A DNA stretch of 64,000 nucleotides, taken from contig OZ022499.1 in assembly GCA_963989385.1 (NCBI GenBank), positions 77,613,903 to 77,677,902 of the forward strand, read 5' to 3'. Positions 1 to 64,000 of this stretch are shown here, in pieces (positions within the stretch are counted from its first letter, which is position 1; every line of letters starts with the position of its first letter). Under the pieces are notes generated by a model. The model ran no database searches. It saw only the letters and a program-made list of their open reading frames with translations, and had not been told where the DNA came from. The stretch is from Ctena decussata (taxonomy: Eukaryota > Mollusca > Bivalvia > Lucinida > Lucinidae). A program made the translations under genes and the position numbers.

Positions 1-600
1 AAGACTGTCTACATGATATATCTATGCAGTTTGGAGAAATTCTATTTACTGGTTCAGATGATATCCTATAAACAAGGCTTGACCTTGAAAAAGGGTCAAG
101 GTCATCAAAAGCTTAACATGTCTTAAACCTGCCACAATGGTGTATCCATGCAAGTATAATGAATGTCCATCTACTGGTTCAAGAAATATCTCTCATTTAG
201 GAAAAAAGTAAAAAAAATCTATGCTGACATTTGACCTTGGAAAGGAGGTCAATGTCACCAAAACATAGTCAACTCTTAAGAGTGTCCCAAAGATATATCT
301 ATGCAAGTTTGGTTGAAGTCAAGCAAACGGCTCAAGAAATACATTGATTTTAGTGAATTTTTCACACACGTTAAGTTCTCTTGTGACCTTGAGAATGAGT
401 TCAAGCTCACCAAATCTAATCAGCTTTTAAGTTTGTCCCAATAGCATATCTGTGCAAGTTTGGTGACATTTCAATTATTGGTTCATGAGACATCATAAGT
501 ACAAGAAATTGCCTCGCCGACGCTGACACACAAAATCTAACAGTCTAAGGCCTCTAGTGACCTTAAAAATTGGGTCAAAGTCACTAAAGTCATGTTCAAT
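1..600. repeat. Pearl-like tandem repeats, about 151 bp period
   Basis: The phrase TGACCTTG...GGTCAAGGTCA recurs at about 81, 232, 383 and 558, each followed by ATGCAAGTTTGGT-like and CAAGAAAT-like segments. Copies are diverged. The style matches core repeats of bivalve pearl-like, probably Helitron-related, elements (inference). Confidence 0.6.
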
Positions 601-840
601 ATAGCGGGATCATTTATGCTTGTAGGCGAAACATGGATTTCTTTTCTTGTGTTGAAATTCTACCTCTTATTTTTAACGGTAGAAAAAGTTTCAGAGTTTC
701 TTTAAAAATAATTCAGATCTCTGTGCTATGCGTAGGTTGTTACCCTTGAATTTAGCCCATGTACATTATTTTTTTTTTGCTTGTTAAGTTGTAACTGAAA
801 TATGTAAATATTTTTATAAACTACTTTAAAGGATAAATAC

Positions 841-1611
841 CTATTGCCCAGAGATACTCTTTAATGGAACTCTCCGGATCCACGTAACTCCAAGAAGCAT
901 GTATTGATGACCAGTCATGTACAAAAACTGTATGAATTTGCACGTGACCATCCTCTGTGGCCTCATGGGCTGAAGTTACAGCTAAGTTTTGAACTGAAAC
1001 GGTATCTATAGCTAAACCTGCAGAATCCCCAAGCGTTCCAATGGTTATCAATGCAACACTTTCAGTACAGTGAAAATAAAATGTATGCTTGTGCCAAGTA
1101 ATATCTCTTAATTCATCGTCTAAATCAGATCTGTATGGCTTGTTATAGAGCGTAAAAATATGTTTGTCATCATTTATCTGTAAAGCACCAAGTTTGGAAG
1201 ACATCGTGGTTGAATCGAAATTAAGATGAGACGTGTAGAAGGTGACTTTATAGATGCTTCCTTCTTCTAAGCCAGATAGTGATTGTCCAATGCTACCGGA
1301 AAGAATAATAAAATATTTTCCATCTTCAGTAGATCCGGACTCATCTTTAATATGGTATAAACATGTACTGTCTGTTAAAGTCCAGCCTGGTGGCGGTTCT
1401 TCTGAACATTCGGTATCCTGTGACAATGTTTCAAAATCTACAGACAATACCACAGTTTCAAAGGACGGGTTCACTACAATATTTTCACCAAGAGTTGTCC
1501 TGTTCTCCCTAACTGGTACTGACATATCTATGACAACACCGTTAGACACCACAATCTCTGAGACATGCCCGGCCGCATCAGTTGCCCGTACCTCTGTTAC
1601 CACTTTGTCGC
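841..1611 (-). CDS. Exon: module strand, galactose-binding/DUF642-like domain and next module core
   Basis: This 771-base exon (257 codons, phase 1 to 1) is by far the longest. It starts after ATCTTTCAG with GDKVVTEVRATDAAGHVSE, completing the previous module. Residues about 40-205 hold NPSFE, PPPGW, DGKYFIILSGSIGQSLSGL and YKVTFYTS. That order (N-x-SFE, GW, DGK-x-x-L, Q-x-L-x-GL, Y-x-V-x-F) is typical of DUF642 or galactose-binding-like folds; the family call is inference. It ends with a new module core, ASWSYVDPESSIKEYLWAIG, before ATA-G|GTATTT. The acceptor lies only about 7 bases from a MITE terminus. Confidence 0.9.
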
Positions 1612-4600
1612 CTGAAAGATATAGAGGATCTTACATGAATGCACATGTATTATTGAATTTATTAAACGAGTTGGGGAAAAAGATAAGTTGCGAGGCTCTG
1701 CCGAGCATCTTATCGGATTTTCCCAACGAGTTTAATAAATTCAATAATACAGGAGCACGAATACAATATTCTATTTATCATATGACACTAAAATCGCATT
1801 TTATCAGCAAATTTTGCACTAAAACGTCACGCTTACGCCATTAGAAAACGCGACGTTTTATGGACGTCAACGCATAACGTTATAACGTAATGTGCATATT
1901 TAATCCTTTAGTTGATTATCGTTTTTAATGCATAGCTTTATTACACACGTCATATGATAAATGAAGGATCTTACGCTCGTGATCATTTCATATAAAATTT
2001 ATGAAACGAGCCTTCATTTTTTTTATGAAAACAAACTGAAATATAAATATAAGATTCTGCTTATCATATGACCCTTTAAGATGGGATTTTAACGCCTTCA
2101 AACAGAACATTATTTGATAAGAAAGGTATTGCTGACATGGACGTTGTCAATGACGTTACGCGTACGCATTAAAGAGTTGTTGCATGTGTGATCATACGAT
2201 TTTTATCATACGACGTTATTCACTGAATATCAGCGACGTCATGTGATAAAATGATTGTGTGAGATGTATAGAATGTGCTTATCAAGAGGTTTTGCTCGGT
2301 GCTATTTCACCGTTATGGCAGGTAGCAATGGAGACTATATGTCTTGCTCAAAGACATAAAGCAATTATTCTACGCCATATACAAAGACACAACTTCTCGA
2401 TCTCGATGTCAACCTATTTTCAAACCACGACACTACCAACGTCCACACAGCACCGTGCATCAATGATGTCAAAACAGTCGGCACAAGTGCATTATGAGCT
2501 GAGGAAACATTGCTTACGCATTTTCGTCCAGATACTTCAGTTATATATCGGTGTTGGAGGTCCACTGAATTGCCCCAAAACACCCAAAATTAGCCCCAAC
2601 CGGCTCAAAAACACCTACATAACACATACAAAACCACCGTCCGTAATGTGTATGAAGTTAAAGTGATTTTAAACGCTCAACTTTATTTATAACATAAGAA
2701 AAACCCTTTCAAAAGTCTTGTGAATACCGTATTAACCCAAATAAAAGACCCTGCTCTAATAAACGCCCCTGTCTCTTTTCCGAAAATAATGTTATATGAA
2801 ATTGCATGAATTCCTGTTTGCTTCTCTGGATAAGGTAGCGCTTTGAAATGAGCTCCCAGAGGAGAAAAAAAAGTTGACCCCCATTAAAGGAAGGCAAAAA
2901 CATATATTGTTTCCTCTTGAAGTTTCCCCATTCATCTAAATACTGTTTATTAGAAGTATTTTGGCAGTGACTGAGTTACTACAATTTAGGCTCTTATTAA
3001 CGTCCCCTTTCGTAAAATGCAACGCCCCCAGGGCGTTTATTATGATTAATACGGTATGTACTAGATAATATGCTTGAACAAAGTGTTGCGATTGCTATTT
3101 CTGCAACTATATCACTGAACTCTAATTTTCAACAAAAATAATGATAATAATAATAATAATAGCCTGAAGTCATTGGATTATAAGAGGACTGTATAGATAG
3201 GTTCGTTTGCTTTGGAAATCTGAAATAATGATTTCATAATAGTGGAATTAATCAGGGTTTTTTTCATAACTGATTGTAGTAGAAAAAAAAACTTTGCCGC
3301 AACCTGAATATAAGAAAACTGAATAAAATGTTAAATAATCAGCCGAACAAACAATTCTAACACAGTGCGCCTATAGAGGCAATGGAAAGTTTACGAGTTT
3401 TATTCTGCTACAATTCACTGTTTCGGAGCGCGCGAGTCCAATTGCAACGTCACTGGCAATACTGGCGTAATTTTGTGACGTTTTAACATCAATTCTCTGT
3501 AAGCACCAAACTATTTTGTCCACGCACCGAAAGGGATTTTGATGACACTTATTTCAAATGAAAGGGTGTATCAAAAAACGAAAAAGTTATACTTAGTTTT
3601 GCGATTCTTCTTTCCGTTGTCATGGAAACGACAGATGAAAATAGAAAATTTTGAAACTGGTGGGAAATTACAGTAGGTGGATATCTGAAGATTTTAAACA
3701 TTCATACTTTGTCTGAAACTGATTAATTTTGCAGTTTTTGTATAAAGTAGACAACAAATAAATAATTCAAAGTGGGAAGTGTATATTCTGAAACTGCTGT
3801 TTGCTCCAGTTATCACTTAAATGTGAAATTTTAGGTTTTCTTGGTGTACCATGGTCTCCTATTTAAGAGGGCAATGTGCAAAACGCAGTCTGATACAGAC
3901 AGTGTGCCATATTCTAGTATATAAAGAAAAGCCTATAATACAAATTTCATTAAAAATCTGAGTGGGGTAAAGTAGTTTTCTGCGTTAATTCTGGAGATGG
4001 TTGGACCCCAAATCCTGAATTTTCTTCAATTCTATTCTGTTTTGGTTGCTACGCAGTAACTTCCCTTGTTAGCTCTTCAAAGTAAAACAGAGAAACATGT
4101 AAACAATTACACTATAATTAAAGGCGGGTATTCACAAGTTTGACAGAACTTTGTGAATTTGTATGCTGAGTTTTTATTCAGTTATTCATTGTAGCACCGT
4201 CTACAGATAATGTTACACAATTCTGAGGTCACTACATGTATTTGTTACGTGTGTTTATCAGATTTACCTCTTGATTGTTGGAGAAAGTGAAGTGCTGTAG
4301 AATGATATGTTGCAGATTCGTACAGCTTGCAGATTCGTACACTGGGAGTTTAAGGGTTTCTTCTGCATGCAATCAAATTAATTACTTGGCTATTAAACAA
4401 ACAATCATGCCAGTCATTTCCAGTGCATGCTTGTGTGTGCCTTGTAGATTCAGTCATTGTAGAGATTGTTATTTTCGACTCCGCTACAGCCTCTCTTATA
4501 CAGCAGTTGATTTAAGGCCAACAATAAGACAAATAATATGTGGTGGCCCTCGATATTTGTTAAGTCATACACAAGAAAGGCAAGCGCCTCGTGGAGACAG

Positions 4601-7600
4601 GGGAATCACAGAAGAGACAATGTACAAATCAATGATGTTTCTGCCACTTTCTGGTGTTGTTCTTCCAGTTGCTATATGTAAGTAAAGGAGGCTCAGTAGC
4701 GGCTGCAGTCCCGCTCCAGCTCTAGCCCTAAATTATTTCAGAAACAAGTTTGTAGTTTTAAAAAAATGAAAACGGTTTCTAGGTATACCGATGATCAGGT
4801 GGTATCGATTAGCGGCGTGCTGGAAGCTCCCGATTCCGATAATTGATTTAAATTTCTCAAAATCGATCATCGGCATGAAATGGAGGAGCGGTATGCAAGC
4901 CGTCTCTGCACCGTCCAGTACTCCGGTACCGGGTTTTATACGTGGTGCGGCGCACGCAGCTGCTCTTGTTTGATCAATAGAGCGTGCCTATGTCTCCAAT
5001 ACGGCTTCCAATGACAACACTTTCCGACAGTTATATGATCAAATGGCACTAATTAGAAAATCCGACATGTGGAAATACTTCGGATTTTACAAAAAGAATG
5101 ACGATCTGCCACCAACAAGAGACAATCTCGATATGAGTAAAGGGGTTTGTAGGGTAAGAATCTTTCGTCAAAAATGAAGTACTGGTTTTCAGTAAAAAGT
5201 GACGGCGTCTCTGTTATCTTACAACCAATTCATGACCACTACATTCGATCTGGGAATAATTCCATGCCATGATAAACAATCTGAATGAATAATTCTTGCT
5301 CTGAATATTTGTTTACATAAAAATTCTGTCACCCCACCCACTCTTTCTTCATGTTTTTTTACCCCATCTTTCTGAGGCCTTGGTTATTATGGGTGAGGGA
5401 CTAACGAATGTGGCCAGTGCCTAAGGGGAACCTCTGCTTGAATCTTTTTAGGTGTGGACTTAGTTTTTTTGTGTGTAAGAGCAGTGTGATCTCAGTGATC
5501 TGGGTCTACATTCTACACTGTTTGGCTAGACCTGTCTGTCAAAAAAATTATTGATGCTATCAGAGCCTGGTTAATGGTTCATATGGACATGCATCACATC
5601 ATCCACCATACTTAGGTGTTACTAAGCCAACTAGCACAAAGCAGAGGTGGTTAAGAACCAAAAGGTGCATATAGAAAGCAGTTGCAAAACTACAAAAGCT
5701 ACTACACTACAAAAGCAGCTATTTTCAGTCTATAATACATGGATTTTACAAGGATTAACAGTGAAACATGCATGGAAAAGCAAACTTATCAAGAACCGAT
5801 TAATAATCGGAAGAATCGCATCGACAGCAGCAACCGATTTCAACCGATGATCGATTATGATTTCCAGCCGATGTCCCAACACTACTAGGTATTTTCCAGC
5901 CCAGCGCTGGGCTACTAGTTGCTGGGGAATGTAATGGTCAAGAATTTTTCCATTAACAACAAACCTTATCAAATTCTGTGGAGCCAATTGCCAATGAAGG
6001 GTTTTATCAACAAGGGGCACACACACTTCATATATATATATAGATCTATATATTTTTTTCTTTTAATAAACGGTGTACATGGTGTATTGTTGCAAAATGG
6101 GCACTGCAATATTAATGTTTTTCTAATATTAGAGTGCCCATTTTGCAACAATACACTGTTTATTCTAGAATTGTGTTTTAGAAATAAACACAGTCCAGCT
6201 AGGACAATGGAACTGTTTGTAGTGTATGGGTACAAAACGATGTATTCTGCCATTTTTACAAAGGGAAACAACTTCTGTGATGTCCTCTTTTCTTTCCTGA
6301 ATGAAGACGCCCTTCCATAATGGGGTCTATTCAGAAAGGTAAAAATCTGGTCAGGGGAGGGGTGGGGTGCAAATTCTTTCCTTTATGAGTTGGCACAGTT
6401 GAGAAAAAAAGGAAAAAAAAGAGAAAAAATGGTTTAGATTGCTTCATATGAAAGTGTATCTGTACACCTTAAATTTGCCAAGTTATAGATTTTACAAAAC
6501 TTTTCAAAGAAGTTGAAAGAAACTTGACATAGTAAATTATATTGTCCCGACAATATATGGATAGCACCAGATCAGTTTTCAATGAATCATAAGAGGGCAG
6601 TGATATGATACAATTTCAGTGAACCCTTTCACCTCTTATCTCCTGTTAACAGAGCTCTAGATAAGAGGGGTATTTGATGATAATTGAGGGATAATTTTTT
6701 CTTATTTTTCATTGAAACCATATGTTGTGATCCCTCATCTGAACCGTCTTGTCGAGACAGTCCAGATGAAGGCTCACAACATATGTTTTATGCAGAAATA
6801 AAAGTTATCCTTAACTATCATCAAATACTCCCTCTTACATTGTCTGTGTTATGATTATGCATACTTTACATTATGCATGTATATGAACATTTGGAAAATC
6901 TTTTTATCTATTTTTAGGGACTGAAACATATGAAGAAAATGTAGTTGATTATGCCAGTGAAAGGTTCATCTGATGGTAGACAGAAATACTAATAACAATG
7001 TACTTTTGAGAATGAAAGAAATGAATCCAAAATACGCCATGTGTGCCACTTCAGCAACATGCTTGTGGGAGCAGAGAAACTTGAAATATGCCTGAAGAAT
7101 ACTGTCCAGATGTCTGCTGTAGGTATACTTTTAATAGCATTGCATTAAATAGAGGATCTTGTAGGAGTGATCATTTCATATGAAATTTATGAAACAAGCC
7201 TTTGGCAAGTTTCATAAATTTCATATGAAATGACCACGAGTGTAAGATTCTGTTTATCATATTGCCCTTTAAAATGAGATTTTAACGTCTTCAAATTGAA
7301 CATTAAAGGTAGGTTCCTGTAGTTTGGTCTGCATCATAATTTTGATGATTATTTTTCTAACGTGTCGGAAAGCTATTATAACAAGGAAATTAATAAGTTT
7401 CACTAAAAAGTGTACATCAGAAAGTTACAGATAAGTTGTTTCGCAAGGGATTCCCTAACTCTGCTTCGCACACCAGTTAACACTATTTCTAGTTCGTGCC
7501 AAAAATAGATTACGTGGCTGATCCCATGCTGCACTGCATTTTTGGGATAGTCGGATAAACCGTCCACCATGCCAGAACCTCCAGAAGAGCTCATGGTAAT

Positions 7601-10600
7601 AGAAAAACAATGCCCTGTGGAAAAACATAGGAATCGTGCACATATAGACATATGACAACGTTATTTTTAGAACTGGAATTCCAACACATTGTTCAAGCAA
7701 AGAAAACTAGCAAGTGAAAAACGACAATTTTCAACAAAACCGACAGTTTTCTCATTTGCAACATATTCAGAAAACATAAGAGTATTTAATACTACAGAGA
7801 AAAAGACAAATTATTTTGAGAACAGAATTGGTATCGCTAGTCCAGGAACCTACCTTTAATTCAATAAGTAAACGCATTGTTGACGCGTACGTTGTCAATG
7901 ACGTTACATGTATGTGCCAAAGTGTTATTACACGTGTGGCCATACGATTTTTATGACAGGACATTATCCACTGAATAACAGTGATGTCATATGAAACAGA
8001 TTTAAAGGAACCTGATAACTTATATCAGCCAGCTGCCTGCACATTTGTTGAGTCTTACCAGATTTCTAAATTCACTGTTTTTCATTTGCAGTCTGAATCT
8101 TTAAAGTGAAATGTAGAAACTGATATGTTTGCACAAATGTGCAGCACGATGTGATTATTTCTGTATGCATTGGTTGGTTGGTTGTTATGGGTTTAATGGC
8201 CCTTTGAGGCAGTATTTTAGTCTGTATCAGACCATCTCCCAGAGAGAGGGAGAAAGAAGAGAGAAATGATTGAAAGAATTTAAAACAATGCCCGCCTGCA
8301 CCTACTGCAAGCACAGTAGGCCCTTGTCTTACTTTCTGTATTCACTTACCTTGAGGCAGCAAAAGGAAAGTGTTGGTTTATTTCTTTTTCATATTATATG
8401 CTGTGCCCAAGATACAGTAGGGCTCTAACAGCCTTCTTCCCCTACGACCACAAGACTCTGGAAAACCTTTTACCTTTACTTTCATAAATAATGGTTCCTT
8501 TCATACAATCTTCATAATTATTTATGTATTTTTTGGGACACGTTAAATGCATATCCCCAAATAATACAGGTCTCACTCACTGGCACTGCCCTTTTTAGCT
8601 GGCCTGAACGAAGTTCAGGAAGAGCTATTGTACTACCTCCGGCGTTGGCGTTAGCGGCGGCGGCTGCATAAGCAAAATGTTTAAGTTTTAAATTAAAGTT
8701 TTTTAGGTGATGGGCAAGGCACTGTCAGGCAAGCTATCCTGTCCCGGTGACAGGTCTTGTTAAAATTTACATTGGACAATTGTATTGCTAGTCTGGACTA
8801 GTCTGACAAAGGTGGTAGAATAGAAAAATATTGACATTCTGTGCACTGATACTCAGTCAGGGAGACCAGGTGCTCTAAAAATAAATCAAGCATTTGTACT
8901 GATTTCTTCTATTCCAAGGGAAGTGTTTAAATATGTAATTTGTGTGTCTGCTGTAAACAGAAGATCATGGATTTGTATGGGGTTTACGTGCAATTGATTT
9001 AAATACTGTGTAGGTATTGGTCAGCAAAAGCCAGCTTGAACATCTGGTTTTGACTGTGCTGATTTGCAAATGATTTTGAAGATTTTTTTTGTCTAATAAG
9101 CAGGAAGGAGACTCTATGATTGGTTACTTATACACAGACTGTACCAGAGATGGCTCCCTGTTACTGTGTTACCAAACTAGAGACAGCCAGTATGGTGATC
9201 ATGATGTCTGTTGGTTGGCCTACCAGAAAGTATGATAGAAAGAACCCAGACCTTTGATCTATGCAAATAACTTATAAGCAAGTTCTACAGGTAGTTATTC
9301 ATTAAGGGCATTGAGGGCTGCATTTATTGAACAGGATCTCAGCCAAGGTTGATAATGGATCATATTGGACCATTAACACCAGTTATTGTCCCCCGCCTTT
9401 TCGAAGAAAAACGGAGGGACATAGTTTTCGGCATTCCGTCCATCCGTCCTTCCGTCTTTCCGTCCCCCTAAATTAGTAGGTACCTTGTGTGTGCAACTTC
9501 TCCTACAGTTTTATGCCGATTCTTTGGAAACTTTACAGATATATTTGTCATGGTCTGAAGATATGCATGTGGTTTGGATATAAACATACTAAGAAATGTA
9601 CGAGTTTCTGTGAAAGATGCAAAAAAAAAAAAAAAAAAAAAAAACTTCAGCAACATGTAGTGAGTTTGAACTTCAGAATCCCTTGCTACAATGCACTTTA
9701 CTTATTTCATGCGGTGTATTTTATTAAGTATTCCAGTATGTTCCATGTTGATTTTGATCAAATATAAGATTACACTTATTACAGTAATTCAGAGCTATAG
9801 ATAAGAGGGGTATTTGATGATAATTGAGGGATAATTTTCTTCATTTCTCATTGAAACCATATGTTATGACCCCTCATCTGAACCGTCTCATCAAGGCAGT
9901 TCAGATGAGGGGTCACAACATATGTTTTTATCCAGAATTTACAAAAATCATCCCTAATTATCATCAAATACTCCCTCTTATCTAGGGCTCTGCAGTATAT
10001 GTGTACGGGTCCATGTTTTTTTTATTTTTATTTTTTTTTCATTTTGACAAAAGGGAACAAGTAAGTGAATTCATATTTGCTTCCTCATGTTATTCCAACA
10101 TTTTTACAAAGGAAAACTGAAGTGACTTCCTGCAGTTTGCTTCTTGAGATAACGAGGACTTTTCAAAATGGAGTCTTCTTGTTAAGGAAGGAATTTGCTC
10201 TTGGGAAGCAGATTCTTTCCTTTAAGAGTTGACCCCCATTTTAGAAAGGAGATAAAAACAAATTCTAATGCACTTACAAATATAACGCGACGTCTGATTG
10301 GATAACGTCAAAAATTTGCGACAGTATATTCTGCGATATACTGTCGCAAACCCGACGTTATTAAGTAACGTCGCTTCTCATTGGCTGACGTTTGGTTTTA
10401 CATTGCTGACGGGGCTTGAAATGGGTGCAAAATAGTCCATTATGAAAGTTGAAATGTGGAAAAGTGCATTAGAATGGGGATAACTGTATTGAAAATTGTC
10501 ATTTTGGGAGGTAAATCATCAGTTTTATGGTCGCAAATTGCGTTTTACGGCTCTGCAGGCGCGTCGCCGTAAAACGAAATTTTCGACCATAAAACCGATG

Positions 10601-13600
10601 ATTTACCTCCCCAAATGACAATTTTCAAGACAGTTATCCCCTAATTGGCAGAGTAACTTCCCCTCCCCCCAAAAGTGGATCTATGGACCTTAATTAGATT
10701 GAGAACAGATTATATGAGTACATATTACTCTTTGAGAAAATCTGGCTTTTGATTACCGAAAGTACAAGTATTGTATGTTCCATTTTCATTTTTTTTCCAA
10801 GTATGAAATTATGAGGTATGGGTATTATAATGTTTACATCTCTAGGAACAACTTAAGTTACTTCCTGTTTGCTTCCCTCAAGTTTTTTTTTCACCATTTT
10901 TACAAAGGGGAACAACTTTAGTGACTTTTTGTTTGCTTCCCTCATGTTTTCCACCCACCATTTTTACACAAGGAACAACTTGAATGACTTCTTGTTTGCT
11001 TCCTGGGATGATTACAAAATGGAGTCTACTTGTTAAGGAAAGAATTTGCTCCTACGGAATCAATTTAGATGGGAGGCAAAAATGAAAGTGGGAAAGTTGT
11101 TGTTCCTGAGAGTGAACCCATTCACATTTGATGATTTAAGTAGGTAAGTGATATGGGGTTTACTGCACAGTTTTAAAGTATACCTGTGTATCCCATGTTG
11201 ATTTTTTTCAAATATGCAGTTAGGATGTATGGATACATCTTTATGTGTTCCCTTCTTTTTACAGAGAGGCGTGGTAGCAGAGTGGTTAGAGTGGCTCGGT
11301 TATTGTGCAGAAAGTCACCGGAAGGTCGTGAGTTCGCAGCTCACTGTCGCCATCTGACAACTGGAAAACTCTCTGTCAACCCAGCAGTAAATGGGTACCT
11401 TTTTGGAATTAGGGAAGGAACGTCCTGAAGAGTAGACTTTATTGGAAGAGCTCTGTCCTCCAGGGAGGCAAACAGGATCTTGTGATGTTCATTGTTGTAG
11501 GGCTGGTGGAAAAACCAAATGGTGACCCATCATTTGCTTCCCCCTCCTGAGGAGATCAGCCCTTGTGGGTAGTTTGCTCCTCTGGGAGCAAATTCTTTCC
11601 CTGGGGTGTAGACTTCATTTATTTGAAAATGAGGTCCAGAGAGGCATACAGAACTTCATGAAGAGATGCGTCCTTCAGGAAAGCAAATCAGAAAACAGGA
11701 GTTCTTGTTGCTCCTCTTTGTAAAGTTGACAGTTGCTTCCCTTTGTAATTCGGACAGAAAATACATAGGTTGACTGGTCAGTATAGCATAATCATTAGAA
11801 TGACTCTAGCTTATGACATTTCTGAATTTGCCAAAGAGACGACTTCATTTACAGAGCTGTGTCCTCCAGAGAGGCAAACAGGAGTTTATGATATTCACAG
11901 TTATAGGGATGGTGGAAACCCCAGATGTTGACCCGTTAGTTGTCTCCCTTCTTTAGGGGGTCAGCACTTGCTGGGAAGTTTGCTCCCCTGGGAGCTAATT
12001 CTTTCCTTTGGGTGTAGACCTCAATTAAAAGGCTACGTTTTCCAGAGAGGCATACAGGAAGTCATTATCCTTTGTAAAATTGTTGGAAACACAGAAGTTT
12101 GAAGTTTGAATAAGTGATGGGGTGTTTGTTGGGACAAATGGGATTTACATTATCTGGAGATCTGTTTTACCACTCTCCGAGTGTCGACAGTCAGTCTTAC
12201 CTGGTCTGCTTTGAAACTTTCTTCGAATTGTTTTTGTTGTTAATTATTTGTGTTGTGGTGACATGTTACATTGTGACTTGGTACCTTGGTTATGGGTCCT
12301 GGTCATTAAATAAAAACCTTTAAACCTTCTGACATCCACCACAAATAAGTCCTTTGGAAAGCATTGCAGCAATATATCATTTCCTGTTTGTATCAAAAAG
12401 TTGGAATAATATGATTTTCTTTACTGTGATTTATTGCTGATTTGAATATTGTGTTTTTGGGCAAAGGTTTTGAAACAGCGAGGAACCCGAATTCCTAGTT
12501 TAACATTGTGATGATTAATCCAAGGAAATGTCAGTGAACAAACCTCATTATGGCAATTTACTGGCTGATGTTGACGTTGATCCATCAGAAAGTGCTGCTT
12601 ATAACACATGACTAAACTGTTTAATGGTATGTCAGTATGCAACTATTAATTACCAGTTATAATTTATATAAAGGATCTATAAATAATATAAAGGATAAAG
12701 GATCTTGCACAAGTGTACATTTTGTATGGAATTTATGAAATGACCCCAACAATAAGATTCTATTTATCAAATGACTGTTTGTTATAAGAGGGATCAAACA
12801 TGATTTTTCATTCTTTAACTTTGCAAGGTTCCAAGGGAGGTTTTTGATGCTTCCTCATGGACCTTTCAAATTTGAATGAAAGACTAAATCATATTTGATC
12901 GCTATTAAGTTAAGCATTTTTATGCCCCCGTGACAATAGTCAGGGGGCATTAAGATTTGTTCCTGTCTGTCTTTCAGGCAAGTTTTTGCATTGTAGGGTA
13001 TGGAGTTTGTGTAATCAAATTCCTCATTTTAAAATGGATATTTTTTAAAATTTGCATACACATTGTAGACGTAATGAAAACGTGCATGTGGGATTTTGTC
13101 AGAGCTAGAACTAATTTTCACAGAATTATGACCTTTTGTACTTACTCATTATAGGCAAATGGTTGTATTGTAGGTTGTGGACTTTATGTAATCAATTCCT
13201 CTCATGATTTTCAATGTGTAATCAACTCCTCTCATGATTTTCAATGGATCTATTTCAAACCTTGCATGCAAGTTGTGAACATAATGAAGATGTGTATGTA
13301 GCTTTTTGTTGGAGCTCAAGTTAATTTTGACAGAAGTATGGCCTTTTGAACTTGGCCCCAAGGTTATAAAACTTTTTTCATGCTCAACTCAGCTGAGCAT
13401 GAAATTTTACCTGCTAATAAATAGCAAAGTACTGATATGTACAGTTGTTTTCTTGTTGAGTTTAGCTGAGTATCAAATTTTCTCTGCTGAAAAATATGAA
13501 AATAGTTGACATTTTCATATTTATCAGCAGAGGTAATTTCATGCTCAGCTGATTTGAGCACGAGAAATGTTTTATAACCTTGGGGCTTGGTCAGTTTAGG

Positions 13601-16600
13601 CAAATGTTTGCAATGTTGGGTAGGTATTTTGTGTAATCAGCTCTTCCCACAATTTTCAGTGGCTGTTTTTCAGACATTGTATACTTGTTGTGAACATAAT
13701 GAAGATGTGTGTGTGGGTTTTTGATAGAGAAAAATTCAAGTTTGAAGGCATGATTTTCAGCGGCATTTTTGCACTGTTGGGTAAGAAGTTTTTGTGTAGT
13801 GTTTCCAGTGGATTCTCTTTGCAGACAGTGTTTGTGCTTAACAAGTGCTTTAGGGATATACACATGTCCTGTGACAGGCGCTGCATGGGGGCATCATTAG
13901 TGTCTTACAGACACCATTTTCTAGTTATTTTATGCTTAGCAGTGAATTCAATGCATATCTAGAAAAAATAAAGGTGATATTGTCTGCAGTAAAACATATT
14001 GTATCATTTCACTAGTGACTGATATGATTCATTATTCCCCCTACATACAAAGTATGTCAGGGGGTATATAGTTTTTGTCATTCCATCCGTTCGTCCCTTT
14101 GTTTGTTTGTTCATTCGTCTGTCCGTTCGTCAACTTTACATCAAAGTTTTGCGTTTAACCTTTATGGGTTGCTCATATCTCTAACCACACATCAGATTCT
14201 TTTCATATTTGATTCGTATCTCTATAGCATTACTTTTGATGTTAATTAGCTAAACCCCTGGGTCAGGTCCCAGGGTGGGACCAGGGGTCAATAATTAGGA
14301 CTTAGGCATTTTCATTATGTCAAAGTTTTGCCTTAAACCTATCTGATTGCTTATATCTATGTAACTGCATTGAAGATTTCTTCCATATTTGGTTCATGAT
14401 ATCCCTGCATCATTGCTTTCTTTATGGACTACCTAAGCTGCAGGGTCAGGCTCATGAATGGGTCCAGGGGTCAGTAACTAAGACTTAGCCATATGCTGTA
14501 TTTAATTGGCAAATAGTTATATCCAATATACTTCAGTGGCACCTGATGATACATGAAAGGTTTATTTCATACTGGTTTACATCATACTGGTTTACATCAT
14601 GTGGATGCTGCAGCTGTCTGAAAAGTAGCATTCTGACCTTATGCTACAGATGTTAGCATGCCAAATCAAGTAATGACGTCACATTTGATATCAGGTTTTG
14701 AGCCGGAGTATAACTAATTTGCATGCGACATCAGTCTGAAGGCAGCTGCAAAGGGCTTTCTTAAATTGCCAATTTCGTTTTATTCGTTCTGTCAGATAGC
14801 CTTATTAGTCATTTTCTAGGTGCAAACTATAGTTTCATCCAGTATTATACCCACTAAATGTGCTAAGACAAGCAAAATTAACAAGAAATGACTATGAAAA
14901 AAGAGTTATTTTATTTTCAAAACAGAAAAAATGAAAAGAAAATTCTATTTTCGATAAATACCAAAAAATTTTCATGTGTTGAATATATTAGAGTTTGACT
15001 CATGCTACGCACTCATGATATTTTTTTATATTTTCAACATATTCTATGAAATATGTTTGGTATTTACCTTAAAAAGTGTTGTTGTGTTATTGTTTAATGC
15101 CCACAGTAAACAGCTAAGGTTGAGTTCATTTTCATGCGTTTTCTAATTTTTTTTTTGCTTTTTCGTCAAAAATTCAGAGTTATTGCCCTTTAGCATCACA
15201 CACATTGATAAATTTTTAATTAAGTTCAGTTTAACATAATGCTGAATGGATATTTACACAGTTAAAGTCATTTATTAAAGAGTCTTCCTTTTACGGTTGA
15301 TATTTTGCTTTTGTTTATTTCCCCTACCCCCTGTTTTCGACATATTTTCCACTTAGAACGCGTAAAATATGCATTTTCTTTGGAGACAAGGAAATGTTTG
15401 ATACAAATTCAATAAAAACTGACCTGTAGTCATAAATTATCAGCAACAATATATGCATAACTTACTACAATGCTAACATAGAGCCAAAATGTTTGCTTAC
15501 CTGCTCAAAACCATTTTTTTAAATTTCTGTAACGGTGCAAATTTAGTATGCTTATTTCTCAACGAAGATGCTCTTACCCCACTCAGTTTTTTTCATAGTT
15601 ACAATCATGATACTTAGTTAATTCAAGAGTAGCTATGTAAATTATTCATAGAGGCCTGCATTTTTTTTTATTCCTCTTGAAATATTGTCATTTTTTGCAT
15701 TTTTCACTTTTAATGAAATTCGCCAGAGTCTGTATTGTCTACAATGAAGGTACTATTAGTGACATTAATTTATTCTTAAAGTCTGTTGTGAAACATGCTA
15801 AATAAAACTCAAATATTTTACAGGTTTAATTGTTTTTCCTGTCCACCTGTTGATTATTATGATTTTTAAGGGTGAAAATATGCCATTTTTAATATAAATC
15901 ACAAGAATTTAAGTCCAAATTTCGCTGAAATCAACATTGACGGTTACCATGGCAACGGAAGTAGATGTCAAAGTTTGAAAGGTTATTTTCTTATACCCGA
16001 GTGGTAAGGACCATTGTGTGAAAATTTCAGCCAATTCTGAGACGGTGCGTGGAACACCCCCATTCAAAAATTCTGGTGCTTACAGAGAATTGATGTTAAG
16101 ACGTTAGACGGTGTACCGTCTCTTTTTCTTTCTAAAATCGCCGTAAAACTTACTTTTATCTCAGATACAGTTAAAAATATTAGCGGGAGAATGAACACGC
16201 TCTCAGGAAGGCTGGGAGAATTTGAACAAAAAGAATATTTTTTGCAGCGTTTTTGAGTGTTAGAGCCGAAATAGTTCAGCTCTAGCATTGAATTGTTGAG
16301 TACTAATTCACTGTGTGTTGGTCAATTATGAATAGAAATATCACTCGCGCTCCGCGCTCACGAAATGATCTACTTTACAACTGACATCCAAACAATAAAT
16401 TATTACTCAACAATTCACTGCTAGAGCTCATCTATTTCTTAAGGAAGACAGAGTAATTAGTCATATTTTTTTAAAGAAAAAATAAACTGAAAATATCATA
16501 ATAGATTACAAACCATTCTGTAGGTTTTCTTCCAGTTCAAAAGTAATAGCGGTAGCGATTCCAGTGTCAATGAAGTCAACTAAATGACACTCGCCGATTG

Positions 16601-19600
16601 CACTGAAGTAGGACAAACAAGCCTCATACTTAACGACTCCCGAGCCGAGGTCTTTAAATCCATACCAGAAGGCGCTGACACGGTCAGATATACTCTGTAC
16701 ATTGATGTCATGTATACCTGAAAACACGGTCATATTTTAGGCTTCCGTTTATACCCCTATGTATAAACAAGGGCTGTTATGAAACGAAAAAGAGCTGTTA
16801 CGAAACGAAAAAGAGTCATAGTTACCAAACGACCTGAAGACCAGGTCGTTTGGTAACTATGACTGTTTTTCGTTTCGTAACATTCTTGAAAACATAGTTA
16901 ACTGGGTGTGGTTTACAAGTCAAATGCTACAAATGTGAGACATCTAAAAGTTCCCATGTTTTTGTTGTTTGTTTTTTTTATCTAAGAGGGGTATTTCAAA
17001 AAGATCACGATCACAAAACAGGTTCGACATAAATCGCTGCTTTTGAGGCAAAATGTAACCAGCTTCCCCTTGCTACCCTTATACCAACATCAATTCTTTT
17101 CCGGTTGACTATGACTTTAGACACACACACATAGTTGGATAGTAGGGGTAGACTTGGACTGTAACGCTGTCAAAATATGACAAAGACTCCACTCTCACAA
17201 CAACAGAAGATTATTTTAAGTTCAAATTCACAAAAAGCTTTTGGAAAATGCATCATTCAACACTTGACAGTCGTGATGGTCGCCACTATTATAGTGTGCA
17301 CGTGCTTTGCTGTTTGTTGGTGACCCAGTTCGACGACCTATCATAGGTACATGCTATAGTCTGTTTCCAAACAGCAACCGTTGTTATAATGACAGTTACC
17401 CCTAATATATTTAATCATAATATAGAATACTAAACGATTTATTGAGGCTAAGTGTTATGAAAACGGCCGTCACAAGCCGCACACCGGTACCGTTGCTCGT
17501 GCCCTCTAGCCCAGGTTTAAGATGAAAACTCCATTTTCAAGAACAATTCTAAACTATGCTCCTAATGCTGACCCAGACATGATGATATTAAACTGCCACG
17601 ACATGCTTGTATGAAACTTACCGTGACCATCCAGGACAACTCCAGCCACAGGAGGTTCAAGGTCAATCATGAAACCATCAGATGTTTCAGTTGTATGTAA
17701 GCCAGCAGAGTTATAAGCCTGTACAACAGTGAAGTAGTGTATCCATGGCAACAAGGATAAGTCCGTTAACTGAAGCCACGTTACAGAAGGTGGAAAATCT
17801 TTAGATAACACATGAATGTCATGACCTGCGTAAACACAAAGATGTTTGTACGTTTGTAAACACTTATTTATCATTGATGTTTTATAGAAGAAAATTAGAT
17901 AAAACGACACAAACGAAGTTGAAACGTGTCCATATGCTGTGAAATAAGATCGATCTATATTTTATTCGATACATGCTGTGTATGAAGTAACATGTAATAT
18001 CAAAGATAAATCTATTACATAATTTATACTTCGAAACAATAATTCATTTGTTCTATACATCTACACAGAATTGTTATAGTTCTAAAGGTTTTTACTTTTG
18101 CTCTGGCAGTGCAGTGGTGTGTGGACGAGTCCATGAGGTCAAACGTCACCTTCAATCATTTTGCAGCTATAATACGACGCTGTATGGTGTGATCTTCAAT
18201 ATTGGAGCATTACTGTAATATCATGCGCCAGACATATCGACAGTATATTTAAGTAGTAAGGCACGTTTAACTTCTATGTTCTCATACTGAGTTAATGTTA
18301 AAAACTTGAAGAGTGAGCATCCTGTGAATGGGTCACTAGTGCCTAGAATTTTATATGACTAAGCCGAGATTCAAGACCACGACTTTTGGCACGCCATACA
18401 TTGCTGTAGTATCAGCTGAGCAATAGGAAGTTCCCAGATGAATTTTGAAACAAGTCGGCCTGAACACCTTCTTTTTCCCAAAACAGCTCCCGAGGGCATA
18501 AAACACTTTTTTTCATGTTCAGCAGAGCAAAGCATGAAACTTCAAACTCGTACTTTTAATATATCCGATGGGTTTTGAGGACGTTTTCATTGATTTTAGT
18601 TTTTGCCTTTCTCATGATTTCTCCTATTTGAAACTTGAAAACAAGCCTTATTCAGTTCAATGTCAAACATTCTCAAATAGGCATAACAAATGGTTTTATA
18701 ACCTCACAGCCAGGAGTCCCAGCTAATACGTGGTACTTTCATCCTCAAAATGTCCAATAACTTTTAGCACGATATTTTGTCTAGGGACAATGCTTATTTC
18801 CGCACACTCTGCAAAACGGTCAGGCAAGCCAACGTCGATTTTGGTCTTGAGTATGGGGGGTGTAACTAAAGCCTCAAAAATATTGTATATATTACTTACC
18901 ACCTGGAAACGTTGAGAGATACACATGATACTTTGATAAACTGTTGTGAGTATTTATAAATTTGTCAGTCCACTGGGCAAAGAAAGGGGTTGAACCATCC
19001 ACAAAGTCAATGTCTTTATCAGCTGCGGTGGTTTCCTTTACCTGAAGTTTGAAAAAAGAACGTCTAGTTGGCACTGTGCAGTGACCAACAACCTTTAAGC
19101 AACCAATGCTCGCTGTCAGCAGCCACAGCTCACCACTGTGAACGGTGACTGCCGAGTGGTAAGCAGTGGCTGTTGTATATGCCAGCGGTGTGTAATCACT
19201 GCTTTCATTGAAAAGACGGACTTATTTACTGCTAGCATTGAACAATGACTGCTATCAGTGAAAAGGCGGACGTATTTACTGCTAGCATCGAACAATGTCT
19301 GCTAGTAGTATGCAGTAACCAGCAGTGACTGCCACTGCTAACTTTTCTTCTTGTGGCCGAAATAGTAAAAGAGCCTTAGACTACCAAAAAACTATCAAAT
19401 TGTTTTGTAGAATCGTTTGATCTGGAAGTAGGCAAGGTCAAAACTATACACTTTCTATTTTCTTGACGTATGTAAAATAATAAAGTTCTAAGCTGTGAAA
19501 AAATAATTTTAAACTAATGGTCATTTGCTTAGTATCAGAACACAACAGCCCTATAATTATACCTCACGTTTGACATGGGTAATGAGCTGGCGTAAGATAC

Positions 19601-22600
19601 CTGTCTTCCCAGCAAAACAGTAGATTTAGGAGGGGTGGAGTACACCATAACACCAGGACTTTTGAATATAGCATATTCATTCTCAGTGTACCAACCACGG
19701 ACGAACATCGAGTATGTGTCTTTCTCAGATAACTGGCTACCTAAGAACAGAGAATTAATTGTACTTGTCTATCACATGTAACTGGACATCTATGCACAGA
19801 TAATTAATTACACTCAATAAAACTAGAAAACATGTATGTTAAAATGCCAACAAAATGACAGAACAATGTTTTCATTGTAAGTTTGATCTGCCATATTATA
19901 CTGACCTTTCCATAGCACATGTAATGGCAGCTATTAGAACTGACTACGCATACAATTTAACATGAACAGTCACATTTTTTTGTGTTTTTTCGCCATTTTA
20001 CAAATAAAACATCTTTAGTGACTGCCTGTTCGCTTCAAGTACAACGTAGTGCTTCCTGTATACAGTCTAGCTGGTTTTAAAAGAAAGAATTTGCTGCACT
20101 AGAAACAAATTCTTTTCTTTCAGTGTTTACCCCTACTGGAAATGGCAAAAAAATGAATGTTGCTGAGTTGCTTCCTACGGAATTTTATCAGTTTACCTTA
20201 ATTGCAAAGAAGCGATATCAGCATGCTGATCATCACTGAATCATTGAATATTTCCCAATTTGAAAGTATAAGCTTATATTACCTTTTGGCAAAACATAAA
20301 ATATGCAATTTCTCTGACCAGCATCATGCCACACCCTGTCGAGAGCTTCATTAAATATTCCCTTCGGAACAGAATACATCGTCTCTCCAACGCTCCACTC
20401 ATACCTATAATGAAAGGAAAACACTCACTGAAATATTAACTATCTTTGAATTGTAGAACTCGAAAAGCAGTTAAATTTGGTGAAAATTTCATTAAAATCG
20501 GACTTACCGTAAGAAAGATACAAAGGTTTAATACTCAAAAACGTCATTAACTCAAAAATTTGCTAGTTCCCAGCTCAATATTCTAATATCTACAAATGTT
20601 CATGCGTTCTTTAATTTCAGTCTGATTTTCAAGAAATTTACGGCAAACTTTATGTTTTATTTGAGTTTTCAATTACTTAAGGTAGACGAATACTGAATAG
20701 AAATATTGGCGGGGCATTCAAACCATTATACCATCTAAATAACCCAAAGAGCTATAAAACATTTGGGTAAGAAAAAAACAATTTTCACCGTTTTGTTTTC
20801 CTAAAAAACAATATTTTGTATTTCTGCATATTATTTTTAAACATTTTCCATTAAAATTCATATCTCTAGCACATGAACGCACTTTCATTTCAGCAAATCA
20901 TATAATCTGTAATATATGATATTTGAAACAAACTGATAACAAAAAATTGCAGTTTTCTTGTTAATAAGTATATTTTTACATTCTTTGAAAAAATGCAAGA
21001 AAATTGAATTTCATGAAAAACGTCATATGAAAATATTATCAATCGATGGGGCATGCTTATGCGTATTATTTTAGTAAAACTTACGTCGTATGTTAAAGAA
21101 TAAAACAAAAAAACAAACATTTCACCGTTTCGTTTCCTAGAAAAACAATGTTTAAGTTCAAAATATCCCCAAAACAGACTGCCCAAATTCTGCACCTGCT
21201 GCAAGCACAGCCGGTCCTTGCTCTATTATTTATTTTCCTGTTATTCGGTTCTACCATAGAGTAATGTCGACAAAAATGCTCAGATGGAATGGAAACTGTG
21301 AAGATCTTGATCATTCTGGTTCCTAAGGAACAGTCTGATCTCAGTTTTCACTGTTTGTACAGACCTTTGTGCCCGAAAACTTAGGATCTTTACGGTAGAT
21401 ATTGTAAGTGTATATTATAACTGTATTTACTCCACAGTTAGTCGATTTGATGATGAACAATAACTCTGTTTGTTTTTTAAACAAGCAAGAACAGAGTTCT
21501 TGAGGGATCGTCCACCTTAAGACCAATGCGTAATTAGGCGAGTGTTTTCCTTTAAAGAACACTCACAATGCACACAAGCTGGAACAACTTTATATCAACA
21601 TCGAAGAAAACCACATGGCATTAGTTTCAAAGGTTGTGTCTCTCTTCTTGTACATAGATGTAGATTCTTGCAAATAGTTAAAATGGCTTATCTCCTTTTT
21701 TGTAAATGCTAAATTCTGAATTTGACACCGCACATAACGGTACAATGGTCAGAAATAATGAAGATAAATAGAACCAGAAGATACCTGTGGATGTCTATTT
21801 TATATATATTTACTGGCGAAAATTTTTGACGCACTATCGATCGGTAGTTTTGAAAAGGAGATAAGAAGGCAACGATCAGGAACCAACACAATCGCTTACC
21901 ACATCCTACCCTAAACACCAAATGACTCTCAACAGACTCTCTCAGACTCTCAGCAGTAGGAAAAGCACAGAAACGCTGCAGCAAAAGAAGTCAACTAGCT
22001 AACTCGTTAACCAACTTAGAAAGAGTTGTTTAGGCCGGAGCTGTCATTAGATCTGAGACCCGACCCATCGGCGTGCAATTAAAAAGGGCAGCAAAAGTGC
22101 CAAAATTTACTCTTTCGGTACAGCATTGCAGGTATACAGTCTTACCATTTTATAGCACCTGGATTTGAAGCGATCCAACAGGCAGCCAGCATGTCATTCA
22201 GCGGAGAAAATTCGACAACGATTTGCCCTAGTGGAAATGTGATGTCAATATAGTCTATCACGGTCAGCCTGTCGGTTAAACTGCCTGTAAAAACACAGTA
22301 ATTTTTAAGTCTTAAAGCTAAAGCGCTGAACATATATATAGTTCAATATACAAACAGCCTAGATCCAGATGAGGTGGCTAATAATTTAAATCATGTTTTC
22401 AAATTAAAATCTGAAAGAGTTCCTTCAAGAGCAGAGAATACATTCACAAGAAGAAACATGGGCCAGACTACGTAGTTTCGGCTAATTAAGCCTCTTCAGT
22501 GACCCTGACAATATCTGGTGATGAAACCAGAGAAAAGCGAACTGTAATTTCCTAATCTTTATTGGACAGTCCATTTAAAGACTGATTAGTACCAAAAAGG

Positions 22601-25600
22601 GTCCAAAAAATATATAAAACGACGGTTTAGAATATGAGTATAAACCAATCTAAATTTTCAGATTTCTCAGAATATATTCTCTGATCTCAAAAGACGAAAA
22701 TAAAATGTAATCTGCACTATGGATGATGTACGGGGAGACTTTTTACGGCCGCCACACGGCACAACACCAGCTGCAGTGAGGTAAAATTAAAATCTGAAAG
22801 AGTTCCTTCAAGAGCAGAGAATATATTCACAAGAAGAAACATGGGCCAGACTAATTTGCTAATTTCAAAACCTAATTTGCTTTTCAAGTTCTTAATCAGA
22901 ACTATGGCTCTATCTCTTTTCCGTAATGCCGCCTCATCATGATTTGATTTAAAGCAGTCAAATTATTCTGGATAGTGGATACCACCGACACTGCGTTTGT
23001 TAAACCGATGTTTATCATCTAAGCTAGGATGAACTGCCGTGCACAAACAGATTTAAAGACACGTAAACTATTCAACAATAGAAGAGAAATCCTGCAGGAA
23101 GTATCATGTTATTAAGTATTGCATATGTCAATCTCTTCACAAGAAAAATGTACATCAACGTATAGTCCGGTCTCATGGTACCAAGGGTTCCATGGTACCA
23201 AGGCAAATTGAATCTGGCTTTGTTGTCAAACTTTAATCATTTGCTGGGCCTTGATATTACTATATTTATAAAGTAGGGGTATGCTACTGTGTACTACAAA
23301 ATAATTTATAAGATAATTAGGATAAATATCTGAATAAATATCAAATAAAGTAAAAAATTGGAAAATGTGTTTTTTCAACTTTTCCAGCAACCACCAGTAC
23401 TATACAATTGTTGATATTTAATGTCAGCAATAATTCTTAATTCAACTTTTGCTATTGAATGGTTCAATTTACTCTTCCCTTAAAAATGCAAATAGAAATT
23501 ACAACTTGAATGTATGCTTATTTATTTTTGGAGTGATTGATATATGGGCTGTCATTAAGCCTTAAAACTGAAAATAGCACAAATTTACACAAATCATTTT
23601 GATAGGTAATCGGGAAACTGGCTGCAACTGTTCCAAAATCCTTTTCTCATTCAAATGCCTTTAAAGTTACTCTTACAAATAATTTTTGCTTGGTGAAACT
23701 ATATCCTAAGATCTCCACACAGTCCAAGTAAATATTATACACCTTACGTCATAATGAAGGAAATTTTGAATATGCCATTTCCAGATTTCTAATGGTCAAA
23801 ATCACCTAAATTAAAAGTTTTTATGAGTTCCAATAAGACTGATAATAACCATTAATATCTTGCCTGAAACACTGTGAGATATTGATATTTTTTATTATGT
23901 AAACTTTATAAATTTGATAGCTTTCTGTTTGCCTTGGTATCATGAGAATGTATTCTGACAGGAAAATAGTCAGCATGACTTTGTTCGATTCCTGCTAGTA
24001 AATAATAGCAGGATTTATATGAAGATTAATCTTTATTATAACTTAGAACACGGTTTGTTGAAAACACTTTTGTGCATCAATCAATGCAGTGTTGCACACA
24101 GCATGTGTTGTCTCACTTTAAACATTAAGTACCTTGGTACCATGGAATCCCTAGCTACACAACTTACTAGAGCTAAGGTCAGTACACGTGGTGTCACTAT
24201 CTAAGCATACTTGACCATGAGGAGCGCACACACAATGACCATAACAAGTATGGGCGCTACATCTTCTGATCAGCTCCATCTCCATTAGCCCTCCAGATAA
24301 CAGCTCAAATTGGGAGTGTATAAGCGGGCTTGACTGGCCAACCTACAAAATAACATATTTAGAATATGTACACCACAGAGACACGTAACGTTTTGCTTTA
24401 GATCAAATTATAAATACAGTTACAAATATAAAAGAATCATGACAAAATTTATTTTGTTTGCTTCCTTTCTTATTGAATCGTTTTAATTTAAGCATGAAAC
24501 AACTTTCATAAAATGAAACCAGTAGTCATGCTGCTTGAGGAATATTTTATATTGTTGTCAAATAAACTAATGCTATTTCAGCCAAAACCAACTCAGTGAA
24601 TATCTTAAATCCGTTTACCCCATTTATGCTGTACATATGAATAAATATTGTTGGTGGTGCAGTGAGCTTCGCTAGTGATTGTGTCGGCAACTCAGCCTTC
24701 TGTATTGTTCCTTCCACATGACTTGTGCCACCAGCATCATGAGGAATCTGGTATGGTAGGCCTGGAAACTGAGAAGAAAAAAGAAGAGTTTAACCAAATC
24801 TCGCTGAAACATGTTAAATATCATATAGAAAATGTCAGTAGATAATGCCAGTTGTTCATCGTCTCCCAGAACACAAGCTGGTCGCATAGTGTTTAAGGCA
24901 CCTGGAGTAGGCGGAGATCCCCTTTATGCCTGTCCAAATTTATCTAACAAGAAATATAATGATAACATTGCTAAGCTGACTGTTTTAACGATATACACAG
25001 TACTTTTAAGATATATTTTCACACCTGACAATCAATACTAACAGCAATCACCATTTTTGTAGTGATGGTGGTCATATACTGTTATAGAACTACACAGTCT
25101 TACTCCAAAATCATAGCATTCAAAATGAAATACTTTAATGATAATGCCGTCTAGATCCCGGAAAGTGATTTTTCATATGCTGAATCTTTTATATAAAGGA
25201 ATTATGTTGTTCAAAAATCAAAGAGAAGTTAGTTACCTCATTAAGATCATTCCCCATAAAATGTGAACCAATATTTATTTCGTAGTGGCTCGTTCCTGAA
25301 TGAATGTCCTCAAATCCTAGCCAAGCGAGTTTAATTGACAGAATAGACCATGTCATATATTTATTGGGCTCCCTGTCCAAATTAGCTGCGTGGTTGGTGT
25401 TCACGGCAAATGTACCTGGAATGGACAACTGGGCATTATTATAGTTTTAATCTGCCTCGTTAAGTCCGTTTTAATACGTATCTTAACATACGGTTTATAA
25501 ATTATAAGCAGACCCTTTTCTCACAAATATCCATATAGCCCATCCTTTTGTGGACCTCTGCAATGCTGGTACAGTTGACAATTAAGTTATTCGTTTAGCA

Positions 25601-28600
25601 TTTTGATGATAGCAAGTAAAGAAAATTTCTCTATTTAACACAGAGGAACTAGAAATTCCATTTTTGCTCGACTGATGCATACATGTATTAAACAAATGAA
25701 TGGTGTCAAAATTTGTCCTTCAATTCCTTGACAGGTTCTCGGGTAAATCAAACAAAATTTGATAATAAAACATATATGGTAAAGCACCTGGAGTAGGCGG
25801 AGATCCATCAACAAGAATATTTGACACCTGAGATTTTGTGCATAACCGCGCTCCATTGCAAGCAACCAGAATGACGTCATAGTAACAGCCATCGTGAAGG
25901 TCAAGGCCAGTAAATGTATAATCTCGAACAATCCCCTCGACCTGTTAAGATGGGAAACAGCAAAACTGAGAAAGAAAAAAGTATCCTTACATACTGAGTA
26001 TGTTATTTAATCGAACTGCTTAACTGAGCAATGCACAGGGATCAATTACATTAAATTATGCAGAATACCTCAGTATGAGGTAATGGTATGGACCATGTTG
26101 TCAACTTACACATGCAGAACTATGGGTCTATCAAAATGAATTTGTTCAAAGTTTGCAAGCCAAAACTCGAATATCATTTAGAGTTAAATAAAATTGCAAG
26201 TTCCGAAATTAGATTTGAAAGCAGTTAGCTCACTGCTGAATACATTCGAAATCCAGTAATTATTGAGTTCATTGATAAACTTTTGAATGTAAGTTCTATG
26301 TCGAATTTTCTTTATGTTTTTATCCCAAACACAGTTTGAATGTACCTTATATGCTGGTTCTTCTTTCTTGTTTAATATTATCTTACATTATTCGGCTACG
26401 GTATTTAGTATATCAACATAAGCTATGTGCATTATATATTGACAATGAAAACTTGTATAGCCTTTATTCAGACAACTTGTACCATACCCTGATGTCATTT
26501 AGAAAAGAATACATTTTCTTTTCTTAGACTGATCAAAGTATTCGATGTTTCCAGGATTCATAGGTTACATATGCGAAAAATAAATACTCGAGTCAAACTG
26601 CATAAATGCGCAGACTAATCTGAATCTTGCATGTTTGTACATGCTCTAACATACCTGTTAACGCGACGCCAATCATTTGAAGTGCAAATATACAGGAATG
26701 AAATTTGTTGGAATGCAAGTTAATTGTGTATAATGAACATAATATGGCACGAACAGGTAAATACTGCGTATATTACTAGCTTGCATTACCTGAATGGACG
26801 CTAGGTTGAAGTCTCCACCTTTATGTGCTGACATTGACAGAAACTGCTGATCAGTAAAAGATTCCAAGTCTTCAACCTGCCACTCAAATTTAAGAACACT
26901 TCTTAAAACAGATGTTCCCGCAACCGCAGAGCCAATTCTGACGTGGGTAAGTTCTTGACTGAAATAAGGTGGGGTGTTGTCAACGATAAAACCATTCGAT
27001 GTCGCGTCTGCAAACTTTCCTGAAGTATGATAATAAAGTGATTACAATATTCTAAACAATATTATATTGTTATCAAACTGATATTGGTCACTGTTGTACC
27101 GACTTGGCAACGCTGGAGAAAAAACCTTAACATCAGTACGAATAATCCTTTCATTTTATAGCTAAAAATATTTGGCTTGACCTCAAATTTCGGTAAAATT
27201 AGTATTACGCATACCCGTAATCGTTTACACCTAACAAAAATATATAGTAAAATGGCATTTCCTCAAATCCGGATTGCCCTTTGAATGTTAATGGAAGATG
27301 AACTTGAAATATATTTTGATACTGATGAATTCAATAGTACATCAATAATGTCAACAATATAAGAACTGAAGGGAACATTTCAGGATAATTTTAAGAGGCT
27401 TATCTAAGACAGTCCGTCGTATTTCTAATAAAAAATTGTGAAGTGGCCTCTCCTAAAACTGGCCGTCAAGACGCTCTAATGAAAGATCACAACTTCTGTC
27501 TTGGTTGATATTGACAAAAATATATATGAATTATCTCTAAATACTCCTCTTCTCTGCAAAGTAAAATATAGGCAATGATCAGGAACCAATACAATCAGAA
27601 CTCACAATTAATAGCTATATAAGTCATTTCCAAATACCTGCTTTATTCCATGCCCTAACAGTAATGAAGACTGGAATACCGACGGGCAATTCTCCAACAG
27701 TTGATATAGTAAGATCGGGAATAAAAGCAATTTCTTGCAGATGTACCTCTGTTGCAGGCAGTATATCATCGGCTCCAGGGTTTGTCCCCGCCCACCATTC
27801 GTAGTGGGACAAGCCTGACTGAGGATCTGTGAACCCATGCCAGACTGCACCAAGGTAGAACCTTGTATAAAATTTTATTTAGAAAAAGATAACAGAATTA
27901 CATTTCTATTGTATGCTTACTCTATCATTAATTATGGTTCGTCATCTAACGTTGAAAATCAATTAACATTTCAAGGTAATTAAAACGCGTATTCGTTTTC
28001 CGGAGTAAGAAAAAGATAACAGATGAAACAAGACAACACATCAGCTAGACAGAAATTCTGAGATTCCAGAAGAAAATGTAAAATATAAACAAGCCGTGCT
28101 GTAGTTATCGTATCATACAAAATACCAGTAAAAAGGCATTAAACGTGTTATAATAACAGATGGTAGTGTCCAAATGACACCATGAGGTGAAGTCAGTAAT
28201 TTAACACACACTATATACGTAAGGAAATAACGCAAAGCAAAGCGACCAGCTTTCTCATCCCTCACAAGCCTCAAACTAATTTAGAAGAAATTTGGAATGT
28301 CATTTTAACAAATTAATGCATGTCAACTGTGTATGTAAACAGAAGCTAAAATATATACTGACACAAAAAAGAAACGTCCGTTTTATAAGGTTCTGTATCT
28401 TTTGAACCAGTGATGTTGTAGCCATACAAAATAAAACAAAATGTGTCCTGAGTCTCTGGCACACATAAAGTTGTATCCGTTTTATTTTTTTCTCCATAGC
28501 CACAGGATTTATCAAACTTTATGTCAAAACACCATTTTTATTCCTCAGCAGCAATTTATTCACCAAAGCCTGAAATGTTTTGCGTTAAACGAGGGTCAGA

Positions 28601-31600
28601 AACGTCGAAAAACGAAAAATCGCCTTTTAAAAGCAATACCGTTTATTAAATGAACGCGAAAGCAGCCCAAAGGCTTCGATTTATGAAATTATCTCCCTTT
28701 TAATTAAATTAATAACGATTTTAGAACTTCCATATCTCCATAACCGTTCATTATTTTGACACCGTTTTTGTTTTATTTGACCATACTTGTGTACGATAAA
28801 GACAACATGCATCAGAAAATAAAACTTCAACCTGAAATCAGAAATACCGATTCACTATAGTCCGGGTTTATTACCCCACCCCATATTGAAAAATAATCAG
28901 GTAATCTGTGTCCAACTTTTTGCGATGCTGAATGATGCTGATTTCAATGCTATTGATGGCTAGAAGTCCTATACCACTGATTTCCAAACTGATGGCCCAA
29001 CAAGGTAATGTCTGCGTGTATCTACGCACTGTTGTGATCGACGTTTTGTGACGTCACTTTACGTGACTAATTTATGCCATTGGTTGTGTCAATTAGGAAT
29101 GCATCTAGCACTCATAAAATCTTAGCAGCGTGTCTGCTCAGTGATGCTGGGATGTGCTGCGATGGTTAAAACATGAGATACTGATTCTGTGACTTTCGAA
29201 ATTTGGGTACTGGCGCTTGCGGCATTGTCACTGGCGTCGATGTTCATTGAATTGATTTCCGTTCAGCGCATACGGCTGCTGAATAATTGACGTTATTGAA
29301 ACAATATATTTAAATGAAATGTATGTGTTCATTTGGAATTCTCAGACACAATTGTAAAGCGGATGTTTTTTGTTTGTGTCAGTATATAACAAACGTTCAT
29401 CATTCCAATATATTTAAAGACAGGGGTGGTACTATATAAGGAGAATTAACTTCAACAGTGTCATTTTATCTCTTGATCACATAGTGTCAACACCTCCAGT
29501 CAGCCAATAAAATGAGCATAACTGGTAATTCTGGTCCACTGATTGGTTGAATAAAATTTCACACCTTTACCTGTACAGGTAAATATGTTGTGAGATGGGA
29601 ACCAGACCCCCCGGCAGAGAAGTCCTGTCTTTAAGTTAAGGTTTATCTGAAAGACAACCTGATATTTGGAAAACAGAAAAAATAAACCCTACCGAGATGC
29701 TTGATAGAATATATCATCTCCACCTGTGCCGTCAAGAACCCGACCCGGAGACGGTGGACTACTATCTACTATGAACCCATCTGATGAAACAGTCGTGCAT
29801 AAATCAGCTAAATTACAGGCAGTAATGGTTGTAAAATATTGTATTCCTTCAACGAGTTTCAGATTGTAAAGTTCAATATCTGAAATAGTAAAAGAAGTAA
29901 AGATATAGACAATTCCACTAGAAATTATTAAATAAAACTTATGTTTACCATTGCATATTAAAAAAAAAAGCAAATCAGACAATTAAAAGAGGTTTGTCAT
30001 TTACGATATGCTAAAATATGTGTATGCCGTTTTTATCTATTTTGTTGTTAAATTTTTATTGGAGCTTGACATTTAAAAGGCTCAACCAATTTTTTGTCTA
30101 TACCGGTTCCTCAGGAGCCCTATCAAATGACAGGTTACAAATGTCACATCCTTTTTCCAATTCATCAGCTTCAGTTTATCTGATAATATCATTCCTGACT
30201 CTTACTGTCAGGTCAATACTGAAAATCACTGGTGAGGTCTAATTAGCTTAAACTTGCTACCCTGGTCCACTAGCATATAAAACGAAAATCTGTTGATTTG
30301 TTTGTTCTGTCTGTCCGTCTGTCTAACTGTCCATTGGTTCAAAAGGTATTTACTTTCATACTCAATTTACTATTTCTTGCAGATGAAGTTTTGCATTTTT
30401 TTTGTGACTTGCCTCTTGGTTCGTGGCCCGCTCTTAGCGGGATGTTGTGTTTGAAAGCTAATTTTACCATTATTTAATCCAACTGGTTGTTGGGACAACA
30501 CATCGTCGCATTCCATACAAGAGCCAATTTGAAGAAAGTATTCTCTGATTGGTGTATGTGGGTCATGAAACCCCTCCCAATATGCGTATATAACGGTACT
30601 ATCGATAACGTAATCCAAGTCTTTCTGTTGTACGGTTTCATCAGGTTTTTTGCCGTCATACACGTGTCCTTTAGATGGCGGAGATGCGTCAACAGTAAAT
30701 GCCCAAGAGGTTGCTAATGAGGACAGTCCTATTCCATTGTATGCCTACAAAACAATAACAAACCATACAAACAGTCTATAATGTTTAAATTATCTTCAGC
30801 TAAATATGGCATCGTTATTGCCACATGCAAATGCGACTTAACACTCACGATACTAATATGGCCTGGATATACCAGAGGTATGTCTCGTTAATCTGTGCTG
30901 TGGACCATGGTTCGATTCAAGTCGTTGAGATATAACAGAATAGTTGTCGCCCATCCAAGGCTGGTGATCCTCTTCAGTTTCCTTCACCACGTACGCCCAT
31001 TGACTGCCAACGTCCTAGCATTCGAGAAAGCGTTTATATCTGCGCGTGGCTTTCTGTGTAATCAAAAACATGTGAAACAAATAAATTGTAAACTATACCA
31101 GAGTTAAATTTGAACCATCAAACATTCTGCGCATAAAGTCTTCCGTCGAACATGGGATAGACGAAATTACGAAAATTACATCTGTCACGTAATGAGAAAA
31201 ATTGTCTTATAGTGTGGATTGGCCATCATTGCTGCAAGAGAGAAGGCTGAACAGTACCAGTTGTTCTTGCTTCCCCGCTAGGCGTATCTCTTTTTTACTA
31301 GAAGCTACTGTTCCAAATAAGTTTGTTCTCCATCTCTTTGAGCATTATTTTTCCTTTAAGAGTTGCTCTTTCTGAGCAGAAAGGCGAATATTGCCACGTC
31401 AAGGTGATCTCTTTTGATGGTTTGACACCTTAAGATTCAAACGATCTGTGTATGCCTAGATAAACAACCCTTTCCAAAGCAAGAGTTTTAAATTATTATA
31501 TCTTTACATATACATTTTGATCTACACCAGGAACTGAATAAGTTGTTTAAAAGTCGTACCTTTACTGAAACATAATAAGAGTGCCCCTCTTCAAGCTGCA

Positions 31601-34600
31601 GTGGCTGGTTTTCGTCTGTTTGTGCACAAACAAGAGAAGTCTGTACAAACGTCATCATATCGTCATAACCGGGCTGGGAACCAACAGACCAGGTATAGTG
31701 AGATATTCCACTTTCAAGATCAGAGAATACACCTTCCCAGCTATAAACAGAAAAAATGCCCCTTTTCATATTTAAACCTTGGCTAATATACACAAGTCGG
31801 TGAATTCCGTCAAACACCGGCAAAATACGTAATCTGCCGCTGCCGACTTCGTTTAATACTTGTTATTAGGGTCTAAAACCTCTTTTACTAAATTGATCTC
31901 CGGAAGACGGTATCACGCAAACCTAAGGAGTTAACATTATGCGACGCCTCTACCAAAACTACTCGAAACATTGATCAGCTGTGGCGTATGAAACACTGAT
32001 TTTTATATCTGAAAAGAAGGAAGAAAAGCTAAGATAAAAAAATCATACATACCATGCACTAACTGACTTTGTATCTGTAATATGTTGTTTATCGATCGTT
32101 ATCGGAAGTTGTGTTTTCAATGGCGGAGTAACGTCTACCTTGACGCCAGCAGAAACAGCTTGCGTCATCTGGCCGGTAAAATCGTAACCTAAATACAAGA
32201 TGGAACAATTGTAAAAAGTCTATCCATAACTATGTTTTATCTGTACCATTTCAGAAGTAACATATATTGGATTTATGAAACACAAACAGGATTTGCACCC
32301 ACCGGGCACATCACATCGAAATAACGTCGTACTGACACTGATGCGACGTAACCACGTTGCATCGACGTCTTTACGACGTCATTTGACGTCATGTGCCTGC
32401 AGTGTGACTGTTATGACCAGAAGAAAATCATTTTAATTATTATGAAGACTATGCCATATCAACGCATGCTCTTTCTCAATGTTCCCTCATAAAATATTGG
32501 GAAAAGGGATTTTCTTGGTGGACAGAATTCACTGCTTCTTGCAGCTTCAAATGAATGACCGATCTTGGTCTACATCGTTTGCATAAACCAGAATATACAT
32601 CTCAAGGCACTCGTGTACTCCTGGCCATCGATAAAGTCCAAAGATTTAATCTAACTACAATTGGATGGACAGACAATTGAACAAACAATCATCTATCCAA
32701 CTCCCCATTAACAGGTCCTCTCAAGCATTTCAGAAATATAAAGAAATGCTAAAATAGCTCAACATAAAACTTCAGTGCCACTGTTATAGAAAATTTCAAA
32801 GTCTGTGACCTTGTCCTTAAGTTGTGAATGAAAATTAATCTGTATGAAGCAAGCATATCAGCAGGTTCCATTGAAGAATGTTGGAAATATAAGCATACTT
32901 ACACAAACGTGACACAAAACCTTATACAACTTTGAAGGTGTGTGAACTTGTCTTTCAAAGTCAGCAGAAGCGTACTGAGGTCAACTTACCTGTGTCATCA
33001 TGAAGAAGCCTAGTCACATAACAAAATATCACACTCAAAAATTCTGGCTAGATATAGTTAACTTACAACAAAACTGTAACGTCTGCGTTATACTAATCTG
33101 TAAGTCATATGTTGTCTTTGGGACAAGCAGTTTTGAAATATAAACACAAGAATATAAATTCAATGCAGAATATTGACGAGATGACGGAGGGACAGAAGGA
33201 TGATCAAAAGAACAGACAAACGGATGGACTATCTGATGGTAAGACAAAACCAATATACCCCATGGCATAGTCGTACGCAGTGGCTTTAATAAAGCATAAA
33301 AGAAAACCTTATGTCTCAATTATACTGAACATCATGGTAAAGACTGATGTAGGTTTCATGGACATGTTAACGAACAGTACGGCCAGTTGCTTTCAATTAG
33401 ATGTAATAAACGAACAGACGCCCGTATGCATAAATACATGTTCTCTGCCTTACAAATTATTATGCTATATCAAACATTATGTTGGAGGACTCCAATAGCA
33501 GCCAAATATTGGTGCAAATAGAAAACTTCGTTGAAGACAGGATTTGCTACATATGTTTTGGTCATCAATTCATCAATAAATTTGGTCGCGACACGAGAAA
33601 ACCAACAAAGTGGTCGTGCACAGATCAGCCTGGGCATCCGCCTAGTCTGATCAGACTCTTCGCTAAGTGCTTAAAGGGTAGCTAAGGGTCTAAGCTAGCT
33701 GCATGCGAACAGAGAAGACTCTGATTAGACTGGGCGGATGCCCAGGCTGATCTTAGTGTATGCCATTTTGTTGGTTTTGTCGTGTCGCGGCTCAATTTAA
33801 TGTCTTACGCATCTCTGACATATTTTTAGAAAGAATCTAAAACAAACGTTTCAACTAATCAAAAATGAGCCCTCACTAAAAAGATATTATTCATAATGTT
33901 TTGATAATGTATTGGAATTCTTCATAACTCTACAAACATCCTTAAACTGAAACCCATTAATGTCTAGGGACCCATAAAAGGACAAAGGTAATAAGTGCAT
34001 CGCAGAACGCTGTGGTTGCTCAGGGTCTACACTGTTTGCATAAAATTTACACAGTTTTTTTATGAAAAATAAGAATAATCACACCAGAGATCCCTAAAAT
34101 GACGAATGGACTAGTCTGACTTATCAGAATGGAAGTGTCCATTAAGCATTAATAGGTTAAGCTTAAGAGGGCTGCACAAGGTTCTTTTTGAGAAATTAGA
34201 AACTTGCATTTATAATTATCATCAGAACCTTTATTTTGAGCTTTCGTTCTATGTAGATTCCTCTGTCCTGATTCCATTTGTCAAAAGAGGGGTGTCTGGT
34301 TTAGTTTATTTTTATCATTTCTTTTTTTAATTTAAGGGGCAATACCCTTTGTCTCATGCAAATGTGAAACCCCTGATCTACTTTATTCGTTTTTAATTTT
34401 ATTTAAATGATAAATACCCAATTGGCCTATGCAAATGTGAAGTCCCTGATTACCATGGGTCTGCATTGTTTGCTCCAATGTTCCTTTTATGTGCCACTAG
34501 GCATGAAGGGGATAACCTGTGTTCCCCTGTACGTACCCCTGACACTGGCAAAGTATGTATGCCCATTTTGTAGTTTAACGTTGTGAAAGGTGTAATGACT

Positions 34601-37600
34601 ACGTATGCCAACTTCAACAAAATCTGATATATCAACACCTCCAAATGCTGAACCTGTGAAAACAAGAAGAATTTAGTTTCATCATTAAGGGACACGCAAT
34701 CCATACGCTGAAAAATAAAGCAGTCATTTAGAATTCGCTAGTTTGTATATGAACTAACCGATTCTCACCCTAGTAACTACATCCTTCACCCAGTTTATTA
34801 AGGAGACTGGTTATACTGTCAGGCATCTTTATTTTTCGGCTCCATCTTTAATGGATGTAAACACTGAAAGGAAAGTATTTCCTTCTCTAGGAGTAAATTC
34901 TTTCCTTTAAAAGCAGACCCCCTTTTTGGAGATTTATATTATCAAAAGAAGCATACAGGAAGTTACAAAAGTTGTCTACCTTTGAAAATATGGCGGAAGA
35001 ACCTGATGGTGTGCCAATACACCTTAAAGTCAAAACAAAAACCAGCCCGAATCACGATACCTAGCAAAGCACAAACACTAAGCAAAAACCCCACAATCAC
35101 CAATTCTATCTCTATAACTCAAGCCCCACTAAATTGGTTGAATTAATCATTATGTTATTTTAATTTTTAATCAGATTAAACAATGTATTTTAGCATGATA
35201 CGATATATACTGTATACAAGTGGAAGATTTTTAAATGTTTTGGAAAAAATCTTTCTGAGTAGGAAAACATTCCATCCACAATATAATGGGTTAAAAAAAA
35301 ACAGTAAATGACAGCACTAAAAACAGAAAAATAAATTATTTGAGAATGAATTATAGGTGTGATAAAAAATCTTTTATATACATTATAAAATAATATATCC
35401 CACAGTTTATAACTCTTTAAAATTAACATGTATTCGTAATTAAACTCATTTTTTAACAAGAGCATGTGAGCAGAGGCTCACGTATACCCCCGGCCAGCGC
35501 CATCACCTAATAAAAACACACTAAAGCAAATGTTAAATAACAGACATATGAATGGACAATCTATTACAAATCCAGTGGAAGGCCTTTAGACAAATACACA
35601 ATGGTTCCATTAAAACATGCAAATTATGTTATCAAAAGAAAATACAAATTTAACACAAAAATTCAACACAAATTTACATAAAGTTCTACGTCAGTGACCT
35701 TGACCTAAAGTCAGCGGCAGCATCCAGATGATGTAAACTAGTCAATTTAAACCTATAACTAAACCTAGTCACATAGCAAACTGAGAAATCTTTAACATAA
35801 ATTTTACCATTTATTCCATTGGAGATAGAGATGGAAAAAAGGAAAAAATGAAGGACAAAAGAAATCTTAGCATTTTGATTTTCTTTCCTACAATAAACTT
35901 GGCCATTCTCAAGATGTAAAAAAAATTGAAGACTGTGGCTCTCTTAGGAACATAGAAAACTGTGACAAAAAATAAGCTGGAGAGAAAGAAAAATGGACAA
36001 ACAAAGGGAATGATAAGCAGGAGGTCGATACTCTATTACACCATACAACTAGTCATACCCAACATTTGCACCAAATTTCAAAAGCCTAGCTGTAGTGGTA
36101 CCTGAGAAATCTTGGGACAGAAAAAATTTAATTTTAAAGGAGAGAAAGAAGAAATGGACAAACAAAGGGAATGATATTGGGGAGGAGGCTGATGTTTTCT
36201 TACACAATACAACTAGTCATACTCAATGTTTGTGATAAATTTCAAAAACCTAGGTGTAGTTGTTCCTGAGAAATCTATGATAGAACTTTAATTGGAAAGC
36301 AAGTAAATATGGACAAACAAAGGGAATGATAAGCAGAAGAAAGCTAATTGTCCCTTATACTGTACATCTAGTTATACCCAACATTTGTACCAACCTTATA
36401 AATCCTAGCTGTTGTGGTTCCTGAGAAATCTGTGACAGAAATTTAATTGGAGAGAAAGAAAAAATGGACAAACAAAGGGAATGATAAGCAGAAGATGGCC
36501 AATACTCTCTCACATGGTACATCTAGTAATACCCAACATTTGTACCAAATTTCAAAATCCTAGCTGTTGTGGTTCCTGAGAAATCTGTGACAGAAATTTA
36601 ATTGGGGAGAAAGAAAAAATGGACAAACAAAGGGAATGATAAGCAGAAGAAGGCTGATTGTCTCTTACAAAGTACAACTAGTCATACCTAACATTTGTAC
36701 CAAATTTCAAAATCCTATCTATTGTGGTTCCTGAGAAATCTGTGATAAAAATTTAATTGGAGAGAAAGAAAAAATAGACAAACAAAAGGGATGATAAGCA
36801 GGAGAAGGCCTATTATTTGCTACACAGTACAACTAGTCATACCCAACGTTTGTACCAAATTTCAAAATCCTAGCTATTGTGGTTCCTGAGTAATCTGTGA
36901 CAGAAATTTAATTGGAGAGAAAGAAAAAATGGACAAACAAAGGGAATGATAAGCAGGAAAAGGCTGACTGTCTCTTACACGGTACTACTAGTCATACCCA
37001 ACGTTTGTACCTTACTTCAAAATCCTAGCTATTGTGGTTCCTGAGAAATCTGTGACAGAAATTAAATTGGAGAGAAAGAAAAAATGGACAAAGGGAATGA
37101 TAAGCAGGAGAAGGCTGATTGTCTCTTACAGGGTACAACTAGTCTTACCCAACGTTTGTACCAAATTTCAAAATCCTAGCTATTGTGGTTCCTGAGAACT
37201 CTGTGAGAGAAATTTAATTGGAGAGAAAGAAAAAATGGACAAACAAAGGGAATGATAAGCAGGAGAAGGCCTATTATATCTCACACAGTACAATTAGTCA
37301 TACCCAGCGTTAGTACAAATTTCAAAATCCTAGCTATTGTGGTTCCTGAGAAATCTGTGACAAAATTTTAATTGGAGAGAAAGAAAAAATGGACAAACAA
37401 AGGGAATGATAAGCAGGAGAAGGCTGATTGTCTCTTCCACCATACAACTGGTCATACCCAACATTTGTACCAAATTTCAAAATCCTAGCTATTGTGGTTC
37501 CTGAGAAATCTGTGACAGAAATTTAATTGGAGAGAAAGACAAAATGGACAAACAAAGGGAATGATAAGCAGGAGAAGGCATATTATCTCTCACACAGTAC

Positions 37601-40600
37601 AACTAGTCATACCCAACGTTTGTACCAAATTTCAAAATCCTTGCTATTGTGGTTCCTGAGAAATCTGTGACAGAAATTTAATTGGAGAGAAAGAAAAAAT
37701 GGACAAACAAAGGGAATGATAAGCAGGAGAAGGCTGATTGTCTCCTACAAGGTAAAACTAGTCATACCCAACGTTTGTACCAAATTTCAAAATCCTAGCT
37801 TTTGTGGTTCCTGAGAAATCTGTGACAGAAATTTAATTGGAGAGAAAGAAAAAATGGACAAAAAAAGGGAATGATGAGCAGGAGAGGGCTGATTGTCTCT
37901 TACACAGTACAACTAGTCATACCCAACGTTTGTACCAAATTTCAAAATCCTAGCTATTGTGGTTCCTGAGAAATCTCTGACAGAAAAAATGTTAACAGAG
38001 AAATCTTTGACAGAAATTTAATTGGAGAGAAAGAAAAAATGGACAAACAAAGGGAATGATAAGCAGGAGAAGGCTGACTGTCTCTTCCACCGTTCAACTA
38101 GTCATACCCAACATTTGTACCAAATTTCAAAATCCTAGCTATTGTGGTTCCTGAGAAATCTGTGACAGAAATTTAATTGGAGAGAAAGAAAAAATGGACA
38201 AACAAAGGGAATGATAAGCAGGAGAAGGCATATTATCTCTCACACAGTACAACTAGTCATACCCAACGTTTGTACCAAATTTCAAAATCCTTGCTATTGT
38301 GGTTCCTGAGAAATCTGTGACAGAAATTTAATTGGAGAGAAAGAGAAAATGGACAAACAAAGGGAATGATAAGCAGGAGAAGGCTGATTGTCTCCTATAT
38401 GGTAAAATTAGTCATACCCAACGTTTGTACCAAATTTCAAAATCCTAGCTATTGTGGTTCCTGAGAAATCTGTGACAGAAATTTAATTGGAGAGAAAGAA
38501 AAAATGGACAAAAAAAGGGAATGATAAGCAGGAGAAATCTGATTGTCTCTTACACAGTACAACTAGTCATACCCAACGTTTGTACCAAATTTCAAAATCC
38601 TAGCTATTGTGGTTCCTGAGAAATCTCTGACAGAAAAAATGTTAACAGAGAAATCTTTGACAGAAATTTAATTGGAAAGAAAGAAAAAATGGACAAACAA
38701 AGGGAATGATAAGCAGGAGAAGGCTGACTGTCTCTTCCACCGTACAACTAGTCATACCCAACATTTGTACCAAATTTCAAAATCCTAGCTTTTGTGGTTC
38801 CTGAGAAATCTGTGACAGAAATTTAATTGGAGAGAAAGAAAAAATGGACAAACAAAGGGAATGATAAGCAGGAGAAGGCCTTTTATCTCTCACACAGTAC
38901 AACTAGTCATACCCAACGTTTGTACCAAATTTCAAAATCCTAGCTATTGTGGTTCCTGAGAAATCTGTGACAGAAATTAAATTGGAAAGAAAGAAAAAAT
39001 GGACAAACAAAGGGAATGATAAGCAGGAGAAGGCTAATTGTCTCTTACACAGTACAACTAGTCATACCCAACGTTTGTACCAAATTTCAAAATCCTAGCT
39101 ATTGTGGTTCCTGAGAAATCTCCGACACAAAAAAAGGTTAACAGAGAAATCTGTGACAGAAATTTAATTGGAGAGAAAGAAAAAATGGACACACAAAGGG
39201 AATGATAAGCAGGAGAAGGCTGACTGTCTCTTCCACCGTACAACTGGTCATACCCAACATTTGTACCAAATTTCAAAATCCTAGCTATTGTTGTTCCTGA
39301 GATATCTGTGACAGAAATTTAATTGGAGAGAAAGAAAAAATGGACAAACAAAAGGAATGATAAGCAGGAGAAGGCTGATTGTCTCTTACACGGTACAACT
39401 AGTCATACCCAACGTTTGTACCAAATTTCAAAATCCTAGCTATTGTGGTTCCTGAGAAATCTGTGAGAGAAATTTAATTGGAGAAAAAGAAAAAATGGAC
39501 AAACAAAGGGAATGATAAGCAGGAGAAGGCCTATTATATCTCACACAGTACAATTAGTCATACCCAACGTTTGTACCAAATTTCAAAATCCTAGCTATTG
39601 TGGTTCCTGAGAAATCTCTGACAGAAATTTAATTGGAGAGAAAGAAAAAATGGACAAACAAAGGGAATGATAAGCAGGAGAAGGCTGATTGTCTCCTACA
39701 CGGTACAACTGGTCATACCCAACATTTGTACCAAATTTCAAAATCCTAGCTATTGTGGTTCCTGAGAAATCTGTGAAAGAAATTTAATTGGAGAGAAAGA
39801 CAAAATGGACAAACAAAGGGAATGATAAGCAGGAGAAGGCCTATTATCTCTCACACAGTACAACTAGTCATACCCAACGTTTGTACCAAATTTCAAAATC
39901 CTTGCTATTGTGGTTCCTGAGAAATCTGTGACAGAAATTTAATTGGAGAGAAAGAAAAAATGGACAAACAAAGGGAATGATAAGCAAGAGAAGGCTGATT
40001 GTCTCATACACGGTACAACTAGTCATACCCAACGTTTGTACCAAATTTCAAAATCCTAGCTATTGTGATTCCTGAGAAATCTGTGACAGAAATTTAATTG
40101 GAGAGAAAGAAAAAATGGACAAACAAAGGGAATGATAAGAAGGAGAGGGCTGATTGTCTCTTACATAGTACAACTAGTCATACCCAACGTTTGTACCAAA
40201 TTTCAAAATCCTAGCTATTGTGGTTCCTGAGAAATCTGTGACAGAAATTTAATTGGAGAGAAAGAAAAAATGGACAAACAAAGGGAATGATAAGCAGGAC
40301 AAGGCATATTATCTCTCACACAGTACAACTAGTCATACCCAACGTTTGTACCAAATTTCAAAATCCTTGCTATTGTGGTTCCTGAGAAATCTGTGACAGA
40401 AATTTAATTGGAGAGAAAGAGAAAATGGACAAACAAAGGGAATGATAAGCAGGAGAAGGCTGATTGTCTCCTATATGGTAAAATTAGTCATACCCAACGT
40501 TTGTACCAAATTTCAAAATCCTAGCTATTGTGGTTCCTGAGAAATCTGTGACAGAAATTTAATTGGAGAGAAAGAAAAAATGGACAAAAAAAGGGAATGA

Positions 40601-43600
40601 TAAGCAGAAGAAATCTGATTGTCTCTTACACAGTACAACTAGTCATACCCAACGTTTGTACCAAATTTCAAAATCCTAGCTATTGTGGTTCCTGAGAAAT
40701 CTCTGACAGAAAAAATGTTAACAGAGAAATCTTTGACAGAAATTTAATTGGAAAGAAAGAAAAAATGGACAAACAAAGGGAATGATAAGCAGGAGAAGGC
40801 TGACTGTCTCTTCCACCGTACAACTAGTCATACCCAACATTTGTACCAAATTTCAAAATCCTAGCTTTTGTGGTTCCTGAGAAATCTGTGACAGAAATTT
40901 ATTGGAGAGAAAGAAAAAATGGACAAACAAAGGGAATGATAAGCAGGAGAAGGCCTTTTATCTCTCACACAGTACAACTAGTCATACCCAACGTTTGTAC
41001 CAAATTTCAAAATCCTAGCTATTGTGGTTCCTGAGAAATCTGTGACAGAAATTAAATTGGAAAGAAAGAAAAAATGGACAAACAAAGGGAATGATAAGCA
41101 GGAGAAGGCTGATTGTCTCTTACACAGTACAACTAGTCATACCCAACGTTTGTACCAAATTTCAAAATCCTAGCTATTGTGGTTCCTGAGAAATCTCCGA
41201 CACAAAAAAAGGTTAACAGAGAAATCTGTGACAGAAATTTAATTGGAGAGAAAGAAAAAATGGACACACAAAGGGAATGATAAGCAGGAGAAGGCTGACT
41301 GTCTCTTCCACCGTACAACTGGTCATACCCAACATTTGTACCAAATTTCAAAATCCTAGCTATTGTTGTTCCTGAGATATCTGTGACAGAAATTTAATTG
41401 GAGAGAAAGAAAAAATGGACAAACAAAGGGAATGATAAGCAGGAGAAGGCTGATTGTCTCTTACACGGTACAACTAGTCATACCCAACGTTTGTACCAAA
41501 TTTCAAAATCCTAGCTATTGTGGTTCCTGAGAAATCTGTGACAGAAATTTAATTGGAGAGAAAGAAAAAATGGACAAACAAAGGGAATGATAAGCAGGAG
41601 AAGGCCTATTATATCTCACACAGTACAATTAGTCATACCCAACGTTTGTACCAAATTTCAAAATCCTAGCTATTGTGGTTCCTGAGAAATCTCTGACAGA
41701 AATTTAATTGGAGAGAAAGAAAAAATGGACAAACAAAGGGAATGATAAGCAGGAGAAGGCTGATTGTCTCCTACACGGTACAACTGGTCATACCCAACAT
41801 TTGTACCAAATTTCAAAATCCTAGCTATTGTGGTTCCTGAGAAATCTGTGAAAGAAATTTAATTGGAGAGAAAGACAAAATGGACAAACAAAGGGAATGA
41901 TAAGCAGGAGAAAGCCTATTATCTCTCACACAGTACAACTAGTCATACCCAACGTTTGTACCAAATTTCAAAATCCTTGCTATTGTGGTTCCTGAGAAAT
42001 CTGTGACAGAAATTTAATTGGAGAGAAAGAAAAAATGGACAAACAAAGGGAATGATAAGCAGGAGAAGGCTGATTGTCTCCTACACGGTACAACTAGTCA
42101 TACCCAACGTTTGTACCAAATTTCAAAATCCTAGCTATTGTGATTCCTGAGAAATCTGTGACAGAAATTTAATTGGAGAGAAAGAAAAAATGGACAAACA
42201 AAGGGAATGATAAGAAGGAGAGGGCTGATTGTCTCTTACATAGTACAACTAGTCATACCCAACGTTTGTACCAAATTTCAAAATCCTAGCTATTGTGGTT
42301 CCTGAGAAATCTCTGACACTAAAAAAATGTTAACAGAGAAATCTGTGACAGAAATTTAATTGGAGAGAAAGAAAAAATGGACACACAAAGGGAATGATAA
42401 GCAGGAGAAGGCTGACTGTCTCTTCCACCGTACAACTGGTCATACCCAACATTTGTACCAAATTTCAAAATCCTAACTATTGTGGTTCCTGAGAAATCTG
42501 TGACAGAAATTTAATTGGAGAGAAAGAAAAAATGGACAAACAAAGGGAATGATAAGCAGGAGAAGGCCTATTATCTCTCACACAGTACAACTAGTCATAC
42601 CCAACGTTTGTACCAAAGTTTAAAATCCTAGCTATTGTGGTTCCTGAGAAATCTGAGACAGAAATTACATTGGAGAGAAAGAAAAATGGACAAATAAAGG
42701 GAATGATAAGCAGGAGAAGGCCTATTATCTCTCACACAGTACAACTAGTCATATCCAACGTTTGTACAAATTTCAAAATCCTAGCTATTTTGGTTCCTGA
42801 GAAATCTGTGACAGAAATTTAATTGGAGAGAAAGAAAAAATAGACAAACAAAGGGAATGATAAGCAGGAGAAGGCTGATTGTCTCCTACACGGTACAACT
42901 AGTCATACCCAACGTTTGTACCAAATTTCAAAATCCTAGCTATTGTGAGTCCTGAGAAATCTGTGACAGAAATTTAATTGGAGAGAAAGAAAAAATGGAC
43001 AAACAAAGGGAATGATAAGCAGGAGAAGGCTGATTGCCTCCTACACAGTACAACTAGTCATATCCAACGTTTGTACCAAATTTCAAAATCCTAGCTATTG
43101 TGGTTCCTGAGAAATCTCTGACACAAGAAAATGTAAACAGAGAAATCTGTGACAGAAATTTAATTGGAGAGAAAGAAAAAATGGACACACAAAGGGAATG
43201 ATAAGCAGGAGAAGTCTGACTGTCTCTTCCACCGTACAACTGGTCATACCCAACATTTGTACCAAATTTCAAAATCCTAGCTATTGTGGTTCCTGAGAAA
43301 TCTGTGAAAGAAATTTAATTGGAGAGAAAGACAAAATGGACAAACAAAGGGAATGATAAGAGGAGAAGGCCTATTATCTCTCACACAGTACAACTAGTCA
43401 TACCCAACGTTTGTACCAAATTTCAAAATCCTTGCTATTGTGGTTCCTGAGAAATCTGTGACAGAAATTTAATTGGAGAGAAAGAAAAAATGGACAAACA
43501 AAGGGAATGATAAGCAGGAGAAGGCTGATTGTCTCCTACACGGTACAACTAGTCATACTCAACGTTTGTACCAAATTTCAAAATCCTAGCTATTGTGATT

Positions 43601-46600
43601 CCTGAGAAATCTGTGACAGAAATTTAATTGGAGAGAAAGAAAAAATGGACAAACAAAGGGAATGATAAGAAGGAGAGGGCTGATTGTCTCTTACATAGTA
43701 CAACTAGTCATACCCAACGTTTGTACCAAATTTCAAAATCCTAGCTATTGTGGTTCCTGAGAAATCTCTGACACAAAAAAAATGTTAACAGAGAAATCTG
43801 TGACAGAAATTTAATTGGAGAGAAAGAAAAAATGAACACACAAAGGGAATGATAAGCAGGAGAAGGCTGACTGTCTCTTCCACCGTACAACTGGTCATAC
43901 CCAACATTTGTACCAAATTTCAAAATCCTAGCTATTGTGGTTCCTGAGAAATCTGTGACAGAAATTTAATTGGAGAGAAAGATAAGCAGGAGAAGGCCTA
44001 TTATCTCTCACACAGTACAACTAGTCATACCCAACGTTTGTACCAAAGTTCAAAATCCTAGCTATTGTGGTTCCTGAGAAATCTGAGACAGAAATTACAT
44101 TGGAGAGAAAGAAAAAATGGACAAACAAAGGGAATGATAAGCAGGAGAAGGCCTATTATATCTCACACAGTACAATTAGTCATACCCAACGTTTGTACAA
44201 ATTTCAAAATCCTAGCTATTGTGGTTCCTGAGAAATCTGTGACAGAAATTTAATTGGAGAGACAGAAAAAATAGACAAACAAAGGGAATGATAAGCAGGA
44301 GAAGGCTGATTGTCTCCTACACGGTACAACTAGTCATACCCAACGTTTGTACCAAATTTCAAAATCCTAGCTATTGTGATTCCTGAGAAATCTGTGACAG
44401 AAATTTAATTGGAGAGAAAGATTAAATGGACAAACAAAGGGAATGATAAGCAGGAGAAGGCTGATTGTCTCCTACACAGTACAACAAGTCATACCCAACG
44501 TTTGTACCAAATTTCAAAATCCTAGCTATTGTGGTTCCTGAGAAATCTCTGACACAAAAAAATGTTAACAGAGAAATCTGTGACAGAAATTTAATTGGAG
44601 AGAAAGAAAAAATGGACACACAAAGGGAATGATAAGCAGGAGAAGGCTGACTGTCTCTTCCACCGTACAACTGGTCATACCCAACATTTGTACCAAATTT
44701 CAAAATCCTAGCTATTGTGGTTCCTGAGAAATCTGTGACAGAAATTTAATTGGAGAGAAAGAAAAAATGGACAAACAAAGGGAATGATAAGCAGGAGAAG
44801 GCTGATTGTCTCTTACACGGTACAACTAGTCATACCCAACGTTTGTACCAAATTTCAAAATCCTAGCTATTGTGGTTCCTGAGAAATCTGTGACAGAAAT
44901 TTAATTGGAGAGAAAGAAAAAATGGACAAACAAAGGGAATGATAAGCAGGAGAAGGCCTATTATATCTCACACAGTACAATTAGTCATACCCAACGTTTG
45001 TACCAAATTTCAAAATCCTAGCTATTGTGGTTCCTGAGAAATCTCTGACAGAAATTTAATTGGAGAGAAAGAAAATATGGACAAACAAAGGGAATGATAA
45101 GCAGGAGAAAGCTGATTGTCTTTTCCACCATACAACTGGTCATACCCAACATTTGTACCAAATTTCAAAATCCTAGCTATTGTGGTTCCTGAGAAATCTG
45201 TGAAAGAAATTTAATTGGAGAGAAAGACAAAATGGACAAACAAAGGGAATGATAAGAGGAGAAGGCCTATTATCTCTCACACAGTACAACTAGTCATACC
45301 CAACGTTTGTACCAAATTTCAAAATCCTTGCTATTGTGGTTCCTGAGAAATCTGTGACAGAAATTTAATTGGAGAGAAAGAAAAAATGGACAAACAAAGG
45401 GAATGATAAGCAGGAGAAGGCTGATTGTCTCCTACACAGTACAACTAGTCATACCCAACGTTTGTACCAAATTTCAAAATCCTAGCTATTGTGATTCCTG
45501 AGAAATCTGTGACAGAAATTTAATTGGAGAGAAAGAAAAATGGACAAACAAAGGGAATGATAAGCAGGAAGGGGGTGATTGTCTCTTACATAGTACAACT
45601 AGTCATACCCAACGTTTGTACCAAATTTCAAAATCCTAGCTATTGTGGTTCCTGAGAAATCTCTGACACAAAAAAATGTTAACAGAGAAATCTGTGACAG
45701 AAATTTAATTGGAGAGAAAGAAAAAATGGACACACAAAGGGAATGATAAGCAGGAGAAGGCTGACTGTCTCTTCCACCGTACAAATGGTCATACCCAACA
45801 TTTGTACCAAATTTCAAAATCCTAGCTATTGTGGTTCCTGAGAAATCTGTGACAGAAATTTAATTGGAGAGAAAGAAAAAATGGACAAACAAAGGGAATG
45901 ATAAGCAGGAGAAGGCCTATTATCTCTCACACAGTACAACTAGTCATACCCAACGTTTGTACCAAAGTTCAAAATCCTAGCTATTGTGGTTCCTGAGAAA
46001 TCTGAGACAGAAATTTAATTGGAGAGAAAGAAAAAATGAACAAACAAAGGGAATGATAAGCAGGAGAAGGCTGATTGTCTCTTACACGGTACAACTAGCC
46101 GTACCCAACGTTTGTACCAAATTTCAAAATCCTAGCTATTGTGGTTCCTGAGAAATCTGTGACAGAAATTTAATCGGAGAGAAAGAAAAAATGGACAAAC
46201 AAAGGGAATGATAAGCAGGAAAAGGCTGATTGTCTCTTACACAGTACAACTAGTCATACCCAACGTTTGTACCAAATTTCAAAATCCTAGCTATTGTGGT
46301 TCCTGAGAAATCTGTGACAGAAAAAATGTTAACATACACACACACACACACACACACACAATCATATGAAAGGTAGGTTCCTGGACTAGCGATAACAATT
46401 ATGTCCTCAAAATAATTTCGCCTTTTTCTGAGCAGTATTGAATTCTCTTATTTTTTTTAATTTGTTGCTACTGAGAAACTCGTCAGATGTTGAAGAAAAT
46501 AGTCGTTTTCCCTTTTGGTTTATTTTCTTTCGTTGGAATTCCAGTTCTAAAAAATAACTATGTTTACTATGTCTATGAGTGCGCGATTTCTGATGCCATT

Positions 46601-49600
46601 CTCCAAAGGTCAGTTTTCCCTTGCCGTGAGCTCTCCTAGAGGTTCTGGCATGGCGGATGGGTTAAAACTATCCCAAAATGCAATGCAGCATGACGTCAGC
46701 TGCGTTATCTATTTTTGGCGCGAACTAAAAATAGCGCTAACTGGTGTGCGAAGCAGAGTTAGGAAATCCCTTGCAAAACAGCTTTTCTAATATTTTTTTG
46801 ATTTACACTTTTTAGACAAACTTATTCATTCCCTTTTATAAGTGCTTTCCAACAACTTGGATGAAAGATCATCAAAATTATGATGCATTCCAAAGTACAG
46901 GAACCTACCTTTAACGGAAAAACCAAAAACTATATACCCCCTATATACTTCGTATACCGGGGGTATAATAAATTTCTAAACGCAGTTTCAGTAACAATAT
47001 ACCAGATCAAGTGACCTACCAAGTGCAACTTCGTACTTGGCAATGCCTGTTGAGTGAACAGCGAAGCCAATCTCCTCAACATCGATAAAGGAGTCCCAGT
47101 TGATTGACATATCTGTAGTTGATGTCTGAAAATTACAAGTATTTGTCTGTGTTTCTTCTTTATACAATTCCAAACTCTAGAGCTATATATGAAACTTAAG
47201 CAAAATGGCAGTGTCATTCTGGAGTAATGTGCTTTGGTGTTGGGACACCTAAAACATATTAATTTTCCATTTGTGTCAAATGGAAATTTATTTATTTTAC
47301 ATGTCCCAAAATTTAAGCACATTAAAGTAATGAGATTATTCTGGAGACAGAATAACAAACTATGGACGAGACTGGAACTTGGGAACCTTTGATACATAAA
47401 AATACAATGCAAAATATTCTCTATCAAAACAAGTTTTAATAATTATATTGCTTTAGTTCAGTAAAGCATGGTAAGCTATAATCAATTAAATTGAAAATAA
47501 ATAATGGCTGCAGCTTTCTAATGGGAGCCTTAAGAACTAATACGTTAGAGTTAGTTGACATAAAGTTTTTCGTTAAAGGGTAAATATTAAAAAGAGTGTG
47601 TTAGCATTCTGACCACTATAAAGTTTCAATAAGAAAGCATATAAGGAAATATTTAACACAGTGCCCCTATGGAAGCAATGGAGAATTCCTGTGTTTTATT
47701 TTGCCACAATTCACTGTTTCGGAGTGCGTGAGTATACCTGCTGACGTCAGTGACAATTATTGACGTAATTTTATGACGTTTGAGACGTTAGAAGGTGTAT
47801 CGTCTCTTTCTTCCTTCTAACCACCTCCCCCCACCCCCCACCTATAAAACGTGTATTTATCTAAGATACAGTTAAGAATATTAGCGGAAACATAGACGCG
47901 CCGGCAGGAAGGTTGGGAAAATTTGAATGAAAAGAACACTTTATCAGCATTTTTAACTGTTAGAATAGAAATAGTTCAGCTCTGGCATTGAATTGTTGAG
48001 TAATAATTCACTGTTTGTTGGTCAAATGACAGTAGATATATCACTCGCGCTCCGCGCTCGTGATATGATCTACTTTACAACTGACCTTTAAACAGTACAT
48101 TATTAGAGTTTCTGTGTTGTTTTACCTTATGTATGTTCTTATTATTTTTGGTTCGGTTTGGGTTGCTGAGTGGCCACCTTTTGGGAACAAGCTGCTCACT
48201 CGGTTGGCCATATGTTCTCTGTATCTTGATTATTTGTAATCTTAGTTGTTTCCAACTATGGTTTGAGGGTTGGATTTGGATTTTGATTGTTTCAGTTCCT
48301 GGTCTTTGCATACTTTTTACTTTTACTCAACAATTTACTGCTAGAGCTGATCTATTTCTTAAATAAAGAAATGATAAATAGATAAAGTTGCATTACCTGA
48401 TAGGTGTCAGTTGGATTTTGACCTATCCATACTATGCCAGCTGTAGGTGGGGTAAGGTCGACTGTCACCCCATCTGAACACATACTAAGAGCTCCAAAAG
48501 GTTGAGTCCATTCTTCAAATACAATATCTGTTGGTTCAGCGTGGATGCAGAAGATATACCGGAAACCATGAACAAGTTCCCCATCAGCAAATATGACATT
48601 CATAAACTCATCATCTGCAAGGAAAATAAACTTTAGTTTCTTTGAGCAAACAAGAAGTTTTCGGCTGGCAAGGCTATTTTTGCCATAGTTGTATAATAGT
48701 TTTTTTATCATTTTATCGTATTACAATGTAACATTATAAAAAAACAACTTTTACATGATTAGCCCTAACAGCGCCACCAAAGCAGACAACAGAATTTAAA
48801 AAAAAAAAAATGGTTTGTCCAAGCTTTATGGTATCAACATGATAACCCTTTCTCCATTTAATCGTTACGTTTAAACATAGGATGTAACTTTTTACCAAAC
48901 AAGACTAAACATTAGAGTTTTTATCGATTTTTATATAAAAAAAGGCCAGGGACATATAGCATTACGACATTTGCACTCAAGGCTACTTGCATTCAGTTTA
49001 AAAATAATCGGATGCTCTATAAAATATAGTTCGATGAAACGAAATAAGTTGAAGGTGCAAATAGCGCAGATCCAGATAGGGTGGCTCACCTAAATCCTAT
49101 TTGCTCACCTAAATCCTATTTGCTCTCTAGTCGCTTGGAGATTTTGTGAAGCTTTGCAGACCTAATTTCTGTCTTCTGTTGTTATGGTTCCTTAAAAGCT
49201 GAAGATATATGTTTCCTCATGATGCTGCTCATTTGTCATGCACCAGGGCTAAAATTTAAGCTTCAAATTATACTGTTTTCCAATGGGAAGCTAGTTTTAG
49301 TGAGTTTGCGTGCCTAAAAATTTGGGGACAGAATCAGTAAAGGGAAAGAAAATACCCAGATACTATGTACGCTTAATAAGATATAAAGAATGCTTCTCAA
49401 GAACACCCTAGTTATGCGCTAATGAGAGCGGCTAATACGGTATGTCATTTTCTACTTCCTTTGACGAAACATCAGTTTCACTGAACCGTTGCAAAAATAG
49501 ATTTTGGCAACCAATAAACAAGAATATTTGATTTTAAAAGCAAACCTGTATAACCACATTTGATAGCCTCAGGAAGGGAGCACGGATCAGTCAGTTGCAG

Positions 49601-52600
49601 CTCACTTGTCTGTTTATAGAATACCACTGGATCGTTTTCTTGGTAATGCAAAACGGCCCATGTGTAGTTTTTATACCTTTATAATAAACAGAAAATTGAC
49701 AATAGTGAAAATGATGGTTTCTTAACATAGCTAAAGTAATAGCAATCGCCGTATTTGAAATTGGAGATTTAGGTATATATACAAACAGCTGAGTCCTAGA
49801 CTCGCAAGCACGAAAGCAAGGCGACCAAAGTATGAGATGGTTTGTAGTCAAAGTTTTTGGTTTTCATGTTCTCGAAGTTTGCATAGGTGCAACATGTGGA
49901 AAAATTTCAGTATTCGGTCTTTCTTAATCAATCCTTGTTTCTGCAAATCATGCCTGAAATATATGTACTGACCGTTTTCGTGCACCGTAGTTTTTCGGTT
50001 TATAAGACGGTTGGGTTCCCTTCCAAAACAATCCAAAAACTCTATATCCGTCTCATAAGACGGCCTTAGGTTTTTTGGACTGATTTAGAAGGGAAAATCC
50101 CATCTCAAAGCTAAAATTCATAAAACCGATTTAGATAGCTTGGGTCATGTGCAAAATCAAACTGTTCTATCTTCAAGACAATTACCGTATTTGTTTTTAG
50201 TGTCCCAATTGTTTTAGAATTTTAGGGTTGTAAGTGGATAATTCTACACGCCACATTTCGCTTACTCCCGCTGCTAATTTAAGGTTGTGCCTAATTCTCT
50301 AAGCCTTATACTTTTTCTGTACGTAAATTGACGATTCTTCGTGGAAAGTTCACTTTACCGCCACATTTCGCTTACTTAAGGCTGCATGTGCCTTATTCCC
50401 TAAGCCTACCTGCGAGTTGGCCATGTTGCAGAAATGATATTAGTGTACGGAGTATAATCAACATCTGCCTCTGTCCATACATCGTTTTCTTTTATAGATA
50501 TTGGTCGGCCTTCATGGGACACACCTTCAGAACCTTGGAAAGAAACGGTTAATTTGGATCATTATGGTCTGAAAATGTAGTTACAGGTATATTGGTTAAC
50601 TACGCAAATGGCACTGAAATAATTATTAGTTTCACTCCTTATTTTAAACAAACTGGCAATCCGTTAATTGCTTAATTTATTCCGACTTTTCCGATTCGCT
50701 AACAGTGAATGGTTTATTTTTTTATTATTATCCACGTGTAACATGCATTTACATCAGATGGTCAGACTTCATGAACGAGAGCAAATGTGTTTTATTAATC
50801 TATTAAATTTTATAAAACTTATCCTCTGTGCCGAACGTAACAACTCTTCGTTTCAAACCCATACCTGTCCCAAAGGTTATAAAACTTGAGTACATTTTCA
50901 AACTCAAAATAAAGCACACTGATTGGCTGCTTCCGAGCAGATGCTCGGAAGCAGTCAGTCAATGTGCTTTATTTTGAGTTTGAGATTATTCTCAAGTTTT
51001 ATAACTTCGAACCCTGATATACAGATTTTTCAGTTATAAGGCGTTGTTTTTCCCTAACAACTCTTCGAATCTACAGTACCCATACCAAATACACAGAATG
51101 TTTCTGTTATATGGCAGTTTTTTACAGGTACAAAACCATCTCAAAGATCTAGATCTTCTGGATTGTTTTAGAAGAGAAAACATCCATTTAAAGTTGACTT
51201 ACACATGACTGTTTCACACATTTCGGTAATTTTGGAAGGGCGAACTCCCGTTTTATAACCGAATAAATACGCGTAAGTCTATTGCCAAGATTTCTGATGT
51301 TATTTAGTAATGTAGATGCAAAGGCGTTTAGGTTTTATCATCATTTTAAAAGATTTGCGACTGATTATGTTTTATCAGATAACTAAGCTTATTTATCAAT
51401 GAAAATATTAACAAAGATATGTACCCTCAACTTCTACTGGATCTCCTAAAGCATCGATTACGATACTAGGTTTAACCAAATCAAGATCTTTGCAGTCCTG
51501 AAGGTCCCCCGCCACCGTACTGGTTACTCCTGCCTTACTATAGCCCCTCACTGCGACACGCCAACACTTGCTAAACTCAACCTCAGCTGGTAAATTATGA
51601 GTGAAGACAACCTAAAAAAAACGGAGACAATGTAAATTTTGTCCCTTTACAAGGTTATTAAAAAGTCAAGATTATAAATTACCTACGTAACGCCCAATGA
51701 ATTTCTACCCTGAAGTTTCATTACGTTTTCATTTCTATTTATTCAGACGTTACATGTTTTAAAATAACGGATTTACTCGGATTTGTATTATACCATTTTA
51801 CGTACCGGAATAGTGTGTTTTACGTATCGGGATAGTGTGGGGGCAGTTTTGCATATTACATAAATATTCATATACAGTAGAGATTCAATGAAAGTGCTCC
51901 TTCTGAGTCTGCAATACTTTCGTTATTTTCCCGATGAGAAAAGGTTTAAATATTACATGTCAGAAGTGTATCCTACAACCTTAGTTCTTACATTTTGAAT
52001 CTCACTCCTGAAAAAACATGCAGCACATGTATCGATTAAAACAATCCAACCAACCTTATCATTCATTCCCCCATCATCAGTAACTGGGGACCATTTGGTG
52101 AGAATATTTCCATCAAGGCTATTGTCTGTTATTGCCCACTCATAGTGGTCCATTACTAAATATTTATCACCTGTGTCTTCTATATCACCATCAAAGAAAC
52201 GCTCAAACTCCACGGTCATCTGTAGTAATCCATGAAGACAAATCCACAATACTTATTTAAAAATTAACATTTGATTTTTCAGCGTTCATCGTGTGGTGAG
52301 ACCAGTGAGCGTAGCTAAAATTCCACGAAACGCTAAGCACTTCTTGCAGAATTTTAGCGACGACCACTAGCTTTTTTACACGATGAACGCTGAAAAATCT
52401 TTTAATTTAAATATATATACACTTTCTTTTACACCCTTTCAGTGCCGTTGTGTGGTAGTTTAGTGTAGAATATGCACAATGTAGGTCGAAGAAAAGTTAG
52501 AAACGACGAGTTCGGCCATTACACGTTTACAGGTCATGACGTGGCGTCAATCGAACATTACGTGGACCAATTAAGACGTTAGTCGACCTTAGACGTCGCT

Positions 52601-55600
52601 TGACGACAACGTCACATGATCAATTGTCGTTCATCGGCGTATGAAGCTAATAATTAGTCTACAGGGGTCAGTGGCAAGTTTAAAATTTAATTGAATCCCG
52701 ATAAGGATAAAAGATCTTTAGCAATAAATATTCCGGCTCGTCCATGAGTCTGTAATATTTAGCAGCTCAATTCTTCCTTTTTGTGCGCCATTTAAATTCG
52801 TAAGGGTCAACAAATGATATGTTTGACCAATGAAGGCTCTAACTATAAATGCAGAAGTATTAGCAACCGTCTCATTTTATGCATGTTATATGCATAAACT
52901 GAAACGATTGCTAAAGACTCAAGGCCTTTATCCAACCAACAAATCCTAATGAAATCATGAATGCAAAACTCTACAAATATTGCTTTCAACAGTAGAAGTT
53001 AGCAATATCAGCAATTTTGAAACAAAACAGAAACATATACATGTGTGGAAAAAACTCATTTTACAGTACTTGTGTTTCAGATACCTAGAACAAGCTGTAC
53101 TACGAATGAAAAAACAAGAATGGCATTTTCTTTCTCACTTTCTAATATGTTTACTTTCAAACACATTATTACAAGTACTACATTAACATGCTTGATAGAC
53201 AAAAAGTGTGAGTAATGATGATTTTTCAATAAGTTGTCGAGAACAGTGAAAGTTTTAATACTTCAATTTCGCAATTGTTGTTTTATTTATATTATCAATT
53301 TTTTATATATGAGCCGCGACACGAGAAAACCAACAATGTGGTTGTGCGCCCAGCGCAGACTCAGATCAGCCTGGGCATCCGCCCAGTCTGATGAGAGTCT
53401 TTGCTGTCCGCATGGAGATAGCTTAGTCCCTTGGCTACCTTTTAAGTGCTTAATAAAGAGTCTGGTCAGACTGGGCGGATGCCCAGGTTGATCTGAGTCT
53501 GCGCAGGGCGCACAACCACATTGTTGGTTTTGTCATGTCGCGGCTCAATTATTATTTTTTTATTTAATTATTTTTTTTGTCCGACCAGATTGGAGTCTAT
53601 TACCTGCTGGGTGTCAGTGGCATACTGAACTTCGATAGTGCCGGCTATCGGTGGGTTTGGTATGACAGTAACGCCGTTGCTAGCAACAGGTTCATAACAG
53701 AATTTGCCAGCACAGAGTTTTATTGAGACTCTGTATTTCTTCCCGGGCTGCAAAATGAGTTCCCTTGCTTGGACGTGATCAGAAGTCTTAATATGCTCGT
53801 AGTCTTTGAATATTGTCCAGTAGTCTTAAATGATAAAACAAAATAATAGATGAGCCGCGACATGATAAAACCAACAAAGTGGAATGTGCGCCCAACGAAG
53901 GCTCAGATCCATTCTGGGTATTCGCCCGGTTTGGTCAAAGTCTTCACTGTCCGCATAGGGTTAGCTGAGGTTCCCAGCAGCCTTTTAAGCGCATAGCGAA
54001 GACGCTGATCAGACTAGACGGATGTCCAGGCAGATCTGAGTCTTTGCTGGGTGCACAACCAACTTTGTTGGTTTTGTCGTGTCGCGGCTCAATATATCGT
54101 CCTTATAAAGATGCGTCTTAAAAACAGTGTTAACTAGAATTGTTTTTCTACGAAAAAACAGATGTCTCCCCTCTTCTATGTCAAAAGGATCAGTCATTAA
54201 GACGCCAAGGGAAAAACAATATGTTTCCCTACCCTGAAGCAGGGATTCATAATAAGTAAAAAGTATAAATGCAAGAGTTATAGTTATTATGCTCTGCATG
54301 TCATGTAATGTTGACTGATATTCATATTTAGTTTTTTTCAACCAATATAAATGCAAGAGTTACAGTGCTCTGCACGTCGTTTATTTATATGTTGACCGAT
54401 ATTTGTATGAAGTTTCATGAATATAGCTTAAACGGTTTTCAAGTTATAGAGCTTAGTCGATTGAGACACGATTTTGTGAATGACAAAGTTCCAAGGGAAA
54501 TAACTCAAATAGTATAAATGCTGTGCTCTGCAGGTTGTCTAGTGTTGACTGACATTTGTATGAAGTTTCGTGAATATAGCTTGTCCGGTTTTCAAGTAAT
54601 AAAGCGATTGAGACACGATTTTGTGACTGACAAAGGTCCAAGGGAAATAACTCAAGAAGTATAAATGCAAGAGTTATGGTTCTTGCACTATGCAATTTTT
54701 CTAATGTTTATTGATATTTGTGTGAAGTTCTGTGAATATAGCTAGAATGGTTTTCAAGTTATAGAGCAGACACGACTGAGACACGATTTTGTGACTGACA
54801 AAGTTCTAAGGGAAATAACTCAAATAGTATAAATGCTAAAGTTATGGTTCTTGCATTCTGCACGTCGTCTGATGTTGATTGATATTTGTATGAACTTTCA
54901 TGAATATAGCTTGAATGGTTTTAAAGTTATAGACGGACTCGACTGAGACGCAATTCTGTGATGGACAAAGTTCCAAGGGAAAAAACTCAAAAAGTATAAA
55001 TGCCAGAGTTACCATTTGTGCACTCTGCACATCGCCTCATGTTGATTGATATTTGTATGAAGTTTCGTGAATAAAGCTTGAGCAGTTTTCAAGTTATAGA
55101 GCGGACACAATTGAAACACAATTTTGTGATGGACTAAGTTCCAAGGGAAATAACTCAAAAAGTATAAATGCCAGAGTTACCATTCTTGCACTCTGCACGT
55201 CGTCTCATGTTGATTGATATTTATATGAAGTTTCGCGAATATAGCTTGAGCGGTTTTCAAGTTATAGAACGGACACGATTTGTGACAGACAGACGGACAG
55301 ACAGAAAGACAGACGCCCGGGGAAAAACAATATGTCTCCCGATCCTAAAGGGGGGAGACATAATCATTGGCACAGATAAATAAATTTAAAGCCTTCAGGC
55401 TATGAGCGTACATCTTCGCAAAGGATGTGACTTGTATGACTATAAAATATTTCTATGCTAATATATATAGCCTATATTGAAATACCGCAAAAATCGCCAT
55501 TAACTACGAAAAGGTATATTTATCATTGACCGTTTAAGGTGGTACGTTTCTTGCGGAACGTCTAAAATTAATGCATTTCGTGGGCATTGCCCTTACAATT

Positions 55601-58600
55601 TCCTTACTTCTACCTTATATGCCTCGTTAAGCTGTGGTTAGAAGTGTTTGTGACAATTTTATTCAATCTAATTGCTTTTATAAGATTATATTTTACCATA
55701 TGTATATAATTTAATTTTCGGCATATTCACCCATTTTAATGGCTATCTGCTTTTATTTAAATCATAAATGAACAAAAAAAACAAGCAACAGGGACTAAAA
55801 TTAAGCAACATTTGATGTTATAATGAGATGGCAAAGAGCAAGCTACAAGGAAGTCAATCTTATTATTAAACTGACCCAAGAAGAATCAAAGTTATATAAG
55901 TGATAAATAAAGACAAACATTTTTAATCAAATTTTCTTGTTTTGATTTGTATTTTTTCAAAGATGGTTGCTTGGTTATTAAACACTAATTGCAAAGGTAG
56001 GTTTATTTTTGAGATAGAATTGTCTTAGTAAATTGTTACAAGTTTCAAGTTTATTTGGATACTTCGGTTATATAATATAACTACATTCGTTTCACAGCTG
56101 CACTACGATGTTTACAAACTATCATTTATTCATATAAGTGGTAATGTCGAACTTCAGAGTATGCCACAAAACGAGCTTCGCGCTTAGTGGAGCGCGTTAA
56201 TCCACGTCTACAGTTTTTTTTCTTATCTTAGAGAATCGAAACAACAATAAACTATAATCATTTCTTGGGAACTGGTGTTTAAAATATTTTGTAAGTGAAT
56301 TACAGTTTTTCATTGTTAATGGCAGTTTGTCCAGATAATCTTTAAGTCATTTCGAGCCAGCTGCTTCTACAATGTACAAACGGCAATAAGAGAGCTCTTA
56401 AGGTACTGTGTAAGAAGGAAAATAAATTGCAAAAATTTAGATATTTGCTATGCGGGTCATACACTTTGTCCTTCGCGCTTAATGTGAAATCAAAATCATG
56501 AAAAACATATGCTTTACCAACTATTGGCGCCCTCTCCTCAACAGCCCAATAAACATCAGGAACATACTTTGAGTGGGTGGAAGGAATAGACCAGTGGGCA
56601 CTCAGTCCATTGGTAGACACCTGATAGTCAATATCATTTTCACAGCCCTTCCTTTTATCCTGAAAACACATTGTGTAAGCTAATAAAACATAATTTATAA
56701 CAAATGAAAGGAAATGCATGTACTTCTTAATATCAACATAACATACCAAAGTCCCACCGTATTTTACTATTATAAACTTAATTTATCATATGACGTCGCA
56801 TCTGAGAGTGCAATAAAGCCATGCATTAAAACGATAATCAACTAGTGGATTAAATATGCAAATGACGTCGTAAAGTTATGCGTTGACGCCCATAAAACCT
56901 TTCGTTTTCTAATGGAAAAATCATGACGTTTTAGTGCAAAATTTCCTAATAAAGTACGATTTTAGTGTCGTATAAAAAATAGAATCTTGCATTCGTACTC
57001 CTGTATTATTAGATTTATTAATCTCGTCGGGAAATCCCGATAGGATGCTCGGCTTAGCCTCGCTTCTTATCTTTTTCCCCAACTCGTTTAATTAATTCAA
57101 TAATACATCAGCGTTCATGTAAGATCCTATCTATCTTCTGGTCATTTGGGTTAAGGTTTCAGAATAAATTTGGAAAGAAAATCCACTGGAAGCAAGGAAC
57201 TCATCAGAGAAACGTATATAGAAAACTCGCCTTAATTGGTGTCCTTTCATGTGTAGTGTGGCAACACTACCCACTTTCCCTAGCATGGGCTTCAGAGAAA
57301 CTCCTATTTCATTGCTTAATTTTGTGTGCGTTTGTTTATTTTTGCTTTTAAATGAGCCAGTGATGCTGCGGCAAGCGGAGACTGCTACTCGACGTTTATT
57401 CCAAAACGGCTTACAAATTTATGCATTCACTTTATGCTTAATTCAATTTAAACATTGTTTACAACATCATGAAATAATTCAGGGAGGTAAGCATTTAGGA
57501 AGGCAAAATACATTGGCATATGCGGCACGTTAGTCATTTACAGAAATACATACACACGAGTATTAATTGTTCAAAGTATAGTACTGGCCGACATAAATTC
57601 AATAGTTATATCGAAAACTGCTTCATCTGGGTATCTGCATCATGTCGGTCAAGCCAGTCAACTATAAGAACATTCAATTTAACAGCAACAGTCTAATCAT
57701 ACTTATATGATTAACACCATCTTATTCTGAAAAAAACGTGATTTTTGTGACAACAAGCTTAGCACTAATCAATATCTTCTTGAACAAATGGTGCCTTATA
57801 GAGAAGGTCCACCGTACAAAAAATGTTTGCAGACAATATATCAACTATGCTGCATGATATACAAGAAAGTTCCATTTACATATAACAAGTAAGTTAGAGC
57901 TGCTCATTGCATCTAATTATAATAGATTACCTCTGTATGATGAGTTGCTTGCAGGACGGAATCTGCAACATAAAAGATTAGGTATTGTATTCATTTTCAC
58001 CATTAAGTTTAAGAGCGTCAGTACAATTTAAAGATCACGATAAACCATGACACTGATACTGGTTTTATCTAAGCAAGACAAAGAATATCATTTTAGTTTG
58101 AACGTTTCAGAACAACCGAATCATAAACAGCCAACCAAATTTTGGTTTTAAGACTTCTTATTGCTTTTATCAATACAAAGAGCCATTATGTGGCATTTTT
58201 TCAATGACCTTACAAACTGAAATTCATTCAACAGAAACTTCGGATTTTCTCAAACAACTATTTTTTCTCAAGTTATTTAATTCCATGTTTAGAGATGTTT
58301 TATCGAACTGCTGGCAGACAATGCTTCCCAAGGAAAGACTGCATTTTGCTCAGGCAATTCTGTGTGTAAATGGTTAATTATTATAAACACGACTCAATCC
58401 AAAATGAGTACTTACCTATGCCTGTGCCATCGCATGCCAGACCATCGAATACTTCAATACCGTCTAATTGTGCGTTTTCTTGAACGATAGTTATACCATC
58501 TGAGACAATCTGGACTTCTCTGGAGTCAGTCGATGCAACCACAACATGATAGTAGGTCTATACCATAACAAAAACAAATATCAAAGAATTAAAGTATCTG

Positions 58601-61600
58601 AGAAAAATAACATTTATATTAAGGTGATTGGATACACCTCTATGGTCATGCCCGCTAGGTTTAGAAAGGGATACAGCTTTAATTGCACACCGGGGGATCG
58701 GTCGTCAGACTCTATGATGGCCCCGACCTAAAGCTATATATTTTAGTTGGTTGGGACCGGAGCCTTTTTGTCTGTTGCTTGGTCCACCGGGGCTCAACTG
58801 GTGACCTTCTTTTGCTTCAGATTTCCAGGGGGGTTGTTTGGCAGGACAGGGATCTCCACCTGTCAGACGGCCCGTTGAATCTGTTGAGTCCTCGTCTTTG
58901 CTTCTTCATGGTGTTGAAATTTGATTTATGTGTTTACCGTGATGATTCATTGACGAGTTAGAGGGTTATCATGCGAACCGAACAACCAACTAAATGTTTT
59001 GTACCACTTCAGTAACTGAGGGTGAGGTTGGGCCTGTAAAATCGATTTAAGCCCCCCAGTAATTCATTACTGACCGTTCCAAGGCGGTAGTTCTGTTGTG
59101 GTTCTCTGTTGCCTGTTTTTGGTGTCAGAGTTTCTGTGATGTTTTACCTTATGTATGTTCTTATTATTTTTGGTTCGGTTTGGGTTGCTGAGTGGCCACC
59201 TTTTGGGAACAAGCTGCTCACTCGGTTGACCATATGTTCTCTGTATCTTGATTATTTGTTATCTTAGTTGTTTCCAACTATGGTTTGAGTGCTGGATTTG
59301 GATTTTGATTGTTTCAGTTCCTGGTCTTTGCATACTTTTTACTTTTACTTTTAATGACTTCTTGTTTGTCTCCGTGAACAACGAAATCCAATCCAAAAAC
59401 AGATCAACTTTTAAAGATTTTTTCTTGTGAGAGCAAATTGTTTCCTTTTAAAGTTTACACCTATTTAGAAGGAAAGCAAGAATATAAACGGCAAATTCGC
59501 CAACCCTGAAAGTGAACCTATTTACCTAAAAAAACTTTAGTTTTGATACAAGGCCCCGAGGTTATAAAACTTTTTTTCTGCTCAGAGCAGCTGAGCATGA
59601 AATTTTCTCTGATGATAAAATATGAAAATGCCAACTAATGTTGGCCTTTTTATATCCGTAAGCAGAGAAAATTTCATACTCAGCAAACTGAGCAAGAAAA
59701 CAACTGTACTTATCAATAATTTGCTGTTTTTAGCAGGTAAAAAATTCATGCTCAGCTGGGTTAAGCATGGGAATGGGCCAGCATTTTATGTCAACACGGT
59801 CCGCTAAAAGACTTGAGAATAAGGCACATCTACAGTTTGCAAGAGGGTTAATTAAGAGCGCCGCTGCATTCACAAAGCAACAATCGGACCCCTTTGTACT
59901 CGCACTCCAGTCTAGGCAAGCCGAGATTGCCCAACAGGTAAAACAACAGACAGCGATTATTTACCGGGAATGATAAAGGATCGTACCGATGACCTTCAAT
60001 GTTCACATTCTAAATGCCAAGCACCTTAGTCTGCGAGAAACTTGCTTGTTATTTCTAAACAATGCTAAGAGCTAAATGTCGTGCAAACTTTCTAAATTGC
60101 CTCTTTCATTCAAACACCTGAACCATTTGTGTAATTTCGGGGCTGTACGGAGAAGCAGAGATGTTGAGTCGTCCTACTAATATTAGCATAAGGTAAGGCA
60201 AGGGCCTGGTTGTAGGTAAGAGCTTTTTTTTTTGTTTTTTGGGGGTTTTTTGTTGTTGTTGTTGTTGTTTGTTTTTCTTTTCTTTCACCACGCCTGTCCT
60301 TTTTTTCTTCCAAAGGGCCGTTCAAACCCAAAGCAATCAACAAAAATATTGGAAAATTCAATTATCCAAATATCTTGTCACGCAATGGTTCATTGAGGTA
60401 CTATGAAGAGCGCAGCTTTTGTTTAGGAGCAGTCTTGGTATGTACATCTATTGTTCTACATTTGGTGTCATGGAACTGATTTCCAGTTTACTAATTGTAA
60501 GCCAGACTAAGGCATTCCTGTCAGAATATTTATTCGAATACATGTAAGTATCTATTTTTCTCAAAGCTATATTTACCTCAAATGGTGTTAGAGTAAGGCC
60601 ATCAAACTGATGATGTGTTGTTTCGCCCATATCGACGCAATTTGAGAGGACCGCTGGATCTGTCGTGTAACAAATACGATATTGTATGGCCTTGTGTGAA
60701 TGATGAAACCCTGACCATTCTGCAGCCAGCTTGTCCGTGTAAGTTTGAAAGTCTATATCTACAATGTCCTGAAACTGAAAGTAAAAATGCCATTTTTCAA
60801 GCAATTTTCGGAACAATAAATACCGAGGTACGAAAAAATATATGATTTACAGTCTTAAATGCACTTCGCAACTTCCATAGGTTAGACTTGTCATGCAAGC
60901 ACTTCATTTGATAATGAAAAGTTAGAGATGTTACAACATATCTTTCTCTTCCAAACTCAGAGTAGATTTCAGCTAAATAACATTTGAATGTATGTTTCAA
61001 GTATAAAAGGAAAAATAAGGGAGCGGGGCGGTTGTTTCCTTTCCGCTCCGACTGCTTTTAGATACGCAACAATGCGTATTTCACGGTCATGCCTTGCAAT
61101 AAATTAGGTAAAAGCGTGGTTGTTTATTTAACCCATATTAATGCCTAGTATCCCATAAAAAGGACATTGGCAAACGATGCCTACCGAGATCAGACGCTGC
61201 AAATCGCCATGGCGTTTGAGGGATGCCTTCCTTCACGCTACCTACTGCCTAAATACTTATAAAAAAAGTTTTAATAGTAAATGTTTATACCCGAGAGCGT
61301 CCATCAACGCTGACATCATACACCAATCCACCTATAACATCGGTTACGTCATGAGTATAAGTAGATGATGTTGCTATGGTGTACAGACCAATCGTGTTCT
61401 CTGCTTTCACAGATACGTAGTAATCATGATGATCGTGAAGTTGCCATGGCAATGATGTTAAATCAATAGCCGTACACGTTGGTGGTTGGAGTGAGGTACA
61501 GGTACCACCGATGGAAAGCTTACTAAATGGTAAAATATTGACGAGTGAGTCAGGTGCACTCAAGTCGGCTGATCGTCTTTTCCTAGCACCCAATTCTGAT

Positions 61601-63869
61601 ATATCCGATGTTCCTGAAAATGAATGAAATTGAAATTAAAGAACGGTATATGTATGTTGGCGAGTGCAAACAATGGAAAAATGTGAGGTTAGTTAGCTTT
61701 GCTTATACATAGGTCTGATAAAGCGCTTTATTACATAGAGGACCTTACACGAGTGGTCATTTCATATGAAATGACCACTCGTGTAAGATTCTATTATCAT
61801 GACCCTTTAAAATGGGGTTTATCGCCTTCAAAATGAACATTATTTCAATAAGAAAACGCATTGTTGACACGGACGTTGTCACTGACGTTACGTGTACGCG
61901 CCAAAGTGTTATTACACGTGTCACGTGTTGTCATACGATTTTTATGCCACGACTTAACCCATTTAATAACATCTATGTCTTATGATAATGTTCATGATTA
62001 TTCTTTATTATTCAGGTGATAAAAACTGGTACTGTACAGCATCATTCGTAGACAACAATTATTTGCGTTTAATACAACTGGTTGCAAGATAGATACATCT
62101 GAAGTAGTATGTGCATATTCGTGTTCATTCGCGTTCTTGCTGTCAGATTTTTAATTATAGCTTTCGGTTCTAAATATATTCACATTTTCTGACAAATCTG
62201 TGCAACCAGTAAGGTCGTAAAAATCAAGTAAAAACGTCACATCTTTCCATAAAATTTTTATTTGTAATCCCGTAAAATTGTCTTCTTTTTTCATAATTTT
62301 TTACACTATTTTTTTTTTCACATGGGAAATACCCATTCATCATTTTCAGGGTATCTGTTACTAGCTTTGATAACATTTCATAGAAATTTCCTAAAATATA
62401 CTGCAATTTGTGTAGGCTTTGATCAGAGACAATGCAATTTGCGGATTTCAGGGTCATCGCCATATAGTAGTGATTATCGAAGCGAAGAGAAAAAAACTCT
62501 AATATGAAGCATGATCTAACTTTTGGATATTGAAAAAATCTAAGAATTTGGAAATACAGGGGCCATATTTATAAAACGACTTAAGTGGTTGCTATGTTGT
62601 TGCTAGGGCTGAGTTCCTATGAAGGAGATTCAATACAACTATGAAATTTGCTCTGGAGGAAAAGTCTAAAAGACTGTTTCTCCAGAGCAAATTTCATAGT
62701 TGTAGTGAATCTCCTTCATAGAAATGTAGCCCTAGCAACAGCATAGCAACCATTTAAGTCGTTTATGGCCCCTGGTTTGTGCAACAGTGCAGATTCAGAG
62801 CACAAAGAGCAATCTTATCAGGCCATCCTGCATCTTTAGGACACATTACTGCATTGTAAAACCAAACTGTTAATTTTAGGACAATAGTGGTATTTCTTTC
62901 AAATTGAGCCGCGACATGACAACACCAACAATGTGGTTGTGCGCCCAGCGCAGACTCAGATCAGTCTGGGCATCTGCCTAGGCTGATAAGACTCTTTGTT
63001 AAAGGTTCATGGGGTAACTAAGGGTTTAAGCTACCCTCACGCGGACAGCGAAGACTCTGATCAGACTGGGCGGATGCCCAGGCTGATCTGAGTCTGCGCT
63101 GGGCGCACAACCACATTGTTGGTTTTGTCGGTTCGCGGCTACAATGTCCCAGTTTTTTTTATAGAGTTTTTTTAGATTTTTTTTACAGTATTTGCGTATG
63201 TCACAGCAAGAAATGCATTGTAGTTACCAATGGCAACAGAATAGATCAGTCCAGTAGGATCTCCATGATCTTCAAAATCATCACTGTTCCAGTTTGCTAC
63301 CAGATATCTTAATACGTCATCTTCTTCGTATCTTACATCAATGTTACCAGAGAATTCCGGACTTCTCTTGGATACAATGAATGGACCAATCACCTGGTAA
63401 ACGAAACAACCACTTTTATTTCTTATCGTTCAGCGATAATAATGCGAAACACCACAATAAATAATACCTTGACATTTATGCATAACTGTTAAACATTGGT
63501 CAGTTTCCTTGGTTTGTAAGTTATGTAATAGTCTGATGAATAGTATAACGGACAGTGCCCTACAGAAAGTGCATCTAATTTAAAACTTAAAATGCCAAAC
63601 CATGAAAATAGTAAAACTGAGCCGCCTTATCTGGATCTACACCGTTGCCCTCATGTATTTGAATTCTTAATATAATATGGAGGAAACACTTTTTGAACAT
63701 TTGCAGACGTAAATGTTGTCGTCTGCCGTTTGGCGCTTTAAGTGATAAATACCTTTCCAATTGTAGCATCAAAACAATGTATGAATGTCACAAGTTCTAG
63801 CTCGCAGAGTCTTATTTATTCTAAGAAATTCTTTCAGGCACAAATATATTAACAGTTACCAATAACCAC

Positions 63870-63905
<36 letters not shown>

Positions 63906-64000
63906 AAGATAATTAAGAGCTTGACAGGTTATGTAATAATACATAGCAATCAAACATGATTTTCTGATGCATTTACATGTATATAGACTGACCTCCTCGG
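841..64000 (-). CDS. Giant multi-exon gene for a modular FN3-like extracellular protein (internal part; both ends outside window)
   Basis: Thirty-one complete exons and one partial exon on the minus strand join in compatible phases from 63993 down to 841, with GT donors and AG acceptors throughout. They encode about 1956 residues arranged as roughly 15 repeated modules of 110-130 residues. Recurring signatures are SDG-x-x-VD-x-PP-x-x-G-x-V-x-DG, then D-I/V-D-Y-Q, then W-x-GF-x-D-x-x-SG-x-x-x-YEW-x-x-G, then YYV-x-V-x-A-x-N-x-AGL. These resemble fibronectin type III beta-sandwich modules of secreted or cell-surface animal proteins; the FN3-like label is inference. Scattered cysteines and a galactose-binding-like domain in the lowest-coordinate exon fit an extracellular location. 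I see no signal peptide, transmembrane segment, start or stop codon, since both termini lie outside. The largest introns are 14.9 kb and 12.4 kb and hold most of the repeats. Function and named orthologue are not recognised. Confidence 0.85.
1620..1958 (+). mobile_element. MITE, family with TAGAGGATCTTACA terminus
   Basis: A full-length relative lies in reverse orientation at 56781-57129. The first 130 bases form a large imperfect hairpin: a TGTATTATTGAATTTATTAA arm at 1650 and its complement near 1752. No coding potential is seen. Confidence 0.75.
1960..2250 (+). mobile_element. MITE related to 61738-61985
   Basis: It shares GGATCTTAC-x-CTCGTG-TCATTTCAT at its start and GACGTTGTCAATGACGTTACG with the copies at 7152-8000 and 61738-61985. 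The internal hairpin is expanded here. Confidence 0.6.
2260..3362. other. Intron sequence without a supported gene
   Basis: Weak plus-strand open frames (for example 2259-2666) have no recognisable domain. A TAA-type microsatellite lies near 3140-3162. Confidence 0.4.
3363..4200 (+). mobile_element. Dispersed element, inverted relative of 14800-16480
   Basis: It begins ACAGTGCGCCTATAGAGGCAATGG and contains CAATTCACTGTTTCGGAG, shared with 47655-48110. Further along, TTTCCGTTGTCATGGAAACGAC is matched in reverse near 15940-15965. The boundaries are approximate. Confidence 0.55.
5043..5153 (+). pseudogene. BED zinc-finger exon fragment (hAT-transposase-like or ZBED)
   Basis: The frame starts at ATG 5043 and reads KSDMWKYFGFYKK, then DMSKGVCR, and runs directly into GTAAGA, a good splice donor. 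W-x-YFG and the first cysteine match the N-terminal half of BED-type zinc fingers. The second half (C-x-x-C...H-x-x-x-H) is not visible in the following kilobase. It lies antisense inside the 14.9 kb intron. It is either a transposase remnant or the first coding exon of a small nested gene; the remnant is more likely. Confidence 0.5.
6071..6170. repeat. Inverted repeat (foldback)
   Basis: The arms are GTATTGTTGCAAAATGGGCAC and its reverse complement, separated by about 25 bases. Confidence 0.8.
6651..6840. mobile_element. Palindromic MITE, copy 1 of 2
   Basis: The left terminus TAGATAAGAGGGGTATTTGA is mirrored at the right end as TCAAATACTCCCTCTTA, with a central inverted CATATGTTGTGA...TCACAACATATG. 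The second copy is 9789-9992. Confidence 0.8.
7152..8000 (+). mobile_element. MITE of the 61738-61985 family, split by an insertion
   Basis: The left part (7152-7304) and right part (7858-8000) together match the uninterrupted copy at 61738-61985. Shared phrases include TCATTTCATATGAAA and CGCATTGTTGACGCGTACG. Confidence 0.75.
7305..7857 (+). mobile_element. 553 bp TIR element (AAAGGTAGGTTCCTG), nested insertion
   Basis: The termini are AAAGGTAGGTTCCTG and CAGGAACCTACCTTT-like. It interrupts a MITE of the 61738-61985 family between GAACATT and AATTCAATAAG. A reversed relative is at 46369-46912. A minus-strand frame shared by both copies is described in the findings. Confidence 0.82.
8594..8770. 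repeat. Dispersed repeat head (GGCGTTGGCGTT motif)
   Basis: AGCTGGCCTGAACGAAGTTC is followed by AGAGCTATTGTACTACCTCC and GGCGTTGGCGTTAGCGGCGG. This layout is common in bivalve dispersed elements (inference). It is a single copy here. Confidence 0.4.
9385..9480 (+). repeat. Pearl-like element head with CCGT microsatellite
   Basis: A short foldback, GTCCCCCGCCTTTTC...ACGGAGGGACATA, is followed by degenerate CCGTC repeats. A 22-base poly-A run lies at about 9620-9642. Confidence 0.45.
9789..9992. mobile_element. Palindromic MITE, copy 2 of 2
   Basis: It is closely related to 6651-6840. The arms end GATAAGAGGGGTATTTGATG and CATCAAATACTCCCTCTTATC. Confidence 0.82.
10315..10350. repeat. Perfect-arm hairpin
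   Basis: TTTGCGACAGTATAT and its complement flank a six-base loop. Confidence 0.8.
10476..10641. mobile_element. Palindromic foldback element
   Basis: The outer arms GGGGATAACTG and CAGTTATCCCC continue inward through GAAAATTGTCATTT and GTAAATCATC with their complements, to a GC-rich centre. Confidence 0.8.
11264..11412 (+). mobile_element. tRNA-derived SINE
   Basis: GTGGTAGCAGAGTGGTTAGA fits an A box, and GGTCGTGAGTTCGCAGCTC fits a B box about 50 bases later. The head resembles a serine/leucine-type tRNA. A short tail containing AAATGGGTACC follows. The head shows no sign of a working tRNA, so it is called a SINE. Confidence 0.65.
11446..12067 (+). repeat. Two diverged direct repeats, about 410 bp apart
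   Basis: CTGTCCTCCAG-GAGGCAAACAGGA and GGGAGC-AATTCTTTCC recur at about 11450/11860 and 11575/11990. The same AAGGAAAGAATTTGCTCC phrase is scattered at 10190, 11035, 20080, 34900 and 59430. Confidence 0.6.
12922..13979 (+). mobile_element. Pearl-like element with about 180 bp core repeats, interrupted
   Basis: The head ATGCCCCCGTGACAATAGTC-AGGGGGCAT is followed by diverged repeats of GGCAA-TTT-GCATTGT...GTAATCAATTCCTC...AACATAATGAAGATGTG. A foldback element at 13356-13585 interrupts it. Confidence 0.6.
13356..13585. mobile_element. Foldback element with 5 bp target duplication CTTGG
   Basis: The terminus CCCCAAGGTTATAAAAC is mirrored at the right as GTTTTATAACCTTGGGG. CTTGG directly flanks both ends (13351-13355 and 13586-13590). 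The internal arms contain GCTCA-CTCAGCTGAGCATGA. Relatives lie at 18487-18712, 50879-51013 and 59553-59780. Confidence 0.88.
14035..14500 (+). mobile_element. Pearl-like element with two 177 bp core repeats
   Basis: The head is CCCCCTACATACAAAGTATG-TCAGGGGG, followed by degenerate CCGTTCGTC repeats. Two copies of a unit starting AAGTTTTGC-TTAAACCT lie at about 14144 and 14321. Confidence 0.65.
14800..16480 (-). mobile_element. Dispersed element, reverse orientation relative of 3363-4200
   Basis: Its right part (16080-16480) matches 47780-48105 and 48330-48360 closely: GACGTTAGACGGTGTACCGT, CACTCGCGCTCCGCGCTC, ATGATCTACTTTACAACTGA. No transposase is seen. Confidence 0.55.
16514..16717 (-). 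CDS. Exon: FN3-like core, phase 1 to 1
   Basis: The acceptor is TTTTCAG and the donor AAT-G|GTTTGT. It encodes DINVQSISDRVSAFWYGFKD and an ELEENLQNG end. That end joins DKVVTEVRATDAAG across the 14.9 kb intron. Confidence 0.9.
16797..16881. repeat. Near-perfect hairpin with about 40 bp arms
   Basis: GTTACGAAACGAAAAA and CATAGTTACCAAACGACCTG are mirrored after a short loop. It lies 80 bases upstream of the acceptor of the exon at 16514-16717. Confidence 0.9.
17622..17825 (-). CDS. Exon: FN3-like strand and hinge, phase 1 to 1
   Basis: The acceptor is TACGCAG and the donor CAC-G|GTAAGT. It encodes YFTVVQAYNSAGL and SDGFMIDLEPPVAGVVLDGH, one of the best copies of the hinge. Confidence 0.92.
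17826..18486. other. Intron, no recognised element
   Basis: AT-rich sequence without a supported exon or repeat. Confidence 0.4.
18487..18712. mobile_element. Diverged foldback element (GGTTATAAAAC family)
   Basis: It begins CCCGAGGGCATAAAACACTT and ends GGTTTTATAACCTCACAG. Internal CATGTTCAGC-GAGCA-AGCATGAAA resembles the 13356 copy. The arms are degraded. Confidence 0.55.
18900..19041 (-). CDS. Exon: FN3-like core, phase 0 to 1
   Basis: The acceptor is AACTTCAG and the donor GGT-G|GTAAGT. It encodes DKDIDFVD, FAQWTDKF and SKYHVYLSTFPGG. Direct splicing to the next exon gives PGG-HDIHVLS, matching the module pattern. Confidence 0.88.
19205..19300 (+). repeat. Minisatellite, two copies of about 48 bp
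   Basis: TATTTACTGCTAGCAT-GAACAATG and GTGAAAAGGCGGAC-like segments repeat. Confidence 0.6.
19601..19740 (-). CDS. Exon: FN3-like strand and hinge, phase 1 to 0
   Basis: The acceptor is TTCTTAG and the donor CAG|GTATCT. It encodes DTYSMFVRGWY and GVMVYSTPPKSTVLLG, the hinge of this module. It has no methionine, so a scan for ATG-initiated frames misses it. Confidence 0.87.
20283..20404 (-). CDS. Exon: FN3-like core, phase 2 to 1
   Basis: The acceptor is CATTATAG and the donor AAA-G|GTAATA. It encodes YEWSVGET and CIFYVLPK. It joins GSQLSEKD downstream. Confidence 0.88.
20405..22145. other. Intron, no recognised element
   Basis: AT-rich. A short phrase, CTGCACCTGCTGCAAGCACAG, near 21190 is also found near 8290, which suggests an old dispersed repeat. 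Confidence 0.4.
22146..22284 (-). CDS. Exon: FN3-like module start, phase 1 to 2
   Basis: The acceptor is TTTTTACAG and the donor AAATG|GTAAGA. It encodes DYIDITFPLGQ and LAACWIASNPGAIKW. The split tryptophan codon joins YEWSVGET. The hammerhead-bearing element lies 117 bases upstream of this acceptor. Confidence 0.88.
22401..22848 (-). mobile_element. Retrozyme-like element with hammerhead ribozyme
   Basis: On the minus strand the element is one 383-base unit plus a 65-base second copy of its start: direct repeats 22784-22848 and 22401-22465, 64 of 65 identical. The unit boundary is the predicted cleavage site of the hammerhead at 22460-22505. There is no open reading frame, so it is non-autonomous. 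Retrozymes and Penelope-like retroelements in animals are known to carry type I hammerheads in such tandem arrangements; assignment here is by structure. It is in the same orientation as the host gene. Confidence 0.8.
22460..22505 (-). ncRNA. Type I hammerhead self-cleaving ribozyme
   Basis: Read 5' to 3' on the minus strand: GGGTCA (stem I), CTGAAGA (conserved CUGANGA core), GGCT-TAATT-AGCC (stem II, 4 bp, 5-base loop), GAAA (conserved), then ACTACGTAGT folding on itself as a short stem III, then C at position 17 of a GUC cleavage triplet, then TGGCCC, which pairs with GGGTCA (U-A, G-C, G-U and three C-G). Every invariant core base is present. The very short stem III is typical of Penelope-type and retrozyme hammerheads, which often act as dimers. 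Cleavage is predicted between 22466 and 22465. Confidence 0.9.
22849..23190. other. Intron, no recognised element
   Basis: No supported exon or repeat. Confidence 0.35.
23191..23944. mobile_element. Putative 754 bp TIR element
   Basis: CATGGTACCAAGGCAAA at the left is mirrored by TTTGCCTTGGTATCATG at the right (16 of 17). Related CCTTGGTACCATGG also occurs at about 24132. The interior is AT-rich with no transposase. Confidence 0.45.
24216..24342 (-). CDS. Exon: cysteine-rich linker, phase 0 to 1
   Basis: The acceptor is ATTTTGTAG. The donor CAT-G|GTCAAG is chosen because it gives the phase needed downstream. It encodes SQFELLSGGLMEMELIRRC and CYGHCVCAPHG, a small cysteine cluster not seen in other modules. 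Confidence 0.7.
24589..24768 (-). CDS. Exon: divergent module, phase 0 to 0
   Basis: The acceptor CTTCTCAG is used rather than the later CCAG at 24762, because phase 0 is required by the upstream exon. It ends TTG|GTTTTG, a weaker donor. It encodes FPGLPYQIPHDAGG and APPTIFIHMYSINGVNGF. The SDG-VD hinge is not recognisable. Confidence 0.75.
24888..24910 (-). pseudogene. 23-base copy of an exon end and its donor
   Basis: The sequence is identical to the last 19 coding bases (GSPPTPG) and first GT-GC of the exon ending at 25788. An upstream stop is in frame, so it is not a working exon. Confidence 0.5.
25237..25415 (-). CDS. Exon: FN3-like core, phase 1 to 0
   Basis: The acceptor is CATTCCAG and the donor GAG|GTAACT. 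It encodes LAWLGFEDIHSGTSHYEINI, a near-consensus core, and ends GNDLNE. Confidence 0.9.
25788..25941 (-). CDS. Exon: FN3-like strand and hinge, phase 0 to 1
   Basis: The acceptor is TTAACAG and the donor CCA-G|GTGCTT. It encodes GCYYDVILVACNGA and VSNILVDGSPPTPG. A 23-base copy of its 3' end, including the donor GT, recurs at 24888-24910. Confidence 0.9.
25942..26789. other. Intron, no recognised element
   Basis: AT-rich, nothing supported. Confidence 0.4.
26790..27019 (-). CDS. Exon: FN3-like hinge plus divergent core, phase 1 to 0
   Basis: The 230 bases run from acceptor TACTTCAG to donor CAG|GTAATG. They encode SNGFIVDNTPP and KFEWQVEDLES. The core is divergent and lacks the GF-x-D and YEW positions. 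Confidence 0.88.
27020..27637. other. Intron, no recognised element
   Basis: AT-rich, nothing supported. Confidence 0.4.
27638..27861 (-). CDS. Exon: canonical FN3-like core and strand, phase 2 to 1
   Basis: The acceptor TATACAAG is followed by one base that completes the arginine codon. It encodes VWHGFTDPQSGLSHYEWWAG and VFITVRAWNKAG before GCA-G|GTATTT. Confidence 0.92.
28352..29388. mobile_element. 1.04 kb non-autonomous DNA transposon with about 29 bp TIRs
   Basis: TATATACTGACACAAA and GAAACGTCCG at the left are mirrored by CGGATGTTTT and TTTGTGTCAGTATATA at the right. The ends carry TA/TATA, suggesting a Tc1/mariner-type target. No transposase frame is visible. Confidence 0.75.
29693..29879 (-). 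CDS. Exon: FN3-like strand and hinge, phase 1 to 2
   Basis: The acceptor is TATTTCAG and the donor TCTCG|GTAGGG. It encodes VEGIQYFTTITACNLADLC and SSDGFIVDSSPPSPGRVLDG, then DDIFYQAS. The split arginine codon joins FYLGAVWHGF in the next exon. Confidence 0.92.
30468..30744 (-). CDS. Exon: FN3-like hinge plus core, phase 0 to 1
   Basis: The 277 bases run from acceptor TTTTGTAG to donor AAT-G|GTAAAA. They encode AYNGIGLSS, FTVDASPPSKGHVYDG, DLDYVID, YWEGFHD and a CMEC pair. Translation past this donor is open for about 30 codons but leaves the module pattern. Confidence 0.9.
30745..31559. other. Intron, no recognised element
   Basis: No supported exon or repeat. Confidence 0.35.
31560..31740 (-). 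CDS. Exon: canonical FN3-like module core, phase 2 to 0
   Basis: The exon starts after TTTATAG and encodes WEGVFSDLESGISHYTWSVG, one of the cleanest copies of the core signature. It ends GHSYYVSVK before AAG|GTACGA. Confidence 0.9.
32053..32188 (-). CDS. Exon: FN3-like hinge, phase 1 to 2
   Basis: The acceptor is TATTTAG and the donor GCATG|GTATGT. It encodes GVKVDVTPPL and SVSA. The phase 2 junction makes a cysteine codon with the next exon, giving SAC-WEGVF. Confidence 0.87.
32189..33582. other. Intron, diverged repeat-like sequence only
   Basis: Phrases such as CTGTGACCTTGTCC and GCCTAGTCACATA near 32800-33020 resemble the lead-in of the satellite region at 35690-35790. Confidence 0.35.
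33583..33793. mobile_element. Palindromic MITE, GCCGCGACAC family, copy A
   Basis: The terminal CGCGACACGAGAAAACCAAC is mirrored by GTTGGTTTTGTCGTGTCGCG. The internal arms contain GATCAGCCTGGGCATCCGCC and its complement. Three more copies are at 53311, 53852 and 62906. Confidence 0.88.
34537..34653 (-). CDS. Exon: FN3-like module strand, phase 1 to 1
   Basis: The 117 bases run from acceptor TTTTCACAG to donor AGG-G|GTACGT. They encode GSAFGGVDISDFVEVG and VKLQNGHTYFASVRG. The exon joins VALG upstream and YDFTGQ downstream across the two shared glycine codons. Confidence 0.87.
34654..35460. other. Intron, dispersed repeat fragment
   Basis: Around 34850-34990 is a fragment of the AAGGAAAG...AAATTCTTTCCTTTAA repeat; the rest is AT-rich. 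Confidence 0.4.
35461..46331 (+). repeat. Large intronic satellite, 155 bp period, about 65 units
   Basis: Unique lead-in from 35461 (GCATGTGAGCAGAGGCTCAC) gives way at about 35990 to tandem units of 155 bases, for example GTACCAAATTTC at 36542, 36697 and 36852. Each unit carries GTACAACTAGTCATACCCAA, CCTAGCTATTGTGGTTCCTG and AATTTAATTGGAGAGAAAG. Some units have an extra block with AAAATGTTAACAGAGAAATC. The minus-strand reading frames in the array repeat because the DNA repeats. The array ends in a CA microsatellite. Confidence 0.95.
46335..46361 (+). repeat. CA microsatellite ending the satellite
   Basis: About 13 AC repeats directly follow the last satellite unit. Confidence 0.9.
46369..46912 (-). 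mobile_element. TIR element, reversed relative of 7305-7857
   Basis: The termini are AAAGGTAGGTTCCTG and CAGGAACCTACCTTT. It lies 8 bases after the CA tract. Confidence 0.82.
47020..47125 (-). CDS. Exon: FN3-like module core, phase 0 to 1
   Basis: The 106 bases run from acceptor AATTTTCAG to donor CTT-G|GTAGGT. They encode INWDSF and AKYEVALG, the module core. The intron downstream of it is 12.4 kb and holds the large satellite. Confidence 0.87.
47655..48360 (+). mobile_element. Dispersed element with a nested insertion
   Basis: It matches 3363-3480 and, in part, 16080-16480 (same strand for the latter block). A 222-base block at 48105-48326 interrupts it; without that block CATTATT joins ACTCAACAATT as in the 16400 copy. 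Confidence 0.65.
48105..48326 (+). repeat. Retroposon-like fragment, copy 1
   Basis: AGAGTTTCTGTG...TTTTTACTTTTACT is nearly identical to 59123-59350. Confidence 0.8.
48397..48614 (-). CDS. Exon: FN3-like module end and hinge, phase 1 to 0
   Basis: The 218 bases run from acceptor TCCTTGCAG to donor CAG|GTAATG. They encode LVHGFRYIFCIHA and the classic hinge CSDGVTVDLTPPTAGIV, and end NPTDTYQ. Confidence 0.9.
48615..49545. other. Intron, no recognised element
   Basis: A 20-base phrase, TCACCTAAATCCTATTTGCT, is duplicated in tandem near 49087. Nothing else is supported. Confidence 0.4.
49546..49676 (-). CDS. Exon: FN3-like module core, phase 2 to 1
   Basis: The acceptor is TTATAAAG and the donor ACA-G|GTTTGC. 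It encodes YKNYTWAVLHYQ, equivalent to YEWAIG, and a loop with two cysteines (TDPCSLPEAIKCGYT). Confidence 0.85.
50410..50533 (-). CDS. Exon: FN3-like module start, phase 1 to 2
   Basis: The 124 bases run from acceptor TTTCCAAG to donor CGCAG|GTAGGC. They encode EADVDYTPY and ISATW. The phase 2 junction regenerates an arginine codon with the next exon to give ATWPTR-YKNYTW. Confidence 0.87.
50879..51013. mobile_element. Foldback element (GGTTATAAAACTT family)
   Basis: AGGTTATAAAACTTGAG and CTCAAGTTTTATAAC flank long arms with ACTCAAAATAAAGCACA and CTTCCGAGCA around a small centre. Confidence 0.82.
51425..51611 (-). CDS. Exon: FN3-like module C-terminal half, phase 0 to 1
   Basis: The acceptor is a polypyrimidine run ending TTTTAG and the donor is GAG-G|GTACAT. 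It encodes CWRVAVRGYSKAGV, equivalent to the YYV-x-V-x-A-x-N-x-AGL strand, followed by a divergent hinge VIDALGDPVEVEG. Confidence 0.86.
52055..52219 (-). CDS. Exon: FN3-like module core, phase 0 to 0
   Basis: The 55 codons lie between acceptor TACTACAG and donor AAG|GTTGGT. They encode a module core ending DHYEWAITDNS and an acidic loop, DDGGMNDK. The exon joins upstream TDTQQ and downstream VVFTHN. Confidence 0.87.
52273..52399. repeat. Inverted repeat with 22 bp perfect arms
   Basis: GATTTTTCAGCGTTCATCGT and its complement flank further paired segments (TGGT...ACCA, AGCTAAAATT...AATTTTAGC). Confidence 0.85.
53311..53546. mobile_element. Palindromic MITE, GCCGCGACAC family, copy B
   Basis: It begins GAGCCGCGACACGAGAAAAC and ends TGTCATGTCGCGGCTC. 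It lies 57 bases past the donor of the exon at 53604. Confidence 0.9.
53604..53824 (-). CDS. Exon: FN3-like module, flanked closely by two MITEs
   Basis: The 221 bases start in phase 1 after CATTTAAG and end CAG|GTAATA in phase 0. They encode DYWTIFKDYEH, LQPGKKYRVSIKLCAG and SNGVTVIPNPPIAGTI. Palindromic elements of one family lie 57 bases beyond the donor and 27 bases before the acceptor. Confidence 0.88.
53852..54090. mobile_element. Palindromic MITE, GCCGCGACAC family, copy C
   Basis: It begins GAGCCGCGACATGATAAAAC and ends TTTTGTCGTGTCGCGGCTC. It starts 27 bases before the acceptor of the exon at 53604-53824. Confidence 0.9.
54165..55365 (+). mobile_element. Pearl-like element with about 168 bp core repeats
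   Basis: CCAAGGGAAATAACTCAA recurs at about 54491, 54638, 54806, 54973 and 55141. The array ends in a GACAGACGGACA microsatellite and ATGTCTCCC...GGGGGAGACAT, with ATGTCTCCC also at the start. Core repeats plus microsatellite plus short termini match the published description of bivalve pearl elements. Confidence 0.75.
55366..56517. other. Intron, no recognised element
   Basis: AT-rich, nothing supported. Confidence 0.4.
56518..56659 (-). CDS. Exon: FN3-like module core, phase 0 to 1
   Basis: The acceptor GTTTTCAG precedes GATAAAAGG. Coding includes ENDIDYQV, LSAHW and VYWAVEERAPIV. The open frame continues to about 56447, but the donor GTT-G|GTAAAG at 56517 has a strong consensus and gives the phase required by the next exon, so I end the exon there. 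Confidence 0.85.
56781..57129 (-). mobile_element. MITE, reverse copy of 1620-1958
   Basis: The reverse complement aligns end to end with 1620-1958, including CTAATAATACAGGAGTACGA and CATAAAACCT-like blocks. Confidence 0.8.
57931..57962 (-). CDS. Microexon of 32 bases
   Basis: It lies between acceptor ATGTTGCAG and donor GAG|GTAATC and starts in phase 1, ending in phase 0. It encodes DSVLQATHHTE. It bridges the upstream exon (CDGTGI) and the downstream exon (DKRKGCENDIDYQ) without breaking the frame, which neither could do directly. Confidence 0.8.
58416..58557 (-). CDS. Exon: FN3-like module end and hinge, phase 0 to 1
   Basis: The 142 bases start after GGTATAG and end ATA-G|GTAAGT, a consensus donor. 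They encode TYYHVVVASTD, IVSDGITI and VFDGLACDGTGI. These are the last strand and the hinge of a module, although the usual VD-x-PP motif is replaced here. Confidence 0.87.
58636..59350 (+). repeat. Retroposon-like dispersed repeat, unclassified
   Basis: The last 225 bases duplicate 48105-48326. The upstream part is GC-richer than its surroundings. No intact reverse transcriptase frame is visible. Confidence 0.5.
59553..59780. mobile_element. Foldback element (GGTTATAAAAC family)
   Basis: It begins CCCCGAGGTTATAAAAC and carries CTGAGCATGAAATTTTCTCT with its complement, as at 13356-13585. The right terminus is lost. Confidence 0.7.
59781..60576. other. Intron, no supported gene
   Basis: A plus-strand frame at 59788-59973 (STRSAKRLENKAHLQFARG) has no recognised domain. 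A T-rich run with GTTGTTGTT lies at 60221-60275. Confidence 0.35.
60577..60774 (-). CDS. Exon: FN3-like module core, phase 0 to 0
   Basis: It encodes DIVDIDFQ, AAEWSGF and ends FDGLTLTPFE before GAG|GTAAAT. Two in-frame acceptors six bases apart (after CAG at 60775 or at 60769) would give 198 or 192 bases, so NAGNAG-like alternative acceptor use is possible. It joins the next exon as FE-TYYHVVV. Confidence 0.87.
61291..61613 (-). CDS. Exon: FN3-like module with RKRR insertion
   Basis: This 323-base exon starts after TTTTCAG in phase 1 and ends CGG|GTATAA in phase 0. It encodes the second half of a module (DYYVSVKAENTIGL near its middle) and the beginning of the next (GGLVYDVSVDG). An insertion near residue 10 reads GARKRRSAD, a tetrabasic motif of the furin-like convertase type. 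It sits in the loop where other modules have a short PGG-x-DI segment. Confidence 0.87.
61738..61985 (+). mobile_element. MITE, uninterrupted family member
   Basis: The hairpin CTTACACGAGTGGTCATTTC / GAAATGACCACTCGTGTAAG lies at its start. The remainder matches 7250-8000 without the nested element. Confidence 0.78.
62558..62774. mobile_element. Near-perfect foldback element
   Basis: CAGGGGCCATA...GGCCCCTG termini enclose arms with GTTGCTAGGGCT, GAAGGAGATTCA and AACTATGAAATTTGCTCTGG. Confidence 0.88.
62906..63140. mobile_element. Palindromic MITE, GCCGCGACAC family, copy D
   Basis: It begins GAGCCGCGACATGACAACAC and ends GTTGGTTTTGTCGGTTCGCGGC. It lies about 90 bases from the donor of the exon at 63228. 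Confidence 0.88.
63228..63393 (-). CDS. Exon: FN3-like module, phase 0 to 1
   Basis: The acceptor TTTACCAG precedes GTG ATT GGT and the donor is ATT-G|GTAACT. The 166 bases encode a module core ending GLIYSVAIG, which matches the YEWAIG signature of other modules. The next exon completes the shared glycine codon and gives AIGTSDI. Confidence 0.85.
63870..63900 (+). repeat. Poly-T run of about 31 bases
   Basis: Uninterrupted T tract in the intron upstream of the exon at 63228. Confidence 0.9.
63993..64000 (-). CDS. Donor end of the next upstream exon (partial)
   Basis: On the minus strand the last visible bases read GAGGAG followed by GTCAGT, a good donor. Phase 0 would fit the next exon, which starts in phase 0. 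Only eight bases are visible, so this is tentative. Confidence 0.45.

Follow-up and report, generated by a model that had tools for sequence, protein, structure and literature searches.

The complete type I hammerhead ribozyme on the minus strand of the window (the whole 64-kb stretch of DNA analyzed here) almost certainly belongs to an abundant and dispersed family of retrozymes in which the ribozyme lies at the junction between units. The window copy is, with comparably high confidence, an animal non-LTR retrozyme that was recently inserted in sense orientation into an intron of a host gene, by chance as far as can be seen. This identification draws on the computed anatomy of the copies and on their number, on near-fixed 3' ends combined with scattered 5' ends, on the intact ribozyme core and on hammerhead-bearing Penelope-like elements that share this genome.

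A complete type I hammerhead had been proposed at positions 22505-22460 of the minus strand by an earlier, sequence-only reading, and this claim has been confirmed by base-by-base inspection, by a descriptor scan with simulations and by genome-wide motif matches. On the minus strand, stem I pairs GGGTCA (22505-22500) with TGGCCC (22465-22460), giving 6 bp with one G-U; the core consists of CTGAAGA (22499-22493) and GAAA (22479-22476); and stem II (4 bp) pairs GGCT (22492-22489) with AGCC (22483-22480) around the loop TAATT. Stem III, i.e., ACT (22476-22474) paired with AGT (22469-22467) around the palindromic loop ACGT, comprises 3 bp including A15.1-U16.1. The motif parts listed previously can all be read on the sequence, and the list is to be extended by this short stem III, which it omitted. 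The GTC triplet occupies 22468-22466 and, by the established hammerhead rule, cleavage is expected directly after it, between 22466 and 22465; judged by its sequence, the ribozyme would be capable of self-cleavage. In the descriptor scan of both strands of the 64 kb, this hammerhead was the single site even with loose settings. In 200 windows simulated with a first-order model, the strict descriptor (stems I, II and III of at least 6, 4 and 3 bp) had no matches and the loose descriptor averaged 0.115 per window.

The Rfam hammerhead models, which had been suggested as a check, gave no gathering-level match in the window; indeed, nothing in the window reached the gathering score in the Rfam 15 scan. 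In permissive scans, sub-threshold matches were obtained to RAGATH-1-hammerhead (16.8 bits, gathering 56.3) and Hammerhead_3 (16.0 bits, gathering 48.5). A search with E up to 1 in 13 further loci (10 retrozyme and 3 Penelope-like) reached no gathering score either, and in one of these loci Hammerhead_3 matched twice, at 23.6 bits. Because Rfam misses the 10 other family loci as well, i.e., every scanned copy of the family, its failure says little about the window motif, and Rfam was dropped as a judge of hammerheads here. With regard to folding, the 66-nt hammerhead stretch shows no folding advantage over shuffled versions of itself (z -0.09), and the three-stem ribozyme fold, at -12.4 kcal/mol vs -13.4 kcal/mol for the best fold, is not the predicted minimum.

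The ribozyme is part of an insertion of ~453 nt with its 5' end at 22853 and its 3' end at 22401 (minus strand), which was delineated by a 70-nt direct repeat spaced 383 and by the family match. It consists of a 383-nt unit followed by a 70-nt repeat of the unit start. Family mapping places one unit, from cut site to cut site, at 22848-22466 and the remainder at 22465-22401, with no other family match in the window. The first copy of the terminal repeat (22853-22784) begins five bases ahead of the cut-equivalent position (TAGTC, then TGGCCC), so that the substrate side is present there and the catalytic core is absent; the second copy (22470-22401) starts inside the ribozyme, which spans the unit junction. 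The two copies are 99% identical, differing at one of 70 positions, which points to a young insertion. Since there is a single complete ribozyme in the window copy, the transcript of this copy could undergo one cleavage and would not be expected to release a 383-nt circle. The 3' end of the element (22402-22401) lies 64-65 nt past the cut and, in view of the 3' ends of the other mapped copies, is presumed to mark the start of reverse transcription.

No reverse transcriptase or GIY-YIG frame is present within the 453-nt insertion; an 81-aa stop-to-stop frame crosses the unit (22717-22962). As a circle, the unit has a predicted energy of -90.7 kcal/mol vs a mean of -76.1 kcal/mol for 200 dinucleotide shuffles (z -2.56; none of the 200 as low), with paired bases no more numerous than in the shuffles. 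Between the ribozyme and the 3'-end site, unit positions 9-46 (window 22457-22420, minus) are predicted to form a hairpin of about -8 kcal/mol in two subfamilies, a candidate binding site for reverse transcriptase.

The host locus is a large repeat-domain gene, many exons of which, matching one another, were seen on the minus strand across 821-61635. The repeat-domain exons at 25.2-31.9 kb and at 17.6-19.1 kb match each other, indicating that the element, which has such exons on both sides, is inserted in sense within that gene, in an intron. The previously claimed position, sense to a minus-strand gene and 180 nt before an acceptor, is borne out, with a plausible acceptor AG ending at 22285. 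The putative exon past this intron (22284-22146, minus) has the look of an acceptor and a donor and an open frame; it matches no repeat-domain exon of the window and no homologue of it was found, so its status rests on these splice-site and frame features. Pfam identified no family at E 0.01 for 10 frames of the repeat-domain gene and, for five proteins searched with E up to 5, three of them from this gene, no match close to a curated score; the frame at 821-1630 has eight unnamed relatives. Also inside the gene span is a tandem array of ~10.4 kb (35954-46323) in which a 155-bp unit is overlaid by higher-order periods of 310 and 465, and a further array with a 168-bp unit in about 4.5 copies is present at 54526-55278.

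In the genome from which the window comes (1.66 Gb), the ribozyme motif has 5,617 exact matches (2,887 + 2,730) when core position 7 and the stem II loop are left free, and the reversed pattern has none; neither were there any exact matches in viral contigs. All four bases occur among the 100 motif places listed at position 7, which is known as the free position of the hammerhead core. Of 4,116 candidates obtained with a 221-base query around the ribozyme, the 40 that were scored match at 93-100%; several of these lie in tandem, mostly spaced by about 381-384. The units of the family are 383-384 nt long and are found in single, partial-dimer and multimer copies, among them an array of 11 near-identical units plus 71 nt in L011 (1213-5507). 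This array starts with TAGTC ahead of the cut site, as does the window copy. An older, diverged second copy of the family (88.7%) with the usual 3' end, at 65, was noticed in L024 (2899-3022). In 20 loci, a small sample picked for likeness to the window, the 14 core sites show no changes in 280 cells vs 77 in 4,618 elsewhere, with about 4.7 expected at the rate of the other sites. Thus, the family combines the typical traits of retrozymes, namely, a complete hammerhead in each unit, units in the range of 170-400 nt that form partial dimers and multimers, and dispersal in many copies.

The ends of the insertions were mapped in 70 fetched loci and the window; these loci are not neutral, 20 having been chosen for likeness to the window and 50 for an intact motif. 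Without five second views (L031, L038, L040, L043 and L055) and the rows at locus edges, 72 rows are available, and in 63 of these the 3' end falls at unit position 61-68, with 39 at 64 or 65; the remaining nine are at 51, 59, 70, 71, 72, 73, 113, 168 and 384. An element was counted as clean if its borders were clean, its length reached 100 nt and its 3' end lay at 59-73; this holds for 66 of 79 rows, the 13 excluded ones including the 3' ends at 51, 113, 168 and 384, locus edges and elements below 100 nt. Clean elements range from 124 to 4,295 nt. In 23 of the 66 the length exceeds 460 nt, which implies a template with more than one 3'-end site.

The 5' ends are scattered over the unit, with a small excess adjoining the cut. 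Seven of the 66 clean elements start at the cut or within the 6 nt preceding it, compared to 1.2 for an even distribution of starts (P about 0.0002, for a span picked after the data were seen). These are the copies of the window, L011, L016, L018, L059, L069 and L060, the junctions of which were read by eye, and five of the seven begin 4-6 bases ahead of the cut, in the stem III hairpin. Genome-wide, the pattern for near-cut starts was found at 541 places. In the 100 of these that were listed, the sequence ahead of the cut agrees with the ribozyme over 4 bases in 10, 5 in 18, 6 in 43 and fewer than 4 in 29; 27 of the 43 six-base matches read TGTAGTC and probably originate from CpG decay of the full ribozyme, so the number of genuine near-cut 5' ends is blurred. 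The peak of 5' starts is broad within the near-cut span, the one span counted genome-wide. Of the 28 places with a 4- or 5-base match, 20 were fetched and 19 were readable: 12 end near +64, i.e., are inserts of ~70 nt, and seven continue into the unit.

No target-site duplications were seen in the 50-nt flanks of the 66 elements. The longest word shared by the two flanks averages 5.76, mismatched flanks give 5.55 (s.d. of the mean 0.13), and a single 12-nt flank match, in L014, is distant from both element ends. Downstream flanks are A-rich, with CAA in 7 of 38. An upstream target motif was considered as the source of the AGTC ahead of the cut and was rejected, given that it is absent in the 57 elements that begin elsewhere. 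Two further signals were observed in the fetched loci: a SECIS_1-like match in L037 (2585-2653; 34.6 bits vs gathering 35), and in L046 (1894-1951), ~300 nt past the retrozyme, a near-perfect palindrome that matches mir-9256 on both strands below gathering and is perhaps a small inverted-repeat transposon.

Several explanations other than a retrozyme copied from an internal start have to be weighed against these data. The sequence-only reading had likened the motif to the intronic hammerheads of amniotes, in which case the host gene would keep the ribozyme to cut its own intron and tune splicing. The complete motif and its sense placement in the intron, 180 nt ahead of the acceptor, agree with such a role, but the thousands of genomic copies, the retrozyme anatomy, the near-identical and hence young terminal repeats and the lack of an Rfam hammerhead match at gathering all argue against it, and analysis of the sequence of the window and the genome revealed nothing in favor of a function of the ribozyme in its gene. 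The amniote intronic families are HH9 and HH10. PMC7761336 mentions the amniote ribozymes as conserved intronic hammerheads; they share with the window motif the type I architecture and the sense orientation in an intron, but they are few and conserved at one place, whereas that of the window is one of thousands, dispersed and young, and is not tied to a single conserved intron place. The likeness to amniotes is accordingly not supported, a host device appears extremely unlikely, and the case shows that an intronic ribozyme can be mistaken for one. That DNA recombination spread a satellite or tandem repeat in which the hammerhead was simply carried along is in our view scarcely credible: tandem arrays such as that of L011, with 11 units and 71 nt, do exist, but the sampled elements are mostly single or partial and scattered, with near-fixed 3' ends and varied 5' ends.

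The main rival to an internal start is a SINE-like element transcribed by Pol III, the RNA of which would end at a T-run near unit positions 58-66 where a LINE enzyme would start, so that the fixed 3' end would be the end of the RNA. The 3' ends indeed lie in or adjoining a T-run (GATTTTAATTTTAC), and schistosomes carry small dispersed hammerhead-bearing SINE-like repeats which, compared by description, resemble the present family as small dispersed hammerhead repeats. The multi-unit insertions found here, in contrast, agree poorly with a Pol III origin: the 23 of 66 clean elements that exceed 460 nt hold the T-run inside, and there is no cluster of 3' ends at the other runs of four to six T in the unit. 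We consider such a Pol III element improbable, and so too the view of the fixed 3' end as an RNA end. The excess of 5' ends near the cut could, in turn, be interpreted as the trace of a linear, ribozyme-cut template, in which case the genome would record cutting in vivo. This is what the seven starts in the last 6 nt to the cut, vs 1.2 expected in a span chosen post hoc, would suggest. However, run-off from a cut end would begin at TGGCCC, whereas the start of five of the seven falls within the stem III hairpin, 4-6 nt short of the cut, which better fits an enzyme halted by the folded ribozyme; moreover, part of the 100 listed near-cut places are decayed ribozymes. A cut template as the cause of the excess is thus doubtful.

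Penelope-like elements, the candidate source of the enzyme for an internal start, are present in the same genome. The GIY-YIG family yielded 150 scored matches of 926 candidates, all above the curated cut-off, many of them in open frames of 766-774 aa, arranged as facing pairs or as tandem copies with a spacing of about 3,681 or 3,895 bases. In the L079 unit, a minimal hammerhead can be read by eye; the base of its stem II is a U-U, and its tetraloop is TGCA. Among 20 fetched Penelope-like 3' regions, the hammerhead was located in 12 and not in the other eight; in all 12, the 3' end lies 55-101 nt past the element's own hammerhead, although the exact ends are blurred by TA repeats that most copies run into. 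For ten of these, which belong to the family of L079, the match to the tandem copy extends to 55 (four), 87 (one) or 98-101 (five) nt past the cut; the remaining two come from another family and meet TA repeats at 60 and 63 nt past the cut. In the loci L079-L099, which mostly run into TA repeats, one family was observed to have two alternative 3' ends about 45 nt apart. No retrozymes were seen in TA repeats, unlike most of the 20 fetched Penelope-like copies, and a comparison of the retrozyme with one 1.6-kb stretch of a Penelope-like element revealed only weak, chance-like matches. Since the retrozymes lie outside TA repeats and show no target-site duplications, the fetched Penelope-like copies need not be the driver.

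Taken together, we lean toward a Penelope-like enzyme as the driver of retrozyme copying, and propose the following route. By analogy with the published mussel and coral retrozymes, the hammerhead would cut the transcripts, and the products may be closed to circles. With nicked target DNA serving as primer and a circle or an uncut multimer as template, a reverse transcriptase, probably that of a Penelope-like element, would begin internally, about 64 nt beyond the cut, and would copy back through the uncut ribozyme junction and around the unit. Copying would end at variable places, with stops in excess over the final bases ahead of the cut, and the window copy would result from a single turn and a further 65-70 nt or so. 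Against this scheme stand the nine of 72 rows that end elsewhere and the ribozyme fold, which is not the predicted minimum. More tentatively, retrozymes may be parasites of Penelope-like elements that mimic their layout of a hammerhead followed by an internal start, with the folded ribozyme stopping the enzyme. If so, the genome would keep a footprint of the folded ribozyme: insertions would start within the stem III hairpin, and the smallest would span just the ~70 nt between this hairpin and the fixed 3' end, as at 12 of the 19 readable places.

The closest published parallel to the 3' ends described here comes from a lizard. PMC11167929 reports that a lizard Penelope-like enzyme starts reverse transcription at two adjacent internal sites past the hammerhead, that genomic copies end at those sites, about 85-92 nt past the cut, and that insertion in vitro did not require cutting by the ribozyme. 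With Penelope-like elements, so described, the retrozymes share a hammerhead followed tens of nucleotides on by the 3' end, as well as tandem and partial copies; they differ in having no visible enzyme frame and a longer stem III and in not residing in TA repeats. A near-fixed 3' end past a hammerhead is therefore a mark published for one Penelope-like enzyme, and its occurrence here connects the internal start of PMC11167929 with the retrozymes of PMC7229834, suggesting a target-primed start near +64.

In PMC7229834, where they received their name, animal non-LTR retrozymes of mussel, coral and axolotl are characterized by type I hammerheads, the mussel units being about 350-390 bp and found as circular RNA, and the mussel hammerheads are without most of the conserved nucleotides of the helix I-II loop contact. 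The same source leaves open which enzyme and RNA are behind the movement of animal retrozymes (LINEs or Penelope-like elements), with Penelope-like elements as a strong candidate. In the open-licence literature, as judged by titles and the beginnings of abstracts, no papers mapping the insertion ends of animal retrozymes were found; the ends of thousands of insertions in a single genome can test which enzyme moves them. The family described here agrees with the metazoan retrozymes described there in the junction-spanning type I hammerhead, in short units of low G+C, in the occurrence of single, partial-dimer and tandem copies in thousands, and in the presence of Penelope-like elements in the same genome. 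The likeness is one of anatomy, with units of 383-384 nt compared to about 350-390 in mussel. The differences from that account are the 3' end, near-fixed ~64 nt past the cut, the scattered 5' ends and the target sites, for which PMC7229834 mentions larger duplications "when present" and at which none was seen here.
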